Source of the DNA: Albula goreensis
Taxonomy: Eukaryota; Chordata; Actinopteri; Albuliformes; Albulidae
Assembly (NCBI GenBank): GCA_022829145.1
Contig: CM040742.1
Span: forward strand, 46,578,682 to 46,642,681
Direction: 5' to 3'
Length of the DNA stretch: 64,000 nucleotides
The notes beneath the pieces were generated by a model. The model was not told the DNA's origin and ran no database searches. It worked only from the letters and a program-made list of their open reading frames with translations. This document shows, piece by piece, positions 1-64,000 of this stretch (the stretch's first letter is position 1; each line of letters starts with the position of its first letter). The translations under genes and the position numbers were made by a program.

Positions 1-57
1 CAGGCATGCACACATGCATGTGCACGTACACACGCATTCGCACACGCACACACACTA
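1..57. repeat. impure (CA)n microsatellite
   Basis: The window opens in an alternating purine-pyrimidine tract made of CA/CG/TG dinucleotides interrupted by GCATG blocks. It is cut by the window edge, so its full length is unknown. Simple-sequence DNA; no gene signal. Confidence 0.85.
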
Positions 58-830
58 AAATATTAGTCTTAGTCTCAGCTGAGTTGAGAGAGGTTTTGGG
101 AAGCACAAAGGCATTCATTTGAACCTTTTTCACTTTTCAGGTTAATTCCTCCACATGTAAATATGCTCAATCAATTTTCTCTCCCAAGTGCCATGTGAAG
201 AGAGCCAAAAGTAATTACTGATAAAGCAAACACAATTTCCAAATCCACCAGCCTGTGATTTCTTTTAAAATTCCATACTACATGTAGCAGAAGTTTCATC
301 CATTTACTAAAAAGTTTGCAGATAAAACATGTTTAAATTTGAATTTTTTTTTTCTTGACTACAGACATCCACAGGCATATTGTAAACAAAAAGTCTCTCA
401 CAAAGCAGATGTTGAATGTAATATTGATGCAGCAGCACTTTTAATTATTCATTTGCTTAGGAAACAAGCCGCATTCCAGGGAAGAAGTGAGACACTAACT
501 TTCACTCAGTGAACAAAATACAGTAAAATGGAAAATATTAGAGTTTCTGGTGGTTCTATAACAGCGCAGGGTGCATTTTCCCAGGGCAGTTTGGCAGCAG
601 ACGGCAAGGTTTTATGAACAATTGCATTGTGGTTCCATACTCATCTTCACCCCATGTGAAAACATTTATTTCCTGCAGACTGGAGCGTGTATGTATGTGT
701 AAAACAGGATTCAAGTGCTTGAAGGTCTGCTCGATAGCTACAGCGGTGTGGGGTATTGCTCTGAGTATGAAAATTACCAAAAAAAACGAATGAATGAATG
801 AACCCATTGAGCTCAAGGGGTTAAATAGAT
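58..830. other. non-coding single-copy DNA
   Basis: AT-rich sequence with short poly-T near 346 and a brief GAAT run near 790. Open frames are short and lack splice context. I see no repeat family and no gene. Confidence 0.5.
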
Positions 831-839
831 GTCTATGCT

Positions 840-1390
840 TGGAAGATGCATGTGATCTTCACTGATATAATAAACGTACATTAGCAAATGGAAGCGGAAC
901 ACAGAAAATAATTTCTCCTCTTACTCCAGAGATTGAGTGATGAATCACCCGGTTAATAGGAAGTGAAAAGTAATAGCAGTTAACTATTGATGGCCATGCC
1001 GTAATCGAGTTTCTGATGGCAATTCTAATGGCTCCAGTCAGTGTTTTCATTCAGAGCGCTTGCTTTCTGGATTGCTGCTGTGCTTTATCTAAATTAAGAG
1101 TAAAGGTGGCTGTAATGAGCTATGCCATGTAACTCGAGTGATTAAAAGCCAGCCATACGTTACCATCAGGAATTCTGAAGATAGAAACCTTTCCTGGCAC
1201 CGAACACACTTGACTGACATTAAAAGCATCAGCCCCCCCGTTTATGAAGTTTCTCAGAACAGGGCCTGCTGCTCTCGGGTCAGGTTTCTCACCGTGCTTA
1301 TTGTGTAACTGATCCCAGATCAGCACTTTTATTTTGGCCCACAAATCTCTCCCCACTACGCCCTGAATGGGAGGCCACTTCGCATCTTTA
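840..1390. promoter_or_regulatory. possible conserved non-coding element
   Basis: The block is of balanced composition, free of simple repeats and without convincing coding potential. It contains TAATCG- and ATTA-type homeodomain-like cores, for example around 950-1035. The texture resembles developmental enhancers in vertebrate gene deserts. This is an impression; no motif here is diagnostic and conservation was not tested. Confidence 0.25.
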
Positions 1391-1610
1391 GTAACAAAAA
1401 AATATAAATGGTAAAAATAAAGTTAAACATAGATCATCATTATTCATTATTATTGTATCATGGATACAGTAATAATAATATGTTATTATTAAGCCAGATC
1501 TACACTCCAACAATGAAAAACTTCCTAAATTCATACCCATGTGTGTGAGTCTGGTTTCTCAGTGCATTAGAGTCTTATAATGGTCATAACATTTGGGTGC
1601 ACCTGAAATC

Positions 1611-1806
1611 TTATAGCGTAGTGGATTGGATGCCTGGCTTGGGCTCCAGAAGGATGGTGGTTCAAACCACAGTCCAGCTGTGATAATATTAGTTTGGGGG
1701 CTGGGCCCTTGAGCAAGGCCCATAACCAAACATGGCTCCTGGGGGGAGTCACTGCAATGAAATCTAAGTTGCTTTGGGTAAAAGCATCAGCTACATAACT
1801 GTGATA
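1611..1806 (+). repeat. tRNA-headed SINE (V-SINE-like), plus orientation
   Basis: A tRNA-like head carries an A-box-like TAGCGTAGTGG at about 1614 and a B-box-like GGTTCAAACC at about 1659. The body has GGGCCCTTGAGCAAGGCCC. The 3' tail TTGCTTTGGGTAAAAGCATC ends near 1790-1806. Head, body and LINE-related tail occur in the order known for fish V-SINEs. The same body and tail recur at 13.1, 23.6 and 28.2 kb. The copy is diverged, so it is old. No transcription role is implied. Confidence 0.85.
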
Positions 1807-2340
1807 GTTACATAAGTTAAATTTCCGTCTATACTGAAATAAATGTGTTATCCCTTTGAATAGCAGTTGTTTCTGCCTCTACTTAAAAGAGGCAGATTGA
1901 ATTGGATTATTTTTGTATGGATTTTCTCCCAGTGTCTGTCTTCAACTACAGTAGCATTCACTGTTCCTTCACAATTGTTGTTTCATTCATTACATAACAT
2001 GGGGATCTTCAAAAGCATTCTTTTCCCTTTTCCATTTTTGATGTGTCAGCAACTCAAAAGCCAGGAAAATAACACTCATTTAACTTTCCTCAACTTCCAG
2101 AAATAAATGTTACAAGATTTTGTAAAATTGTTTACTTCATAATTTATTTGTACCACACAGCAAAGTCAATTTTTGTAATGCTTTTGCATGATTGTATAAA
2201 TATATCTTCCCATAAAATAATATATTATTTTATGACCATTTTTCAATGATCCTTTCCTCAAATGCAAGAAATTGTATGATATTATTCCCCTGGATCTTAA
2301 AAACCTAGTACCCATGGTTACTGAATATAATACTCCAATT
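1807..2340. other. AT-rich non-coding DNA
   Basis: AT-rich sequence with many ATATTTAT-type runs and no recognisable repeat family. Open frames are short and low-complexity. Nothing further can be supported. Confidence 0.5.
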
Positions 2341-2600
2341 ATCCTTTCAGTTTGACCTGTTGGTGTTTTGCTTCCCTTTAATCAAAAATATGAAAAAATA
2401 GTTTTGGTTTTAATTGGGATATATGGAGGGAGCAATTACTACAATGCAACAGGCATGTCATTCGATAATGCAGGCAATTATGAAATTAACATCTTCTCTC
2501 GGCGCGCAAACCTTCAGGAGAGCGCAGGGCATTACCAGCCTAATGGGTTTGTAAGTGTCCTTAATGAGGGTGCCATTGCAAATCAGTGGGGGCCCAAGAG
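2341..2600. promoter_or_regulatory. possible conserved non-coding element beside a G-rich block
   Basis: This complex, repeat-free stretch has homeodomain-like and SOX/POU-like cores (AATTATGAAATTAAC, TAATTATTACC, CATTCGATAATG). A 139-codon open frame crosses it, but about a third of that frame is glycine from the adjacent G-rich tract. It has no plausible domain and no clear splice sites, so I do not call a gene. Regulatory function is inferred from texture only. Confidence 0.3.
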
Positions 2601-2618
2601 TTCTCTAATTATTACCTG

Positions 2619-2709
2619 CGGGGGGGTGAAGCTGCACTGGGTGAGGGTTATGGGAGGGTGGGGGGGACAGACCGGGGGATGTGGGGGGAGGTGGGGGAGG
2701 GGGGGCAGC
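2619..2709 (+). other. dense G-rich tract, G-quadruplex candidate
   Basis: Within about 90 bases there are at least eight runs of three or more G, several of 5-7 G, separated by short loops (for example GGGTGAGGG, GGGAGGGTGGGGGG). This satisfies the usual G3+N1-7 quadruplex pattern several times over on the plus strand. It lies between two enhancer-like stretches. Confidence 0.7.
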
Positions 2710-3190
2710 GGTGAAACTCAGGACACAGTTTTATTTTTGCCGTGGGACTATGAGGACGTCGTTGAAATTAAACTATGCGTGACATAAATAATTGAGTCCT
2801 TGCAGAACCCAGGGGTTAATGGCACAATAGATGAAAGTATGTGTTGGAGAAGCAACGTCGAGTAGAAAGAGTCCGAAGATTTTTTATTTTTTTTTTTTTT
2901 TGAAACTTTTCAGAAAATATATGCCCATTAAGCATGGATTCATAAGCTCCTTGAAAAGATGCAGGAGCAGAAAGCTCAGTAATGGCTCCCCTTTTTCACT
3001 CTGAATAACAATGGCCAAGAATTAATTGCAGGAGTTTATTTTTTCCATATCGGTATGAATCATAATTGAGCTCAGGTCATGATGAATGTATTCAGCCGCA
3101 GCACAAAGTTTTAGTTTGACCTACAGTGTGCTCCCCCGGCCTGAAATAAATGCTACCATTGATGCCGATGGCCTTATCTTGACCTCTCTC
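2710..3190. promoter_or_regulatory. possible conserved non-coding element
   Basis: Repeat-free sequence apart from a poly-T near 2881-2900. ATTA/TAAT cores and GACGTCG occur around 2755-2800, and further AT-rich homeodomain-like cores around 3020-3110. No open frame is convincing. Called from texture alone. Confidence 0.25.
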
Positions 3191-3194
3191 TCAC

Positions 3195-3430
3195 TTTTCT
3201 GGAGTCTATGATTCCGTCTCTGTGGCATTTTGTGTTCCTCTGCATCCAACTCTGGATTCTGTAACTTTGTATCAATGGTTCCGACTTTTATCTGCATGCA
3301 GAATTGGACTCTAGCAGTTGTATCTATGGTATCTGCCGCTCATCAGCCTCCCACTCTAGACCATAACTCTGCCTCTATGGTGCTCGCTTTTCAGCTGCTT
3401 GCAGCTCTTTAGCCTGTAGCTCCTGTATTT
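3195..3430. repeat. degenerate short tandem repeat
   Basis: Three or four loosely similar units share the motifs TCTGCATCC/TCTGCATGC, CTCTGGA/CTCTAGA and TGTATC(A/T)ATGGT. This looks like an old minisatellite with units of very roughly 45-60 bp. Divergence is too high to set exact borders. The open frame across it is not credible as a gene. Confidence 0.3.
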
Positions 3431-3900
3431 CTAGGGTTTGTGTCCAAATAATGCATTATTCCTCAGTGCAGCGTTTTCAGCTGAATCTGAGGTGGGAAAA
3501 CTCAGTCTTGGAGCGACACTGATTATTCACCCCATTCCTTTTTTTCTTATTAGCAGCTACCCTGACATATTTAGCCAATTAGCCTCAAAAAACATGTACA
3601 TTTTATTTTCATATTATTAAACTATGTCAGATCATACAATGGTGAAACATTTCATCCATGGAAATGAGAACTGTTTTTTGGACACCGTTCATGAATTCGT
3701 CAAGAAACTTGTTTACTTGATGTAAACTGTCAGACGACATTTATGCTTAGGCTAATTTTAAATGATTAAATAAATTCCAACTGGAATCCAGAAACATCCC
3801 CAGCCTTCCCTGCCCATGTGAGCTAAGACAGTACCGCGTTGTTCAGCACACTGAACCTGCCCTCTTCCTGGGATGTAAGCCGACATCCTCTAATCAATCA
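3431..3900. other. non-coding DNA, nothing recognised
   Basis: Moderately AT-rich unique sequence. No repeat family, splice structure or RNA gene was recognised. Confidence 0.5.
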
Positions 3901-3904
3901 AGTC

Positions 3905-4210
3905 AACCTGGCGAAGGCGGCAATTGAAAGCGGGAAACTAGCACCAGAGAAATTGGCCGGGGTCTGCGCAGCCGTCGCCCTGGCTCGGCAGTAGCTGCTG
4001 CAGGGAGCGTGCCGCTCCCAGACGGTAAGGCGAGAGCGTCTGGAGATGTCTCCCGATCCGATCGGATCCTGGGCTCTGAGACGACGGAAAACCGTAAACC
4101 CTACCCTCGGTAACATACACCACCCTGGCACGGTGTGCAGAGATGCAGACTCATTTTGGGACGGGTACCAGCGGAGGTGCCAGGGAGCGGTGAGTCAAAG
4201 GCCCACTCAA
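3905..4210. other. locally GC-richer block with CpGs
   Basis: CpG-containing sequence stands out from AT-rich flanks. It contains a perfect 14-bp palindrome GATCCGATCGGATC at 4055-4068 and GT donor-like sites (ACG|GTAAGG near 4024, GCG|GTGAGT near 4190). Open frames on both strands overlap and none shows a recognisable domain. It could be a small regulatory or non-coding exon region; I cannot decide. Confidence 0.3.
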
Positions 4211-4424
4211 GCAGAGCTAACAGACCTCCTGTTCCTAAAGAAATACTCACAAAACAGAACCAGACAGCGATGGCACATCACTTCACCGACTCGTTATAAA
4301 AGTAACACATGCTTCAATTGCTATATCATATCTGTAAGATATGCAAGAACAGTTTTGCCTAAAAGGAATTTTGAAAATATATTGACCCTAAAAGAACATT
4401 CTGTTGTTATAATTTGTTGCACAT

Positions 4425-4564
4425 AAAAAAAAAAAAAAAACATGTGATAAGTAGTCAGAAAACACCTTTATTTAGGATTACTTACTTAGTTTTTGATGGT
4501 GTTTGAACGTTGGTGTGGATAGAGAGAAGCCCCCCCCCCCCAAAAAAAAAAAAAAAAAAAAAAA
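4425..4564. repeat. homopolymer tracts A16 and C12A23
   Basis: A16 lies at 4425-4440. C12 at 4530-4541 runs directly into A23 at 4542-4564. Homopolymers of this length are prone to sequencing and assembly length errors. Confidence 0.85.
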
Positions 4565-4569
4565 CAGTA

Positions 4570-5570
4570 AGGAAAAAGGAAATATTGAAGTGATGACAGA
4601 CATCAGGGGTTGGGGGGTTGCGGTCAGCTTCCGAAAACAGGTGACATTTTTTACATGAACAGAGAAACCTGGGTTTAGCAGCGAAAATTAATAGCGTAAA
4701 ACAATGTCTAGGAATTTATCTTCCGAATCTTCATTAAAATCTCCAATTACCATGGTAATTATGGAAGACAGTGGTTTCTATTCATTATCATAAAACAGGC
4801 TAACCGTTATATTCAGACCAAAAACCTGTTTGTCATCCTTCATCTCCCAGCTGTTTATTAATGAAGAGTGAGGCATCATGGGAAGGACTATTAAGAGTGT
4901 TGACCTTTACCTTCCTCATTGATTTGATTTGGGACTCAAGGTCCACAGTCTATATTTAATCCTGATCTTGTTGAGCATGTTGTTTTGATACTCACCCCTT
5001 TGTCATACCCCGGAAAATGACAACGTAAGTGTATTGCAGGTTAATATACTGTTCCATAGTGATTATTTGTCCATAGGTGATACAAAATAGAATAAAAGCT
5101 GTCACCATGAAAATATTAAATGTGATTTATGTTTGTTTATTGTTATGTCTTTTGATGCGTTAACATTCAGAGAGAGCAGATTTTAACAAAAGAGCAGATC
5201 TCCAGGATGAGACTGACTTTTTGTATGGACACTAAAGCAAATACAGTGTACTGCTTTTATACTGGACCTATAACTTAAGTCCTTAATGTTGCCAAGCCTA
5301 GCAAACTCTTTCACATTGCCCATGTCTGTCACTGTTCTGGTTTTGTCCAAACGGTCACTGACTGAACACTTCACAGGTTTAACACATCCTGCATAGGCTG
5401 CTCACATGAGCCCTGCTCATATCCATTCTGCTCATATCCACTGAAATAAATCCATTCATGGGCTTATTGTAAGTTTAAGAGTTTGTTTTTTTTATGTTAG
5501 CTGAATATCTTATTCTAGAGCAACATGCATATTGATTTTTAAAAAAAAAAAAACAGACGGTTTCCTCACA
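4570..5570. other. non-coding DNA with a 16-bp TAAT-type palindrome
   Basis: Unique AT-rich sequence. AATTACCATGGTAATT at 4745-4760 is a perfect palindrome that places two AATTA homeodomain-like cores back to back. A CTGCTCATATCCA motif is present in two imperfect copies near 5413-5440. No gene seen. Confidence 0.5.
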
Positions 5571-5574
5571 AAGC

Positions 5575-5702
5575 AGAATATTTGCTGAATCCATTCAATT
5601 TTCTGTGCCATGCTCAATGTTTCAAGGGTAGTGCCACACTTGGGAGTCAAACCTGCAACCTCTGATTTATAGGCGCAGTGGTTCCCACCCATTATACCAC
5701 TA
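5575..5702 (-). repeat. tRNA-headed SINE (second family), reverse orientation
   Basis: Read on the minus strand, the copy begins with a tRNA-like head (GTGGTATAATGGGTGGGAAC) followed by a B-box-like GGTTGCAGGTTTGACTCCC. The body (CCCTTGAAACATTGAGCATG) matches the other inverted copies at 15.4, 23.1 and 44.6 kb. The 3' tail is missing or beyond recognition. Confidence 0.7.
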
Positions 5703-7320
5703 TTCCAAGCAATAATGTATGTACTGTATGTATGTTTGGATTTGGAGATAAGACCCAGAGGGCCATGAATAATTTTTCAGAAGCCTGCCTGGGTGTGAGA
5801 ATCCTGGTGAAAGCCTTATGAAAACATATCAGTCATATTATATGCCTAACAATTCAGCAATTTAATCATTCCCTTCTGGTGAGATGAAATGCACCAAAAG
5901 CAAAGGTATGTATGTTTATCACAAGGAACAGAGTATTTTATTGAGTAAGAAAGAATTGAATTTCGTCAATTCATCCATCATCCATCCATTTGTCCATCTA
6001 CCTGCTCATTGTTTTCATTCACAGGATCATTACAATGTAAAACAGCCATAAATAAAAGAAAGATGAGTGCATGAGTTTCACATATCATGTCTTTATGTCT
6101 GTCAGTGATTTGGCCACAGAGATCTGTACAGCTGTACATATTTCTTTCCCATCTTAATTGTTTTGTCACAGTGTTCTTTGGAGGTGATATCAATGTTGCC
6201 ATGGGTACCCACACATCTGTATGATCACACACTGAACAATTCACTCACCCACTGGCTGATTATGCCAGGAGGTCAGTCATGTGACCTAACGCGGCGAGTC
6301 TGTTTGTTGCTTCTTGGATAAAAGACCTCAAGTCTGACTTGTAAATTGAGGAAATAATAAACACATAACATTTAAGTTCATTTCAGAATATGGAAAGCAG
6401 TTTCTATGAAAAACAATTGTCCAACTGCCATTTAAATGACCTTTGTCAGATTTTACTTAAAGTAATGAAATGGCCTGTCTTTCTGCTTTGTGTCACATCC
6501 TGTAGGTCAGACATGGTGTTGCACAACGATCCACGTCATGCCAGCAAAAGTATGAATATTGGCCACAAAAGTAAAAATTTCTGACCTCTTTCCATAATAA
6601 TTTCCCATGCACTATGATATATCTTCCTTATAACCCTTCCTACACACATAAGAGATGTGACATGGCTGTCCTGTTCATAAAACCACTGTGCAAATGAGAT
6701 GGCATCATTTTTAAGGATAGGTCTATGTACTCTTATATCACCATTGTCTGCTTCCTTCATTTCTGTGGATTAAAACCAGGAAGGAAGTTCTTGCTGTAGC
6801 GGGTACAAGCTGCAACATTTCTTCAGTCGTAATTAAACACAGTCACTTTAATAGCCGTGGTAAGAATGATCGAATTAGGTGTCAATCTGTCATGCATTTG
6901 AAATCTGGCGCACAGCCTTATGCTGTAGTGGTTGACGGGTTTAAGAATCTCAAACACATAGCGTTAAGGGCGTGGCGTTCAACTGGAAAATAAAAGCGAG
7001 AGTCTGTGTTCTCAGGAAGCGGACGGATACTTCAGTTTCCCGTCGGGTGTCTTCACCTTTCCGCCATGACTCTGATCAATGCAAGGCTAACGATGTTCTG
7101 ATCTTTAGCTCTGGATCTTGGAGTAGCTGCCACGTTTCACTGTTGTTAAACTCATGAGGCAGTAAACCGTACTGATGGAGCACCTCTCGTCGGTCTCTGA
7201 TGTTCCAGACAAGAAAAGCAGCCCCGGTGAACTTTGTTCTTTTGTCTTCTGCGGAGGCAGTCTACAGACTCACATAAATAAGTCAAGAGAGTAATTTGCT
7301 GTCAGTTGACTTTGCGAAGC
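5703..7320. other. non-coding DNA with short (TCCA)n
   Basis: Mostly unique AT-rich sequence. A degenerate TCCA repeat lies near 5969-6002. No coding, RNA or repeat-family signal beyond that. Confidence 0.45.
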
Positions 7321-7329
7321 CCCATGCAA

Positions 7330-7500
7330 GCTTTCTGCGCACCTCCCCCCGGATTTTGAATTATTCATGAGCTAATTACACCATCGTAAATCAGGGATTT
7401 ATGACAGATGCAAATAGGAAGCACTATTGACAGGCCACCAAAGTAGATGGACCAGGATAACAACACGGACGGCCTCTTTATTGATGTTTATGGGGCTTCT
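7330..7500. promoter_or_regulatory. enhancer-like block with octamer and TTGACAG motifs
   Basis: Within about 170 bases there are GAGCTAATTACA (homeodomain-like), an ATGCAAAT octamer near 7408, ATTGACAGG (MEIS/PBX-like) near 7427 and TTATTGATGTTTA (forkhead/SOX-like) near 7480. The block has no repeats and no open frame of note. The motifs are individually common, so the call rests on their clustering. Confidence 0.35.
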
Positions 7501-8092
7501 CTTGTCTCTGAAAGGTGACGTGCGCATGCACGCATGTGCGTGCATGGTGGGGGGAGGGCTACGATGACTTCCATCGAGAGGCAGATTTATGTCCTGTTTT
7601 CTGCTTTACAGAAGATCATGCATCATCTCAAGCACTTAGCAGCGATGGGGAAGCTCAGCTTTTTTTTGTTTGTGCAACGTGCCCCCCGTGCACACATAAA
7701 AATTACAGCTGCACCAAACTTCTGCTGGAAAGTAACCTCATTAATGTTTCATTGGTGAGGCAGGGCCACTCAGTGGTAATGAGAAACACTGAGAAACTTG
7801 CCAAAGGATGTTATAACTAACATGAACAGAGCAGGGGAGGCTCTTTGTGCGCTGGGATAAAACTCAAGCTTGTGTCCTAATGGTGTGACATTACTCTGGA
7901 TTTATTGCGTAATTGCATATTTTATGAGGTATAGCAGCTTTGCCAAAGTATAATTTAATTTCGCTTACCATGCGTGCAGTTTGAGCAGCCCTTAACGCTG
8001 AGACGATTCAGTGTTCACATTGGCTGTTGGATGTGCTGTGTTGCGTTGATGTTATCTGACGTGTGAGGCTTAATTTGACAGATGATGTCATT
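7501..8092. other. non-coding DNA, possibly partly conserved
   Basis: A short GCATGCACGCATGTGC alternating tract lies near 7523-7545. The rest is unique. 7840-8000 has ATTGCGTAATTGCAT and similar TAAT-bearing sequence that could be regulatory. No exon is supported. Confidence 0.4.
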
Positions 8093-8125
8093 TGATGTCA
8101 CAGATAAAAATGATCTGTGACATCA
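8093..8125. other. perfect 12-bp stem hairpin around GATGTCACAGA
   Basis: Positions 8093-8104 and 8114-8125 are exact reverse complements (TGATGTCACAGA / TCTGTGACATCA) separated by 9 nt. CRE-like TGATGTCA half-palindromes sit at the ends, and another TGATGTCA lies just upstream. It is not a rho-independent terminator context. It may be a paired binding site or chance. Confidence 0.55.
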
Positions 8126-9411
8126 CAGCAATATGCTCCCAAGAGTACAGCGCACTGGACGCAAATGCATTTCACTGGAGTACATTTTCACACAACATTA
8201 ATGCATTCGGAAGGAGTTTGAGTCGTGAGTGGCTTACCATGACATAAATGTGTAGTGTTTGATCTCGGAGTCCAGGGGGGAGCGTTAGAATCTTACCTGC
8301 ATGTCAGGTGAGGTTGGGTGCCTCAGCTTGGCCACTTTTTTCCAAATAGTTTTGGAAAACTGGAAAGCAAAAAGTATTACATTAGGTGTGAAAGGCGGAC
8401 ATGTGGGAGGGGTAAGGGGGTGCCGGAAACGGTGAGCATGAAAGAAGGTTATATATTCTATAGATTACAACTGTATATAACAAGGCCTAGCAGGTAGCGA
8501 TGGCTTTAAGAGATGTTGTCTAAAAATATTTCTCTTGAATCCGAGTTTTAACAAACTCCATTAAATCTGTTTTAACAACACTTGTAATGTCACAGTATCA
8601 GTGGCAGCAATTGTATTAACACCGAGAGTGGAAAAAATGCAGGCTGTAGCACTGGCTTTAGCCAGGTGTATCCACACCAGGAAGAGTTTGAATTTAGCTC
8701 TGATGGACCTGTCTGTCTAATCCAGAGTGCAAGACAAGAGCCAGCTGAGGTTAAATTCTGGTTGTTAAATTCTGAACACGTACACCACACATTGGAAAGG
8801 AAAAAAAAGGCTAAAAGGAAAAGGCTACTTGGCAAATTGACATTTTATAACAGTTTAGGGGCATTAGCAGGAGACCCATAATAAACTGAATTGCGCAATC
8901 ACAAACTCAGATGAAGTCTAAACTATTTCTTATTCATTCAGACTTTCCTCCTTCCTTTTCTTTTTTTATATTCTGATTTCTTTGTGTCCTGGCTACAGAA
9001 AAATGGCTTTTTTTTGCAGCTTTGAGAGCTGTTTTGCTTCACTTGCTAGTCCATTCAATAAAAGATGGGCCTGTAACTGCACAACAATACTTTCTGTGTC
9101 TGTTAATGAATTTACATACAACGTGTGTTCTAGAATGTATGAACAATGCCTGTTCTAGAATCTGAACTTTCTAGTTGAATAGGCACAGTATAATGGAATA
9201 GCTGCCAGGCCTGGTTAGCTAACATGGACACACATTTTACAGAGATTCTTTTGTTTGTTTATTTTTTTCCTGTTGTTTATTAACTGGGAATTTCAGCTGA
9301 GAACAAAATTCCCCTTTGCAGCAAAAGCCCAGTAAGTAAAGGCAGGTAAGGGACCTGGGATTACACCACCAGTCAGACACAGAGGATGATAAGAGAAAGA
9401 CTCGGCTTACT
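8126..9411. other. non-coding DNA
   Basis: Unique sequence of mixed composition. Two overlapping short open frames on opposite strands near 8590-8880 have no recognisable content. No repeat family recognised. Confidence 0.5.
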
Positions 9412-9728
9412 TTGTGGGAATTTAACAAGGACACCAGACTTATTAACCCTGCTCTTCCAAAGGGTGCCTTGGGATTTGTAATGACCACTATAAGTCAGGA
9501 CCTCAGCTCCATCCTGCCTGAAGGACCTTCTACAGCCCAGCACCGAGCAATGGATGGTCTCTTTGCTCCCCTACTGACCCTTCAGCATGTCTATTAGCAG
9601 CAGCTTTGATTTCCCTGAGGGTCCCTTAACTAAGTCCTAACCAAGCCCACACCTGCTTAGCGTCAACTCAGTGACATGAGAAGTGCATAGCATGGTGCAG
9701 CTGCTTAGATTAATTAGTTTTACAGTAG
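9412..9728 (-). repeat. 5S-rRNA-headed SINE remnant (SINE3-like), reverse orientation
   Basis: Read on the minus strand, the segment 9619-9660 matches internal 5S rRNA sequence: CTAAGCAGG, then GGGCTTGGTTAGGACTT, then GGGA(C)CC, in the same order as the 5S internal promoter. The body on the plus strand (TTGGGATTTGTAATGACCAC and AGTCAGGACCTC) is a sequence I know as the companion body of a widespread fish repeat. 5S-headed SINEs are established in zebrafish. The 5S-like head continues into the minisatellite that follows. Confidence 0.7.
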
Positions 9729-10664
9729 AAGGGTACAGGGTGGTGTGGCTGCTTAGCTTCAGCAGTGTGGCAGTAGAGGGTACAGGGTGGTGTGGCTGCT
9801 TAGCATCAGCAGTGTGACAGTAGACGGGTACAGGGTGGTGTGGCTGCTTAGCTTCAGCAGTGTGACAGTAGAAGGGTACAGGGTGGTGTGTGCTTAGCTT
9901 CAGCAGTGTGACAGTAGAAGGGTACAGGGTGGTGTGTGCTTAGCTTCAGCAGTGTGACAGTAGAAGGGTACAGGGTGGTGTGGCTGCTTAGCTTCAGCAG
10001 TGTGGCAGTAGAAGGGTACAGGGTGGTGTGTGCTTAGCTTCAGCAGTGTGACAGTAGAAGGGTACAGGGTGGTGTGTGCTTAGCTTCAGCAGTGTGACAG
10101 TAGAAGGGTAAAGGGTGGTATAGCCGCTTAGCTTCAGCAGTGTGACAGTAGAAGGGTACAGGGTGGTGTGGCTGCTTAGCTTCAGCAGTGTGACAGTAGA
10201 AGGGTACAGGGTGGTATGGCTGCTTAGCTTCAGCAGTGTGGCAGTAGAAGGGTACAGGGTGGTGTGGCTGCTTAGCTTCAGCAGTGTGACAGTAGAAGGT
10301 TACAGGGTGGTGTGGCTGCTTAGCTTCAGCAGTGTGACAGTAGAAGGGTACAGGGTGGTGGGTGATTAGCTTCAGCAGTGTGGCAGTAGAAGGGTACAGG
10401 GAGGTGGGTGATTAGCTTCAGCGGTGTGGCAGTAGAAGGGTACAGGGAGGTGGGTGATTAGCTTCAGCGGTGTGGCAGTAGAAGGGTACAGGGAGGTGGG
10501 TGATTAGCTTCAGCGGTGTGGCAGTAGAAGGGTACAGGGTGGTGGGTGATTAGCTTCAGCGGTGTGGCAGTAGAAGGGTACAGGGTGGTGTGGCTGCTTA
10601 GCTTCAACAGTGTGGCAGTAGAAGGGTACAGGGTGGTGTGGCTGCTTAGCTTCAGCAGTTTGAT
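9729..10664. repeat. 48-bp minisatellite, about 20 units, built from a 5S-like head
   Basis: About 20 tandem units of 45-48 bp share the landmarks GGGTACAGGGTGGTGTGG, CTGCTTAGCTTCAGCAGTG and ACAGTAGAA. On the minus strand each unit contains GCCACACCACCCTGTA, close to the start of 5S rRNA (GCCATACCACCCTGAA). It also contains GAAGCTAAGCAG, the 5S box A core, at nearly the native spacing. Unit variants (GTGTGTGC, GTGGGTGATTAG) are clustered, which indicates local homogenisation. Because 48 is a multiple of three, a 16-residue peptide repeats in frame; I regard that as an artefact. Confidence 0.85.
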
Positions 10665-11305
10665 ATGAGAGTAAATGGATAAGGTTTCTAAAATTGAGCA
10701 CATTTTTGGATATGTTAAAAACAAAATTTGACTGTTGTAATGCAAGCAGCTGTTTAAACGCCACTGGAGAGATCTCTCTCTGTCTTTGCTGGACCTGGGT
10801 GGGCATATTGTGCTGTAGCTGCAGTCAGCTCTACTGACAGAGGGCTCTCTCAGCCAAGAGCAATCCAGAGGACTGCAGCAGCTGGCCTGGGATGCAAGCA
10901 GCACCACTTCAAACCGGATGGCTAATGACGAAGGTTGCACAAGTGCAGTTGTACTGTGTGAGGCCTTCCACTCCAAACTCGCTTTGAGTTACATCTTGAA
11001 TTAACTGCTGGGAATTAACTTTTGGTCTTCAAAGAACACTGCATACTGATTTGGCAGAATTCTTTGTATTCTGAAGTAGTATTTTTACTTTTTTTTTTTT
11101 TCAATCATTCCAATATAAGTTTTACTTTTATATATGAAAGATGCTTTATGAAGGTGCGTTATTATTATAGTGTGAAAAGGTTCAAATGTTCATGGATTCT
11201 GTGCATGGCTTAGTGAATCAGTGAAGCATGTTGGCTGACTGAGGGTATGGACCAGGTCCCAGGGGTGATAAGGGTCAGCCTTTACGTTGACAGCCGCTCT
11301 GGAAT
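10665..11305. other. non-coding DNA
   Basis: Unique sequence after the minisatellite, with a poly-T near 11089-11101. 10770-10970 is somewhat CAG/CTG-rich. No exon or known repeat identified. Confidence 0.45.
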
Positions 11306-11525
11306 CTGCCAGATGAAACGTAATGTAATGGATGCTCAACTCCCCATAACCCTGGGCATTTGCAAGCAGCAGTGTATTATAATGGTTAGGGTGACAGACT
11401 GTATTTTGATTACATCAGAATGTAAACCATTTAGTCATATTTACAGTTATTTAATGTAATGTGATAGCGTGCAATGTAATGTACTGCAGTGTAATGTAAA
11501 TGTGATGTAATGAAGTACTGCAATA
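11306..11525 (+). repeat. probable degraded SINE pieces with TAATGTAATG tail
   Basis: TGTATTATAATGGTTAGGG near 11373 resembles a SINE tRNA-like head. The TAATGTAATG strings at 11311 and 11452-11515 match the 3' tails of the SINEs at 13.3 and 28.4 kb. No intact body lies between them, so this is at best rearranged debris. Confidence 0.4.
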
Positions 11526-11626
11526 CATATATACCTAAACATAATGTGAATGTAAAATTAAGAACTGAGCAATACTGGTACACATGTATACCTAAACATA
11601 ATGTGAATGTAAAATTAAGAACGGCC
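11516..11626. repeat. two-copy tandem duplication, 57-bp period
   Basis: The block TATACCTAAACATAATGTGA plus its following 16 bases occurs at 11530-11565 and again at 11587-11622 without change. Flanking similarity extends about 10 bases upstream. A recent local duplication next to the TAATG-rich tail. Confidence 0.85.
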
Positions 11627-12045
11627 GGTAGAGCACCATTTCTGTTGCACTGCTACATTGCTTACAACAGCAGCACCTGGAACGTGGCCATTCTGCCTTC
11701 CTTGCGGTGGAAATCCACACATGATCCATTTATCCAACCTGAGGAATTCTTGGCCCCTGTTAAGGATCATTACGGTGGGCGGCTGCTTGGGGCATACACC
11801 GTGCCTCAAGGCCTACCTCGGATCCTACCGACATAAGCTTCGCTCAGCCAGCAACCCTCCTGCATATTTACACCTGAATACCGCCTTCACGTACCTTGTG
11901 GCGTAAGAAAAATATCCCCGTTTGATGCGGAGAGGAGAATGCAGCCCTGATTTGCATACTTCACAGAGCTGTACCAATGATTGCCAAGCACCCGCTGGGT
12001 AGGCTAGAAACAGCCCCCCTGCTAAGTTACAATTTTAAGTTTGTT
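11627..12045. other. mixed-composition single-copy DNA
   Basis: GC content is higher than in the flanks from about 11630 to 11900. Overlapping short open frames occur on both strands and none is recognisable. CTGATTTGCATACTT near 11947 is an octamer-type motif. This could be a conserved non-coding element; untested. Confidence 0.3.
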
Positions 12046-12048
12046 ATT

Positions 12049-12140
12049 TACAGGTGTGGCCACTCCGCCAGGTGGTGAGTCGAAGGGAAAACACAAAAAA
12101 AATTAAACCAAAACTGGCCAATGGCCTTTTTTAGGAAAAA
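12049..12140 (+). repeat. short dispersed repeat, copy 1 of 2 in window
   Basis: ACAGGTGTGGCCA...GCCAGGTGGTGA, followed about 55 bases later by TGGCCTTTT, matches the sequence at 40569-40670 in the same order and orientation. Family not identified. The partner copy shares most positions in the first 40 bases. Confidence 0.55.
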
Positions 12141-12540
12141 AAAACATTTTTTTTCTTAGGATTGCATGTTTTGTATTTCAAATGTATATAAATTTCAATT
12201 ATATACTCCAATATGATCGTCTACTTGGTTACATATCAATTTCCAGCAGTGATGAATTTGTATCTTCCATTTTACATTGATAAAAGAACTGGAAACTGAG
12301 ACCTGGTAGTCCATGGTAGTTCACTTCTTCTATATATGTTTGTTTCCAGCATTATAGCCACTACGTGTATGCATTTTTTTTTTTTTACTTTAAGTTAGAA
12401 AGTTACTCCCTCACTGTGAAAGTTATGCTGCTGCCCATTCTTTAATTTTCCAGGATATAAGTGTTTAACTACCTCATGCCATATACACTGCAAAGTTCTT
12501 TCTTTAGCTGTCAAGTACAGTAACGGAGTGGGCTGTTTAT
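12141..12540. other. AT-rich non-coding DNA
   Basis: AT-rich with poly-T near 12373-12386. Nothing recognised. Confidence 0.5.
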
Positions 12541-12790
12541 TTCAGCGGTTGTCTGTCAAGTCTCGCAAGTTCCATCCATTTATTTTGTGAAATGGCTCCT
12601 TCACGGTCCCAAGCACCCGTCAATCACATTTTTGAAGATTGTTCTAATGCTAGCTAGAAAGAGCGACTGGGTGAAATGGTTGTCTAAAATGCAGAAGGTG
12701 GAAACCAGCCCTAACAGGAAGATTTTATTAACTCTGAATTAATTAGCCTCTTCGCCACATGGAATACAGACCTGGCTTAAGCTTGTTGAG
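12541..12790. promoter_or_regulatory. possible conserved non-coding element with TGATTGAC site
   Basis: Repeat-free block with GTCAATCA at 12619-12626 (reverse complement TGATTGAC, PBX/HOX-type) and GAATTAATTAGCC near 12736. No coding potential. One 8-bp site is expected by chance in a window this size, so support is weak. Confidence 0.27.
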
Positions 12791-13100
12791 AAACGAGCAA
12801 GCCAATACTAGCCTATCGTTGTGTTTAACAGAGTGAATGAGTCTTAATGAAACTAAAGAAAAAAAAACAGACTAAAAATCTTTTTATTCATATATAAAAT
12901 ACTTGAATGGTTTGGTTAATGTAATTATTACTATAGAATACGTACTGCTACAGGCAGAGAATGTTATAACACTTCCTGTCTGTGAAAAATCTTATAATTT
13001 AAATCCACAAAATGAATCACAGTGACATGACACATGGACTAAATGTCTCTCATAATGGCAAAGTCAGCCATTTAAAGAGTCAGAATCTTTCTGAGTAGAA
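12791..13100. other. AT-rich non-coding DNA
   Basis: AT-rich filler with short poly-A. Nothing recognised. Confidence 0.5.
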
Positions 13101-13314
13101 AGCCTATAGCCTAGTGGCTAAGGTACATGCCTGGGACCCCTGAGGTTGGCAGTTTAAGTCCCAGTCCAGCCACAGCAAAAACACCATTGCTGTTGGGCCC
13201 TTGAGCAAGGCCCTTAAACCCACATTGCTCCCAGGGAGATTGGCCCTTGGTTAGTCTAATCAACTGTAAGTCAATTTGGATAAAAGCGTCAGCTAAATGA
13301 CAGTAATGTAATGT
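13101..13314 (+). repeat. tRNA-headed SINE (V-SINE-like), plus orientation, nearly full length
   Basis: The head starts GCCTATAGCCTAGTGGCTAA (A box) with a B-box-like AGTTTAAGTCCC near 13150. The body has CCAGTCCAGCCACAGCAA and GGGCCCTTGAGCAAGGCCC. The tail AATTTGGATAAAAGCGTC ends in GTAATGTAATGT. It is very similar to the copy at 23596 and is one of the best preserved of the window's SINEs. Confidence 0.92.
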
Positions 13315-14106
13315 AAAAAATGGATCCATTCTGGCTCTTACATGCATCTGATAGTTTCAATATCCAAACACCCTGTGTCGATGTTGACTGTATCCATGAC
13401 AGGAAAACCCATAAAATTAATTTGATTATGTGCATATGGGTGAGACTGTGGGATATGTGGGGAAATATTTTTATGGCTCCTCTAAAATATGAGCAATTAA
13501 ATATTTTAAAAAAAAAATCTCTATTGTATTTGGAAGATGAAGTTAATTAAAAATCCTGTGAAGAGAAACATAGTTTATTTCTCGTTACAACTGCAAGGCT
13601 GACATAAACGTCACTGTGATTAAGGTTCATGTTTTTGTGTAAAAGGAGGAGAGAGAGCAACAGAGCGCAGTAAAAGGGAGGACTGTTTTGAAGGGCCAGA
13701 TCAATACATCAGGTTTGTGCTGTTTTAATGAACAAAGGCCTGACCATAACCGGCATCAGCTGGTTTTCAGCAGAAAGTTTAAATGCTGACCAATCCATAA
13801 TCCATGCCACATAAATTTGGACTTCCCTTACTTGCCTTTGTACATATGTACTGTACTGTGCAGAAAGCAGCTACCACCCTTTTTGTTCATTCAGTTTCCA
13901 AGCAAATGGCTTTTTGGTACAAATTTTTTGCATCACACAGTTATGCAAAAAAAACCCATATATTTACCAGAGAAAGCTTACAAAGTCCTCCAGAACTGAG
14001 CATAACAGCAGTGGTTATTCTTGACAAAAGCGTGGGCCAGCTGTAATATCAGTTACCTAATTATGTCCGGCAGAAAGCCAATGAAATGTACGCTCATCAC
14101 AGTGAT
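13315..14106. other. non-coding DNA, part possibly conserved
   Basis: AT-rich sequence with a poly-A near 13507. The segment 13640-13800 is repeat-free and has an enhancer-like texture. Open frames are short and lack support. Confidence 0.4.
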
Positions 14107-14146
14107 GCTAAGACAGGTGAGTCCCGGCTAAGACAGGTGAGTGCAG
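14107..14146. repeat. two-copy 20-bp tandem duplication
   Basis: GCTAAGACAGGTGAGT occurs at 14107-14122 and 14127-14142. Each copy includes ACAG|GTGAGT, a good splice-donor-like string, but there is no associated exon. Most likely replication slippage. Confidence 0.8.
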
Positions 14147-14397
14147 GGGAACTTCTCTGAGATACAGACTTCAGTCAAATCAACAGTAGCAAAGCATCAT
14201 TGATGTTCCACCAAACCCTTTGTGTCAGGGTTTTACCGTCACCTCAGTTTCCGTGACCAAACCAAAATAAAAATAAAGATAAAAAAATTAGATCGGACAA
14301 GTTTTCCTGCACTGAATATTTCAGAAATGTGAAGGCAACCACAGAGGTGAGTAAAGATGGGGAGCGACGGGCGGGAGAGTGAGCAGCGGTCACATGC

Positions 14398-14437
14398 TGG
14401 GGACGGTGGGGCGGGGCGGGGCGGGGCGGGGAGTGGA
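14398..14437 (+). repeat. (GGGGC)n tract, G-quadruplex candidate
   Basis: Four or five tandem GGGGC units with flanking GGGG runs provide at least five G4 runs with 1-nt loops on the plus strand. This is a textbook strong quadruplex pattern. It lies in sequence with some CpG but no promoter features I can support. Confidence 0.8.
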
Positions 14438-14439
14438 GG

Positions 14440-15440
14440 AATTTCGGAGGTTTAAGTGAATTAGAGGCCGAATGGGAGAACAATACCGACGATCATCAAG
14501 GCAGTTAAAGGAAAAAGCATATGAGTTAACATGCTGTTTAACGCTCGCTTTGGCTGTTGGACGCAGACTGGGAGTCAGACCATTTGCATTGCATGGGACA
14601 GACGCACCCCGCAGCGTTTCCCTTTGAAGTCCGTCAGCACCGCGGCTCGGCTGAAACATGTATCGATTCCTGCACAGCGTACATTTCTATCCTGCTGGTC
14701 TGTATTTTATTTCTACCCCGCGGTTCCTTCCAATTATCGATCCCTCATCTTGGAGGATACAGATTTAAAACCTTGAGAGCCCTTTTTTTTTTTTTTTTTT
14801 TTTTTTGTTGCAGCGTACACTAAGGCACACATTTATTTAGTCATTCATGAAGTTGTTTCATTACATTGCAGGATTTTAAATCGCTTTCCTCTGGATTTTT
14901 ATTCCAATCTCATTATTTTAAAACCTTACAGATCGATGTGCATGATTTGTCATATGTTTTTCCATTTACAGATGATCCAGAATAGACCCTGCATTCTTCC
15001 CTAGGATGCTTACTTTTCATACCCACAGAACCTGCCCTGTTAAAATGCCTGTGTTTTTCCATTTTCAATATTAAATCATATTTTTTGTCTGGTAACTCAT
15101 AATAGTGCCTCTATTATACATGGATCTTCAAAGCGTGTCTAATTGGTAGGTAGAGCTTAACAATAGTCTGTGCGCTGAATCCCTGATGTGATATTCACAT
15201 GGTTATTACTGTCTGCAGGCACTCATGTGAGGCTCAACTGATTGACGATTTAAGGAATCCACCATTTTTTAGTTCAGTACAGTTCAACAGTGATGCGCTC
15301 CAGTCAAACCATACTGCACTGGATCCTTATGATAAACGTATAAAGAATAGCATCATTATTATATTATTCATCTGGTCAGAAGGGGTCTTTATGACCAAAA
15401 TTACCTGCACAGTGTGCATGCTATTTAGGTGGTTTCTGAA
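14440..15440. other. non-coding DNA with poly-T
   Basis: 14530-14700 is GC-richer with several CpGs and open frames on both strands, none recognisable. A poly-T of about 24 lies at 14783-14806. The remainder is AT-rich unique sequence. Confidence 0.45.
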
Positions 15441-15444
15441 ATTC

Positions 15445-15545
15445 AGGTGAGGTGCATAGCTGAAGGGTGCAAGGGAATCAAGCCTGCAACCTCTCAAGTT
15501 ACAAAGTCTTGTACCTTACCAGTTATACAACACTGACACCCCAGT
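15445..15545 (-). repeat. tRNA-headed SINE (second family), reverse orientation, truncated
   Basis: On the minus strand: GTGTTGTATAACTGGTAAGG (A-box region), then GAGGTTGCAGGCTTGATTCC (B box), then CCCTTGCACCCTTCAGC of the body. Same family as 5575-5702 and 22993-23190. The 3' part is not recognisable. Confidence 0.75.
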
Positions 15546-17820
15546 TCTGTCTATGGACGGTCTTGGATGCAGCCTCTTGCTGAAATGTATGATTGTAGCC
15601 GATGCCCGGCATCCAGGTTTTGATCTCCAGTATGTTTTACAAAAACCCCGGGCTCCGGTGCCCGAAGGACCGGCTGCAATCACAGTGGCAGCGGCTCCAG
15701 ACAAATTACAGCTCCCTGCAGGGCTAGCGTTGTCGGCCTGGGACTTGGGCATCCTGGTTCTGCTGGCTGTCTGACATAACTGGGGTAGATGCTAATAGGA
15801 TTGATTAAGGCAGGTAGTGTCTGTGCCAGTTTATAAAAATTACAGTCGGGGGGCTAGCGCGATATTCATGAGTCCTTTTCCCTGTTAATGCATGCAAGGC
15901 TCAGGGTGTTTACATCACCACAGCGCTGAGGGGCTATGAGCATTGTATAATGTAAACTACTACAGAGATGTGCTTTAAATGTGCACTATTTTCTTCAGTA
16001 AACAAGTGCAGATAAGTGCAATCTATCTTATTGTGAGTCTAATTTTAGTGTAATAATACCATGTACCTTACATGCTGATCTTGTTTTATCTGTTTTTTTC
16101 CCCATTTTTTTGTGTGTTTTGACTTTTGTTCCAGTTAAGAAAAAAAAAACAAACAACATGTGCACGGCTGATTTTAACATTTTAAACGAAGTCTTAGGGC
16201 ATGGCGGATCTGCCGACACAGCCCAGCGGGGCTTTATGGACGCTTCATTAACACAAACTCCAGTCCATCAGTGGGGTATGACATTGTGCCAGTACAGAGA
16301 GGCTTCTGTGACAGCAGCGTGGGTTGTGTCCTTGTAGACACTGTTAATGAACTTCACGCTATGCTGAAATTCAGAAGAGAAAAGGAGTGATTGTTAATTC
16401 CCCTGGCAGGCTCCAGCAGAAGCAGACGCTGTCTCTTTTCTCCTTTCAGACCCAGCTCAGCAGGTATTCCCAATGCTGGAGATGTTCTACGCAATGTGTT
16501 AATGTGCCACCAAAAAAAAAAAAAGTATACGTTTGAGTTCACCAATGTTTTCCAGTGTTTGTAAACCTGCACTGAAATGTTAATGTGCTCTATTCATGCA
16601 TACACAGGGGAAGGGAATTGTGGGTAAGGGGGGGGGGCATGCCACAGACCGTTTCATGTTTCCTCTTTCCTTTGTTGTCTTTTGAGGTCTGTAGGAAAGT
16701 CTGCACATCCCAAACAGAAAGAGACCTTTCGGGTCAATGTTTTCAGCGGAATCAAGTGTGAGATGTGAATTTTAATGTATAATTCAGCAACATGCATAAT
16801 AAATCAAATCATACAGTTTTATACCACTGGTGTAATTTATTTAGAAAATTACACACTGTCATGAAATGAGAAAACTGTTTAATTAGTAAATTACATGGTA
16901 ACACTTATTACATTGAGTTGTGCCTATACCAATGCAGTAGAGTGATGTTCTTGCTCTTATTATGAACAGGGAGTTCTATGGTGACATGAAATAGCATATA
17001 TAAAGAAGTAATTTACAGAATGTGCAAACACCTCTGGGTAGTGTTTTTTTTATATTATTAGGCTTTAAACAAAATCATTATGTAAAAAATAGAGTACTCT
17101 GTGTGTGTGAAAAAAGGGAGAAAAATCTGATAGCCATGCCCACAAGTGCTTCATATTTTACTTTCTCTTTCAACTTGGACATAGTAGGAGAAGGTTTACT
17201 AGCCTCTTCTATTAATGTGTAGTTACTTGTATGTTAAATATCTTTCTTTTCAATATGATAATATATGAAGTTCATGTGACTAGTTTTAACCAGTCACATT
17301 GACAGTGTGGTTTCCTTTATTTTCTATGAACACGGTTATTGTCGATAAGGGGAGATTGCTGAAGCTATGTATGCGGAGGCTTTAATGTAACATATTAGCA
17401 CTAGCATGGCTAACCTTTCAGCAGCTGTGGTGTCATAATGAATGTTAATGTGGGTGTCTAATAGGTGCTGCTGAGGGAAGTTCAGCTTTATATTAATCTC
17501 TACTTTTCAGAGAGACCCTGAATGAAGTGTGGGATGGACAGCCAGTGTGACGGTGTCATTCTTGCTTCCAATATACAACACAATGCAGAGCAACCCTGCA
17601 ACAACTACACAATCATATTATGGCTACTGTGGTATTAACATGCTATTACCAAGTAACTACAATGTAGGTAGCGTGTAATAAGAACCAGTGGTCTTCTCAA
17701 TTACATATTTACATTTTAGTCACAGTCACACTCTTACCAAGAGCTAATTGCATAGTTAACATTTTTTACACACTATCAAGTTACACATCTGGTTATTTTA
17801 CTGAAGCAATTCTGGTGGGG
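15546..17820. other. non-coding DNA, some enhancer-like stretches
   Basis: 15550-15775 is GC-richer, with open frames on both strands and no recognisable domain. 16160-16330 contains TTTATGGACGCTTCATTAAC, a caudal/HOX-like texture. Poly-A tracts lie near 16139 and 16511, and G11 near 16628. 16890-17800 is AT-rich; ATGGTAACACTTATTACATT near 16893 resembles ends of fish miniature transposons, but I could not find a matching second end. Confidence 0.35.
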
Positions 17821-17824
17821 TTCC

Positions 17825-17935
17825 TTGACTAATGTGACACTTTGTGGCAATTGATGCAGCATGTTTGGGGTGACAAGCCCCAAACCATCATGCCACACTC
17901 CACTGTAAAGCATGGCTGATTTATGGCCTGGTTTG
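17825..17935 (-). pseudogene. possible Tc1/mariner transposase fragment
   Basis: On the minus strand, one frame near 17915-17865 gives FTVECGMMVWG, like the conserved ...GGGSxMVWG segment of Tc1-type transposases but lacking codons. There are no flanking open frames, terminal repeats or TA duplications that I can see. It may be a small relic; low certainty. Confidence 0.35.
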
Positions 17936-19990
17936 CATCAGACAAACTTTAGTCACATTTTTAATACTTTTTAAAATTGTACAGGTATTTATTTCAAGAG
18001 TTAAATAAACAACAGAAATTGATGCATGCTTTTTATTCAAGTTTTAATGAAAGGAGTAAGATGAGGATGATGTTGAATATGTCTGCCAGATCCTTAACCT
18101 TCCTGAGTGAAATAGTGGACCAGACTAGGATCACCAGTTCTGTCAACGTCATGGTAACAGCAACGCACAAGATTGTAAAACAGTTTATTTATGGATCAAT
18201 AGTGTTCCATCTTGCACTAATCGCATCCCCATAGAAACGTAAGTCCGTCACCTGGGTCCCAGACATAAAGCTTTGCACTTTGTGAAACCCGTCTGATCTC
18301 GGACCCTCTGTCGTAAATCTCTCAGGCTCAACAGAAATAAAAGATCTCAGCATGCTGCCCCCCCCCCCCACTCCCCCCAAAAAAAAAAAACTCAGGTGTA
18401 ACCCTGTGCCCATGTGACTTACTTCAATTCCCACAGCAATGAGCCTTCACTGTCTTTCACACTGCAGATAGAACACCATTCTTTTGTTGCCTAGGTTACA
18501 GGAGGAACACGGTGAGTCACTGACTTCCTTCAGTGGCATGGGCACTGGGCTTATCTCCCTGCGGGGGTCTTTGGCAGCCTGGGGAGGTGATAATAATAAC
18601 AGACAGCAGGGGGTGATATGACTGACGTGTTTAACCGGCTTACCTACTATTTTACCCCAGTGAGGCTGCAGCAATCATCGCCGAGCCAGTATGGATCTCC
18701 GGCCACAAACAGTGATGGGTGGGGTGGGTCAAACTCACAGCCTCACCACGAACCTGTTCCTTATTAATTCAGCATTCCACCCAAAGGCCAGAAATCTTGA
18801 TTTGAAGCCTTTTTTTAAGATTTTTTCTTTTACCTTGTAGCACACCCAATCTGCATTCCCTTATCCATTTTACTTCCTTGACGACAGAAATGCTGACACA
18901 CTCTCTCCGAAAGACATTTTGAAATGTTACCCTTTGCTCATGGGAGAGTATGCATCTGCATTGGACTTTAATGCCAGACTGCAAACCCTTTGGATTAACT
19001 GGCTCAACCTCATATCCACTGAAGCTTGATAAGGGCAGACCGCGAAGCGATCAAAGAATCTACAGCACCGCCCTGCCAAAAGAGGCTGTGGTCGGCCGCT
19101 TTGCCAGCGATCGAAAAACCAGCAGTCCTTCAAAAATACAACTATGGTTTAATCTCAGTTCTCTCAGTGGTTAAATGTCTGAGGTAACGAAAGGCAAAAT
19201 GTTAAGATAATATGTTTCTGAAATATGGAAAGTCTCCCGTAATGAAATGTGCCACAATGAAGAGTCCATTATGTTTTCTGGTAATAAGTAATCAACCGAT
19301 GTTAAGTCACATGTATAGCTCTTCTACATCCAAACCACCTGTTCACAGGTGGCTAGTTTTGGAACTGAAATCTCTGCTTTACATCTTATTACCGTTTTTT
19401 TTACGGCTCACTGAAATTGGTACAGGCCTTCTAATCTATTTTATTTTCCTCTGTGTCTGATGGAGAGGAGGAAAGCAGAGATCCCTCTGGATTCAGAAGG
19501 TGGGGTGTGTGTTGGGCAGGGGGAAAGTTTGCAATTTGCCTTCTACCCAGCAGGCATGGTAAATACAAATCCCAGGGGGACGTCACAGAGATTATTTCTG
19601 CAACGCGCACACAGGCTCTTCAAGGCCCGGTCTCGCCTTGCTCCCCACGATCTGCCGCTGGCTCCCTGATAACTCTGTCCCAGGAGGGGGAGCGAAGCCG
19701 CAAAAGCTGCAACGGACAGACAGGGCAAAAAAAAAATATTTTGAACAGCAGTAACACAAATAAATTCAAACTCCAACCATTGCCCCGGAGCACCTGGGGA
19801 ATTGAACGGTGCTGGCGTAATGTAAAAACTTGTGTCCTCCTCCGTTCAGCATTTTCTTACACACCTGGAGCCGGAGGTGTTAGCGTGTTAAGTGTGTTTG
19901 TGTCAGTGGGCCATCGTACGCCCGGCTGGCTTACCAGCCTGTGATTACAGTCCAGTTCCTCCCCCACGGTCTGTGTTTTTATGGGTTTGC
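17936..19990. other. non-coding DNA with C/A-rich tract
   Basis: A C-run followed by C6 and A12 lies at 18358-18391. 18480-18660, 19020-19140 and 19560-19700 are GC-richer, unique, and carry open frames with no recognisable content. Two similar GCGATC(A/G)AA strings near 19047 and 19107 lie in the middle one. Confidence 0.4.
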
Positions 19991-21890
19991 TGCGGAGAGC
20001 CGTTGCCCTAAAATATGAGTGCTTTCTCATTTGTGGTGTGTGGACAGGGTTCAAATCCAGGTTATACCTGAATACGCATTTTTATATCTTTATAGTCCTG
20101 TTCTGTGAAAGGATGTAACTGCTCCATGGCCATAACCCCACTTTGGTGGCTGTCTCAGGGCCACGTTTTGTACCTTGTGCATTATCATTCTTGGAAAATA
20201 CCATACTGCCACATCCTGTAAAATGTATAAATTCTTACCTGTAATATGCCGTGTGTCTCATGCTAGCATCTTACTGATCCTTTTCATAAACCCTTTCAGA
20301 ATCTTGCAAAACAGAACTGACGATCAAACAAACCCAAGTTCACAAGAGTCTCACATTCTTAAATTCAAGAAATCAGCTTTGCTGTGTTTCTCACCACAAA
20401 GCTCTTCTACTTGCAAAAGGCAGGAAAATTTTTCAAAAAAGGCTCTGCTTCCCCTTTGAAATGCAACAGCATTCATACAGGAAATGTGAGGTTGATGACC
20501 CCATCTCAATATGAGCGGATTTAATTATAGATTCTAACTTTTTCAGCATCATTGGGAAGGTTCAGTCATACAGTTCAGCACCAAACACAACACAAAATGG
20601 CCTGAAATATCTGCCAAATACTGCATTTGCATTTCATAGAATGCTGTACATTACAAAGTCCAAAGCTTTTCTGAATATGTGTATAAGAGACAAGATCATA
20701 TAAATAGCTGTACAATATTAATTCAAGGCCATAGAGTTTGAGAAGCCAATGAACTTCTGCAGCTAATTCTACATGTAAAGCTGGATTCAGATGAATAAAT
20801 ATGTACCTTATATATCATAAACTAGGGTAATATCTCTCAAAACATTTCCAATCTAGACATGCAGTATGAAGAGCAAATTATTTAGTGTATATTCTATGTA
20901 AGGTCACATAGTAGTGATGAGAGAACAAGGTTGCCACAGGTATGGGTGGAGCTAACATGTAACCAGCTGTTGACAGTGACCAGTCATTGTGTTAAATGGT
21001 GGAGGAGGAAAACTTTTAATTGGTTCAAAGAATCTGAAGCTCCGCCCATTATGGGATAAGAGTGAAAATTCATTCTTCTGATCAGTATCACTGGGTAGTT
21101 TCCCAGCTTATGGTGCTCAGATGAACAGGTTTGATAGCAGCTGTTAATTGCTGCATATGAAAGCAGACAGTTCAGTGGAAGGTGACTGTGTAACGGCTCC
21201 CTGACCGTGCACAGCCTTCAGCGCGTTTAAAACATTCATCTGAAAATTACCCAAAGCTCACAGCTGTTGCACTGATGAGTTGGGACCAAGTAGAGACAGA
21301 CAGTAGAGCTTTGGTCCTGCTTTCTGTTTTCTGTCTGAAAATCATAACTTCACAGTTTTCTTTCTTACCATCACAGGAGGGGGTGGGCAAGTTGTACAAA
21401 AGCTCTTCTTTCTGGGTCTTTTACATTTTTACTGAATTTGTGGTTATTGTGATTTGTTTTGTGTTATAAATACAAAATATGTTGTGGTCTTTTGTTATAC
21501 CTGCATCTCTTGTTTGGTACAGTGTTCGTACTAAAATACAACTGCTTTACCAAAAGCTGATATCCAGCTTCTTAAATCAGTAATCTGTTTGCATGATTTC
21601 TGCCAAAAACTTTAAATTAACACATAAACTCTGTTTTGGGTGTTTATACAAGACAACCCACAAAAATGGACGATCTAGAAGTCATTCATTTAGGACACAA
21701 CCTTCATTCATCAGCTAGGAAATGTTTTTCTCCCTTTTTTTTTTTTTTTGCATGACATTTCTACGCATGGTTTCACACATGCAAACCTTTAGTAAATCAG
21801 ACCCTTAGTAGCCTTAGTAATGAAGGCATTATAGTTCTTTGTTCCTCTGTTTCTCTCGCCCTCCCTTTCTCTCTCTCTCTTGTATTTATC
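19991..21890. other. AT-rich non-coding DNA
   Basis: Unique sequence. ATGGGTGGAGCT near 20942 and AGCTCCGCCCAT near 21040 are near-reverse complements about 85 bp apart, possibly a decayed small inverted-repeat element. Poly-T lies near 21736-21750 and a CT-rich run near 21855-21880. No gene recognised. Confidence 0.4.
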
Positions 21891-21894
21891 TGGT

Positions 21895-22170
21895 CTCCCA
21901 CCACCTGTTTGCTTTGTCACATAAAGATGAGGTCATCGCTATCACCCCGTGCACATTTTAATTGGGAGTGGTAAATGGAAGGGGGTGGGAAAAATCATTC
22001 AATAAATAACTTTCACAGAAATGTTAATGCATATAAAATATCGTTATTTTATAATGTCATTAAAAAAGCCGGGATGCTAATTGGTGTGCGCAGACAGCTA
22101 TACTGCCGTGATGGATGTGTGTTTATTGCACATGAAGCTCTGTCTGTTGTGATTTCCTCCTCCCTTTCCT
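21895..22170. promoter_or_regulatory. possible conserved non-coding element
   Basis: Repeat-free sequence with TTTTAATTGGGAG, AATCATTCAATAAATAAC, GCTAATTGGTGTG and TTTATTGCACATG, a dense set of homeodomain/HOX-like cores in 280 bases. No coding signal. Conservation untested. Confidence 0.33.
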
Positions 22171-22990
22171 GACTCCCAGCTTCCCCCATTACACAACCTT
22201 AAAACCTGGGCATAAAAACCGGCCGCGCAGTTACTCAACAACGCTGTCATCTGCCGGTGCTGGGTGTGGCAGCGAGGGTTGCGGATTCCCGACCCAGGTA
22301 AGCCCAGGTAAGGCGGATGCTTCACCTGATTCTCTTAATTAAAGCAACCCGTGTAAATGTACAATGTGTAAAACTGATGCAGTGCAGCCATTGGTCCAAA
22401 TCATTGCTTAACCATGTTACCGCATGGTAGCTCCTCCCAGTTTTGGTTTGCTGAAACGTCACTTCCCCATCACTAGTCTGGACCTCATCTTATTGGTTAT
22501 CTGTTCCATTGATTCACTAGATTCAGGTGAGCACCATAGAGGACTGCGAACCCGCTGCGGAGCATACAGCTTCTCTGCAGCGGTTTGGGTGGGACCGTGC
22601 CTCAAACCCCCACTGGAGAAAGCGCAATGGCGAGAGAGAAAGGAGAGTGGCCTGTTTAATAGGTCATTAATCCGGCCGGACCGTATCAGGGACGGGAGCC
22701 GAGAATCCCGACTGACCCAGTTCATTTTGTGCAGTTAGTGGGTCATCTCAGGAGTGTTTAATAGAGACAGGTAAGTAAGTAAAAGGGAGGAGGGGGGGAG
22801 GGCAAGACCAGGATATCCCTCTTATCTCATGGGTAGTAAAAGGAAAGATTGTGACTTCTGTCTCATTGCAAAAAAAGGGGTCATTAATTGGTTCCTACTC
22901 AATACTTCTGTACCTCTTCACCCTCCTTTCAGCTCTGCCATCGCCTCTCTCCTCTCACATCGGGTTCATTATCCTGCCTGGAGCTACTTT
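22171..22990. other. non-coding DNA with tandem CAGGTAAG donor-like sites
   Basis: Two splice-donor consensus strings CAG|GTAAG lie 10 bp apart (cut points after 22297 and 22307) downstream of a GC-richer stretch. An exon could end here, but I see no coding frame or acceptor that convinces me. 22540-22730 is GC-rich with opposing open frames that lack domains. Confidence 0.3.
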
Positions 22991-22992
22991 CC

Positions 22993-23190
22993 CATTTACA
23001 CATTTAGCAGGCTCTCTTAACTGGAGAGAATTATACAGCCTGTATTTTACAGTATGTGCACATAGCTGAGTATTGTCATAAGCCATTCCAGTCATTGCTT
23101 TGCCACAGGGTACAATGGTTATGCCCCACCTGGGAATCAAACCAGCATCTTCACAGTTAAAAGACATACTACTTGTGTTCCAAAATAGCA
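22993..23190 (-). repeat. tRNA-headed SINE (second family), reverse orientation, near full length
   Basis: From the left: tail complement ACATTTAGCAGGCTCTCTTA, spacer, body complement TTGCTTTGCCACAGGGTACA, then GGGAATCAAACCAGCATCTT (complement of the B box) and the tRNA-like head complement ending near 23190. This copy shows the whole architecture of the family and helps identify the truncated copies. Confidence 0.75.
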
Positions 23191-23595
23191 AGCTAGAACA
23201 TAGTTGTTGGGACTATTATTTCCCAACTGAATGTGAACCCATACATCTCTGTCATTAAGCATCGGTTCATTTCAGCATGGATAATCCTGACCAATTAAAA
23301 ACATAAATACAAATACTGAAAATTAAAAAATGGTAATTCCTCAAATTTGTATTATTTGTCATTACAAATTTATTTGCATAATTGTTTTTTTACCAACCTG
23401 ATAGGGAAATAGTCTGGGAAAACATAATGACAGCGATGTTTCACTGTAGAATTTTGTGAAATAATGCAACAACAACAAAAAAAAAAACACAATTATATAA
23501 ATTATGATGTGTATTTCTCTTTGTATTTTTTGTACCCCCTTGTAAATGAGATGGTTCATCTCAATGGATCCTTCAGCCAAAGTGGGATCCAGCCT
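23191..23595. other. AT-rich non-coding DNA
   Basis: AT-rich sequence with a CAACAACAAAAA tract near 23467. Nothing recognised. Confidence 0.5.
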
Positions 23596-23803
23596 GCCTG
23601 TAGTCTAGTGGCTAAGGTAATGACTGGGACCCCTGAGGTTGGTGGTTCAAGCCCCAGTCCAGCCACAGCAAGAACACCATTGCTGTTAGGCCCCTGAGCA
23701 AGGCCCCCAACCCCACATTGCTCCCAGGGGGATTGGCCCTTGGTTAGCCTAATCAACTGTAAGTCGCTTTGGATGAAAGCGTCAGCTAAATGATGATAAT
23801 GTC
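23596..23803 (+). repeat. tRNA-headed SINE (V-SINE-like), plus orientation, full length
   Basis: The head GCCTGTAGTCTAGTGGCTAA, B box GGTTCAAGCCCC, body CAGTCCAGCCACAGCAAGAA and GCCCCTGAGCAAGGCCC, and tail GTCGCTTTGGATGAAAGCGT ending TGATGATAATGT are all present. It is the best-preserved copy and the reference for this family in the window. Confidence 0.93.
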
Positions 23804-25120
23804 AGATCCTCACCTGGCAGGTGTTTCACCACCTCCCACCAATGCTAAATGATACATGTGGAGAACCATGACTTAAATCCAGATTAGATTAAGGTCATTC
23901 TATGCTTAAATCTATGTAAAAGTGATCATTATTTTATTTTATGGGCTGGTTACAGTTCAGTAAATGTTCGTTCTCTAAACCCTGGGCAATTAGATTTGCC
24001 ATGGTTATAAGAAGCAAACCTTAACAGCTCTACAAATGGAAAATGGAAAATACAAAAGCAAATATGAGAAGTACAAAAACATAAAACTGTTAATGAAAAA
24101 AGATCATCAAGTCATATAGCTCTGGGGCTCTATTTTGATCACTCAAATCATCATTATTTGAGGTCGTGGGAAGTGAAAATTGACGAAAGTAATGAAAAAG
24201 AAAATAAGCATATAATTAACTCTACTCACTATTAGATATGGGAAGATGATATAGCAGAGGGCAGAAATAATGGCAGTATAACACATTCAGAGATATGAGC
24301 GGAAATACAGTATAACCTGTTATATGTTCAGAGAGAAAAAAATTATCTTTATATACGCAACTTCTCAGAAAATGAGAAAATGTTTCATAATTACATTCCA
24401 GCAGACATGCTTTATTCACATGCCATTTTGAAAAAAAAAAAACCCTCATAAGATATTATTAACTGACAATGCACAACTAATAATGTGAAATATATGTTAG
24501 ATGTATGATGTGTTTTTTTTTTCTATTCTAATATAATCTATAATTTCCAAGAACACTTGCTACAAGGTCAAACATTAGTGCCGATCACAAACCACAAAGG
24601 CACTGCAAAGCTGGCCATGATATCTTGCAAAAACAAGACAAGAAAGTACTTTTTTTATATAAGTGATGAATATAGTTCATTATACTTCATATTCATTTGT
24701 GAAATGCACAATGTAATGGGATTGCAACTAAGTGTATTTCATAAAAACGTTGGCATGAACGCTTCCATGAGTGTAGAACATAACATTTTAGCAAACTGGA
24801 CCCACGGCTGCCTGTAGCGCACTGCCGCAGGAATGCAGCCCGTGAGGAAATGTCAGAGTTGTTATTGTTGATATTGACTGAAAAACATCAGCGCGGCTGA
24901 GGCTAAAAGCATCATAGAACATCTGGCATGAACTGAAGCATTTTTTTGAGTACCAACAGCAGGGATAGCTATCAAAGGCAGGCCCTTCATAAATGGTAAG
25001 TGGATCTGAAGGACTCTTTGTTCTTTTGGAGTAAGTTTTGAACAGCGCGTATGCGGTGCTTCGTGACTGTTGCGCTCTCTCGTCTGGGAGCGCTGCTCCC
25101 TCCGCTGCGCTTGATCTCTC
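23804..25120. other. AT-rich non-coding DNA
   Basis: AT-rich unique sequence with short poly-A/T tracts. From about 24800 composition is more balanced. Open frames have no recognisable content. Confidence 0.45.
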
Positions 25121-25124
25121 GTGG

Positions 25125-25192
25125 ATGCATTTATGTAGGTCACTCTGGATCAGAGCGTCGGCTAAATGGCGGTAATGTAACATAATGTAATG
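25125..25192 (+). repeat. SINE 3' tail only
   Basis: GTAGGTCACTCTGGATCAGA, GCGTCGGCTAAATGGCGGTA and a TAATGTAACATAATGTAATG end match the 3' tail of the V-SINE-like family or its partner LINE. The head and GGGCCCTTGAGCAAGG body are absent, so this is a 5'-truncated copy. Confidence 0.75.
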
Positions 25193-26270
25193 GCTTGATG
25201 TTGTTGCGCTCAAGGCCGACTTGGGTAACATCATCCAACACAACACATTTTGTATGCGCACACACTTTTCCCGGCTCAATGTTGACTCATCTTCCCATGT
25301 TTAACTGCTGTCGCGCTAATTTATGCCAGACCTCCAAGTAAGGTGTGTAAATATTTTATAAGATGAGCTTAATTGCTGTTTTGTTCAGTAGCGTCTCCGC
25401 CGGGAATTTATCATCCATTCCAGAGCTTAATGGCCCCTTCCTGCAAGCTACACAACTTTATTTCCCTTTTTACTACACCTTATCTCTGTTTCGCCAAAAA
25501 ACGTGTTTCCCTTGTTCAAAAATAAGACGTGAGCACTGTAATGCAAGTACACATTCTATTTGAATCTCTGAAATCCAGCTTTTCATTCCAGAAAAATAGG
25601 ATGGCACAGTTTTGTATGAATGTGACTCACCGACAGTGAAACGGGTGTTTTTTTAACTACTCATATTTCATTACATCATATCTGAGGGGGGAAAAATAAA
25701 AATTGTATTTCTTAATGTGTGTGGGTGGTGTTTTGTGTTGCGGTGCAGGTTGTTATTGAATTTAAGCTCTATCCAATTTTTTTTACACATTTACAGAAAA
25801 GGAGTACACAGCAAAATGATGCAGAGACTTTGAATATGCAAAGACTTTAAATATTGATGTATGTAAAAATCATGGTGAACTGTACATTTGACAATATATT
25901 GTGAAATGTTAGTAACTATTCTGAGCCTGATGATGTATTTCATTAATTTACTGTATGTAAGGAGATGTGTATGTGGGGGCACAATAATGTCTGGGCCAAT
26001 AGGATTTGTGAATGAATGCACTGGCAGCCAATGACAGAGGCATTTGAAGTTCTTTGGCACGAACATTCTCCGTCCTTTCTTGAGCCAAAACAACACGTAA
26101 ACACAAGGACATGACAATGAACAAGGAACACAGAAGTAAAACAAAACAAACACAAAACCGACTAAGATGCCGGCATCTAATATAATTTAGATTGTTGTGA
26201 TAACCATGATGGTTGGTTGTGGCACTGACCGTTTGGTATTTGCTCTGCCTAGTGTGATAGCACATTTTAC
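25193..26270. other. non-coding DNA
   Basis: Unique, mostly AT-rich sequence. Overlapping minus-strand open frames near 25790-26265 have no recognisable domain and no splice context. Confidence 0.45.
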
Positions 26271-26275
26271 GCTCT

Positions 26276-26330
26276 TTTGTAAGTAGTACTGGTTAAGAGT
26301 GTTTGCTAAATGTCTACATGCAGTAGGTGA
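26276..26330 (+). repeat. degraded SINE 3' tail
   Basis: TTGTAAGTAGTACTGGTTAA followed by GAGTGTTTGCTAAATGTC is a diverged version of the TGTAAGTCGCTCTGGATAAG tail. Short and old; class assignment is tentative. Confidence 0.5.
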
Positions 26331-27140
26331 TTGATTCATTTTTATAACAGGGGGATAGCCAAATGGAAGCACCCCCCCTGCCCCCACACCACCAACCAAC
26401 ACCACACATGTACAATGGAGATGGAAGGTTAACAAGGGGGGTGCATTTTGCTCATTTTGTTAACAAGGTGGATGGCATTCCCCCTCATCCCCCTCAAATC
26501 ACCTACTACCTACATGTAATGTAGATGTACATGTAACTGCAACAGCCACATAACTTGAGATTGACACCACTCCATTCTGAGAAAACTTAATATGCTCAGC
26601 AATATTATGCTATAATATGCTCGACCAAGTTTGGACAGTTCAATGTTTTTTTTTTTTTTATGACAGGCAATGAGGTTTTCACAGCTGTCCCACCAGCAGA
26701 AAACACTGTTAGGATGCTTTTTCTCACGACTCAATTACTGTCCCTTCTCCAGTTCTCCAGCAAGACACAAAGAATTGGAAAAGGTAGATGCGCAGGGTTT
26801 TTTATCGATCCATATCTCTATGGCTCTCTTTTTTTTTTTTGTTCCATTCTAAGGACATGGCTTAAGAAAAGAGAGAGAAGCCATCGTTATCCACTTACGG
26901 ACAAAGACCAGTGTGGAGGAAACAGCAGGTTATTCTTCTCCTTCTTACGGCGCAGAGATGTGTTTCAGCTCGGTGCTCAGGCACTAGCCTCAGCTGAAAG
27001 AAGGTCTCAGCTGGATCCTCCGACTCAAAGGGCATTCCAATTCCGCATGCAAAAAGCCTCCTCCTCCTCCCATTTTTTTCCCCTCCCTCTTCGTTTTTCA
27101 AGGTTAAACTCCGAGTTCTGTCCTCTGCTCCTACATGCCA
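26331..27140. other. non-coding DNA
   Basis: 26360-26400 is C-rich. A T-run lies near 26647-26659 and another near 26830. A 163-codon open frame at 26660-27151 contains homopolymer-encoded Phe/Ser runs and no domain I recognise, so it is not called a gene. Confidence 0.45.
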
Positions 27141-27144
27141 TTAC

Positions 27145-27365
27145 ATGCTGAAAGGTCACGCAAGACAGACGGTTTTTAAAGCTGTCAATCCCCAGACAGG
27201 GAAAACAATTCCAAGTGCTACAGCAAGCTAATAAATCCGCCGGACTCCAATGGCCCTGTCAGGTTGTGAGGGTCAAGCGCACAGATCTGACCAATAGTTC
27301 AAGGATAGCGTGTCAAATTGTCAATCAAGGATCTGCTCCTCTAACACACAGGCTGCGGGCTCAGT
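27145..27365. promoter_or_regulatory. enhancer-like block with PBX/MEIS-type sites
   Basis: CTGTCAATCC at 27182-27191 and TGTCAATCA at 27319-27327 are the reverse complements of GGATTGACAG and TGATTGACA, the PBX-MEIS composite type. CCTGTCAGG at about 27255 adds a TGACAG core. AAGCTAATAAAT near 27226 is HOX-like. The block is repeat-free. Clustering in about 150 bases supports, but does not prove, a regulatory element. Confidence 0.38.
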
Positions 27366-28155
27366 TTTCTGCTTAGGCGAGGCCTCCGAATACGCACAGA
27401 TCCGGGTGTTTTTTTAAAACGTGACAAAGAGGTTTCCTCCTATTTTAATGCATTATACACCTCTTTCAACAGAACTGAATGGATTTCTGTTCCCTTCACT
27501 TTCAAAGCTTGTATTGACCTCTTTGTTGTACTTTCAAGTGCACTCTCTTTTACGCGCAGTACTTTATTTAAGTCCATACTTTACATCGACTTGCCGGTTT
27601 TACAATTGCTGTTGTACATATTGCAGGACTGCTTTCCAATCTTTCTTATTAATCCTGATCACTTATTCAATGTAACGTTTTGTTTAAATCTTTCCCTTCA
27701 TGCTAAATGAAAAGAGTAGAGCGCTCATGTAAAAGACAGAGAGAGAGAGCGAGAGAGAGAGAACCTGAAAATCGATGAGAAGGCGAAGAGCTATAGAATC
27801 CATATGTGCAGCCCATTCCCTGTCCGTCCCCAGCTGTGGGCAGCTGCATTGCAGTTGATAGGTAGGTGACATGCAGCAAAACATGAACACCTGGGAATTT
27901 CAGTAGAATGAATTTTCAGACAACATTTCTGACAACACTTAGGAGTTGACTGTGATGTGGCAAGGTCTATAACGGTACAGACATTTGACCTTGGGCTAGG
28001 TGTCCAGGGGGGCAAAGTTGTCATATCTCACAACTTTGGGTGAGGTGAACCCCCCCACCACTGGACCACTAGAAGAGAAAGAGAAATTTGGAAGAAAGGA
28101 AGTAGATGTGAAGGTGGAGATGAGGAGGGACGCTGGAAGCAGTGTGTGTGATGGG
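27366..28155. other. non-coding DNA with (GA)n
   Basis: An impure GA dinucleotide run lies at 27735-27763. The rest is unique sequence without coding or RNA signals. Confidence 0.45.
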
Positions 28156-28159
28156 AGAG

Positions 28160-28380
28160 AAGGTACTGGGACCCTGAGGCTGGCAGCATAAGCCCCAGTC
28201 TAGCCACAACAAGAACCCCATTAGCTGTTGGGCCCTTGAACAAGGCCCTTAACCCCACATTGCTGCCAGGGGGGACTGGCCCTATTGGTTATTGATTAGT
28301 CTAATCAACCCATTGGTTAGCCTGATCAACTCTGAGTCGCTTTGGGTAAAACATCAGCTAAATGGCTGTAATGTAATGTC
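28160..28380 (+). repeat. tRNA-headed SINE (V-SINE-like), plus orientation, 5'-truncated
   Basis: Begins within the head at TACTGGGACCCTGAGGCTGG. The body has GGGCCCTTGAACAAGGCCCT and the tail GAGTCGCTTTGGGTAAAACA ends in GTAATGTAATGT. A TTGGTTA...CTAATCAAC / TTGGTTAGCCTGATCAAC segment is duplicated inside the copy (28288-28331), a variation not seen in the other copies. Confidence 0.88.
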
Positions 28381-28730
28381 TATGATGTATGAGCTCTGAG
28401 AATATATCACCTCATGCTATCAGGACGACGGTATACTGTACCAATGTTACCAACCAACTGGGCTCGTAGATCGTTTGTCCCATGAAGCACAGCACTTTTG
28501 AACAAACTGCCGTAACACCCAAGTTCTGTGTGTCTCTGTTCTTTCATAGCATCCTAGTTCTCCGTGTAAACGTTGTCTCTTGCATCTGTCTTATCAGATG
28601 TGTATGGTAAATGTGTTAGATGTTATTAACTTGTTCTTTAAATCTAATAAAATGTATTGCTGTGTTGCTTGTGTCATGTGTTTCTAATGGTTGTAGGGTG
28701 CAAAAACAATTTTCAGACAGATTAATAAAG

Positions 28731-28731
<1 letters not shown>
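28381..28731. other. non-coding DNA, possible LINE 3' end
   Basis: GATTAATAAAG immediately before the ATCT repeat resembles the 3' end of fish LINEs that terminate in a short tandem repeat. No reverse-transcriptase frame lies upstream, so at most a heavily 5'-truncated copy is present. Confidence 0.3.
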
Positions 28732-28778
<47 letters not shown>

Positions 28779-28804
28779 GTACCCCCCCCAAAAAAAAAAA
28801 AAAA
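28732..28804. repeat. (ATCT)n microsatellite plus C8/A15
   Basis: About 12 ATCT units run from 28732 to 28778, followed after a few bases by C8 and then A15. Length is likely polymorphic. Confidence 0.92.
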
Positions 28805-29935
28805 TGGCTCATTCCTTGCAGATGAGTGCATCTTGACATGTAAATAGTGTATATTTTATTGTGCTATTTTCAAACTAGAAAATGTGAAACTGCACAGCAG
28901 GTGTATGACTCAGTAATTGAATTTGCTGATTTTTATATTTTGCCATTGCTGAGCTAGGTGCTTTTTTAATGTCTTAAGCTGAGCTGTTTTATGTTGATTT
29001 TTTTATTGTACGGCATTGTTCTGTCAGGTTGTGCTAAATTTTATGATGCAATGTATTTCCAGATTGTAACAGTTTTAAGACTTAATGTTGTCAATACCAA
29101 TTTACATGTTGATTGTGTTATACTTGCTAATTGTAAGACTGGCACTTCATGTCTACTTGAACCTGCTTGAATTTTGTCTTGTATTTTCCAATGATTATCT
29201 AAATAAATGAAATCAATAAATAAATAAATCAATTGATATATGACCTGAAAATGTTTGGATGAGTCATATTGGACTTTAAGCTCTTGGGGGCCAGTTACTG
29301 TGCAGACCTAGTCTTACAGCCTTGTCACAATGCATGTTCTGCAGGTGCGAAGTGAAGCCTAAAATAAAGCTACAAGCAAGGGGAAGGTCTTGCTTTCTGC
29401 ACTGATATTAAAATGAAGCTTAGTAGATGGCCTGCTCATAGCACAAAGCTACATTCACTTCAGATATGGTCTCCACATTAAATCATTTAAGTTCATTTAA
29501 CTAATGATGCTTCAAATTGAGAATATCTAAAAAATACAAAATAATGATCCCATCAGTAAAACTCTACTTGCCTAGAAAATAATTTGTAGTTCTGTGACAT
29601 CTGTCATCTGTCATCTCTCATAGATGATATTTTTCATTAAGATCCACAAAAAATAAATTAACATAAAAACAGACTCATTTGTTTGCATTTTATTATATGA
29701 AAAGAGCAGAAAATATAGTGAATTCTCAAACTAGGTTGATTATCCTTGACTGTTGAATTTCGAAGAGATCAGATGTTTTGGTGAGATTTCGAGGTCATCA
29801 GTTGTATTGTCAGCTACCTTGACACCCTGAAAGTGACATCAATAGGTAATTGGTTTTGCACATAACGTATAAAGCGTCATGAATAGAAGTGACCTTGTGA
29901 CCGTCACCATATAAATTTTTTCCATAACAACTCAC
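28805..29935. other. AT-rich non-coding DNA
   Basis: Strongly AT-rich sequence with several AATAAA strings near 29200-29228. No transcript structure can be supported. Nothing else recognised. Confidence 0.45.
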
Positions 29936-30055
29936 CCACCCCTTCCCCCAACCCAAACAAAAAAAAAAACACCCACAATTGCACAAACACACATGTACAC
30001 ACATGCTCACACACTCTCGCACACAAGCATCTCCCTCGCGCACACACACACGCCA
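29936..30055. repeat. AC-rich low-complexity tract
   Basis: C-rich, A11 and impure CACA segments follow one another. The long minus-strand open frame across it is a product of the dinucleotide bias. Confidence 0.8.
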
Positions 30056-33000
30056 ATAATGTTGTAGGGTATGTCCAAAACCCCTGTCAAAAAAGGTGAG
30101 AGAACTTTTGTTTCTGTTAAATAAGAATATTAACAGAATGATTATTGGATTTGTTTCCATGTATAAATCCTCTACTGAATACTTTATAATGCACATGCAA
30201 ATTAAGAATCAAGGTATACTGTATGTGATGTGTGTAACGACCACATCATTAGAGATCGATACATAACACAGGTGGACACAGAGGAGTTTCAAATAGACTT
30301 ATTTAATTAATATCATATGTTTGTATGTATGGGGAAATAATGTTTAGGGGATTATTGATCAGTACGTATAGCGTAATTAGTATGTGAGTCGTGACGGGTG
30401 TATCTGCAGGTGGGATGAGAGAGACAGCGATAGGAAAAAGTGACCTACTTTATATGCCCTCCACCTGATCAGGACAGGTAACTCTCAAAAACACACCCAA
30501 CTAGCACAGCCAGCCAGCTAGTTAGGGGCAACTACTGGGCAAAAATGGAAGCACATGTGCTCGTGGGAATGCAGCTTAAAGGTAACACTTACACTACAGT
30601 GTGTCAGTTTACAGACAGCTATTCAGTCTAAATATTTAGCTATTCACTCACATTTACACTGCATAACGTTAGTGCATGCAGCAGTTGCCACTTAAATCCG
30701 TCTCTGGTTGTCAACAAAGTTTGCTGAACTGTGATACTTTGAAACTTGAGGCTATGTAAAGACATTGTTCTAACAGCAATATTTTTGGCTAAGTAGCAGA
30801 CGCTAACTTTATCTGTATGTGTCGGTCAGTGACGAAACAGCAAGCTGGCTAATGTTAGCTTTTCCGCTAATGATCAGTAAGCAAATACCTATCTAATGTT
30901 AGGACATTTTCAGAAAGCACATTCAGTCGTATGGAAAATTCAAATTAATTTTCTGAGTGCTGTAGAAATTCTGTTACAGACACACACACACACATAAACT
31001 CACGATAAAATGGGCATAGTTCTTTATTTCAGATTTGCATCCTTATTCTCCCGTAAAGTCATTGGAACTGACTGCTGTAAAAGCTGTTCTGTAAAAAAGT
31101 TCTTCATCGTTTTACAACCTTACCTCCTACACCTCTCTCTCTAAGTCTACCTCACTGCACTCCTGTGCAGGAAATGCTTTTCCTAACACTCACCTCTCTC
31201 TCACACACACACACACACATGCACACACATACACACATCACACACACAGTCCCAAACACACACACAGTCCCAAACGCATCGACAGAAAGATATGATTAAG
31301 TTCTCATGCTTCACTGCACAGCTGCACTCGCCTCTTGCCTGCACCTGGTCAGATCTTTTCAGGTGTGTTTCCCAGCAGGGATATGTAGCGACAGCAAGGT
31401 AAACAGGTCTTTAACATTTGCTCAGGTTGTTTAGCACCTCGGCCCATATTAAAATGTCAGCACTTTTCACAAAATCACATTTACCACCGTGTTGCAGTCA
31501 AATATTACAAATATATTTTGGGTGAAAGTGCTGCACATAATCGAGTACTGCACTGGCATTCTTCTCTCTAGCACTTGTGGGGAAAAAAAAAGACATTTAA
31601 GAAAGCAATGGCTCTCCATTCAGGATACATAGTGATTAGCAATAGTTAAAGAGAAGCAACTGCACTCAGGATCTCTGTGGTTCAGGCAAGCTTCAAGCAT
31701 AAAGCTAGCATGCAGGAGGAGCATAAATGTTTGCTGTAGAATGGAGCAGCTAATGATGGCATTCCACTGTGTTTTTCTATGCTGCCATTTTGAAAATGTC
31801 AGCAGTTGCCTTCATAGCCAGGTCTCCCTTGTAAAGGTGACTCTGTGTTTCAGTGGAACACTCCTGCTTAAATGATGGTCGAACAAGTAAATAAAAAAAA
31901 AAAAGAAAATGTTTAGTGCGAGTTAATAACAAACACCAGAACTGCTACCCCTGCCCAAAGAAGCTTGAAAAAATGAGTTATTTGATGTCAAGTAACATTC
32001 TGTACTTCCCACAACAGTACAAATATTTCAGCGTGTCAGTTTCCATAACGACAGGTCGGCACATTGTCATTGGATAACAAAAGGCATATCAACAGTATCT
32101 CTGGGAATGATATCTCCAATAATCAAAGATGCAAGAGGCAGAGCATGACATAGATGATGAGCTCTTTCTGAGGGAAATTTGAGCGCAAAGACTACAAAGG
32201 AAGCCTCCATAAAGAGAAATACTTCTCTATTACATGATTGTTATTGCTTTATAACATGTAATGGGGCTGTTTCACATGTGTAATTAACATTGATGAGTCT
32301 TGTATGCATGTTAATTACAATGCAGTTTCAAGTAAATGCACGCTGTTACCAATGTAGTTAAGGTGTAACTACACAGGTATACATCCTACTTAAGCAATTC
32401 AGTCATTCCTACAATTGAGTCAAGCAAAGCCCTGAGTATTCCTGAGTAGTTGGTTTTTTCATGTTTTGTTTTTGCAGAGGCACCCAATGGTTGTTTTTGT
32501 TTATCCACTTCAGTTCAGAAGAGTGGATAAGAGAGGTATTTCTCAGATATTGATTTATATGATCGTTGGTTTATAACATTTTTAAAATTACATTTTCCAT
32601 TTTTTCCCATCCTGAACTCAACCAAACTGTCTAGCATCTCGCTGCAACCCTCACCCAATGACTATGTTGTCAGATAACAAAGTCAGCATATACTCAGTTC
32701 ATATTCCCAGTGCCCAGCTGACTGGGAATAGCTGCAAGAGACACTAATGATCTTAACTAGGTTTGAATCAACCAACTCCATGCATTTTCCTGTGTGAGTT
32801 AAAGGAAGGCCCAGAAGTAGTTGTTTTGTGATACAACACTGATGTAAAGTGTTCACGTGTGTTTTGTGGTAGTCCTTATGTTTAACCTGTTAATGCAGAT
32901 CCAAGTTGAAGTTCAATATCATTAGTAGAATGGGGCCGCCTGTGGGCCCGCTAGAGGGCACTTCTGTGAAATCAGGTTTTAAGGAGCTGGGTGATAGTTT

Positions 33001-33585
33001 GACTGGACAAGCTGTCTGTTTTGGGTTTCCTGGCCTGTGGTGTACATGCAAATATTCAGAACATTTCATCTGAATGAGAACGAGAGGTGAGCCAGTGAGA
33101 AAAGTGTGACCTCCTCATTTCTCTGCGAATTTAAACTCCTATAAACAGCTCACATTCGTCAATCCTTATCCACCGAGCATAAACATACTGAGATAATAAG
33201 GAAAAACCATCTGCCTAGTTACCCGGGTAAAAATCAATCTCGCCAGCAGAAATGAGGTTTTTTCTGGAAATTTTAGACAAAACTCTTGTGCAGTCAGTTG
33301 GGAAAAGCAATATGAGTGGATGTGATTCACCCACAACAGTAAAAACAAAACAAATAATCTGAATACATTTATATTTGAAGGCTTTTAAAATGTAGAGTAC
33401 ACTGGATATTAAAATGCCATTTGCAAATGAGTTATGCTGTTTTGATTAAGTAAAAAATAAAATGTTCAATAATTTGGTTCCTTTTTTATAACACACAATA
33501 CAACAATGTAGGCACACGCTGGTGTCCATCTGTATTCTGTGGTGAATAGGAGTACGGCATTATCATAAAGCTCTCACAAACACTA
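30056..33585. other. non-coding DNA with (CA)n tracts
   Basis: (CA)n occurs at 30979-30994 and 31198-31275, the latter including a CACAGTCCCAAA string twice. Otherwise the sequence is unique, AT-rich and with few open frames: the most gene-poor stretch of the window. GTAGTTAAGGTGTAACTAC near 32355 is a small hairpin. Confidence 0.5.
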
Positions 33586-33589
33586 GTTT

Positions 33590-34010
33590 GCCACTCTGAA
33601 AATTCTCATTAAACTTTAACGAGGGTATCTTGAGAACAATTAATATTCCATTATTTTGTCAGGAGTGTTATTATCAATCCAAATCTAGTTTAAATAAGGC
33701 CACATTATGCATTATATTGCTCTTGTTCCTTTGTTTCTTCAAATAACAGATAGTGTGTCAGTCTGGAAGGGAAATAATTTTACTTATTTTAATTTTGGGC
33801 GCCAGTACAGAAAATGTATTAACACAGCACTGAACCGAGGTAATTCTAAAACATGATTAACAGGATTTCAAGCCGATCCAGTGGAACTAAATTTCTCCCC
33901 TTTGAGTATTAGTGAGGATATAAATAGCAATCAATTGTCATTCCAGGTTTCCTTATGATTCAGTGTTTTAATGATGCTTTAATTGTAGAGATTAAATTGT
34001 TATGCATGAA
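33590..34010. promoter_or_regulatory. possible conserved non-coding element, TAAT-rich
   Basis: Two repeat-free stretches (33590-33720 and 33830-34000) are dense in ATTAA, TAATAT, AATCAATTG and TTTAATGATGCTTTAATTG cores with no open frames. The pattern is typical of deeply conserved forebrain/limb enhancers, but AT-richness alone can produce it. Confidence 0.33.
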
Positions 34011-34013
34011 GTA

Positions 34014-34035
34014 GTAAATAAATAAATAAATAAAA
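34014..34035. repeat. (AAAT)n microsatellite
   Basis: About five AAAT units. Short. Confidence 0.8.
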
Positions 34036-34385
34036 TGGTGCAAGGCACTGTCCTTTGGTTTTTATATTCAAAAAGAGTGGCAGAAATGGGAGGACCTTTG
34101 AAAGATTTTATTGAAAGATCATACATGCACATGACTCCAGGCTAGGCAAAATAATTCCTTTTTTTGTTTTGATCATGGAATGTTTTGAATATCTGATACT
34201 TCCTGGTTTCAGACCAGCTATTGTACTGAGCATTTTTCTCCTGCTGAATGTTGATACACATGATCTGGTTTTTATCAATGAAGTTTGAGCACGTATCCAC
34301 TGATCTGAGTACAGTCTGAACAGGGACTGGCTCATGTACTAATTACACACAGCAATCATGGATTCACTTTTAATTTTACATTTGA
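34036..34385. other. non-coding DNA, nothing recognised
   Basis: AT-rich unique sequence. TGAGCACGTATC occurs near 34286 and 34388, a small imperfect direct repeat. Confidence 0.45.
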
Positions 34386-34640
34386 TTTGAGCACGTATCA
34401 TTGAGGGCGTGTGCAATGAATTTTAATGCTAATGCAGATTTAATTGTTTTATTTTCCTTTCTGATGCATTAGCTAATTGGTCTGTTCATATTGTATCAAG
34501 TTTAAGGATCTTTCATATGTATGCACTTCACAGGTTGTCTTCTTACAATTAAGAGTTCAATACCTGGTGCCATGGTAATTACTTACTGCTTAGACACCAC
34601 TAATCAAAATTCAGTTAGTCTGCAATTTCCTGTGTGAAGA
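34386..34640. promoter_or_regulatory. possible conserved non-coding element, homeodomain-core cluster
   Basis: TGAATTTTAATGCTAATGC, GATTTAATTG, GCATTAGCTAATTGG and GGTAATTACTTAC lie within 250 bases, with no repeats or coding frame. Among the AT-rich blocks this one looks most like a TAAT-driven enhancer. Inference only. Confidence 0.35.
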
Positions 34641-34651
34641 AGGTATAGGTA

Positions 34652-35345
34652 GGGGCCAAGCACTGTAAGTGCACAGGCACCAATTGTTTTTGTTGGTTTT
34701 ATTTTAATTATTATCCTTCCGCCATGGAAGTCTATGGGAAGTGCCGGAACCATATGGTTACATCTCATGAAATTTGGCACACTGATTTGGGAGGTTTGGG
34801 TATCAACTGAGCTAAATTATTAATCTCCTTCACACTGTTTCTCACAAAAGTTTTTCTTTTTTTTTATTCAAAACCATTGAATATCACTGGATATCATCCT
34901 TCCAATATGGCAGCGAAGATGCCAAAGAGGAAGTAACTAACCTCATCACGCATCGACACATTCGAACCAAACTTTGGGGATGTCATTGGGACTACTTCCT
35001 GAGCTACTGAAAAAAAATGACTCCGTTTCATCACTAGGGGGCGCTATCATAAGAAAATACTGTTTTTGCTCATGGATTTTGATGGAAATGGTTTAGAAAT
35101 TAAATTTATTCAGATTCGTATTCTGTTTGGGTTTGTGGACTTACTTGATGTAGACATGTACTTTTATGTCGAGATTCACAACTGTTCCCAGGTGATCTCA
35201 TACATTTTTCATCTCACCATGTACTCATCCGCCATTTGCATTGTTGAAAATGGCGATTTACCTGCATGTCAATGAAAGATATATGAGATCACCTGGGAAC
35301 AGTTGTGAATCTCGACATAAAAGTACAGATTTCTGCCCAACTGGA
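34652..35345. mobile_element. dispersed non-autonomous element (GGGGCCAAGCAC type)
   Basis: Starts with GGGGCCAAGCACTGTAAGTG, contains GAAATTTGGCACAC near 34770 and CTAGGGGGCGCTATCAT near 35033. I recognise these strings as recurring together in fish genomes as an abundant non-coding repeat. No transposase is encoded. The class (DNA transposon versus other) is not settled by what I see, and the right border is approximate. The palindrome at 35157-35327 lies inside or at its end. Confidence 0.6.
35157..35327. repeat. palindrome with 46-bp perfect arms
   Basis: 35157-35202 and 35282-35327 are exact reverse complements over 46 bp. With two mismatches the pairing extends inward to 35212/35272, leaving a loop of about 59 nt. 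The loop itself holds CGCCATTT/AAAATGGCG near 35230-35257, a smaller hairpin. Perfect arms in otherwise diverged surroundings suggest recent formation or ongoing correction of the arms. Confidence 0.95.
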
Positions 35346-35530
35346 TTGACTGTGGATGTAACTGAGTGTGCATATCTGTGTAACTGAGTGTGCGTATTTG
35401 TGTGTACTTGTGCATTTTCATGGGTGTATATATCTCTGAGTGTGTGTCTGTGTTTGGACATGTGTTTTTGTTTGTCTGCCTGCATGTTTATGATGCATGT
35501 GTGTGTGAGATACATGTAGGTATGTGTGAG
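35346..35530. repeat. GT-rich low-complexity tract
   Basis: GTAACTGAGTGTGC(A/G)TAT occurs twice near 35357-35397, followed by irregular TGTGT and TGTTTG runs. Open frames on both strands come from this bias. Confidence 0.65.
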
Positions 35531-35815
35531 GGAATCGTCTTTGTAGGAACCGCTCGCATCTCTTCAATGGAATAAACAAACCTCTTCGTCCGACTCGGTC
35601 TGCCTCTTATTTTTGTCGCTATCAAAGTGAATCTAAGACATGAAACTGCTGTGAACAAGCCCAACGCCAGAACCTTCCAGAAAAGAGACCCAAGAAAGAG
35701 ACGTCTACAGAAAAAAAAAAAAAAATCTTCATGGACAGATTGAATTCGGCTTAAAGTTTCTCTTATCGGGAGATTAGCTGGGCTGATATTCTGTCTGATA
35801 TCGATGCTCACAGAA
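35531..35815. other. non-coding DNA with poly-A
   Basis: A-run of about 16 near 35709-35724. The remainder is unique sequence with no supported gene. Confidence 0.4.
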
Positions 35816-35819
35816 TACC

Positions 35820-36180
35820 AGTCCAGATGAAGTATGCGCCGGATTTTATGTTGGCGGGACAGGTTTGACTGGCCCTGGATACGCCTGTCACCGAGGAGCT
35901 GGTCTGATTAATGTCAGAGGTTCTGTACTTCCCAAAGAGGGCGTCCATGATGGCTCTCTCATCACAGTAAATCCCGGGAGGAAAATTACATTTGATAATG
36001 CTCCTGAGCTCTGGGGGACCGATGACAATGCCAGCGGCGGAGGAGACGTATCACAACCCCTCCCGATAAAACATCAGTCACAGCTCCACGCCTTTGATTT
36101 GACCCACAATTGATAAGTCGAGAGCATAAATAAAACGTGCCACTGGCTTTGATGAAACATGCCCAGCAGCTTCTCTCCTC
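35820..36180. promoter_or_regulatory. possible conserved non-coding element
   Basis: A complex, balanced-composition stretch. It includes ATTACATTTGATAATG, AGCGGCGGAGGAGACG, TTGATAAGTCGAG and CATAAATAAAACG (HOX/CDX-like). Open frames on both strands lack domains. It contrasts with the repetitive DNA to its left. Candidate enhancer by texture. Confidence 0.35.
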
Positions 36181-36182
36181 TT

Positions 36183-36202
36183 GTTTTTTTTTTTTTTTTT
36201 TT
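36183..36202. repeat. poly-T tract
   Basis: Run of about 20 T bordering the previous block. Length may be unreliable. Confidence 0.85.
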
Positions 36203-37415
36203 GGTAAAGACACCAGTTAATTTCGATTGCAGTTGAGCTAAAGTTAAGAGAAATGTGCCAATTCATGCAAGCTAAAAGTAAAAAATATTAGATAAGGGAG
36301 CAGCTGATGTCTCTCGTTTTTACACTGAGGAGTTCTGTGCATTTATGATCTTCCTCAGTTTACCTGACTAATATGAGTCTGGAAAACCGATATAAACTCA
36401 AAACCGCTTCCTTTACCCAGCACAATCTGAATGTCATTTTGTTGTAATGAAGGTGGATTACATACTGGGAAAGCAGGTGGTAAATAATGTCAGAATATTC
36501 TATTCTAAATTGGGTTGCAGTCATGCATCAATAAAGAAGCATTTTTAAGGTTTTGAAAAAGTGTTTTGATTTTTAAATTGTTCATATGTCGCATCAAGCA
36601 GGAGAAACAAATCCAGTTTGGTCATCAGGATTCATACCATTTATGCCAGTGGGGTATAAAAAAATAGAAAGGAATTCATGAAAAATCTGAAACGTTTCCT
36701 CACTGTTTTATACATTTATGGCTGATACACCTAGAACCGAAGCGTCATAAAACAGGCCTATCTGCACATTACAGCATTTAAAATGAATTAGGGGAAAACT
36801 GAGAAGGAAGCTAATGACCTCATATTTGCTCTGGTGGCATTATGTTCTGCAGAGGCATAAATGCAAAGCAGTAACCTCCACAAATTTATTACACAAAACA
36901 GGTTCATTTGCCTTTTCATGTCTTTCATGTTCAATGCACTTTCCCTTATAACACATGGCTTATGCCTAATAGGGCTTGCTGCACAGGACCTAGCCAATTA
37001 CCGTTGAGTCTGAACTCTGCTTTTGAATGTCATTTAAAGCGCCGATAATATGGCTTTAGTTCATGGCCTTCTGGGTCATTTTTGCGCTGTGTTTCCTGTT
37101 ATGATAAAGCACGCCATGCATGGTGTATCAGACTTGCACTTGGTCTCATTCCTACGGGACGAAACAAGCAGTTCATTGTGTACTAAACAGGATTTGACAT
37201 CGATGTCGGTGTTGCCTTTGTCACAGAAGTGAGCTATTAAAATGTTATTATTAATATTAATCTTAGAACTAATATCTCTGAATGCAGGGTGGCTGTTAGC
37301 AAAAAGAAATGCAAAAAAGTGTAATAACTGAATATCTTTATATTCTGACAAACACACGTCCGACCGAATCCATGAAAGATGGATGTCAGTAACAGAGAAC
37401 AGCATTCAGGAAGCA
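36203..37415. other. non-coding DNA
   Basis: AT-rich unique sequence. Open frames near 36788-36997 and 37050-37405 have no recognisable content and no splice context. Confidence 0.45.
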
Positions 37416-37419
37416 GTTA

Positions 37420-37720
37420 TCAGCTAAATCAAACCTAATAGAGCACAGCCAAAGGACCCTAGAAACATGCTTTAGGAGTGCTGTTTTATGCTGCAGCATT
37501 TTGCCATTAGAGTAACAGCGTGATGTGTGGAATTACGGCTCTATCATGAACAATGCCAGTATCAAGTGGCTTTCAGAATTAAGGGCTCTGACAGAAAAGC
37601 CTGGGCTGTGCAGAATGCGAGGACCACAACAGTTCATCAGCAAGCCATTCTGAAGGCTCCATCATGGTTTGCGGAATTAGACGGTCTTTCTTATTCTTGA
37701 ATTATACCTGGGAATAATGT
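37420..37720. promoter_or_regulatory. possible conserved non-coding element
   Basis: Repeat-free balanced sequence including GGAATTACGGCTC, CAGAATTAAGGGC and AAGCCATTCTG. No coding or repeat signal. Low-confidence texture call. Confidence 0.25.
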
Positions 37721-38028
37721 TGATCAAATGCACTTAAGCCAGGACACAATCAAAACACTTTCTCTCTTTATGGGAATGTGTAATGCATCTTTTAAATGGC
37801 ATATGTTGTTGTATTTTAAAATGAAAACACCTCATTCCAAAGGACATTTTTGCTTAATGAAATGAAGGCCAGAACCCAGTCCTACTTAGCTGATCCAGAT
37901 AAAAGCATACCATTACAACATGATGTTTTTTCAGTATGCTATACTTTACTGGAGACAACCACATGTGTCCTTTTGAATATGTTCTTTTCATTTTAAAATA
38001 AAATAGCATGAAGTCTTTGAAGACGATA
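37721..38028. other. AT-rich non-coding DNA
   Basis: Nothing recognised. Confidence 0.45.
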
Positions 38029-38065
38029 AAGTCTGTTTTGATTTAATTGAATTTGCCCTTTAGGG
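38029..38065 (+). repeat. single copy of the CTGTTTTGATTTAATTG motif repeat
   Basis: CTGTTTTGATTTAATTGAAT followed by TTGCCCTTTAGGG matches the right arm of the inverted repeat at 57984-58018 (CTGTTTTGATTTAATTGCAT then ATGCCCTTAAAG). A third related arm lies at 57859-57880 in reverse orientation. Confidence 0.6.
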
Positions 38066-39719
38066 GACCTAAAGTGTAGTTGACTGAATCCAGCCTATTT
38101 TTTCCACTTTTGTCAGCAGAGTGCAGGTTGACTGATTCTCTGGTTCAGGAGTGTTGCCACAGACTTACAGACACTGCTAGACTCCGCATCACTGTTCAGA
38201 CAGGCTACAAAGGCTACACATTTATGTCAGTTTTTCCTCTCTTTTTTCTCCTCGCTCAGAGTTACCTGCAGCATGGGATCCGTATGAGTGTGGAAGAAGA
38301 GGCACATTCCTGAGGCCTCTATTAGCCTGCCGCTTGCACTGCCTTTCTCGTGAAGCCGCTGTGAGATGCGAGACGACACAATCCTCAGAGGGAATTCCCG
38401 TCTCTGCAGAGGACCCTTGCAACATCACGTCCCGCTATTACCTTATTCCCATCAGACGCGCCTCAGGAGACTTCTCCCTGTCTGTCCACCTCAGTTTCAT
38501 ACCTCAGTAAAGGCAACTTGCACCTCCTTCAAACTTCTTTCATTCTCTTTCAAGATTGGCCATGGTAGATTTTTTTTCTTCCCTGTGACGTTCCAGTGAA
38601 GGTTAAAGCTGTTCCATGACAGCTGCAGCATGAGATTCTCGCCTCTCTTGCGTTTTTATTTATATATTTTTATATATATTTGTAATAGACATTCGTTGTT
38701 TATTAGGCAATAGCATTGTTGGCACCCCAGGCATCTTTTTATGCTCCTATTAGCTCAGAGGATCAGAGGAGCACTCTCCAGTCTGGTTGATTAAAATGCC
38801 AAGAGACACAGTGAAATGCAATCTCATCCATTTCCTTTCCCCAGACACCCGGCTCATGACTTAAAAACACGCTGGGATGCAAATTCACTGTGTATTCGAT
38901 TCTCTCCACAGCCCTCTTAAGAAAGATATAGATTATTTAATAAAATGCAATATGCATACTTCTGTGTCTTAGAAAGCAATTTAAAATGTTTTCTACCATG
39001 CGCACCGCTGTAATACGTCAAAGTGGCCTGCACTAGGCTCTGTGTATTTAATAAGTAAATAACAAAGTTGGCATCTAAGCACAACATGTTTCAGTCAAGT
39101 GCAAGGAATGTTAACATGTGGTGTAATTGAACACGAATACACATTCTTTCAGATGCATATTCTCACTCTGTCATGAAGGTGTATCAGTCATGTTGGATTT
39201 TAGGTCATCCCAGTCACTGTCTTTCAATGCAGGCTGAGAACTTCACCTGAAACCCATTGGAGGCCTGTCATCACATGGTCTTGAGTTTCTGGTATGTTTT
39301 ATTGAATATTAGTGGTGATATCTATGGGTTTCACCATTGCGCAGTGATGCAGCTTATGTACTTGCTGGTCTTAGCTCAGGTTTGGAAGCATTGCTCATAT
39401 ATCACGCCTGTTATGTGTGTTAAACTGGGGACTTACAGAGCAATCTGTGCAGCTTGAGCCTTTAAAACCTGAGGAGCTGAAGAGTGCTCCAGTAACATCA
39501 GTGCTTCATTGCTCAGCCAACTGCACTGTAAAAATATGCCAGAGCAAATATAACAGTGGTTTGCAAACCCAAACCTTGTGGGCTGAGGTGTGTGTCAGTT
39601 TTTTGGCGTGTTTTAGCACTTTAAGTACTCCTTAACGTAAGTGAATTTACGTAAGATTTCACACAACTTGTTCCCAAGGCCTAAACTGGCAGCTGACTGA
39701 AAGGAGACCGCAAATATTT
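38066..39719. other. non-coding DNA
   Basis: 38080-38480 is GC-richer, with open frames on both strands and no domain. 38640-38690 is a TATATTT-rich run. The rest is unique. No gene supported. Confidence 0.4.
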
Positions 39720-39975
39720 GCAGGCACAGTGGTCCTGCATGACTTAAGTTAAACCTGCAGACACTGTGGACCTCCAGGTCTGGAGTTAAACCTGCAGACA
39801 CTGGCCCTCCAGCACTGGAGTTACACCTCCAGGAGGACTGGAGTTAAACCTGCAGACACTACGGCCCTCCAGGACTGGAGTTACACACTGCGGCCCTCCA
39901 GGACTAAAATGCAGACACTGCGGCCCTCCAGGACTGGAGGACAATGACTGGCCTTACAGCACTAGAGTTACACCT
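39720..39975. repeat. irregular minisatellite, unit about 37 bp
   Basis: Six or seven imperfect units share GTTAAACCTGCAGACACTG, CGGCCCTCCAG and GACTGGAGTTA. Internal deletions give units of about 23-40 bp. CCTCCAGGACTGGAG is itself a partial palindrome that recurs in many fish repeats. Confidence 0.85.
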
Positions 39976-40568
39976 GTAGTAAAATCAGCAATAGGACAAT
40001 GTGGCCTTCAGAACCCTAGCCAGCGGCGACCTTATGAAGTTATCTCTCAAGCCTAATTAGGGAATCAAAGGCAGAATCCAACTCTGCGTTTGCCAAACCC
40101 TTCAGCGGAAATCTCTGTGGCTTCTTCAAGCATATGACAGTTTACGATTCAGACAAGATGCGTCACAGCACAAACACCCACGATCCAACAGCAGTTTGGC
40201 ATGCGGACGGTGAAGATTACCGAAAATCGCATCAAACGCAGCGGTTCTTCGACATGATGGAGGACACGTGTCTGAGCTCGTGCGAGCTTCGCGGAGCTCC
40301 AGGTCATTTGCCGGGCGAGTTTGACCTTCTCTCGCTAGCGGCCTGACCCTCTCAATTACAGTTCAGGACAGCAGCCAGGAGCAAGTGGGTGGGGGGAAGG
40401 GGGTGGAGCATTCTCCGAGTCCTGAGGAGAGAGGAAGTAATCTCCTGTAGACCCTATTAAGCCCAGGGTCACAGGATCAGGTATGGGAGGGGAAGGGAGA
40501 GCTTTGGTACAGAGAGCTGGAGAGGAAGCTGGGGAGGATGCAGAAGGAATATAATTATGGGATGGCAA
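39976..40568. other. non-coding DNA
   Basis: 40130-40345 has several CpGs and an open frame without a recognisable domain. 40385-40400 is G-rich. No exon supported. Confidence 0.4.
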
Positions 40569-40676
40569 ACGGACAGGTGTGGCCAATGTGCCAGGTGGTG
40601 AATGGAGGGGAGAAGAAAAATGAAAAACAGATGAATGAAAACAAAACTACAGCCTGTGGCCTTTTATGTTTCCCTC
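40569..40676 (+). repeat. short dispersed repeat, copy 2 of 2 in window
   Basis: GACAGGTGTGGCCA...GCCAGGTGGTGA followed by GTGGCCTTTTATG parallels 12049-12140 in order and orientation. Family unknown. Confidence 0.55.
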
Positions 40677-41989
40677 TCCTTTAGGGCATCAAACACAAAC
40701 TTTGAAACCAAAAAGGTCAAAAAAAGCTAAAAAAAAATGTAGCACAGCCAATTCTAGCTGCAGAAAGACCCAAAACTCACAACAACAACAACAAAAAATT
40801 CCCTTCTGCCCGGAAGAGTCTGTGCTTCTAAAGCGCCATCAAAGGTGAGGACTCACGCCTGGGCTGACTGCAAATCCACCTCAGGTGAGCATACCTGTGA
40901 GCGAGATTACTGCCGTCCAAGGCACGCCTTTTGGCACGTGTTCTTTTAATTTAAAAAAATAGAATCGTGTGCATGTTTGAAAACACAAACGTCCATTTTG
41001 ACTGAATGACGCATGCCCTTAAACTACATTTGACCAGGTGCTGGCCTGAGGACCAGTCTGATTGAGTTTAGCTCGACGGTTGTGTGTATCGGAGACCTTT
41101 TTGCCCAATGGCTCTGCCCCATACCCCCAGCCCCCCGAGGCTTTGGAAAGGGCTTCTGACTCATACACTCCAAGGTGCGTTGCCACGTGAACCACAGCAC
41201 AGGTGGATTAAGGAGACTGGGGTCAAGGGAGGGTCCGGCCCCACCCTGGGGAGGCTGAGAACCCCATTGACTTGAGTTAGTGAGGTTATTAACTCTACAG
41301 TGCCACGGTCGCGCTGGCCTTCTCCGTACATATATCCTGCCTGCCTGCCTTCCGTCTTCCTGCTCATCTTCTCCCTCCTCCATGTGATTCATCACCCGGG
41401 GTTTATTAAACCTTAGATGGCAGAGAGCGGGAATTGAATCAGACATTGTAATGTGATAACATCCCTCCACATAAGCAAACACTGAGAGATAATGAAAGAC
41501 TCAATTTTTCATTTTAGTGAGGGTTGGGGGGAAAAATCTAACCCGCAAAGAAATCCTTGCCTACACAAACCCATATCTTAATGATAATAAAATCTCCATC
41601 ATTCCCATTCAATAGCTTTTTTGTCATCTGTTGATGTCGAAAGAGAGCTTAGTTTATCATACTATATTGAGAAGGGTTTGCATTTATGGAACCCATTAGA
41701 CTAATATGAATGCGGCTACATTAACACGCTGTAGGAAAAGCAATATTATCTTATATGCTATTCATTTAATTACGTCTTGATAGTCGGTAAGGTATGCATG
41801 TATCCCAAAGTTTACTTGTGGAAGGTGGTGCTGAGACATCGTTTCATGACCAGAGAGCGTTCCATTGAGGATCCCATAACTCACATTGGCTAAATTGTTT
41901 GCCATTTTATTGCGTCTGCTGTGCGGAAACAAGAAAATTGGAGCCCACACTCTTTCAAATCAGGAGTTGATTGTCCTACCAGTGCCCCT
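40677..41989. other. non-coding DNA with minor simple repeats
   Basis: A CAA-rich run lies near 40779-40796 and (CTGC)n near 41337-41352. 41040-41400 is GC-richer with overlapping open frames on both strands and no recognisable domain. The rest is AT-rich. Confidence 0.4.
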
Positions 41990-42122
41990 ATGTTCCTGCC
42001 AACTCTTGTATTCTGGGAATATGGTTTTCTCCTGGGTCTCCGGTTTCCTCCCATAGTCCAAAGACATACAGGTCAGATGGAATGGACTTGCCAAATTTCC
42101 TGTGGGTGTTTGTATGTGTGTC

Positions 42123-42204
<82 letters not shown>

Positions 42205-42325
42205 TGTGTGTCTGTTTGGAACTGCAATGGACTGGCAACCCATCCCACCAATGCATGCTGGGATAGGCTCCAGTCCCTGTAACGGCAGATCGGATGGAAA
42301 GATGGCATAGATAATTGATAAATGC
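41990..42325 (+). repeat. fish dispersed repeat with embedded (TG)n
   Basis: GGTTTCCTCCCATAGTCCAA, AAGACATACAGGTCAGATGG, then (TG)n at 42115-42213, then CAATGGACTGGCAACCCATC and ATGCATGCTGGGATAGGCTC. This ordered set is a very common fish repeat in which the TG tract is an integral, expandable part. I do not assign it to a transposon class. The open frames here, on both strands, are artefacts of the TG tract and the repeat. Confidence 0.8.
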
Positions 42326-44530
42326 AAGGGGTTTATTGGGTCTGAACTGGTTGTTGATTTTAAAGTGAGAACAAAACCAGCAGAGACTGCGGTCTTCCTG
42401 GGCAAAGCCTGAGGAGATCTGGCTTTGATGCAAAGACGATAAAAAACATGTGAATCCATGCCAGACCTTAATAATTACTATTATAAATTTGCTTATCTGT
42501 CATTAGAATCTACAGTCTTTCTACAGAAAAGCTTTGTGAGCCATCGGGAATAAAAACTGTCAAAAACCATGTAGCAGTTACCATGCCGTTAAGCAAATTG
42601 AAGTTGACTTTAATGTAGCAAGGGGGACAGGATAAAGAACTTAATTTCAGTGGCCCAAAAGATGTACATGATAATGAGAGTGTGTGTGCACAGGTGTGTG
42701 TGTGTGTGTGTGACTGATTTCCTGAGATGGGTGTATTTCTTTTACATACACTTTGTACAGCCTTCCTGAATATATGACATGTGTATCTCAATTACTGTAT
42801 TTCACAGCCAGGCATCTTCCAGAGTAGCTCTTAATTTAAAAGTGTATGGCTCGGGGGGGGAGCTTGGCACGCATGATGGGAGTAATGCAAAAGCCCCAGC
42901 AGGGTCCTGGTTTTATGAGCTTCTTATTAGCTCTTTCTGCCTCTTTCTTGCCTGGGGAAGAGGGACCACAATTTACATCTGAGCACACTTTACGTCAATA
43001 TGATGTTTCTTTGAGAGACGGGGCTCTTGGAGGAAACGGAAACTGCTCCAGGAAAATGGCTTTTAAATAGGCAAACAATTAAACCAAACGCTCATTAGAG
43101 GAAACAACAGCCGGCATCAAATCCGCCCTTAATTGCTTCGGGGAATTTTTTTTTTTTATTATTTCAGGAGTCATCGTCTTATCAGTGGTTTAGATGGACT
43201 CTTGGGCCTAGATTCAGTCATAACCTCAATTTGATTTACAGATTAATGCAGGCATGATGCTTTTTTTTCTATTGCAACCACTTTTTTCACAAGTTTTGGT
43301 GATCTTGGAACCAGAACTTGACAACCTGTTCATAGAGAGAAAAAATAAAAGTTGGGCAGCTCACAGAGTGAGATAGTAGTGTTTTAACATGGCCTTTAAT
43401 CCCTGTTTATATATCCCCAATATTTTTATTCGGGCAGATTGCAGACACCTATTTCTGCCCTGTAGGGGGCCTTCTTTGTCCTTCAGCAGCACAATGACCT
43501 CATCTATGAGGTAGCAGGAGAGGACATCAGCCAGGTACTGCATAGAGCAGATGCTTTCAATCCTGGCTACAGCACCATATATGGAGACCTTGGACCTGAG
43601 TCAGACATGTATTTCACCTTACATCTCAGTACTGACCTGCAGATGCCTGCGCACTTTCAATTAAACCAGCTTATGACCAAATCCTACACTTGCTCCTTTG
43701 ATCGCAGAGACGACATGTGATTAGTTTCTCACCTGCAGTGTGGAGGATACGTGAGAGGAAGTCCATAGAAAAGATGCAAAAAATTAAAACGATGAGCATG
43801 ACGTGCACAGACAATACAGGTGAGAATGCAGGTAATGATTGCTGTGTGAATGCTCTGTCAGCTGGATTTGGGATATATATATCCCACCTTTATACTCTGG
43901 ACATCTCCTAAAAACTCAAAATCCAAAATAAAATAAAATGAAATCAAAATGCCTCAGTTTTTACGGCTCACACGTTCCCCTCCAGCGCTTCATATGCTGA
44001 AATATTGGTGGATATGAATACAGATTAATGTCATCTTTTTGAACCGAGGCGATTTCATCCTGCACACCAGCTCCAAGCGTGTAACGGTATCAGCAGAATT
44101 TCGGTTTCTTGGAGAGGAATCAGTACCCGCGACTAATAGTGACTGATGACAAAGCCGTCGTCTCTAAATTTCTCAACTCATTCCAGGAGCGCTCACAGCC
44201 CGCTCAATCAGCCGAAACAACACACTCTCATTTAATGCCAAAAGATCGCTCTTTTCATTCAGGGGAGGTGGTGGGGTGGGGGATCGATTTCTGCTTTGTT
44301 CCTACGCCCCTTTGCCTCAGTTCCATTGAGCAGTCCTCAATCAGCTTTTTAAAACACCAATGTTATGCCAACAGCATATTCACTGTGAACTCATTAACAG
44401 TTACAGTAGTTACACAAGTTGTATATTGGCAGACAAATTTTAAGGTATAAAGTGATGCTTTTATGGTGCCTTATAAGCCAGTATTTTTTTTCTCAGCACA
44501 TTAGTACAGACATTAAATACTTATATTTTA
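42326..44530. other. non-coding DNA
   Basis: A short (TG)n lies near 42692-42711 and poly-T near 43147-43158. 43080-43140 (CTCATTAGAGG, TTAATTGCTTC) has enhancer-like texture. 43420-43620 has short open frames without domains. A poly-purine GGGGAGGTGGTGGGG lies near 44262. No gene supported. Confidence 0.4.
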
Positions 44531-44532
44531 AT

Positions 44533-44700
44533 TTATTTTAAGACTTCAGTGAACGGTCCTTACCCAGAGTGATATACACAGATAGGTTTATACAGCTGAA
44601 TAGTTACTAAAGCAGTTTAAGTTGGGTACCTTGTGCAGGGGTGCATCCATTATGTTGCAGACCCATTACCTACATACGGTGTACCCCCATTTATATACAC
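44533..44700 (-). repeat. tRNA-headed SINE (second family), reverse orientation, diverged
   Basis: From the left: tail complement GTCCTTACCCAGAGTGATAT, then GTTTATACAGCTGAATAGTT, then GGGTACCTTGTGCAGGGGTG and remnants of the head complement. Same internal order as 22993-23190, without a clear B box. Confidence 0.65.
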
Positions 44701-45715
44701 ATAAGACACCAAGATAATATACATGTATTAAGTAACAGGGAATTGCTCTGCTTTTTTGGTGTAGATATTGGAGCATTCTTCATCAAAGACTGCCTCCTAT
44801 TCTTTGAGAAGTGAAGAAAAATGGAAAAATAACTCTACATTTTATTTTCCATAACTTGCCATGCTGGTGGTTACATCTGTATTTAACATTGTGCCAGAGT
44901 TCATTAAACTGCTCTTGAGTCCGAATTTATCAGTGCATAATGAGGTGTTGTAGTTTTGGAATATTGGATCAACTAGAAAAAGCAATGGTTTCACCACAAG
45001 GTGCACTTGATCTACTAAAATGCCTTTTTAATGCTTGTTCATGATCATACAATGTTGAGTAATAGTCAGACAAATGACTCCCAAGATGGCTGCTCATACC
45101 AAGACAGATCCATCTGCATGTGTACCAGCTGGGAACAGGTCAGAATGGCTTCAGCTATCACGTGACTGTTACCATACAAACATCTACCCCGATGTAGGAC
45201 AAAGAGTCAAAAACTGAGTCATCAGACCATGGGCTGCCATTCTGAATGGTGGCCCTGCCATAAATATCAGCTTTCTGAAGCTAAAGAGGTTCAATTTTTC
45301 AATTGAGACTGGGTGATAGTGGTGCATGTTCACTTCTGCACAATAGTTCATGAAAATTTTGCAATTTTTTTTTTTTTTTGTGGAGATCCGAATTTTTTTT
45401 TTTTTTCTTTTAAAAAAGACATAATATTGAAACCCAGAGGTAATAAAATGATTTGTATAATATCATGATTTGGGTTAACGTTAGGATTTGATGAAAATGT
45501 GTAATTAGCACACAGTGACAGACTTAAGCAGTATTAGAGTCTTGGTATTGCAGAGAGCTCTTCAAATAATGTTTAACATTGAATATGCTCCTCTGGTGGG
45601 CATCTCCTCCCTGCCAGCCGTCTGCTTTAATGTGAAAATGAAACGGCTCTTCTGCTCTCCGCGCATTAGCGGGAGCTTGGGCTAATGGCCACCGTTGCCA
45701 GGATGTGTGTCTTAA
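44701..45715. other. AT-rich non-coding DNA with poly-T
   Basis: Poly-T lies near 45366-45379 and 45392-45405. Nothing else recognised. Confidence 0.45.
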
Positions 45716-45950
45716 AGACATCAATCACAGCCGTCTTCCTAATGACTTATTCATTAACTATTTAAAGCACACATCTCGATGATGATGGTGGAGAGGGCGG
45801 CTTAGGAGGGGACACTGTCGCAGGGGGCTGCAGTCAGCACTTTAGCACGGGACGAGGTAGACTTTCAATCAATTTCGCAGCCTGGAACGGATCCCGGGCG
45901 CATGATTAAGAGAAAATGGAAGACTTCCGGAGGGGTGAGATTGGGTGTGT
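45716..45950. promoter_or_regulatory. possible conserved non-coding element with ATCAATCA site
   Basis: ATCAATCA at 45720-45727 (PBX-HOX type in reverse) is followed by CTAATGACTTATTCATTAAC. The block is unique and sits just left of the minisatellite progenitor. Single sites of this length are expected by chance in the window. Confidence 0.27.
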
Positions 45951-45954
45951 TTTG

Positions 45955-46015
45955 GGGTTAGGGGCAGGGCAGACAGATGAAGACTACAGAGAAGGGAGAG
46001 AGTGAGTAGGGGTTA
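45955..46015 (+). repeat. probable progenitor of the 57-bp minisatellite
   Basis: GGTTAGGGGCAGGGCAGACA, then GATGAAGACTACAGAGAAGG and GAGAGAGTGAGTA, reproduces the order of the array unit (GTTAGGGCAGATGAAAGGG, ACTACAGAGAGGGAAGAG, AGAGTATG) with small insertions and substitutions. It stands alone about 430 bp upstream of the array. Confidence 0.5.
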
Positions 46016-46429
46016 TTAGTAGAGCAGAAGGAAGAACAGGTTACAGGAAGTGCCAAAGTGTGTGCAGGGGATTGGGACAGACCGAGGAAGTCCGACAGAA
46101 GGGAAAGAGTCTGTAGTGCTCAGGGGTAGTGAAGATAGAGGGAGACTATAGAAAGTGAAGAAAATGTGTTGGAGTTGGCACTGGAAAGATGAAGAAAATA
46201 GGATAGAAAAATTTCAGTATTCCAAAAGTTGAACTTGGGTTGGGTGAAGTAGCCAGCATGCAAAAAAAATCAAGGAATGATATACATAAATTACATTAAG
46301 AAATAAAGACAAAATGAGAAAAATTTCCAAAATCATTCACATGCATTAATTACATAGAACATATGTAAATTGCATACATGAATGAAGACCAGAACACGCT
46401 AAAATGCAAATTAGAAAATTGAATTAAAC
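46016..46429. other. purine-biased to AT-rich spacer
   Basis: 46016-46200 is GA-rich and loosely similar in texture to the array but without clear units. 46200-46430 is AT-rich. Confidence 0.45.
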
Positions 46430-49265
46430 AGAGAGGGAAGAGAAAGTATGGTGTTACAGTTAGGGCAGATGAAAGGGTACTACAGAGAGGGAAGAGAGAG
46501 TATGAAGGTGTTACAGTTAGGGCAGATGAAAGGGTACTACAGAGAGGGAAGAGAGAGTATGAAGGTGTTACAGTTAGGGCAGATGAAAGGGTACTACAGA
46601 GAGGGAAGAGAGAGTATGAAGGTGTTACAGTTAGGGCAGATGAAAGGGTACTACAGAGAGGGAAGAGAGAGTATGAAGGTGTTACAGATAGGGAGATGAT
46701 GAAAAGGATGAAAGGGTAGAGAGAAGAGAGAGTATGAAGGTGTTACAGTTAGGGCAGATGAAAGGGTACTACAGAGAGGGAAGAGAGAGTATGAAGGTGT
46801 TACAGTTAGGGCAGATGAAAGGGTACTACAGAGAGGAAGAGAGAGTATGAAGGTGTTACAGTTAGGGCAGATGAAAGGGTACTACAGAGAGGGAAGAGAG
46901 AGTATGAAGGTGTTACAGTTAGGGCAGATGAAGAGGGTACTACAGAGAGGGAGAGAGAGAGTATGAAGGTGTTACAGTTAGGGCAGATGAAAGTAGGGTA
47001 CTACAGAGAGGGAAGAGAGAGTATGAAGGTGTTACAGTTAGGGCAGATGAAAGGGTACTACAGAGAGGGAGAGAGAGTATGAAGGTGTTACAGTTATGGC
47101 AGATGAAAGGGTACTACAGAGAGGAAGAAGAGAGTATGGTGTTACAGTTAGGGCAGATGAAAGGGTACTACAGAGAGGGAAGAAGAGAGAGTATGGTGTT
47201 ACAGTTAGGGCAGATGAAAGGGTACTACAGAGAGGAAGAGAGAGTATGAAGGTGTTACAGTTAGGGCAGATGAAAGGGTACTACAGTTAGGGCAGATGAA
47301 AGGGTACTACAGAGAGGGAAGAGAGAGTATGAAGGTGTTACAGTTAGGGCAGATGAAAGGGTACTACAGAGAGGGAAGAGAGAGTATGAAGGTGTTACAG
47401 TTATGGCAGATGATAGGGTACTACAGAGAGGGAAGAGAGAGTATGAAGGTGTTACAGTTAGGGCAGATGAAAGGGTACTACAGAGAGGGAAGAGAGATGA
47501 AGTGTTACAGATGAAAGAGAGAGGGAAGAGAGAGTATGAAAGGGTACTACAGAGAGGAAGAGTGTATGAAGTGTTACAGTTAGGGCAGATGAAAGGGCAG
47601 ATACTACAGAGAGGGAAGAGAGAGTATGAAGGTGTTACAGTTAGGGCAGATGAAAGGGTACTACAGAGAGGGAAGAAGAGTATGAAGGTGTTACAGTTAG
47701 GGCAGATGAAAGGGTACAACAGAGAGGGAAGAGAGAGTATGGTGTTACAGTGTGTACAGTTAGGGCAGATGAAAGGGTAACAGAGAGGGAAGAGAGAGTA
47801 TGAAGGTGTTACAGTTAGGGCAGATGAAAGAATACTACAGAGAGGAAGAGAGAGTATGAAGGTGTTACAGTTAGGATGAAAGGGTACTACAGAGAGGGAA
47901 GAAGATATGAAGGTGTTACAGTTAGGGCAGATGAAAGGGTACTACAGAGAGGGAAGAGAGAGTATGAAGGTGTTACAGTTAGGGCAGATGAAAGGGTACT
48001 ACAGAGAGGGAAGAGAGAGTATGAAGGTGTTACAGTTAGGGCAGATGAAAGGGTACTACAGAGAGGGAAGAGAGAGTATGAAGGTGTTACAGTTAGGGCA
48101 GATGAAAGGGTACTACAGAGAGGGAAGAGAGAGTATGAAGGTGTTACAGTTAGGGCAGATGAAAGGGTACTACAGAGAGGAAGAGAGAGTATGAAGGTGT
48201 TACAGTTAGGGCAGATGAAAGGGTACTACAGAGAGGGAAAGAGAGAATGAAGGTGTTACAGTTAGGGCAGATGAAAGGAAAGGGTACTACAGAGAGGAAG
48301 AGAGAGTATGAAGGTGTTACAGTTAGGGCAGATGAAAGGGTACTACAGAGAGGGAAAGAGAGAGTATGAAGGTGTTACAGTTAGGGCAGATGAAAGGGTA
48401 CTACAGAGAGGAAGAGAGAGTATGAAGGTGTTACAGTTAGGGCAGATGAAATGAAGGTACTACAGAGAGGACTACAGAGAAAGAGAGTATGAAGGTGTTA
48501 CAGTTAGGGCAGATGAAAGGGTACTACAGAGAGGGAGAAGAGAGTATGAAGGTGTTACAGTTAGGGCAGATGAAAGGGTACTACAGAGAGGAAGAAGACA
48601 GTTAGATGAAAGCAGATGAAGGGTAGTTAGGGCTACAGATGAGGGTAGGGAAGAGAGAGTATGAAGGTGTTACAGTTAGGAAAGGGTACTACAGAGAGGT
48701 GTTACAAGAGAGAAAGGTATGAAGGTATGTTACAGTTAGGGGTACTAGATGAAAGAGGTACTTACAGAGAGGGAAGAGAGTATGAAGGTGTTACAGTTAG
48801 GGCAGATGAAAGGGTACTACAGAGAGGAAGAGAGAGTATGAAGGTGTTACAGTTATGGCAGATGAAAAGAATTACTACAGAAGAAGAGAGTATGAAGGTG
48901 TTACAGTTAGGGCAGATGAAAGAGAGTACTACAGAGAGGAAAAGAGAGTATGAAGGTGTTACAGTTAGGGCAGATGAAAGGGTACTACAGAGAGGGAAGA
49001 GAGAGTATGAAGGTGTTACAGTTAGGGCAGATGAAAGGGTACTACAGAGAGGGAAGAGAGAGTATGAAGGTGTTACAGTTAGGGCAGATGAAAGGGTACT
49101 ACAGAGAGGGAAGAGAGTATGAAGGTGTTACAGTTAGGGCAGATGAAAGGGTACTACAGAGAGGGAAGAGAGAGTATGTTACAGTTAGGGCAGATGATAG
49201 GGTACTACAGAGAGGGAAGAGAGAGTATGAAGGTGTTACAGTTAGGGCAGATGAAAGGGTACTAT
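46430..49265. repeat. 57-bp minisatellite, about 50 units
   Basis: A 2.8-kb array of a 57-bp unit carrying GGTGTTACAGTTAGGGCAG, ATGAAAGGGTACTACAGAG and AGGGAAGAGAGAGTATGAA. The first four units (to about 46680) and the block 47910-48170 are essentially identical. Many others differ by one to a few bases in the GA-rich end (GAGGAAGAG for GAGGGAAGAG). Scrambled segments lie at 46689-46730, 47500-47600 and 48590-48780. The plus strand is purine-rich. Unit length 3x19 keeps periodic open frames of a 19-residue peptide on both strands. Indels break these frames between identical blocks, which argues against coding. Confidence 0.96.
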
Positions 49266-51695
49266 GGGAAAGGATATATAGGAGACAACAAGCCTAGGAC
49301 CAGGGACTTGAAGAGCACAGTCACTCTAGGTCACTGGTCCTATACAATAGCCCTAGGGAGTCACATGATGTGCTGTTTTTTGCTTTAACATTAAATTCTG
49401 CAGCCAATCCAAATGGAAATGTGTTGGGTTAATAGAGTAATCAGATGCCTTTATCTGGCTCTTAAAATGAGCTGAGGAGCTAAGTAGCATCAATAAAAAA
49501 ACATTAATTAAAAAGTGAAACAAAAATAAAAGACAGTCATTCAAGTCAAACCAAGACTGACTTATAAACCCCTGAAATGGTTGAGGGCATTCATTCAAGG
49601 TTTTTTCCAAAACAAGCATAAATAGTGCAGATCATTCTTTATTAAGCTTTATTAAGTTTCATAATAAAGCTTAACTGAAAACACACAAGCAGACTATCAT
49701 CATTCAGATCATTAATTTTTTTTTTTTTAAATAGCACTCAGTCAAGGTTCAGCATAATTATGTTCAAAATGTCAATTTATCTGTAAAATTTAACACGAAT
49801 TTATAAGATACCAGAATCCAAGTTCATCATAATTGTACTTTTTAAGTCATTGTTAAGGATAGGCTGTCACACTTCTGATAGGAGATGCTGACAAAGCCAA
49901 CTTAGAAGAGCGGGCAAATTAATTATTTAGGAATGGTGACACAATCATAGAAAAGCTGACACTAACTCAATAGGTTAATGATTTAATGAGGGGGCAGGCT
50001 TAGTGGGAGCAGAAAGGCCAAGGAGTGACTTAGCATAGACGTGACTCCCACCTGTCCACAGGGCAATGACAAAACACTCAACGGGACTATGAATCACGGT
50101 TAATGTGGGGAGAATACAATCAAGCAGGAGAAATCCAGAGAAAAGCACCATTTTAAAATAGAGCTAAATCAGTTCTGTCAAACAGGAAATTGGCAAAGGA
50201 ATATTCCACAGTTAGATGAGAGATCTCCATGTTGAAATGCAGATCAGATTGTGATTGCTGTAGGTTTTTTTTCCTGACATAGCCTGTTTGATATTTAGTT
50301 TGATTTGTTTCAACTGAATGAATGAATGAATGAATGAATGAATGAATGAATGAATGCATGCATGCGCTTGACACTGTTCATGCTTTTACTACTATGACTG
50401 CTGCTCCTTCCGGAACTGTTAGTTGTACTAAATCTTTTCACATTAAACTCTCAGTAGGCCATATTTTATAATTCATGTTCAGCTTTGCATTTTTCTCCAT
50501 TGTTTTATAAGGAGATATTCCCCTGCCAGGTGGATGTACCTTACAGAATATTGAAATGAATGGAAACATTTTTATTGAGGAGTTTCCATTAACAGAATAA
50601 ACACATGTGAATGACAAGTGTTTTATATGAAAAAGTATTCATCTTCATGTTTTTAAACCAGCTAATGTGCTGATTGTAAATTAAATTAAATTAAACAAAT
50701 GCTAAATTAAGCTTATCCGGGTTTTCGGGTTGAATGGCTAGGCACTTGTATTTGCAGTTGATTTAACTTATGATAATAACACGCATTTCTGAAGCTATAC
50801 TTGAGAAGTTGTAAAGAACACTGTGTTCCGAGAACACTGTAGACTGAAGACAGAGACTTTCATCACTGCACAATTTACAAGTTTGGTTCTCTTATGTAAA
50901 AGTACAACATATCCCAGAGTAAAAAGCTAATTAATCAAATCCTCTCTGTGATGTTCTAATGATACCACAGACAAGTAGTCCTGTCCTGCAATGTCCCAGT
51001 TTTTCCAATGCAGTCCAGAATTGTTTGAATTAACTGAAGGCGAGCTTCCATTTCTTCATCTTTTTGAAGGTTACTGCCTTCAGGTCACCCCTCTGGCAGT
51101 GGAAAGAGTTAGCTTTTTTTTTCTTTTTTGAAATGAGTAATTACATCATGCCAGGATCCAGAACCCACGATCTAAAGTTTGATCAGGAGCAAGGTTGCCC
51201 ACCTGCCACCTAAGTTAACCGACAGTGCGGTGCAAAGAAATACAAACGGCAGAAAATGATCATGAGACCCTGGCATTGATTACCTGGGCGCCTGTCAGCT
51301 CGGGCATGCCCAAGGCCCGCGCATGAGCACAGCGCTCTGTCAGGAGGACACCGCTGGTCACATGACATCACCGTGCTCCCTCATACAGCCAGTGGATGCG
51401 TTCTCAAAAAAGTCTGTCAATGCAAACCGGGAGTTTCAACGGCATCCAAATCAACCCTAAAACAACAACCACATTTACAGTACAGCTTTCTACTACTTAA
51501 ATTATTTATTTGATTACATTTTTTTGGTCAAAATCTATTTCATTACCAAAAAAAAAAAAAAACACATCATCACCACTCCGAGGTAAAATGTAAAACTGTT
51601 TCACAACCCTTTCATTTTTGCCCAGTTAATAAAACCGCGAAAGAACTGGGAAAGAAAAAACTTCAGATAGACCAGATTTTTTTTCATCCTTCTTA
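49266..51695. other. AT-rich non-coding DNA with (GAAT)n
   Basis: About ten GAAT units at 50315-50356, ending in GCATGCATGC. Poly-T near 49718-49728 and 51115-51125. Poly-A near 51549-51562. No coding, RNA or interspersed repeat recognised. Confidence 0.5.
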
Positions 51696-51699
51696 TCTC

Positions 51700-52040
51700 T
51701 AAGCGCGACTCTGCTGACCGTTATTTTGAAGTTAAGTTTTGAATTTGACGTGATACAGATCTCGCATTAACGTCACGGCACGAGCGCATGCAAACATGCA
51801 GAAAAACGCTGTTTGAATCAATCAGCGCTCCGTTATGGATGGCATGGGACGGCTAATATGTTTTGGACTGGCTGTCCTTATTGTTTGGAGGGCATAGAAC
51901 TCCCCGGGGACTGCGGGAGGCAGATGGAGTAGAGGTGTTGTCACCGCCGGGAGAACAGGTAATGAATTATTCTTGTACGAATGGCTTTCCGTCACACGGG
52001 AGGTGAAGCCGGTTTATCGCACAAACACAGAGGGACCACG
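51700..52040. promoter_or_regulatory. possible conserved element or non-coding exon
   Basis: CpG-containing repeat-free block. ATCAATCA lies at 51817-51824. An ATG at 51835 opens a 20-codon frame whose product is hydrophobic in the middle, then stops at 51895-51897. A CAG|GTAATG donor-like site follows at 51958/51959. TCCTTATTGTTTGGAGG is SOX-like. It could be a conserved enhancer, or less likely a 5' exon with a short upstream frame. Confidence 0.3.
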
Positions 52041-53505
52041 GAGAGGCTGAGATCTTCAGCGTCTCCCGTTTCAGCAATCACACTGTGTCAAAGCAGTCAA
52101 CGACCATTTATTACATGTAATTACCGCTAAAAATCCATCAAATATAAGATAAGCAATAGCCTTGTGCACTTAATCTATGAGTGAATGAGGTTGGGAACTG
52201 TTGTCGGGATGCTTCCTCTCGCTCAGGTTCAGCCAAAAGTTGAATGTGTTAACGTGTCCTTTGGTTTCGTTCGCTGGATCGAATTTTACTGTGAGGGGAC
52301 CGTACAGCTTGCCCTTGTACAGTCTGTGGAGAAAACTACCGGTTCTCGTTGGCCGCTTGCTGCCTCTGTAGCCGTGACACGGAATGACTCATATGAAAAG
52401 ACTCAAGTGTGCCATATGGCAGAATTGTGAGCTGAATCAGAGAGTGCATTATACATAACAAATAGCATTAGGTAACTGGAATTTTCAAAAGTGCTCAATG
52501 CGTCTCACAGGTTAACTTTTGGTGAAAACTATCATGAATAGCTGTTTTTGAGTAGTTAACTTTCATTCATGGCAAAACATAGGACTTTTGAGCAATTGTT
52601 ATAAGCGGATTTTTTTTTTTGCCACCTGAGTGTATTCGCAGTTTAACTGTTTTGATGGTCCACGATAATTGGAACATGTTGCTCCTCACCAGCGATCCCA
52701 TTTCAACAAAATCAATAACCTTTCTGAGAGAAAATACCTCTCAGCTGCTTGTGACTGTCCGTATAGAATTTCCAAACTGGATCCTTACGTTGGACACAAC
52801 CATATGTGCTTTTCAATCAACACCATCTCTACTCCCAGAGACAGTAACTTAGTTTAATTTTTTTTTTTTAAATTTTACCTTGATCATTTTGGGTAATTCC
52901 TGTATCAAATCCAAAGCAAGCTAAGGGCCAGTATGAATGAGCTGTAGACATGGAAACACACTTGTCTAATTTCTGCCGTTTCTTAGCTTTATAAGGGAAG
53001 TGACAGTGGGGTGAAGGGTGTGTCCTTTTGGCCTTGACAGATTTGGGGTCAGATCTGCTGGTCATCTGAGCTCATGCCCGGAGGCGTGCCTGTCGGATCG
53101 TGAGAGTTATGGCCCTGCGTATGGAACGCCACCAAACGCCTCAACATCTGCACCTTGCAGATGGCAGTGATGATGCTATTGATTCTGGCTGTCCCATGAA
53201 AAAGAGTAAGCAGGCGCAGGAAAAAAAGAAAAACGAAATGGCAATGTGTTAGCTATGAACTCACGGAGCCCTTATCGTCGAAGAGACAGATGTTCATTTG
53301 TTTTCATCGCACTCCGCGGATGTCCTTTTAAGGAGCACCTGAGTGCGACTGACTTGACCACTGCGCTCCCTGTTCCATTCTCCCAAGCAGTGAAGGAGGG
53401 TATGCTGCCCACCCAATGTCAAAGAGATGTTTATGGGCCTCCGGGTGGCTTGTGCTGGGGAGATGTATGTTAAAGAAGCAGATGTGAGCCCTGAAACTGA
53501 GTTTT
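52041..53505. other. non-coding DNA
   Basis: Unique sequence with poly-T near 52611-52620 and 52859-52869. Open frames near 52185-52430, 52619-52857 and 53246-53525 have no recognisable domains and overlap each other on opposite strands. Not called as genes. Confidence 0.4.
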
Positions 53506-53509
53506 GATA

Positions 53510-53680
53510 GTCCCAGCCATCCCATTAATAGCTATGGCAGTTGGTCCACATTGGCAAAGCAACAATTAGCCTAGCCTCGCCAGGGAATGATATTGGGTTG
53601 TGCTGTTGAAGGTGCTTTAACCATTGCTTTCTAGTGGTCACTCCTGGTGAGCCTGGCACCTGTGGGTGCACAAACCAATA
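53510..53680 (+). repeat. unnamed dispersed repeat, copy A of three
   Basis: CCCATTAATAGCTATGGCAG, then CAACAATTAGCCTAGCCTCG, CCAGGGAATGAT, GGTGCTTTAACCATTGC and TTCTAGTGGTCACTCCTGG. The same ordered blocks occur at 58200 and 63441, all in plus orientation. No SINE head, tail or target-site duplication recognised. Confidence 0.7.
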
Positions 53681-55344
53681 TATGCTGACTTCATGCTGAC
53701 AAAAAGTGTGTAGTTCTCTGGTTTATCTGCAGTTGGGGAAGAAATGAGAGCTAGTCGTCAAATCCCAAGAGGGTTACAGTGGGAGATTAACACATTTTGT
53801 GCAATTCAGGGTAGGAACGAAAGGGGGGAAAACAAGAACACAAAAACAAGTTCTCACAGCTTCCCCAAAGTGATGGCAGTACCATCATTTCACCACAAGG
53901 TAAACTAACTTAAAGAACGGGGGTGAGCAGCTAACAACTTAATCAAAGCTAGTGTGACCTGCCTTTCATCTTGAATCAAATCTCTGAATTTTCAACCATT
54001 CTTTCTCATTTTTTTTTTTTTACTTTTACAAAACCCCAACATAAATGCCTTTTTAAAAGTGGGTCTCTGATGATCTCTTTTAACAGAAATAGCCTGGGAC
54101 CATTGTAAAATGAAAAAATGGGGATGAAGACAGAAACGCTTGTTACAAGGCTATTGCTAATAGATGAGTGTAAGAGAACCTATTAGACCGTGCCATTAAG
54201 CTATGAGATGATGAGAGGAATTAGAGAAACACTTGAGAAGGCGGCTCTCTGAGCATGTTGTCAGAGTGTGCTCTCCTCTTCTCTCCCAGGAGCACTAGCC
54301 TCAATCAATGAGGCTAATGGACTTTAAAACCACAGCGCAAGTTCATTTATGTGACCTGAACAGAATGTATGAAACAAAAGAGGCGAGGGTTTGTGGTAAA
54401 CTGAGCTGGTAGGAACTGAAAAATCGTGACAGTGTTTTTTTTTTTTTTTTTTTAACGACCTTTTCATAAAAAATATTGATCTATTTCACAATTTATTTAT
54501 TAGTTATTTATATATTTATTCATTTATTTAATGCAGTTGTATTGTAGACGGGGGCAATTTAATATATCAGTTAATCAGAAAAGGAATCTTAATTTGGACA
54601 TTTTGAGTCATTCAGCTATAGTGTTTAACTTGCAATTATATTTTAATTATGCTTCAAAATGTGCTCTGGCATTTTAAAGCCTTACTCACACAAAGCAAAC
54701 ATCCTGTGACATTTTTGAAAATTACTGGATTCTAAGTAATAGGAAAGCCTCTTTTATGAAGAATAATAACTCAGAATAATTCAAAGAAGTGTTTTTTTCC
54801 CGGGAAATGTATTGAGGCACAATGCATTCTCCCTTATGGCTGTTTTTATTATTGAGGCAAACTGACATTTGCAAAGCTCTCAAAGGACATTAACTCAAAA
54901 AGGTAACTCAAAAAGCACACTATCTGCCATGGAATCGGAGACACCCAAAGCGCTGTTACACACGCACAAAGCTCCACAAACTTGATGGAAGAGCACATAA
55001 AACATTTAGAGACTAATTACCAGGGACACAAAAACAAAACCACCAGTCTACAGAGGATAGAGAAGAATAAAAACTAAAGTATGACCGAACATCTCCACCA
55101 TCGCTTGACTCATCCAGAAATAAAATAATTTGTGCAATGATCCAACTTTGAAATTTATGTGTCTGTAATTGGACCAAAAAAGTAAATTTCCTGGCATTAT
55201 ACTAAAATAATTTCCACCTTTCTATGATGTATATATTTTATATTTTTCATAATTACAGATTTGACATAGCTATCCTGGCTGTACCATTTCTGGGCAAATT
55301 AAGGGCTTTTAATTTTCTGACTGATCATGCAAAGTCTTGTGTCA
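53681..55344. other. AT-rich non-coding DNA
   Basis: Poly-T near 54009-54020 and 54436-54453. A TTTATTTATT-rich run near 54490-54530. Otherwise unique; no gene recognised. Confidence 0.5.
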
Positions 55345-55510
55345 GTAAGAGTTATGACACATATTGACATAACAGCACCTCTGTTACGAGCTTTTCATGC
55401 AACATAAACTGTTATGTCACACCTGTCGGCAGTGTTATAGTATGTGTTATAACTTTTGTGTTATAACATGTTGTAACAGGTGGTATGTTATGCTTATGTC
55501 AGACATAATA
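55345..55510. repeat. degenerate GTTATGAC/GTTATAAC repeat cluster
   Basis: About eight copies of GTTATGAC, GTTATGTC, GTTATAAC or their complements in 165 bases, including two perfect GTTATAAC palindromes 15 bp apart near 55446 and 55461. Such clusters recur in fish genomes. Class unknown. Confidence 0.6.
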
Positions 55511-55908
55511 ATCTGTATTAGTATCCCCTAAGGCTTGGATCATCATTTGTCCTGTGGATTTAAATGCACATCTGAGCATGCTGTTGTAGTAATGCAGTTC
55601 TATTTATTTATATGTTTCTTTAATATTCATGTGGGTTTGTCAAACCTGCAACCGCTCTTCTGAACAGGAAAGTGTATTGCTCATTCAGGCTTGCAGGGAA
55701 ATCTTTGAACAATACTCTGATTACTGAGTATGCTGGGGTGCCACTAATGGGTCCTAAAACTCAGTTTGAGCCAGGGGTTACATTCAACACATTTATTCTT
55801 GAACCACAACTTCAGAATCCTCCATTAGTGTGGATTTGTATTGAGGTGAAGATATCCTGCAAATACACACACAGTTAAATTCCACAACACATATGAGAGA
55901 TGTACGTG
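55511..55908. other. non-coding DNA
   Basis: Unique sequence with nothing recognised. Confidence 0.45.
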
Positions 55909-55910
55909 TA

Positions 55911-56423
55911 CAGCGGGGTCCAGAAGTCTGAGACCACTAATGGAAGTTCTTCTATTTTGCCCTCTTTATAATTTAATACATTTCTCACAACAAATTATAT
56001 TAACAAGGGGAAAAGCTGAATCTTTGAAAAATGTACATGAATGTTGAAATGTTTTAGTTTTGGTATCTCCCGCTTTTGCATTAATGACAGTGTGTATTGG
56101 AGATGACATGGACTCCACAAGTTTGTGCAAACCCTGGTGATCCATGTTATACCATGGTCTTTTAAGTGCACTTTCTTGGCCTTTAAGTGCCCCCATAAAT
56201 TTTCGATGGGATCAGAACATTTCTACAAAAGAGATAACTTGGACAGTGTCACAAATGTATAATTTTACCTAAAATAGTGCATAAGTTGTTCTTCATTTTA
56301 AATGTCATAACTTTTCATTTCATTGTTTCAAATGTTCAAAATTTTTCTGTTTATTTCCAGGTTTACATGAATACAAATTTGAAAAAAGATGTCAGTATGG
56401 TCGTAGAATTTTGGACCCCACTG
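55911..56423 (-). mobile_element. internally deleted Tc1-like DNA transposon, both ends present
   Basis: The left end CAGCGGGGTCCAGAAGTCTG and the right end (reverse complement CAGTGGGGTCCAAAATTCTA) form imperfect terminal inverted repeats of about 30 bp. They are flanked by the TA dinucleotides (55909-55910, 56424-56425) expected of Tc1/mariner insertion. At 513 bp it is far shorter than an autonomous element. Only the last part of a transposase remains, on the minus strand. Non-functional and moderately old. Confidence 0.88.
56045..56213 (-). pseudogene. Tc1-like transposase C-terminal remnant
   Basis: On the minus strand one frame reads DPIENLWGHLK near 56211-56180, matching the NPIEN-LWG segment that carries the catalytic Glu of DD34E transposases. 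A frame change follows. Then LVESMSSPIHTVINAKAG (about 56130-56080) matches the C-terminal LxxSMPRRxxAVIxAKGG segment. The upstream DNA-binding and first two Asp segments are absent. Clearly a broken gene. Confidence 0.8.
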
Positions 56424-56425
56424 TA

Positions 56426-57858
56426 CATGTCCACCTGTCGACTGCTCCTGAGATCAGTGAAAGTGCGTTGCCCATATTGGCACTCGATTTCAATTAGCTT
56501 GCACTCACATGCACAGACCATGATGAGGAGGGTTTCATACATCCGTTGTTTATTTTAGACCCTCTCTGAGTACTCTAGCATTGGCGGTAAAGCTAGAGAA
56601 ATGCAGCCGTGTGGTCTCTCAGGACGAGCTTCTCTGCGTGGCTCAGTGATAAGCGCGCGGTATCGACAGGAACATTTTCGCTGTCCTCTGGATTTTTAGA
56701 GTTCCCTGCATAAGTGGATGCAGGTGCACGGAACATGAAATCAGTGTGCTTTTGGCTGGGAAACAGCCGTTCGGATGCTTGGTGGAAAATAAAGGACAAC
56801 TGGCTGATAAGAATGAGGTTCTCAGGCTTGCTGAGTTCAGTCACTTTCCTCTACATGTACCCAGGGACGGGCGGTATTTTGTGACTGCATGCATTAAAAA
56901 TGAGAATTTTTATTCATCCAATTCATATGTACTGTGGATTTATTGCCTCTCTCTTTGCATGGATTATAATTCCTGTGCTTCCTGTTAACTAACCTATGCC
57001 TGTAACATTTCCGGTTTACTCTTGGATGAGTAAGCTAAATGTGGTTGAATACAAAATACTCCCTAAATAAATGCACCTAGAAAAACAGTGAAGGTGGTGG
57101 ATGCGTTGGTTGTTTGCAGGTACTGTAAAAGGTTTAAAGTAATGATATCACCCATGCCACATGTGTGATATCATATTTGAAAAGTGTATCAGCAACCAGT
57201 TCAGACCTGATGAACCAGTTATGGTCAGTCAGTGATGTAACCGGCTGCTTTAGCTGTGTAGCAGAGTAGCAAGGAAGAGCGGCAGATTCTGTGGCCTCCC
57301 AGGACCAGGGTTACCCAGGATTGTCTTTCTTCATTGTTGCTCCATCACCTCAATAAAACATTTGGAAACCGAAAGCTGACTGAAGTCAAAATGGGCGACA
57401 ACATCTGCTGTATCTCGCTGTGTGGTTTTGAACCCGTATGACCTGAGAGGAGGCTGGACCAGTCTGCTCAGTTCAAGCGTAACATAAATTTTGACTCTGT
57501 GTCTCCCTCAGTCAGTAATTTTACAAATGCTTTGTGAGTGTTACTCTCTCTGAAGTCTGCCTTTTTGTAGTGTAGGGAAGCTGAAAACACTCCTCTCAAA
57601 TTACGTTTAATCACTGGGGAGCTTGAAAGCAATGTTCTTTATTCTTCCTTCGCTTTATTCTTTCTTTAAAGAGATATGTAAGCCATGGTGACTGCACTGT
57701 GACTACAGAAACAAACAAGGAAAAAAAATACATCACAAAAGAAAAACAAAGGATGAATTTCCATTATGAAAGCACTCGAGAATACCTGCTCCTCTGATGA
57801 GTAATGGCGGAGATACAATCCAATCAAACATTCTTAGACTCTTTGCCATGAAATGATG
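56426..57858. other. non-coding DNA
   Basis: Unique sequence. Open frames near 56593-56988 overlap on opposite strands and have no recognisable content. Nothing else recognised. Confidence 0.45.
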
Positions 57859-58005
57859 TGCAATTAAATCAAAACAGAATTTACACTATGAACTGCATTG
57901 CTCTTAGTATTCTCTGTATTACTAGAGACAAGCAGACATGTCCCTATTCATTCTAGACTGTGGTCTATTTAAGGCCATAATCTATTCTGTTTTGATTTAA
58001 TTGCA
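57859..58005. repeat. inverted-repeat element, 22-bp perfect arms
   Basis: 57859-57880 (TGCAATTAAATCAAAACAGA plus AT) is the exact reverse complement of 57984-58005, with a 103-nt interior. Weaker similarity extends outward about 20 bp on both sides (CTCTTT...). A further single copy lies at 38029-38065. It could be a small MITE or two inverted copies of a longer family. Confidence 0.75.
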
Positions 58006-58195
58006 TATGCCCTTAAAGAGACTGCTTGTCTTTTCAGTCCTGGCCACTTGCATTGCAAATTATGAATACAGTTGACATTTGCGCCCCCAAAACAACCAAA
58101 TGCCGTACCATTCAGACAGCATTCAGCTTGCACCTAGTTTATGGATGAGCTTGCTTTGACATGGCCTGCATAGTCTCTGTTTAAGGTGTAGCCGC
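58006..58195. other. non-coding DNA
   Basis: CTGCTTGTCT at 58022-58031 is the complement of AGACAAGCAG at 57926-57935, a further echo of the neighbouring inverted element. Otherwise nothing seen. Confidence 0.4.
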
Positions 58196-58199
58196 AGGC

Positions 58200-58378
58200 T
58201 GTGGTGTGGCTGAGCTGCCGTAACGGCATGGCCGGGAGCCATGCCATTACTGGCTATGCCTGGATTATCACACTGGCAGGACTACAACTGGCTCAGCCTT
58301 GCCGGGGAATAAATTGAGAATAAAATGGTTAAACTCATTACTCTCTAGTGACCTCTCCTGGCTGGCTGTGGTACTGGG
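58200..58378 (+). repeat. unnamed dispersed repeat, copy B of three
   Basis: GGCCGGGAGCC, ATGCCATTACTGGCTATGCC, CAACTGGCTCAGCCTTGCCG, GGTTAAACTCATTACTCTCT and AGTGACCTCTCCTGGCTGGC. Aligns block by block with copies at 53510 and 63441. Confidence 0.75.
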
Positions 58379-59230
58379 GTTGACTTACATTTACTTCAAA
58401 TGGCAATAGGCAATATGTGATTGGTGTGGTACCTGCAGAATGAGGGCTTGTCGCCACGTGATTTGGAGGAGTCACCTGTGCAGGTGATCCAGTCTGAGTC
58501 TGTGCGGGGGAGGTTTATGGCAGACGGTTTTTTTGTGACAGTTTAGTTTAGAGGTGGGAAACAGTAACTTCTTCCTTCTAAATAATGATGTAATTCCCAA
58601 CTTCCCTTGATCCAAAGCTGAATTAAAGTTTTGGGTTTTACATACAGGTGTTGTGAATCCACAGTTCCACGGCCCTGTTTCAGCGCCTACTTCAAAAGAC
58701 TAAGTACCAGCTTGTCTTGCCCAATGGCAGCTCAGCTACACCTTGGAAATTAGAATGTCATGCTCGCGCATGGATCACTGCTTTGAACTCTGAGTTCTGA
58801 ATAATAAAATATTCTGTTTTATCCCTCCAATGGGAGATTCTAATGCGGAATTACTTTTATCAGACATTTCAAGTCTTTCTTGGGCAAGAATTCACTTGGG
58901 TTAGATTCAGCCTGGTGAATTTAGTCTGTAAGATGTGTAGAGATGGACATCTGTCTTTTCAAGGGGCTTATACTTATGCTTATTCTGTTTCACAATAAAA
59001 AAAAAACACATTCCAATGGGCATGATCACTTGTTCCAATAAAATTCAGACACTGAATGAAAATAATGTTGTTATGCAAAGTCTGTTTTGCTTGAAATGTA
59101 TAAGATGTTGTTTGGAGAGACTAAGTGCATTCAGACTGAATCTCAACAAACATTTTTTCGAGCTACATGAAGTCAGATCATTGTAATGAAGATTGATATT
59201 ACATTCATCTTACCCTCTGCATAGGAACTA
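58379..59230. other. non-coding DNA
   Basis: Unique sequence with a short poly-A near 58999. No gene or known repeat. Confidence 0.45.
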
Positions 59231-59234
59231 AAAC

Positions 59235-59400
59235 TCAGAAGCACATAACGCTGCTCTGGGATCAGTTTTTTTTTAAACTTACCGATCACCTATTGACAGG
59301 ACCCATAGGCGTATAACAGTGCTCTTGGATCAGTTTTGTCTCTCACAGTCCTTTATTACCGCTCTAGGATAAGTTTTGTCACTCACTGGTCTCTTATCGT
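59235..59400. repeat. three imperfect GCTCT(G/T)GGATCAGTTTT repeats
   Basis: CTGCTCTGGGATCAGTTTTT near 59252, GTGCTCTTGGATCAGTTTTG near 59319 and CCGCTCTAGGATAAGTTTTG near 59359 are similar strings, two of them followed by TCTCTCAC/TCACTCAC. GATCAGTTTT strings of this sort are frequent ends of fish dispersed repeats. Confidence 0.6.
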
Positions 59401-59860
59401 CAGGTCAGAGTTATGGCTTCATTTCGGCCCTCCTCCATCTCGGCACCATATGTCCCTCCTGCCCTGGTGTCAGCTGGCCAGAGCTGCCATCTTGACTGAG
59501 CGCGCTCTGATCACTTGGGATCAAGCTCTGGCCGCCTGGCCCACACCCCCCCCACCCCCCGCGCGGGGGGGTCCATGCTAATGAAGCGTCCACCTGGGGT
59601 AATAACACGCACGTCCCGGCGACGGAGACGGCTCCCGTAACCCGGGGACAGATGGAGCGCAATTTGTCAGAGCTCAGTTGTAATTTCGCTTCACAGCAGG
59701 GGACGGGCAGTTCACGGCCAGCCAGGCCCCCGCCACGATGGCGTCATTTGAACTTCCTCAGACCTGCTCCCGCCATTGGAAGGGCGGGCAAGTCCCCCGT
59801 CCAGGGGCACCAGAGACGTTTCGGGTTTGTGTTCCACCCCAGCTCTTGACTACAGCTTGA
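59401..59860. other. GC-rich, CpG-bearing block with C6GCGCG6 palindrome
   Basis: The most GC-rich stretch of this part of the window. CCCCCCGCGCGGGGGG at 59555-59570 is a perfect 16-bp palindrome between C-rich runs. CGTCCCGGCGACGGAGACGG follows near 59612. An ATG in good context at 59738 opens about 40 codons without a recognisable product. It could be a small CpG island or first exon; there is no TATA box or coding evidence. Confidence 0.35.
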
Positions 59861-60715
59861 GCAGTTGCTAAGTGCTTGAGTCTGAGTATTCAAAGTCTGA
59901 ATCGTAAAGCTCTTCCTCTCCACCACCAGCACAAGGGGTCCTGCATTCATCAAGCCTAAAACTACAGTAATTAGGTCAGATACTGAAATCTATTAAGGTA
60001 ATTGCTTCCAGGTGTGTGGTTCTTTATTTGACCACACAAAGTGCTGTTCCCTCCCGTTCCTCAGACTTTATCAAGCCTGAATTCGAGTGCTTCAGAGCTA
60101 TGTGCCTGGCCAGCGCTGCTAGCTCCAGAAAAGTGGACAAATGTCACAAAATGTCCTGAGAACCAAAATATTGCTCACCTGGAGTGGTATTGCTTGTTTT
60201 GATTATCTGAAATTATTAGCTGAATGTCAGCAGTGTTGTGTAATGCAGAAATGCATTCAAATAAATCAGCATTTACTCATTGGCACTATTTTATGTTGCA
60301 CATGCATGAAGTTCTGCTGCACAGTGACAATGTGCAGGTCAGCGAATGGCCATGCTGTTCATGTGAGCTTTACATTGAGCGGTAAAGGCATGGTTAGGTG
60401 TGTCTTGGTGGTTCTGTCATCCTTATTGCCTTTGTAAGTAAAAGGGCAGCGCAACAAGTAGTTTATCATTTGAAGCAGGTGCGTGCAAGCTGAGCGAGAG
60501 GCGCTCTGGCACTTGCATCTCATCATTGCTGACGCTCCCTGAATTTCCGGACAGTGCGGCAACAACATTCATTTCCACCAGGGACTGATATAGTCTGACG
60601 ATCTGATTTCTGACAAATAAATCTCTCTGTTCACAGGGCCACTGTGTTGTCAGCACAGCGCCTACTGGAATTCATTGCGCGCTGATCTTTAAAAGTAATC
60701 AAACTGATCGTCTGG
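59861..60715. other. non-coding DNA
   Basis: Unique sequence with opposing open frames near 60141-60656 and no recognisable domain. Confidence 0.4.
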
Positions 60716-60769
60716 CGGAGAGCGGGGAGGATGGGGTGGGAGGTGGGGGGTGGAGAAACCTTTGAGCTC

Positions 60770-61000
60770 GGATTAGATCAGCATTTTCAATGAACTTAAC
60801 CAGAGTCTGCTCTCGCCTTTCGGGTAAAATTATTACTCTTTGATTAGCTCTTTTGATTAGTACATTTCAAATTGGAATGCACAACGCAACCCTTCATGGG
60901 TGCAGTTGCACAGTGATGAATAAGATAATTTAATTAAAATGGCTTCGATTTTTTTTTCTCCACTTCCTACTTTAATTAAATCCAAGATCCCTCGCACCAA
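60770..61000. promoter_or_regulatory. enhancer-like block with paired TTTGATTAG motifs
   Basis: TTTGATTAG occurs at 60839-60847 and 60852-60860, the first within CTTTGAT (TCF/LEF type). GGATTAGATCAG, TAATTTAATTAAAATGG and GTAAAATTATTAC add homeodomain-like cores. No repeats and no open frame. Enhancer role is inferred. Confidence 0.36.
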
Positions 61001-62325
61001 CCTTTTGAATGGAAGAGAAAACGAAATGAAGCTCAGGAGCCTCCATGGATGAGCTGAGCAGTACTTGCTTTGTGCAGACGTTTTTGTGTGAATTCAAAGG
61101 GTCGCTTCTGGCATAATGCTCTATTACCCAACGCAAACATCACGAAACAGTGATTTTTATTTTTGTGTATCAGGAGATCGGCTCCTATACGGATAACTTT
61201 GCTATACCCCACAACTGTGATACTTATTCAGTGTGTGCAGTTACACTCATCTAGTATTTGTTTTGTCGTTGTGAATGATGCTGTGAAGGAGGAGCATTCA
61301 CTGTCCAAATGGCTGTGGATCTTGCTGGTTAAATGTGTGTGCCAGGTGCATTTTTTTGGTCAGTTTGAGAATGTGATTAGTTGCCAGCCTGGTGTCTTAC
61401 CTGAAATTAATAAATTGAACTGAATGTTCACATATGAGTGATTGTAGGCCGACCAAAACACAGGTGTGCTGTCTCAGGGTGAGGGTTTTTTTTTTTTTTT
61501 TTTTTTGAAAACCATTTGTAAAATAGCGTAGAAATGTTTGCAACCTTTTTAAAAAAAATATTTTAAATGATCATGAAATGAAAATGTAACTGATTACATG
61601 AACTCAAGTATGTAGGATATCAGGGTATTGTCAAACTTACCATCAAATGAACCCTTTTGGTTCTGGTGATTTAAGAAAACCCCTATAGAATTGTATGAGG
61701 CAGCGGCCAGCTTCATGACAGGTGTCAGGCTGACTGTATATTTCAGGTCCCTCTTTAAATAAGAGACCTTAATCACAGTGGGTAAAAGAAAGGATAAATA
61801 AATAAGAAATGACTTTAAAGTAATAACATACTAGAATATGTAGGAAGACCGCATTATTTATTAAGTTTATTTATATTTTATAATCTCTTTTCATCATCAG
61901 GTTGTTAGCCTGCTTGCAAGCTTAGTTCCCTGTTTAGTTTAGCAGCACAGGTGAGTGCTTCGATAAAGTCGATTGGGGAAAAAGTAGGTATGAAGCTTGT
62001 AGATGCTTAAATGAGTCCGTACATTAGCTACATGCAATCACAGCCGTTTCCTGGAATAGTTTACTAATCATGCGCTTTTCAGTCAGTTTGCAGTTTTTTT
62101 GGCATCTTCCCTAAGACCTAGAAAAGCTGTTTTATTTATTTATTTTGTCATTTAATTTAATGAGGTTTTGATTATTTATACGCTTGTTTAGCAATAACGT
62201 TTGAATTACTTGTTGATTAAGTTTCTTTTGAAGAGACCATTTTCCAGGGTGAGCCGGATTGGCTTAGCATCATGGGATATAAAACATCGATACTAAACAT
62301 AATGTAGAATAATTATGACATTGAA
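61001..62325. other. AT-rich non-coding DNA with poly-T
   Basis: A poly-T of about 22 at 61485-61506. 62120-62240 is TTTATTTA- and TAATTTAAT-rich. Short open frames only. No gene recognised. Confidence 0.45.
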
Positions 62326-62500
62326 TAAAATTCATGAATGTGCTGGCATTTGATATCCACTTACAATTGCTAAGCTGTCTGGCAGAAGGTCATTAAACGG
62401 CAAATGGCACATGCTGCTTTTTAACTGGTTCATCAGCCATGATTGTGTCTGGCTAATAGATTTGTTTACAGTGGGTTTGAGACGGCGTGTGCTTCTTTGG
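62326..62500. promoter_or_regulatory. possible conserved non-coding element
   Basis: TTACAATTGCTAAGC, GGTCATTAAACGGC, GGCACATGCTGC and GGCTAATAGATTTG in 170 repeat-free bases, without coding frames. Texture-based call. Confidence 0.3.
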
Positions 62501-62664
62501 AAGTAGGATTGACACCAGCAACAGTCTTTCTTTCTTGTGCTTATTTTTCCCTGAAGGACTTGATAGATCGGTGTCTTTAATCATTGTGTGGTGCGGTGTT
62601 TAATCTCAGATCATGCAGTGCAGATTTATTCATTTCACTCCAGCAGATTTCCTGTATGAATCTG

Positions 62665-62692
62665 TGTCCCCCCCCACCCCCACCCCCACCTG
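62665..62692. repeat. C-rich tract
   Basis: C8, C5 and C5 runs separated by single A give a G-quadruplex pattern on the minus strand. Confidence 0.75.
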
Positions 62693-62879
62693 TGACATTT
62701 CGCTTGTCATAAGTTTTGGTGCCCTCTCCAGTAGTTCACGTTCACCGATGGTGGATATAACTTCCACTCCTGCCACTTACTGCCACCTCTCCCACATTCT
62801 AACGCCAGCTGTTCCCCAGGGTTCCGCCGTTGCCACCAGCGACGGATTGACACTCTCCTCAGAGGATAGAGGAGCCTGA
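62693..62879. other. non-coding DNA
   Basis: Balanced composition. Open frames on both strands run through it into the C-rich tract or the SINE. Nothing recognised. Confidence 0.35.
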
Positions 62880-63005
62880 CTTTTCTCCAGAAGGCTGTGG
62901 ATTCAGATCCCAAATGGGTACACAGCTATCCTAGCCCTGGGCAAACTGCTGATGCCGAGTTGTTTCAGAGCATATCCATCTGTATAAATAATAAAAAAAA
63001 AAAAA
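62880..63005 (+). repeat. tRNA-headed SINE (second family), plus orientation, truncated
   Basis: GGCTGTGGATTCAGATCCCA (B-box region), GGGTACACAGCTATCCTAGC and CCTGGGCAAACTGCTGATGC (body), and CATATCCATCTGTATAAATA (3' part) follow the order seen, in complement, at 22993-23190. Ends in A-rich sequence. The only copy of this family here in plus orientation. Confidence 0.7.
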
Positions 63006-63087
63006 CACAAGTTTGAAAAATATATAACCCATGTAGGGGGTATCTGCTGAGGAAATATATAACATCTGATTCAGTAGAAAAGATACA

Positions 63088-63113
63088 CATTATTATTATT
63101 ATTATTATTATTG
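63088..63113. repeat. (ATT)n microsatellite
   Basis: About eight ATT units. The neighbouring minus-strand open frame includes an isoleucine run from this tract and is not a gene. Confidence 0.9.
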
Positions 63114-63440
63114 TCAAGGCCCCGTGCGTATGATGCTGGAAACCTGCAGTTAAAACATTTGTAATCATTTGGAAACCAATAAAATTGTCAAGACACTGAC
63201 AATTAGAAAAGAAACACCTCGGCCTGTGGACCCTGTTCCTGGTTTGCTGGAGGTCCACTCTCTGTGTCACTGCCAATTCATACCCACGAAACCAGGTGAG
63301 GTGCATTAACTGTCTAATGTACTGCTTTAAGTGCTGAGTAACAACATAAACGAATCACGCTGCAGCTCTCCGGGACTCGGGAATGGGGCCCACGGCCCTG
63401 GGGGCACCGGGATGTCACTCGGAGTGGAAGCGCATGTTTT
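63114..63440. other. non-coding DNA, GC-rich at the right
   Basis: 63350-63440 is GC-rich with several CpGs and leads into repeat copy C. No gene recognised. Confidence 0.35.
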
Positions 63441-63630
63441 TGGGGCAGCTGCGTGTCCCGAGGCCGGGAGCTCGGGCCCCAGCTGTGCCATTACCAGCTA
63501 CAGCCGGAGGATGACACTAATGAGGGAACAATCGCTTCAGCCTCGCCAGGGTAAACAGTGGCTTAAGTGACTTCAACTCCCAAGTCTCCCTGCTCTCTGG
63601 CGACCTCCCCTGGCCAGCTGGGCGCCTGCA
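63441..63630 (+). repeat. unnamed dispersed repeat, copy C of three
   Basis: GGCCGGGAGC, TGTGCCATTACCAGCTACAG, GAACAATCGCTTCAGCCTCG, CCAGGGTAAACAGTGGCTTA and TGCTCTCTGGCGACCTCCCC. Aligns with copies A and B. More GC-rich than the other two. Confidence 0.75.
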
Positions 63631-63900
63631 GCTTCGTGAGCTGAACACATGGTCACTTGACTATGTTGTTACGCGGACTATGTTGTTTTTGGACGCGGCT
63701 GCTCCACCATTTCTCACTCATTAGCCCTGTTTGCTCAGATAAGTACAGTGCTTTGTGATGCAGCATTATGATATTTATCACTGATTATTGTATTTATGAT
63801 TTGTACAAGAGCTAAAGGATGGTGTTGTTGCAAATACCCTCCATGGTCTGGGCGTGTTGTTAGGCAGGTGTGCGCGACCGTTGCTAACGTGGATACGCTC
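63631..63900. other. non-coding DNA
   Basis: CGGACTATGTTGTT-like string is doubled near 63660-63690. Nothing else recognised. Confidence 0.4.
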
Positions 63901-63904
63901 GTGC

Positions 63905-63965
63905 TCTCTTGCCTCGTAAGTCGCGGTGGATAAGAGTATCCGCTAAACGGCTGTAATGCGCTGTG
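63905..63965 (+). repeat. SINE 3' tail only
   Basis: CTCGTAAGTCGCGGTGGATA, AGAGTATCCGCTAAACGGCT and GTAATGCG correspond to the V-SINE-like 3' tail. The head and body are absent. GTGATGAGAT then occurs twice before the window ends. Confidence 0.65.
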
Positions 63966-64000
63966 ATGAGATGTGATTCTTGACTGCACTGTGATGAGAT

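Follow-up and report, generated by a model that had tools for sequence, protein, structure and literature searches.

The window, the whole 64,000-nt stretch of DNA that was analysed (C2:46578682-46642681), belongs to a 932-Mb assembly of 208 contigs and holds, 3.6 Mb from the contig end, a minisatellite array that runs directly into a decayed 5S-headed SINE. TRF delimited the 48-bp array at 9693-10663 (20.6 copies, 94% matches), and an in-phase alignment on the minus strand stretches it beyond these bounds to 9654-10670, giving 21 units of about 48 bp and a partial unit. Read on the minus strand, the unit is GCCACACCACCCTGTA...GAAGCTAAGCA. The features of the locus are the following.

9240..9273, minus strand: A-rich stretch taken, by eye only, as the SINE 3' end
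9274..9653, minus strand: body of the SINE with its LINE-like tail (E = 6e-47 in an nhmmer search with a hand-typed consensus of the body)
9592..9708, minus strand: decayed 5S-like head of the SINE, spanning the whole 5S model (Rfam RF00001, 17.8 bits against a gathering score of 38)
9611..9664, minus strand: sole box A - IE - box C stretch of the locus (5S +48 to +101), decayed, 74% to human 5S (blastn, nhmmer, alignment)
9654..9701, minus strand: last in-phase unit, which is the SINE's own 5S-like head, 34/48 (in-phase alignment; shuffle-tested score)
9702..10670, minus strand: minisatellite array, 20 units of 46-48 bp and a partial unit (in-phase alignment; TRF)
10363..10594, minus strand: five neighbouring units with an altered box A (AATCA), a local sub-type (in-phase alignment)

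Matches to the unit consensus range from 41/46 to 48/48 in 19 of the units; the unit at 9749-9702 matches at 42/48 and the partial unit, at the 5' (high-coordinate) edge, at 24/28. Among the 19 well-matched units, AATCA replaces AAGCA in five, and the AAGC core of box A is kept in 14.

To align the locus to 5S rRNA we used a hand-typed human reference. The unit aligned to positions +8 to +59 with a score of 50 and is 3 nt shorter owing to a 3-nt deletion; the best of 1500 dinucleotide shuffles, each taken at its best rotation, reached 35. Against the local SINE head the unit scored 56 (best of 1500 shuffles, 43), and the left flank scored 41 against 5S +48 to +102 (best of 2000 shuffles, 29). 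Plain local alignment of the unit pair alone to 5S is less striking, its score of 24 being reached by 3 of 2000 shuffles. The initial annotation, made from the letters of the window, had read the unit on the minus strand as the start of 5S rRNA with box A and had proposed aligning both the unit and the left flank to 5S; both alignments score above all shuffles and bear this reading out. Its remark that box C is missing from the unit also holds, since the unit ends at about +59 of 5S.

The last in-phase unit (9701-9654) continues into GTGTGGGCTTGGTTAGGACTTAGTTAAGGGACC, which is the stretch aligning to 5S +48 to +102, and an nhmmer search of the whole window with 5S gave E = 6e-5 at 9665-9608 on the minus strand. 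The Rfam 5S_rRNA match at 9708-9592 had an E-value of 1.4 over 4227 families, 5S_rRNA was absent among the 17 matches of the Rfam whole-window scan (E up to 10), and nothing in the window reached its gathering score. The match, below the gathering score and missing from the whole-window list, is therefore to a decayed 5S-like head and not to a 5S gene. The body at 9274..9653 is 0.751 identical to the hand-typed consensus over 377 columns, and the tail is presumably of LINE-like origin. Within 9611..9664, box A, IE and box C were placed where we take them to lie in 5S. A target-site duplication at this SINE was sought, with nothing found beyond the 8-mer AAAATGTG, which we do not count as evidence. 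On these alignments the last in-phase unit (9654-9701) is the head of a decayed 5S-headed SINE that runs to about 9274. The 5S-like SINE that had been annotated beside the array is thus present as an adjoining head and body, recognisable to about 9274 and not, as had been supposed, to 9412. Units and SINE have the same orientation, both on the minus strand. Two kinds of Rfam match were rejected as below the gathering score, namely RF02177 lncRNA matches to the array and a mir-7957 precursor match at 9252-9309 on the plus strand, across the SINE tail. ARAGORN found no tRNA. Pattern scans for the body, the unit, the tail and 5S in a viral contig collection, and for the SINE body in a genome contig collection, gave no match.

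Vertebrate SINE3 elements have a tail derived from a CR1-clade LINE. The SINE in the window and its relatives fit the general plan of SINE3, the 5S-headed SINEs, in which, as described in the accessible text of two accounts, box A, IE and box C are followed by a body and a tail (PMC7245038, PMC10886601). Of 289 candidates, 40 scored ones matched the L031 body, revealing an interspersed family with head, body and tail, and a pattern for the 5' end was found at 17 places, some of them inside arrays (control, 0). Interior copies start with GCCAGCAGCCATACCACCCTG and pass through one head into GGTGTGGGCTTGG. All 15 copies matching the ancestral head-body pattern, 13 of which were examined with about 150 bp of upstream sequence, carry one complete head. 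The family thus has a 5S-derived head and interspersed single-head copies, the head at the window locus being decayed. The initial annotation had left its idea of a birth from a 5S-headed SINE to be judged by whether the adjoining body belongs to a family with a 5S head; it does in 15 of 15 copies, and with the in-phase SINE head (34/48) and the body that adjoins it this origin is well supported. In one single-headed SINE, L041, the sequence behind the head is partly present a second time.

The 5' end of this SINE contains a short direct repeat. We examined 41 stretches, 18 of which have a recognisable 5' end and 12 of which could be measured. The spacing between the AGCAG-like repeats is 48 bp in 10 of these 12 copies, 45 in one and 49 in one, with both repeats exactly AGCAG in nine; a looser rule added three further copies with spacings of 48, 47 and 56. 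The spacing of most copies is therefore the period of the array. The canonical 5' end as we typed it has three 5-mer direct repeats within 89 nt, AGCAG at 48 among them, and the AGCAG repeat is absent from human 5S. Copies with intermediate numbers of heads also exist: L083, an interior C2 copy, combines two heads with a body, L078 is made up of about five units, and in L082, with its nine uneven units, no unit has the full derived motif.

Looking for the same expansion at other loci, as had been suggested, showed that the array is no odd single locus but a member of a genome-wide family. The exact 27-mer across the unit junction has 649 copies in the same genome (reversed control, 0) and the junction 28-mer with the ancestral T has 147 (control, 0). 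Clustered by hand from the listed matches, they fall at 68 places at least, on 18 contigs; these are places of head-to-head junctions and not 68 long arrays, as one of them (L081) holds scarcely more than one unit. The matches to the 28-mer run in contig order past C12, so that counts for C1-C12 are complete. There, 27 of 34 places are within 5 Mb of a contig end (uniform expectation 0.221, P = 2e-12) and 33 within 8 Mb, the other being 11.9 Mb inside; for the 27-mer on C1-C3 the count within 5 Mb is 13 of 14. Single-head copies, in which an ancestral head leads into the body, lie within 5 Mb in only 3 of 15 cases as against 27 of 34 array places (P = 2e-4). The 48-bp unit family is biased to contig ends, which we infer to be chromosome ends, and in this it shows a subtelomeric preference.

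SINE body copies were counted in the same way. Within 5 Mb of an end lie 12 of 30, or 19 of 39 when copies on contigs of unknown extent are included, and leaving out these nine favours the reading of an end bias. Arrays are near ends in 43 of 49 cases versus 19 of 39 SINE body copies (P = 1e-4), or versus 15 of 35 if five neighbouring copies on C17 are counted once (P = 3e-5). SINE copies are thus themselves fairly frequent near ends (12/30 or 19/39), and this counts against the explanation that we prefer below. The five C17 body matches fall within about 110 kb (C17:3693562-3800216), denser than elsewhere in the list.

We compared 29 arrays, including that in the window, of about 3 to 53 units each. 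No pair of 700-bp upstream flanks aligned over more than 100 bp at E 1e-5, and five pairs of downstream flanks did so, all between loci taken as bearing a SINE. At p < 0.003, 13 of the 29 arrays are followed immediately downstream by a SINE remnant on the same strand, as against 0 of 29 in the mirror control; with a looser cut the counts are 14 versus 2, and nhmmer with the body alone detects a SINE at 10 of the 29. At these 13 arrays, that of the window among them, a longer terminal unit continues into the SINE. At the p < 0.003 cut, no downstream SINE was found at the other 16, so that some arrays may have moved or arisen otherwise.

The register of the units is identical at the loci examined, and the majority unit is within one substitution of the common unit at 28 of 29 loci, one of which (L021) additionally has a 2-bp deletion. 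L020 differs from the common unit in ten columns, and its units average 0.777 to it. The initial array bounds favour phase 0 by construction and were excluded from the tests of phase. Support from the 5' phase for a birth at the SINE start depends on the scoring: two stricter scorings place 13 and 14 of the 29 5' ends in an 11-column window at the SINE start (P = 0.0075 and 0.0024), and a lenient boundary alignment, which ran into the flanks, shows no excess there (6 to 8 of 29, P 0.47 to 0.86). The 3' phase is concentrated under all three scorings (14 to 19 of 29 lenient, 13 of 29 stricter), with one group of ends at GCTAAGCAG and a second cluster near unit columns 13-23 (11 of 29). This second cluster is not predicted by our preferred explanation.

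The units are far more alike between loci than the SINE bodies beside them. We compared 484 inner units of 27 arrays, excluding L020 and the four-unit L019 and dropping the first and last complete units. Their similarity is 0.955 within loci and 0.949 from one locus to another. The SINE bodies beside ten arrays are 0.680 alike pairwise, a value taken from 20 of the 45 pairs, as 25 had fewer than 150 aligned columns and were excluded, and 0.72 to 0.86 alike to a hand-made consensus. What is more, 21 unit sequences recur at more than one locus and account for 332 of 566 complete units; 19 of these 21 are present on two or more chromosomes. Inner units are closer to the consensus (0.974) than first (0.899) or last (0.926) units, and the ancestral states of CTCATGTCAAACTG persist in several of these outermost units. 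Homogenisation within loci cannot keep loci alike as their flanks diverge. The values of 0.949 for units and 0.680 for bodies therefore point to exchange between loci as the simplest reading.

These observations allow us to propose how the array came about. It is most probably a SINE-derived minisatellite that began with slippage at AGCAG, lengthened, and spread near contig ends by exchange, a reading in which we have good though not full confidence. A 5S-headed SINE of SINE3 type would have inserted long ago in minus-strand orientation. Misalignment between the AGCAG at its 5' end and the AGCAG in box A, 48 bp on, would duplicate the intervening 48 bp, and once two or more heads were present, slippage or unequal exchange could extend the run. 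A variant with CTACTGTCACACTG in place of CTCATGTCAAACTG would then pass between arrays near contig ends, through gene conversion or some other ectopic exchange, and displace the inner units while ancestral-like ones persisted at some edges. The repeat spacing that matches the array period, the intermediates and the distinct unit types together suggest slippage at AGCAG as the first step. It is not unusual to find a 5-bp repeat at a given spacing, and the common register could come from one early two-headed copy; such a copy would explain the register but not the position bias or the diverged bodies. More generally, the head of a retroposon with a short repeat may be a recurrent seed of minisatellites, expanding near ends in the 48-bp register and then evolving jointly through exchange among subtelomeres; we consider the chances of this wider reading to be about even. 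If it is true, the family would gauge the exchange of DNA among subtelomeres.

Other origins account for parts of the same data. A multi-head SINE subfamily could have retrotransposed to many sites, so that arrays already had two or more heads on insertion and lengthened later. Such a subfamily would explain the identical register, the interior C2 copy L083 with its two heads and body, and the longer terminal unit on the SINE side at 13 of 29 arrays. However, bodies at 0.680 against units at 0.949 between loci are too diverged for recent joint insertion, and the contrast in location between multi-head places (27 of 34 near ends) and single-head copies (3 of 15) also argues against it; we regard it as rather improbable. 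The 16 arrays without a SINE at the cut used, the 3' ends at several phases and the near-identical units on many chromosomes would be expected of a mobile 48-bp satellite (excised circles, repair filler or chromosome-end recombination) that lands in SINE heads through homology and also in unrelated sequence. Yet this would still require the same initial birth from a SINE, SINE remnants occur only on the predicted side and strand, and under the stricter scorings 13 or 14 of the 29 5' ends cluster at the SINE start. Such a satellite is an unlikely but not far-fetched source of the arrays.

That an unrelated minisatellite with a chance resemblance to 5S happens to lie beside a SINE has next to no probability. 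The weak Rfam match, absent from the whole-window list, would be in keeping with chance, but none of 1500 and none of 2000 shuffles reach the observed 5S scores, the same arrangement recurs at 13 of 29 arrays and at none in the mirror control, and the same head is found in single-head copies. The initial annotation had further described the array as about 20 tandem copies of a partial pol III promoter. The copy number is right, with 21 in-phase units and a partial one, but the promoter reading does not follow. That the minus strand carries a series of partial type-1 promoters might be suspected from the AAGC core of box A in 14 of 19 well-matched units and from the one decayed full control region that follows the array. 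A type-1 promoter has box A, IE and box C, whereas each unit aligns to 5S +8 to +59 only, lacks IE and box C and ends inside box A, which is truncated and in five of 19 units altered. The one box C of the locus is decayed, and slippage and exchange would account for the array without any promoter function. Judged from the letters of the units, a promoter role is unlikely, and a row of such promoters very improbable.

Judging by the types of repeat, the host is probably a fish. Fish tandem repeats with 5S sequence are known from Hoplias, where 5SHindIII derives from 5S genes and spacers; the source of the 48-bp unit, in contrast, would be the head of a retroposon. The closest parallel is found in squamates, where tandem units, the sSats, derive from part of a SINE, the sources being the tRNA-headed Squam1-3; in its accessible part, that account does not settle whether animals other than squamates have sSats (PMC10702118). 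As far as that text goes, the two systems have much in common. The 48-bp unit too is homologous to part of a SINE (score 56 versus 43 for shuffles, with the last unit in phase), and the terminal unit, often longer, continues into the SINE (PMC10702118). Subtelomeric preference, sub-variants within a locus, low-copy early stages and a mean similarity of units above that of the SINE itself are also common to both (PMC10702118). Unlike sSats as described there, the unit comes from a 5S head, of which it takes only the 5' 48 bp, and its period is matched by a short repeat at its borders (PMC10702118). With a 5S-derived head in place of Squam1, Squam2 or Squam3, the 48-bp family is sSat-like and stands outside the described sSats. 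Minisatellites derived from Alu and B1, with expanded VNTRs listed, were likewise seeded within a SINE copy, but those heads are 7SL-derived, and a unit common to arrays on many chromosomes is not described in the accessible text (PMC9659126). Nor do the SINE3 accounts, in their accessible parts, describe a head multiplied in tandem as it is here (PMC7245038, PMC10886601). A literature search, with most subscription journals outside its reach, found no minisatellite from a 5S-headed SINE, and a literal sequence search of the literature returned no title on this SINE.

Transposable elements are often named as the origin of satellites, but it is rare to see both the initial step and the subsequent spread. 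In this genome, copies with one head, two, about five and nine uneven heads are found together with long uniform arrays, and the host SINEs serve as an internal clock for the units. An ordinary mobile element would thus be able to seed a whole family of tandem repeats, and SINE-derived satellites, described from tRNA-headed SINEs in squamates, would also arise from a 5S-headed SINE in a different animal. Two questions become testable: what makes minisatellites gather near the ends of chromosomes, and how frequently these ends exchange sequence.

The window contains other repeats. A larger second minisatellite with a 57-bp unit lies at 46428-49264 (TRF rows of 15.1 and 34.5 copies), and 39719-39939 is a compound tandem repeat whose periods, of about 29 to 59 bp, overlap. 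The UnaL2 LINE 3' element has seven matches (starts at 1751, 13253, 23746, 25122, 26266, 28319 and 63902), all seven on the plus strand and below the gathering score, some of which overlap dispersed repeats. An inverted repeat at 35157-35327, with 56-nt arms 96% complementary and 59 nt between them, resembles a small foldback element or MITE.
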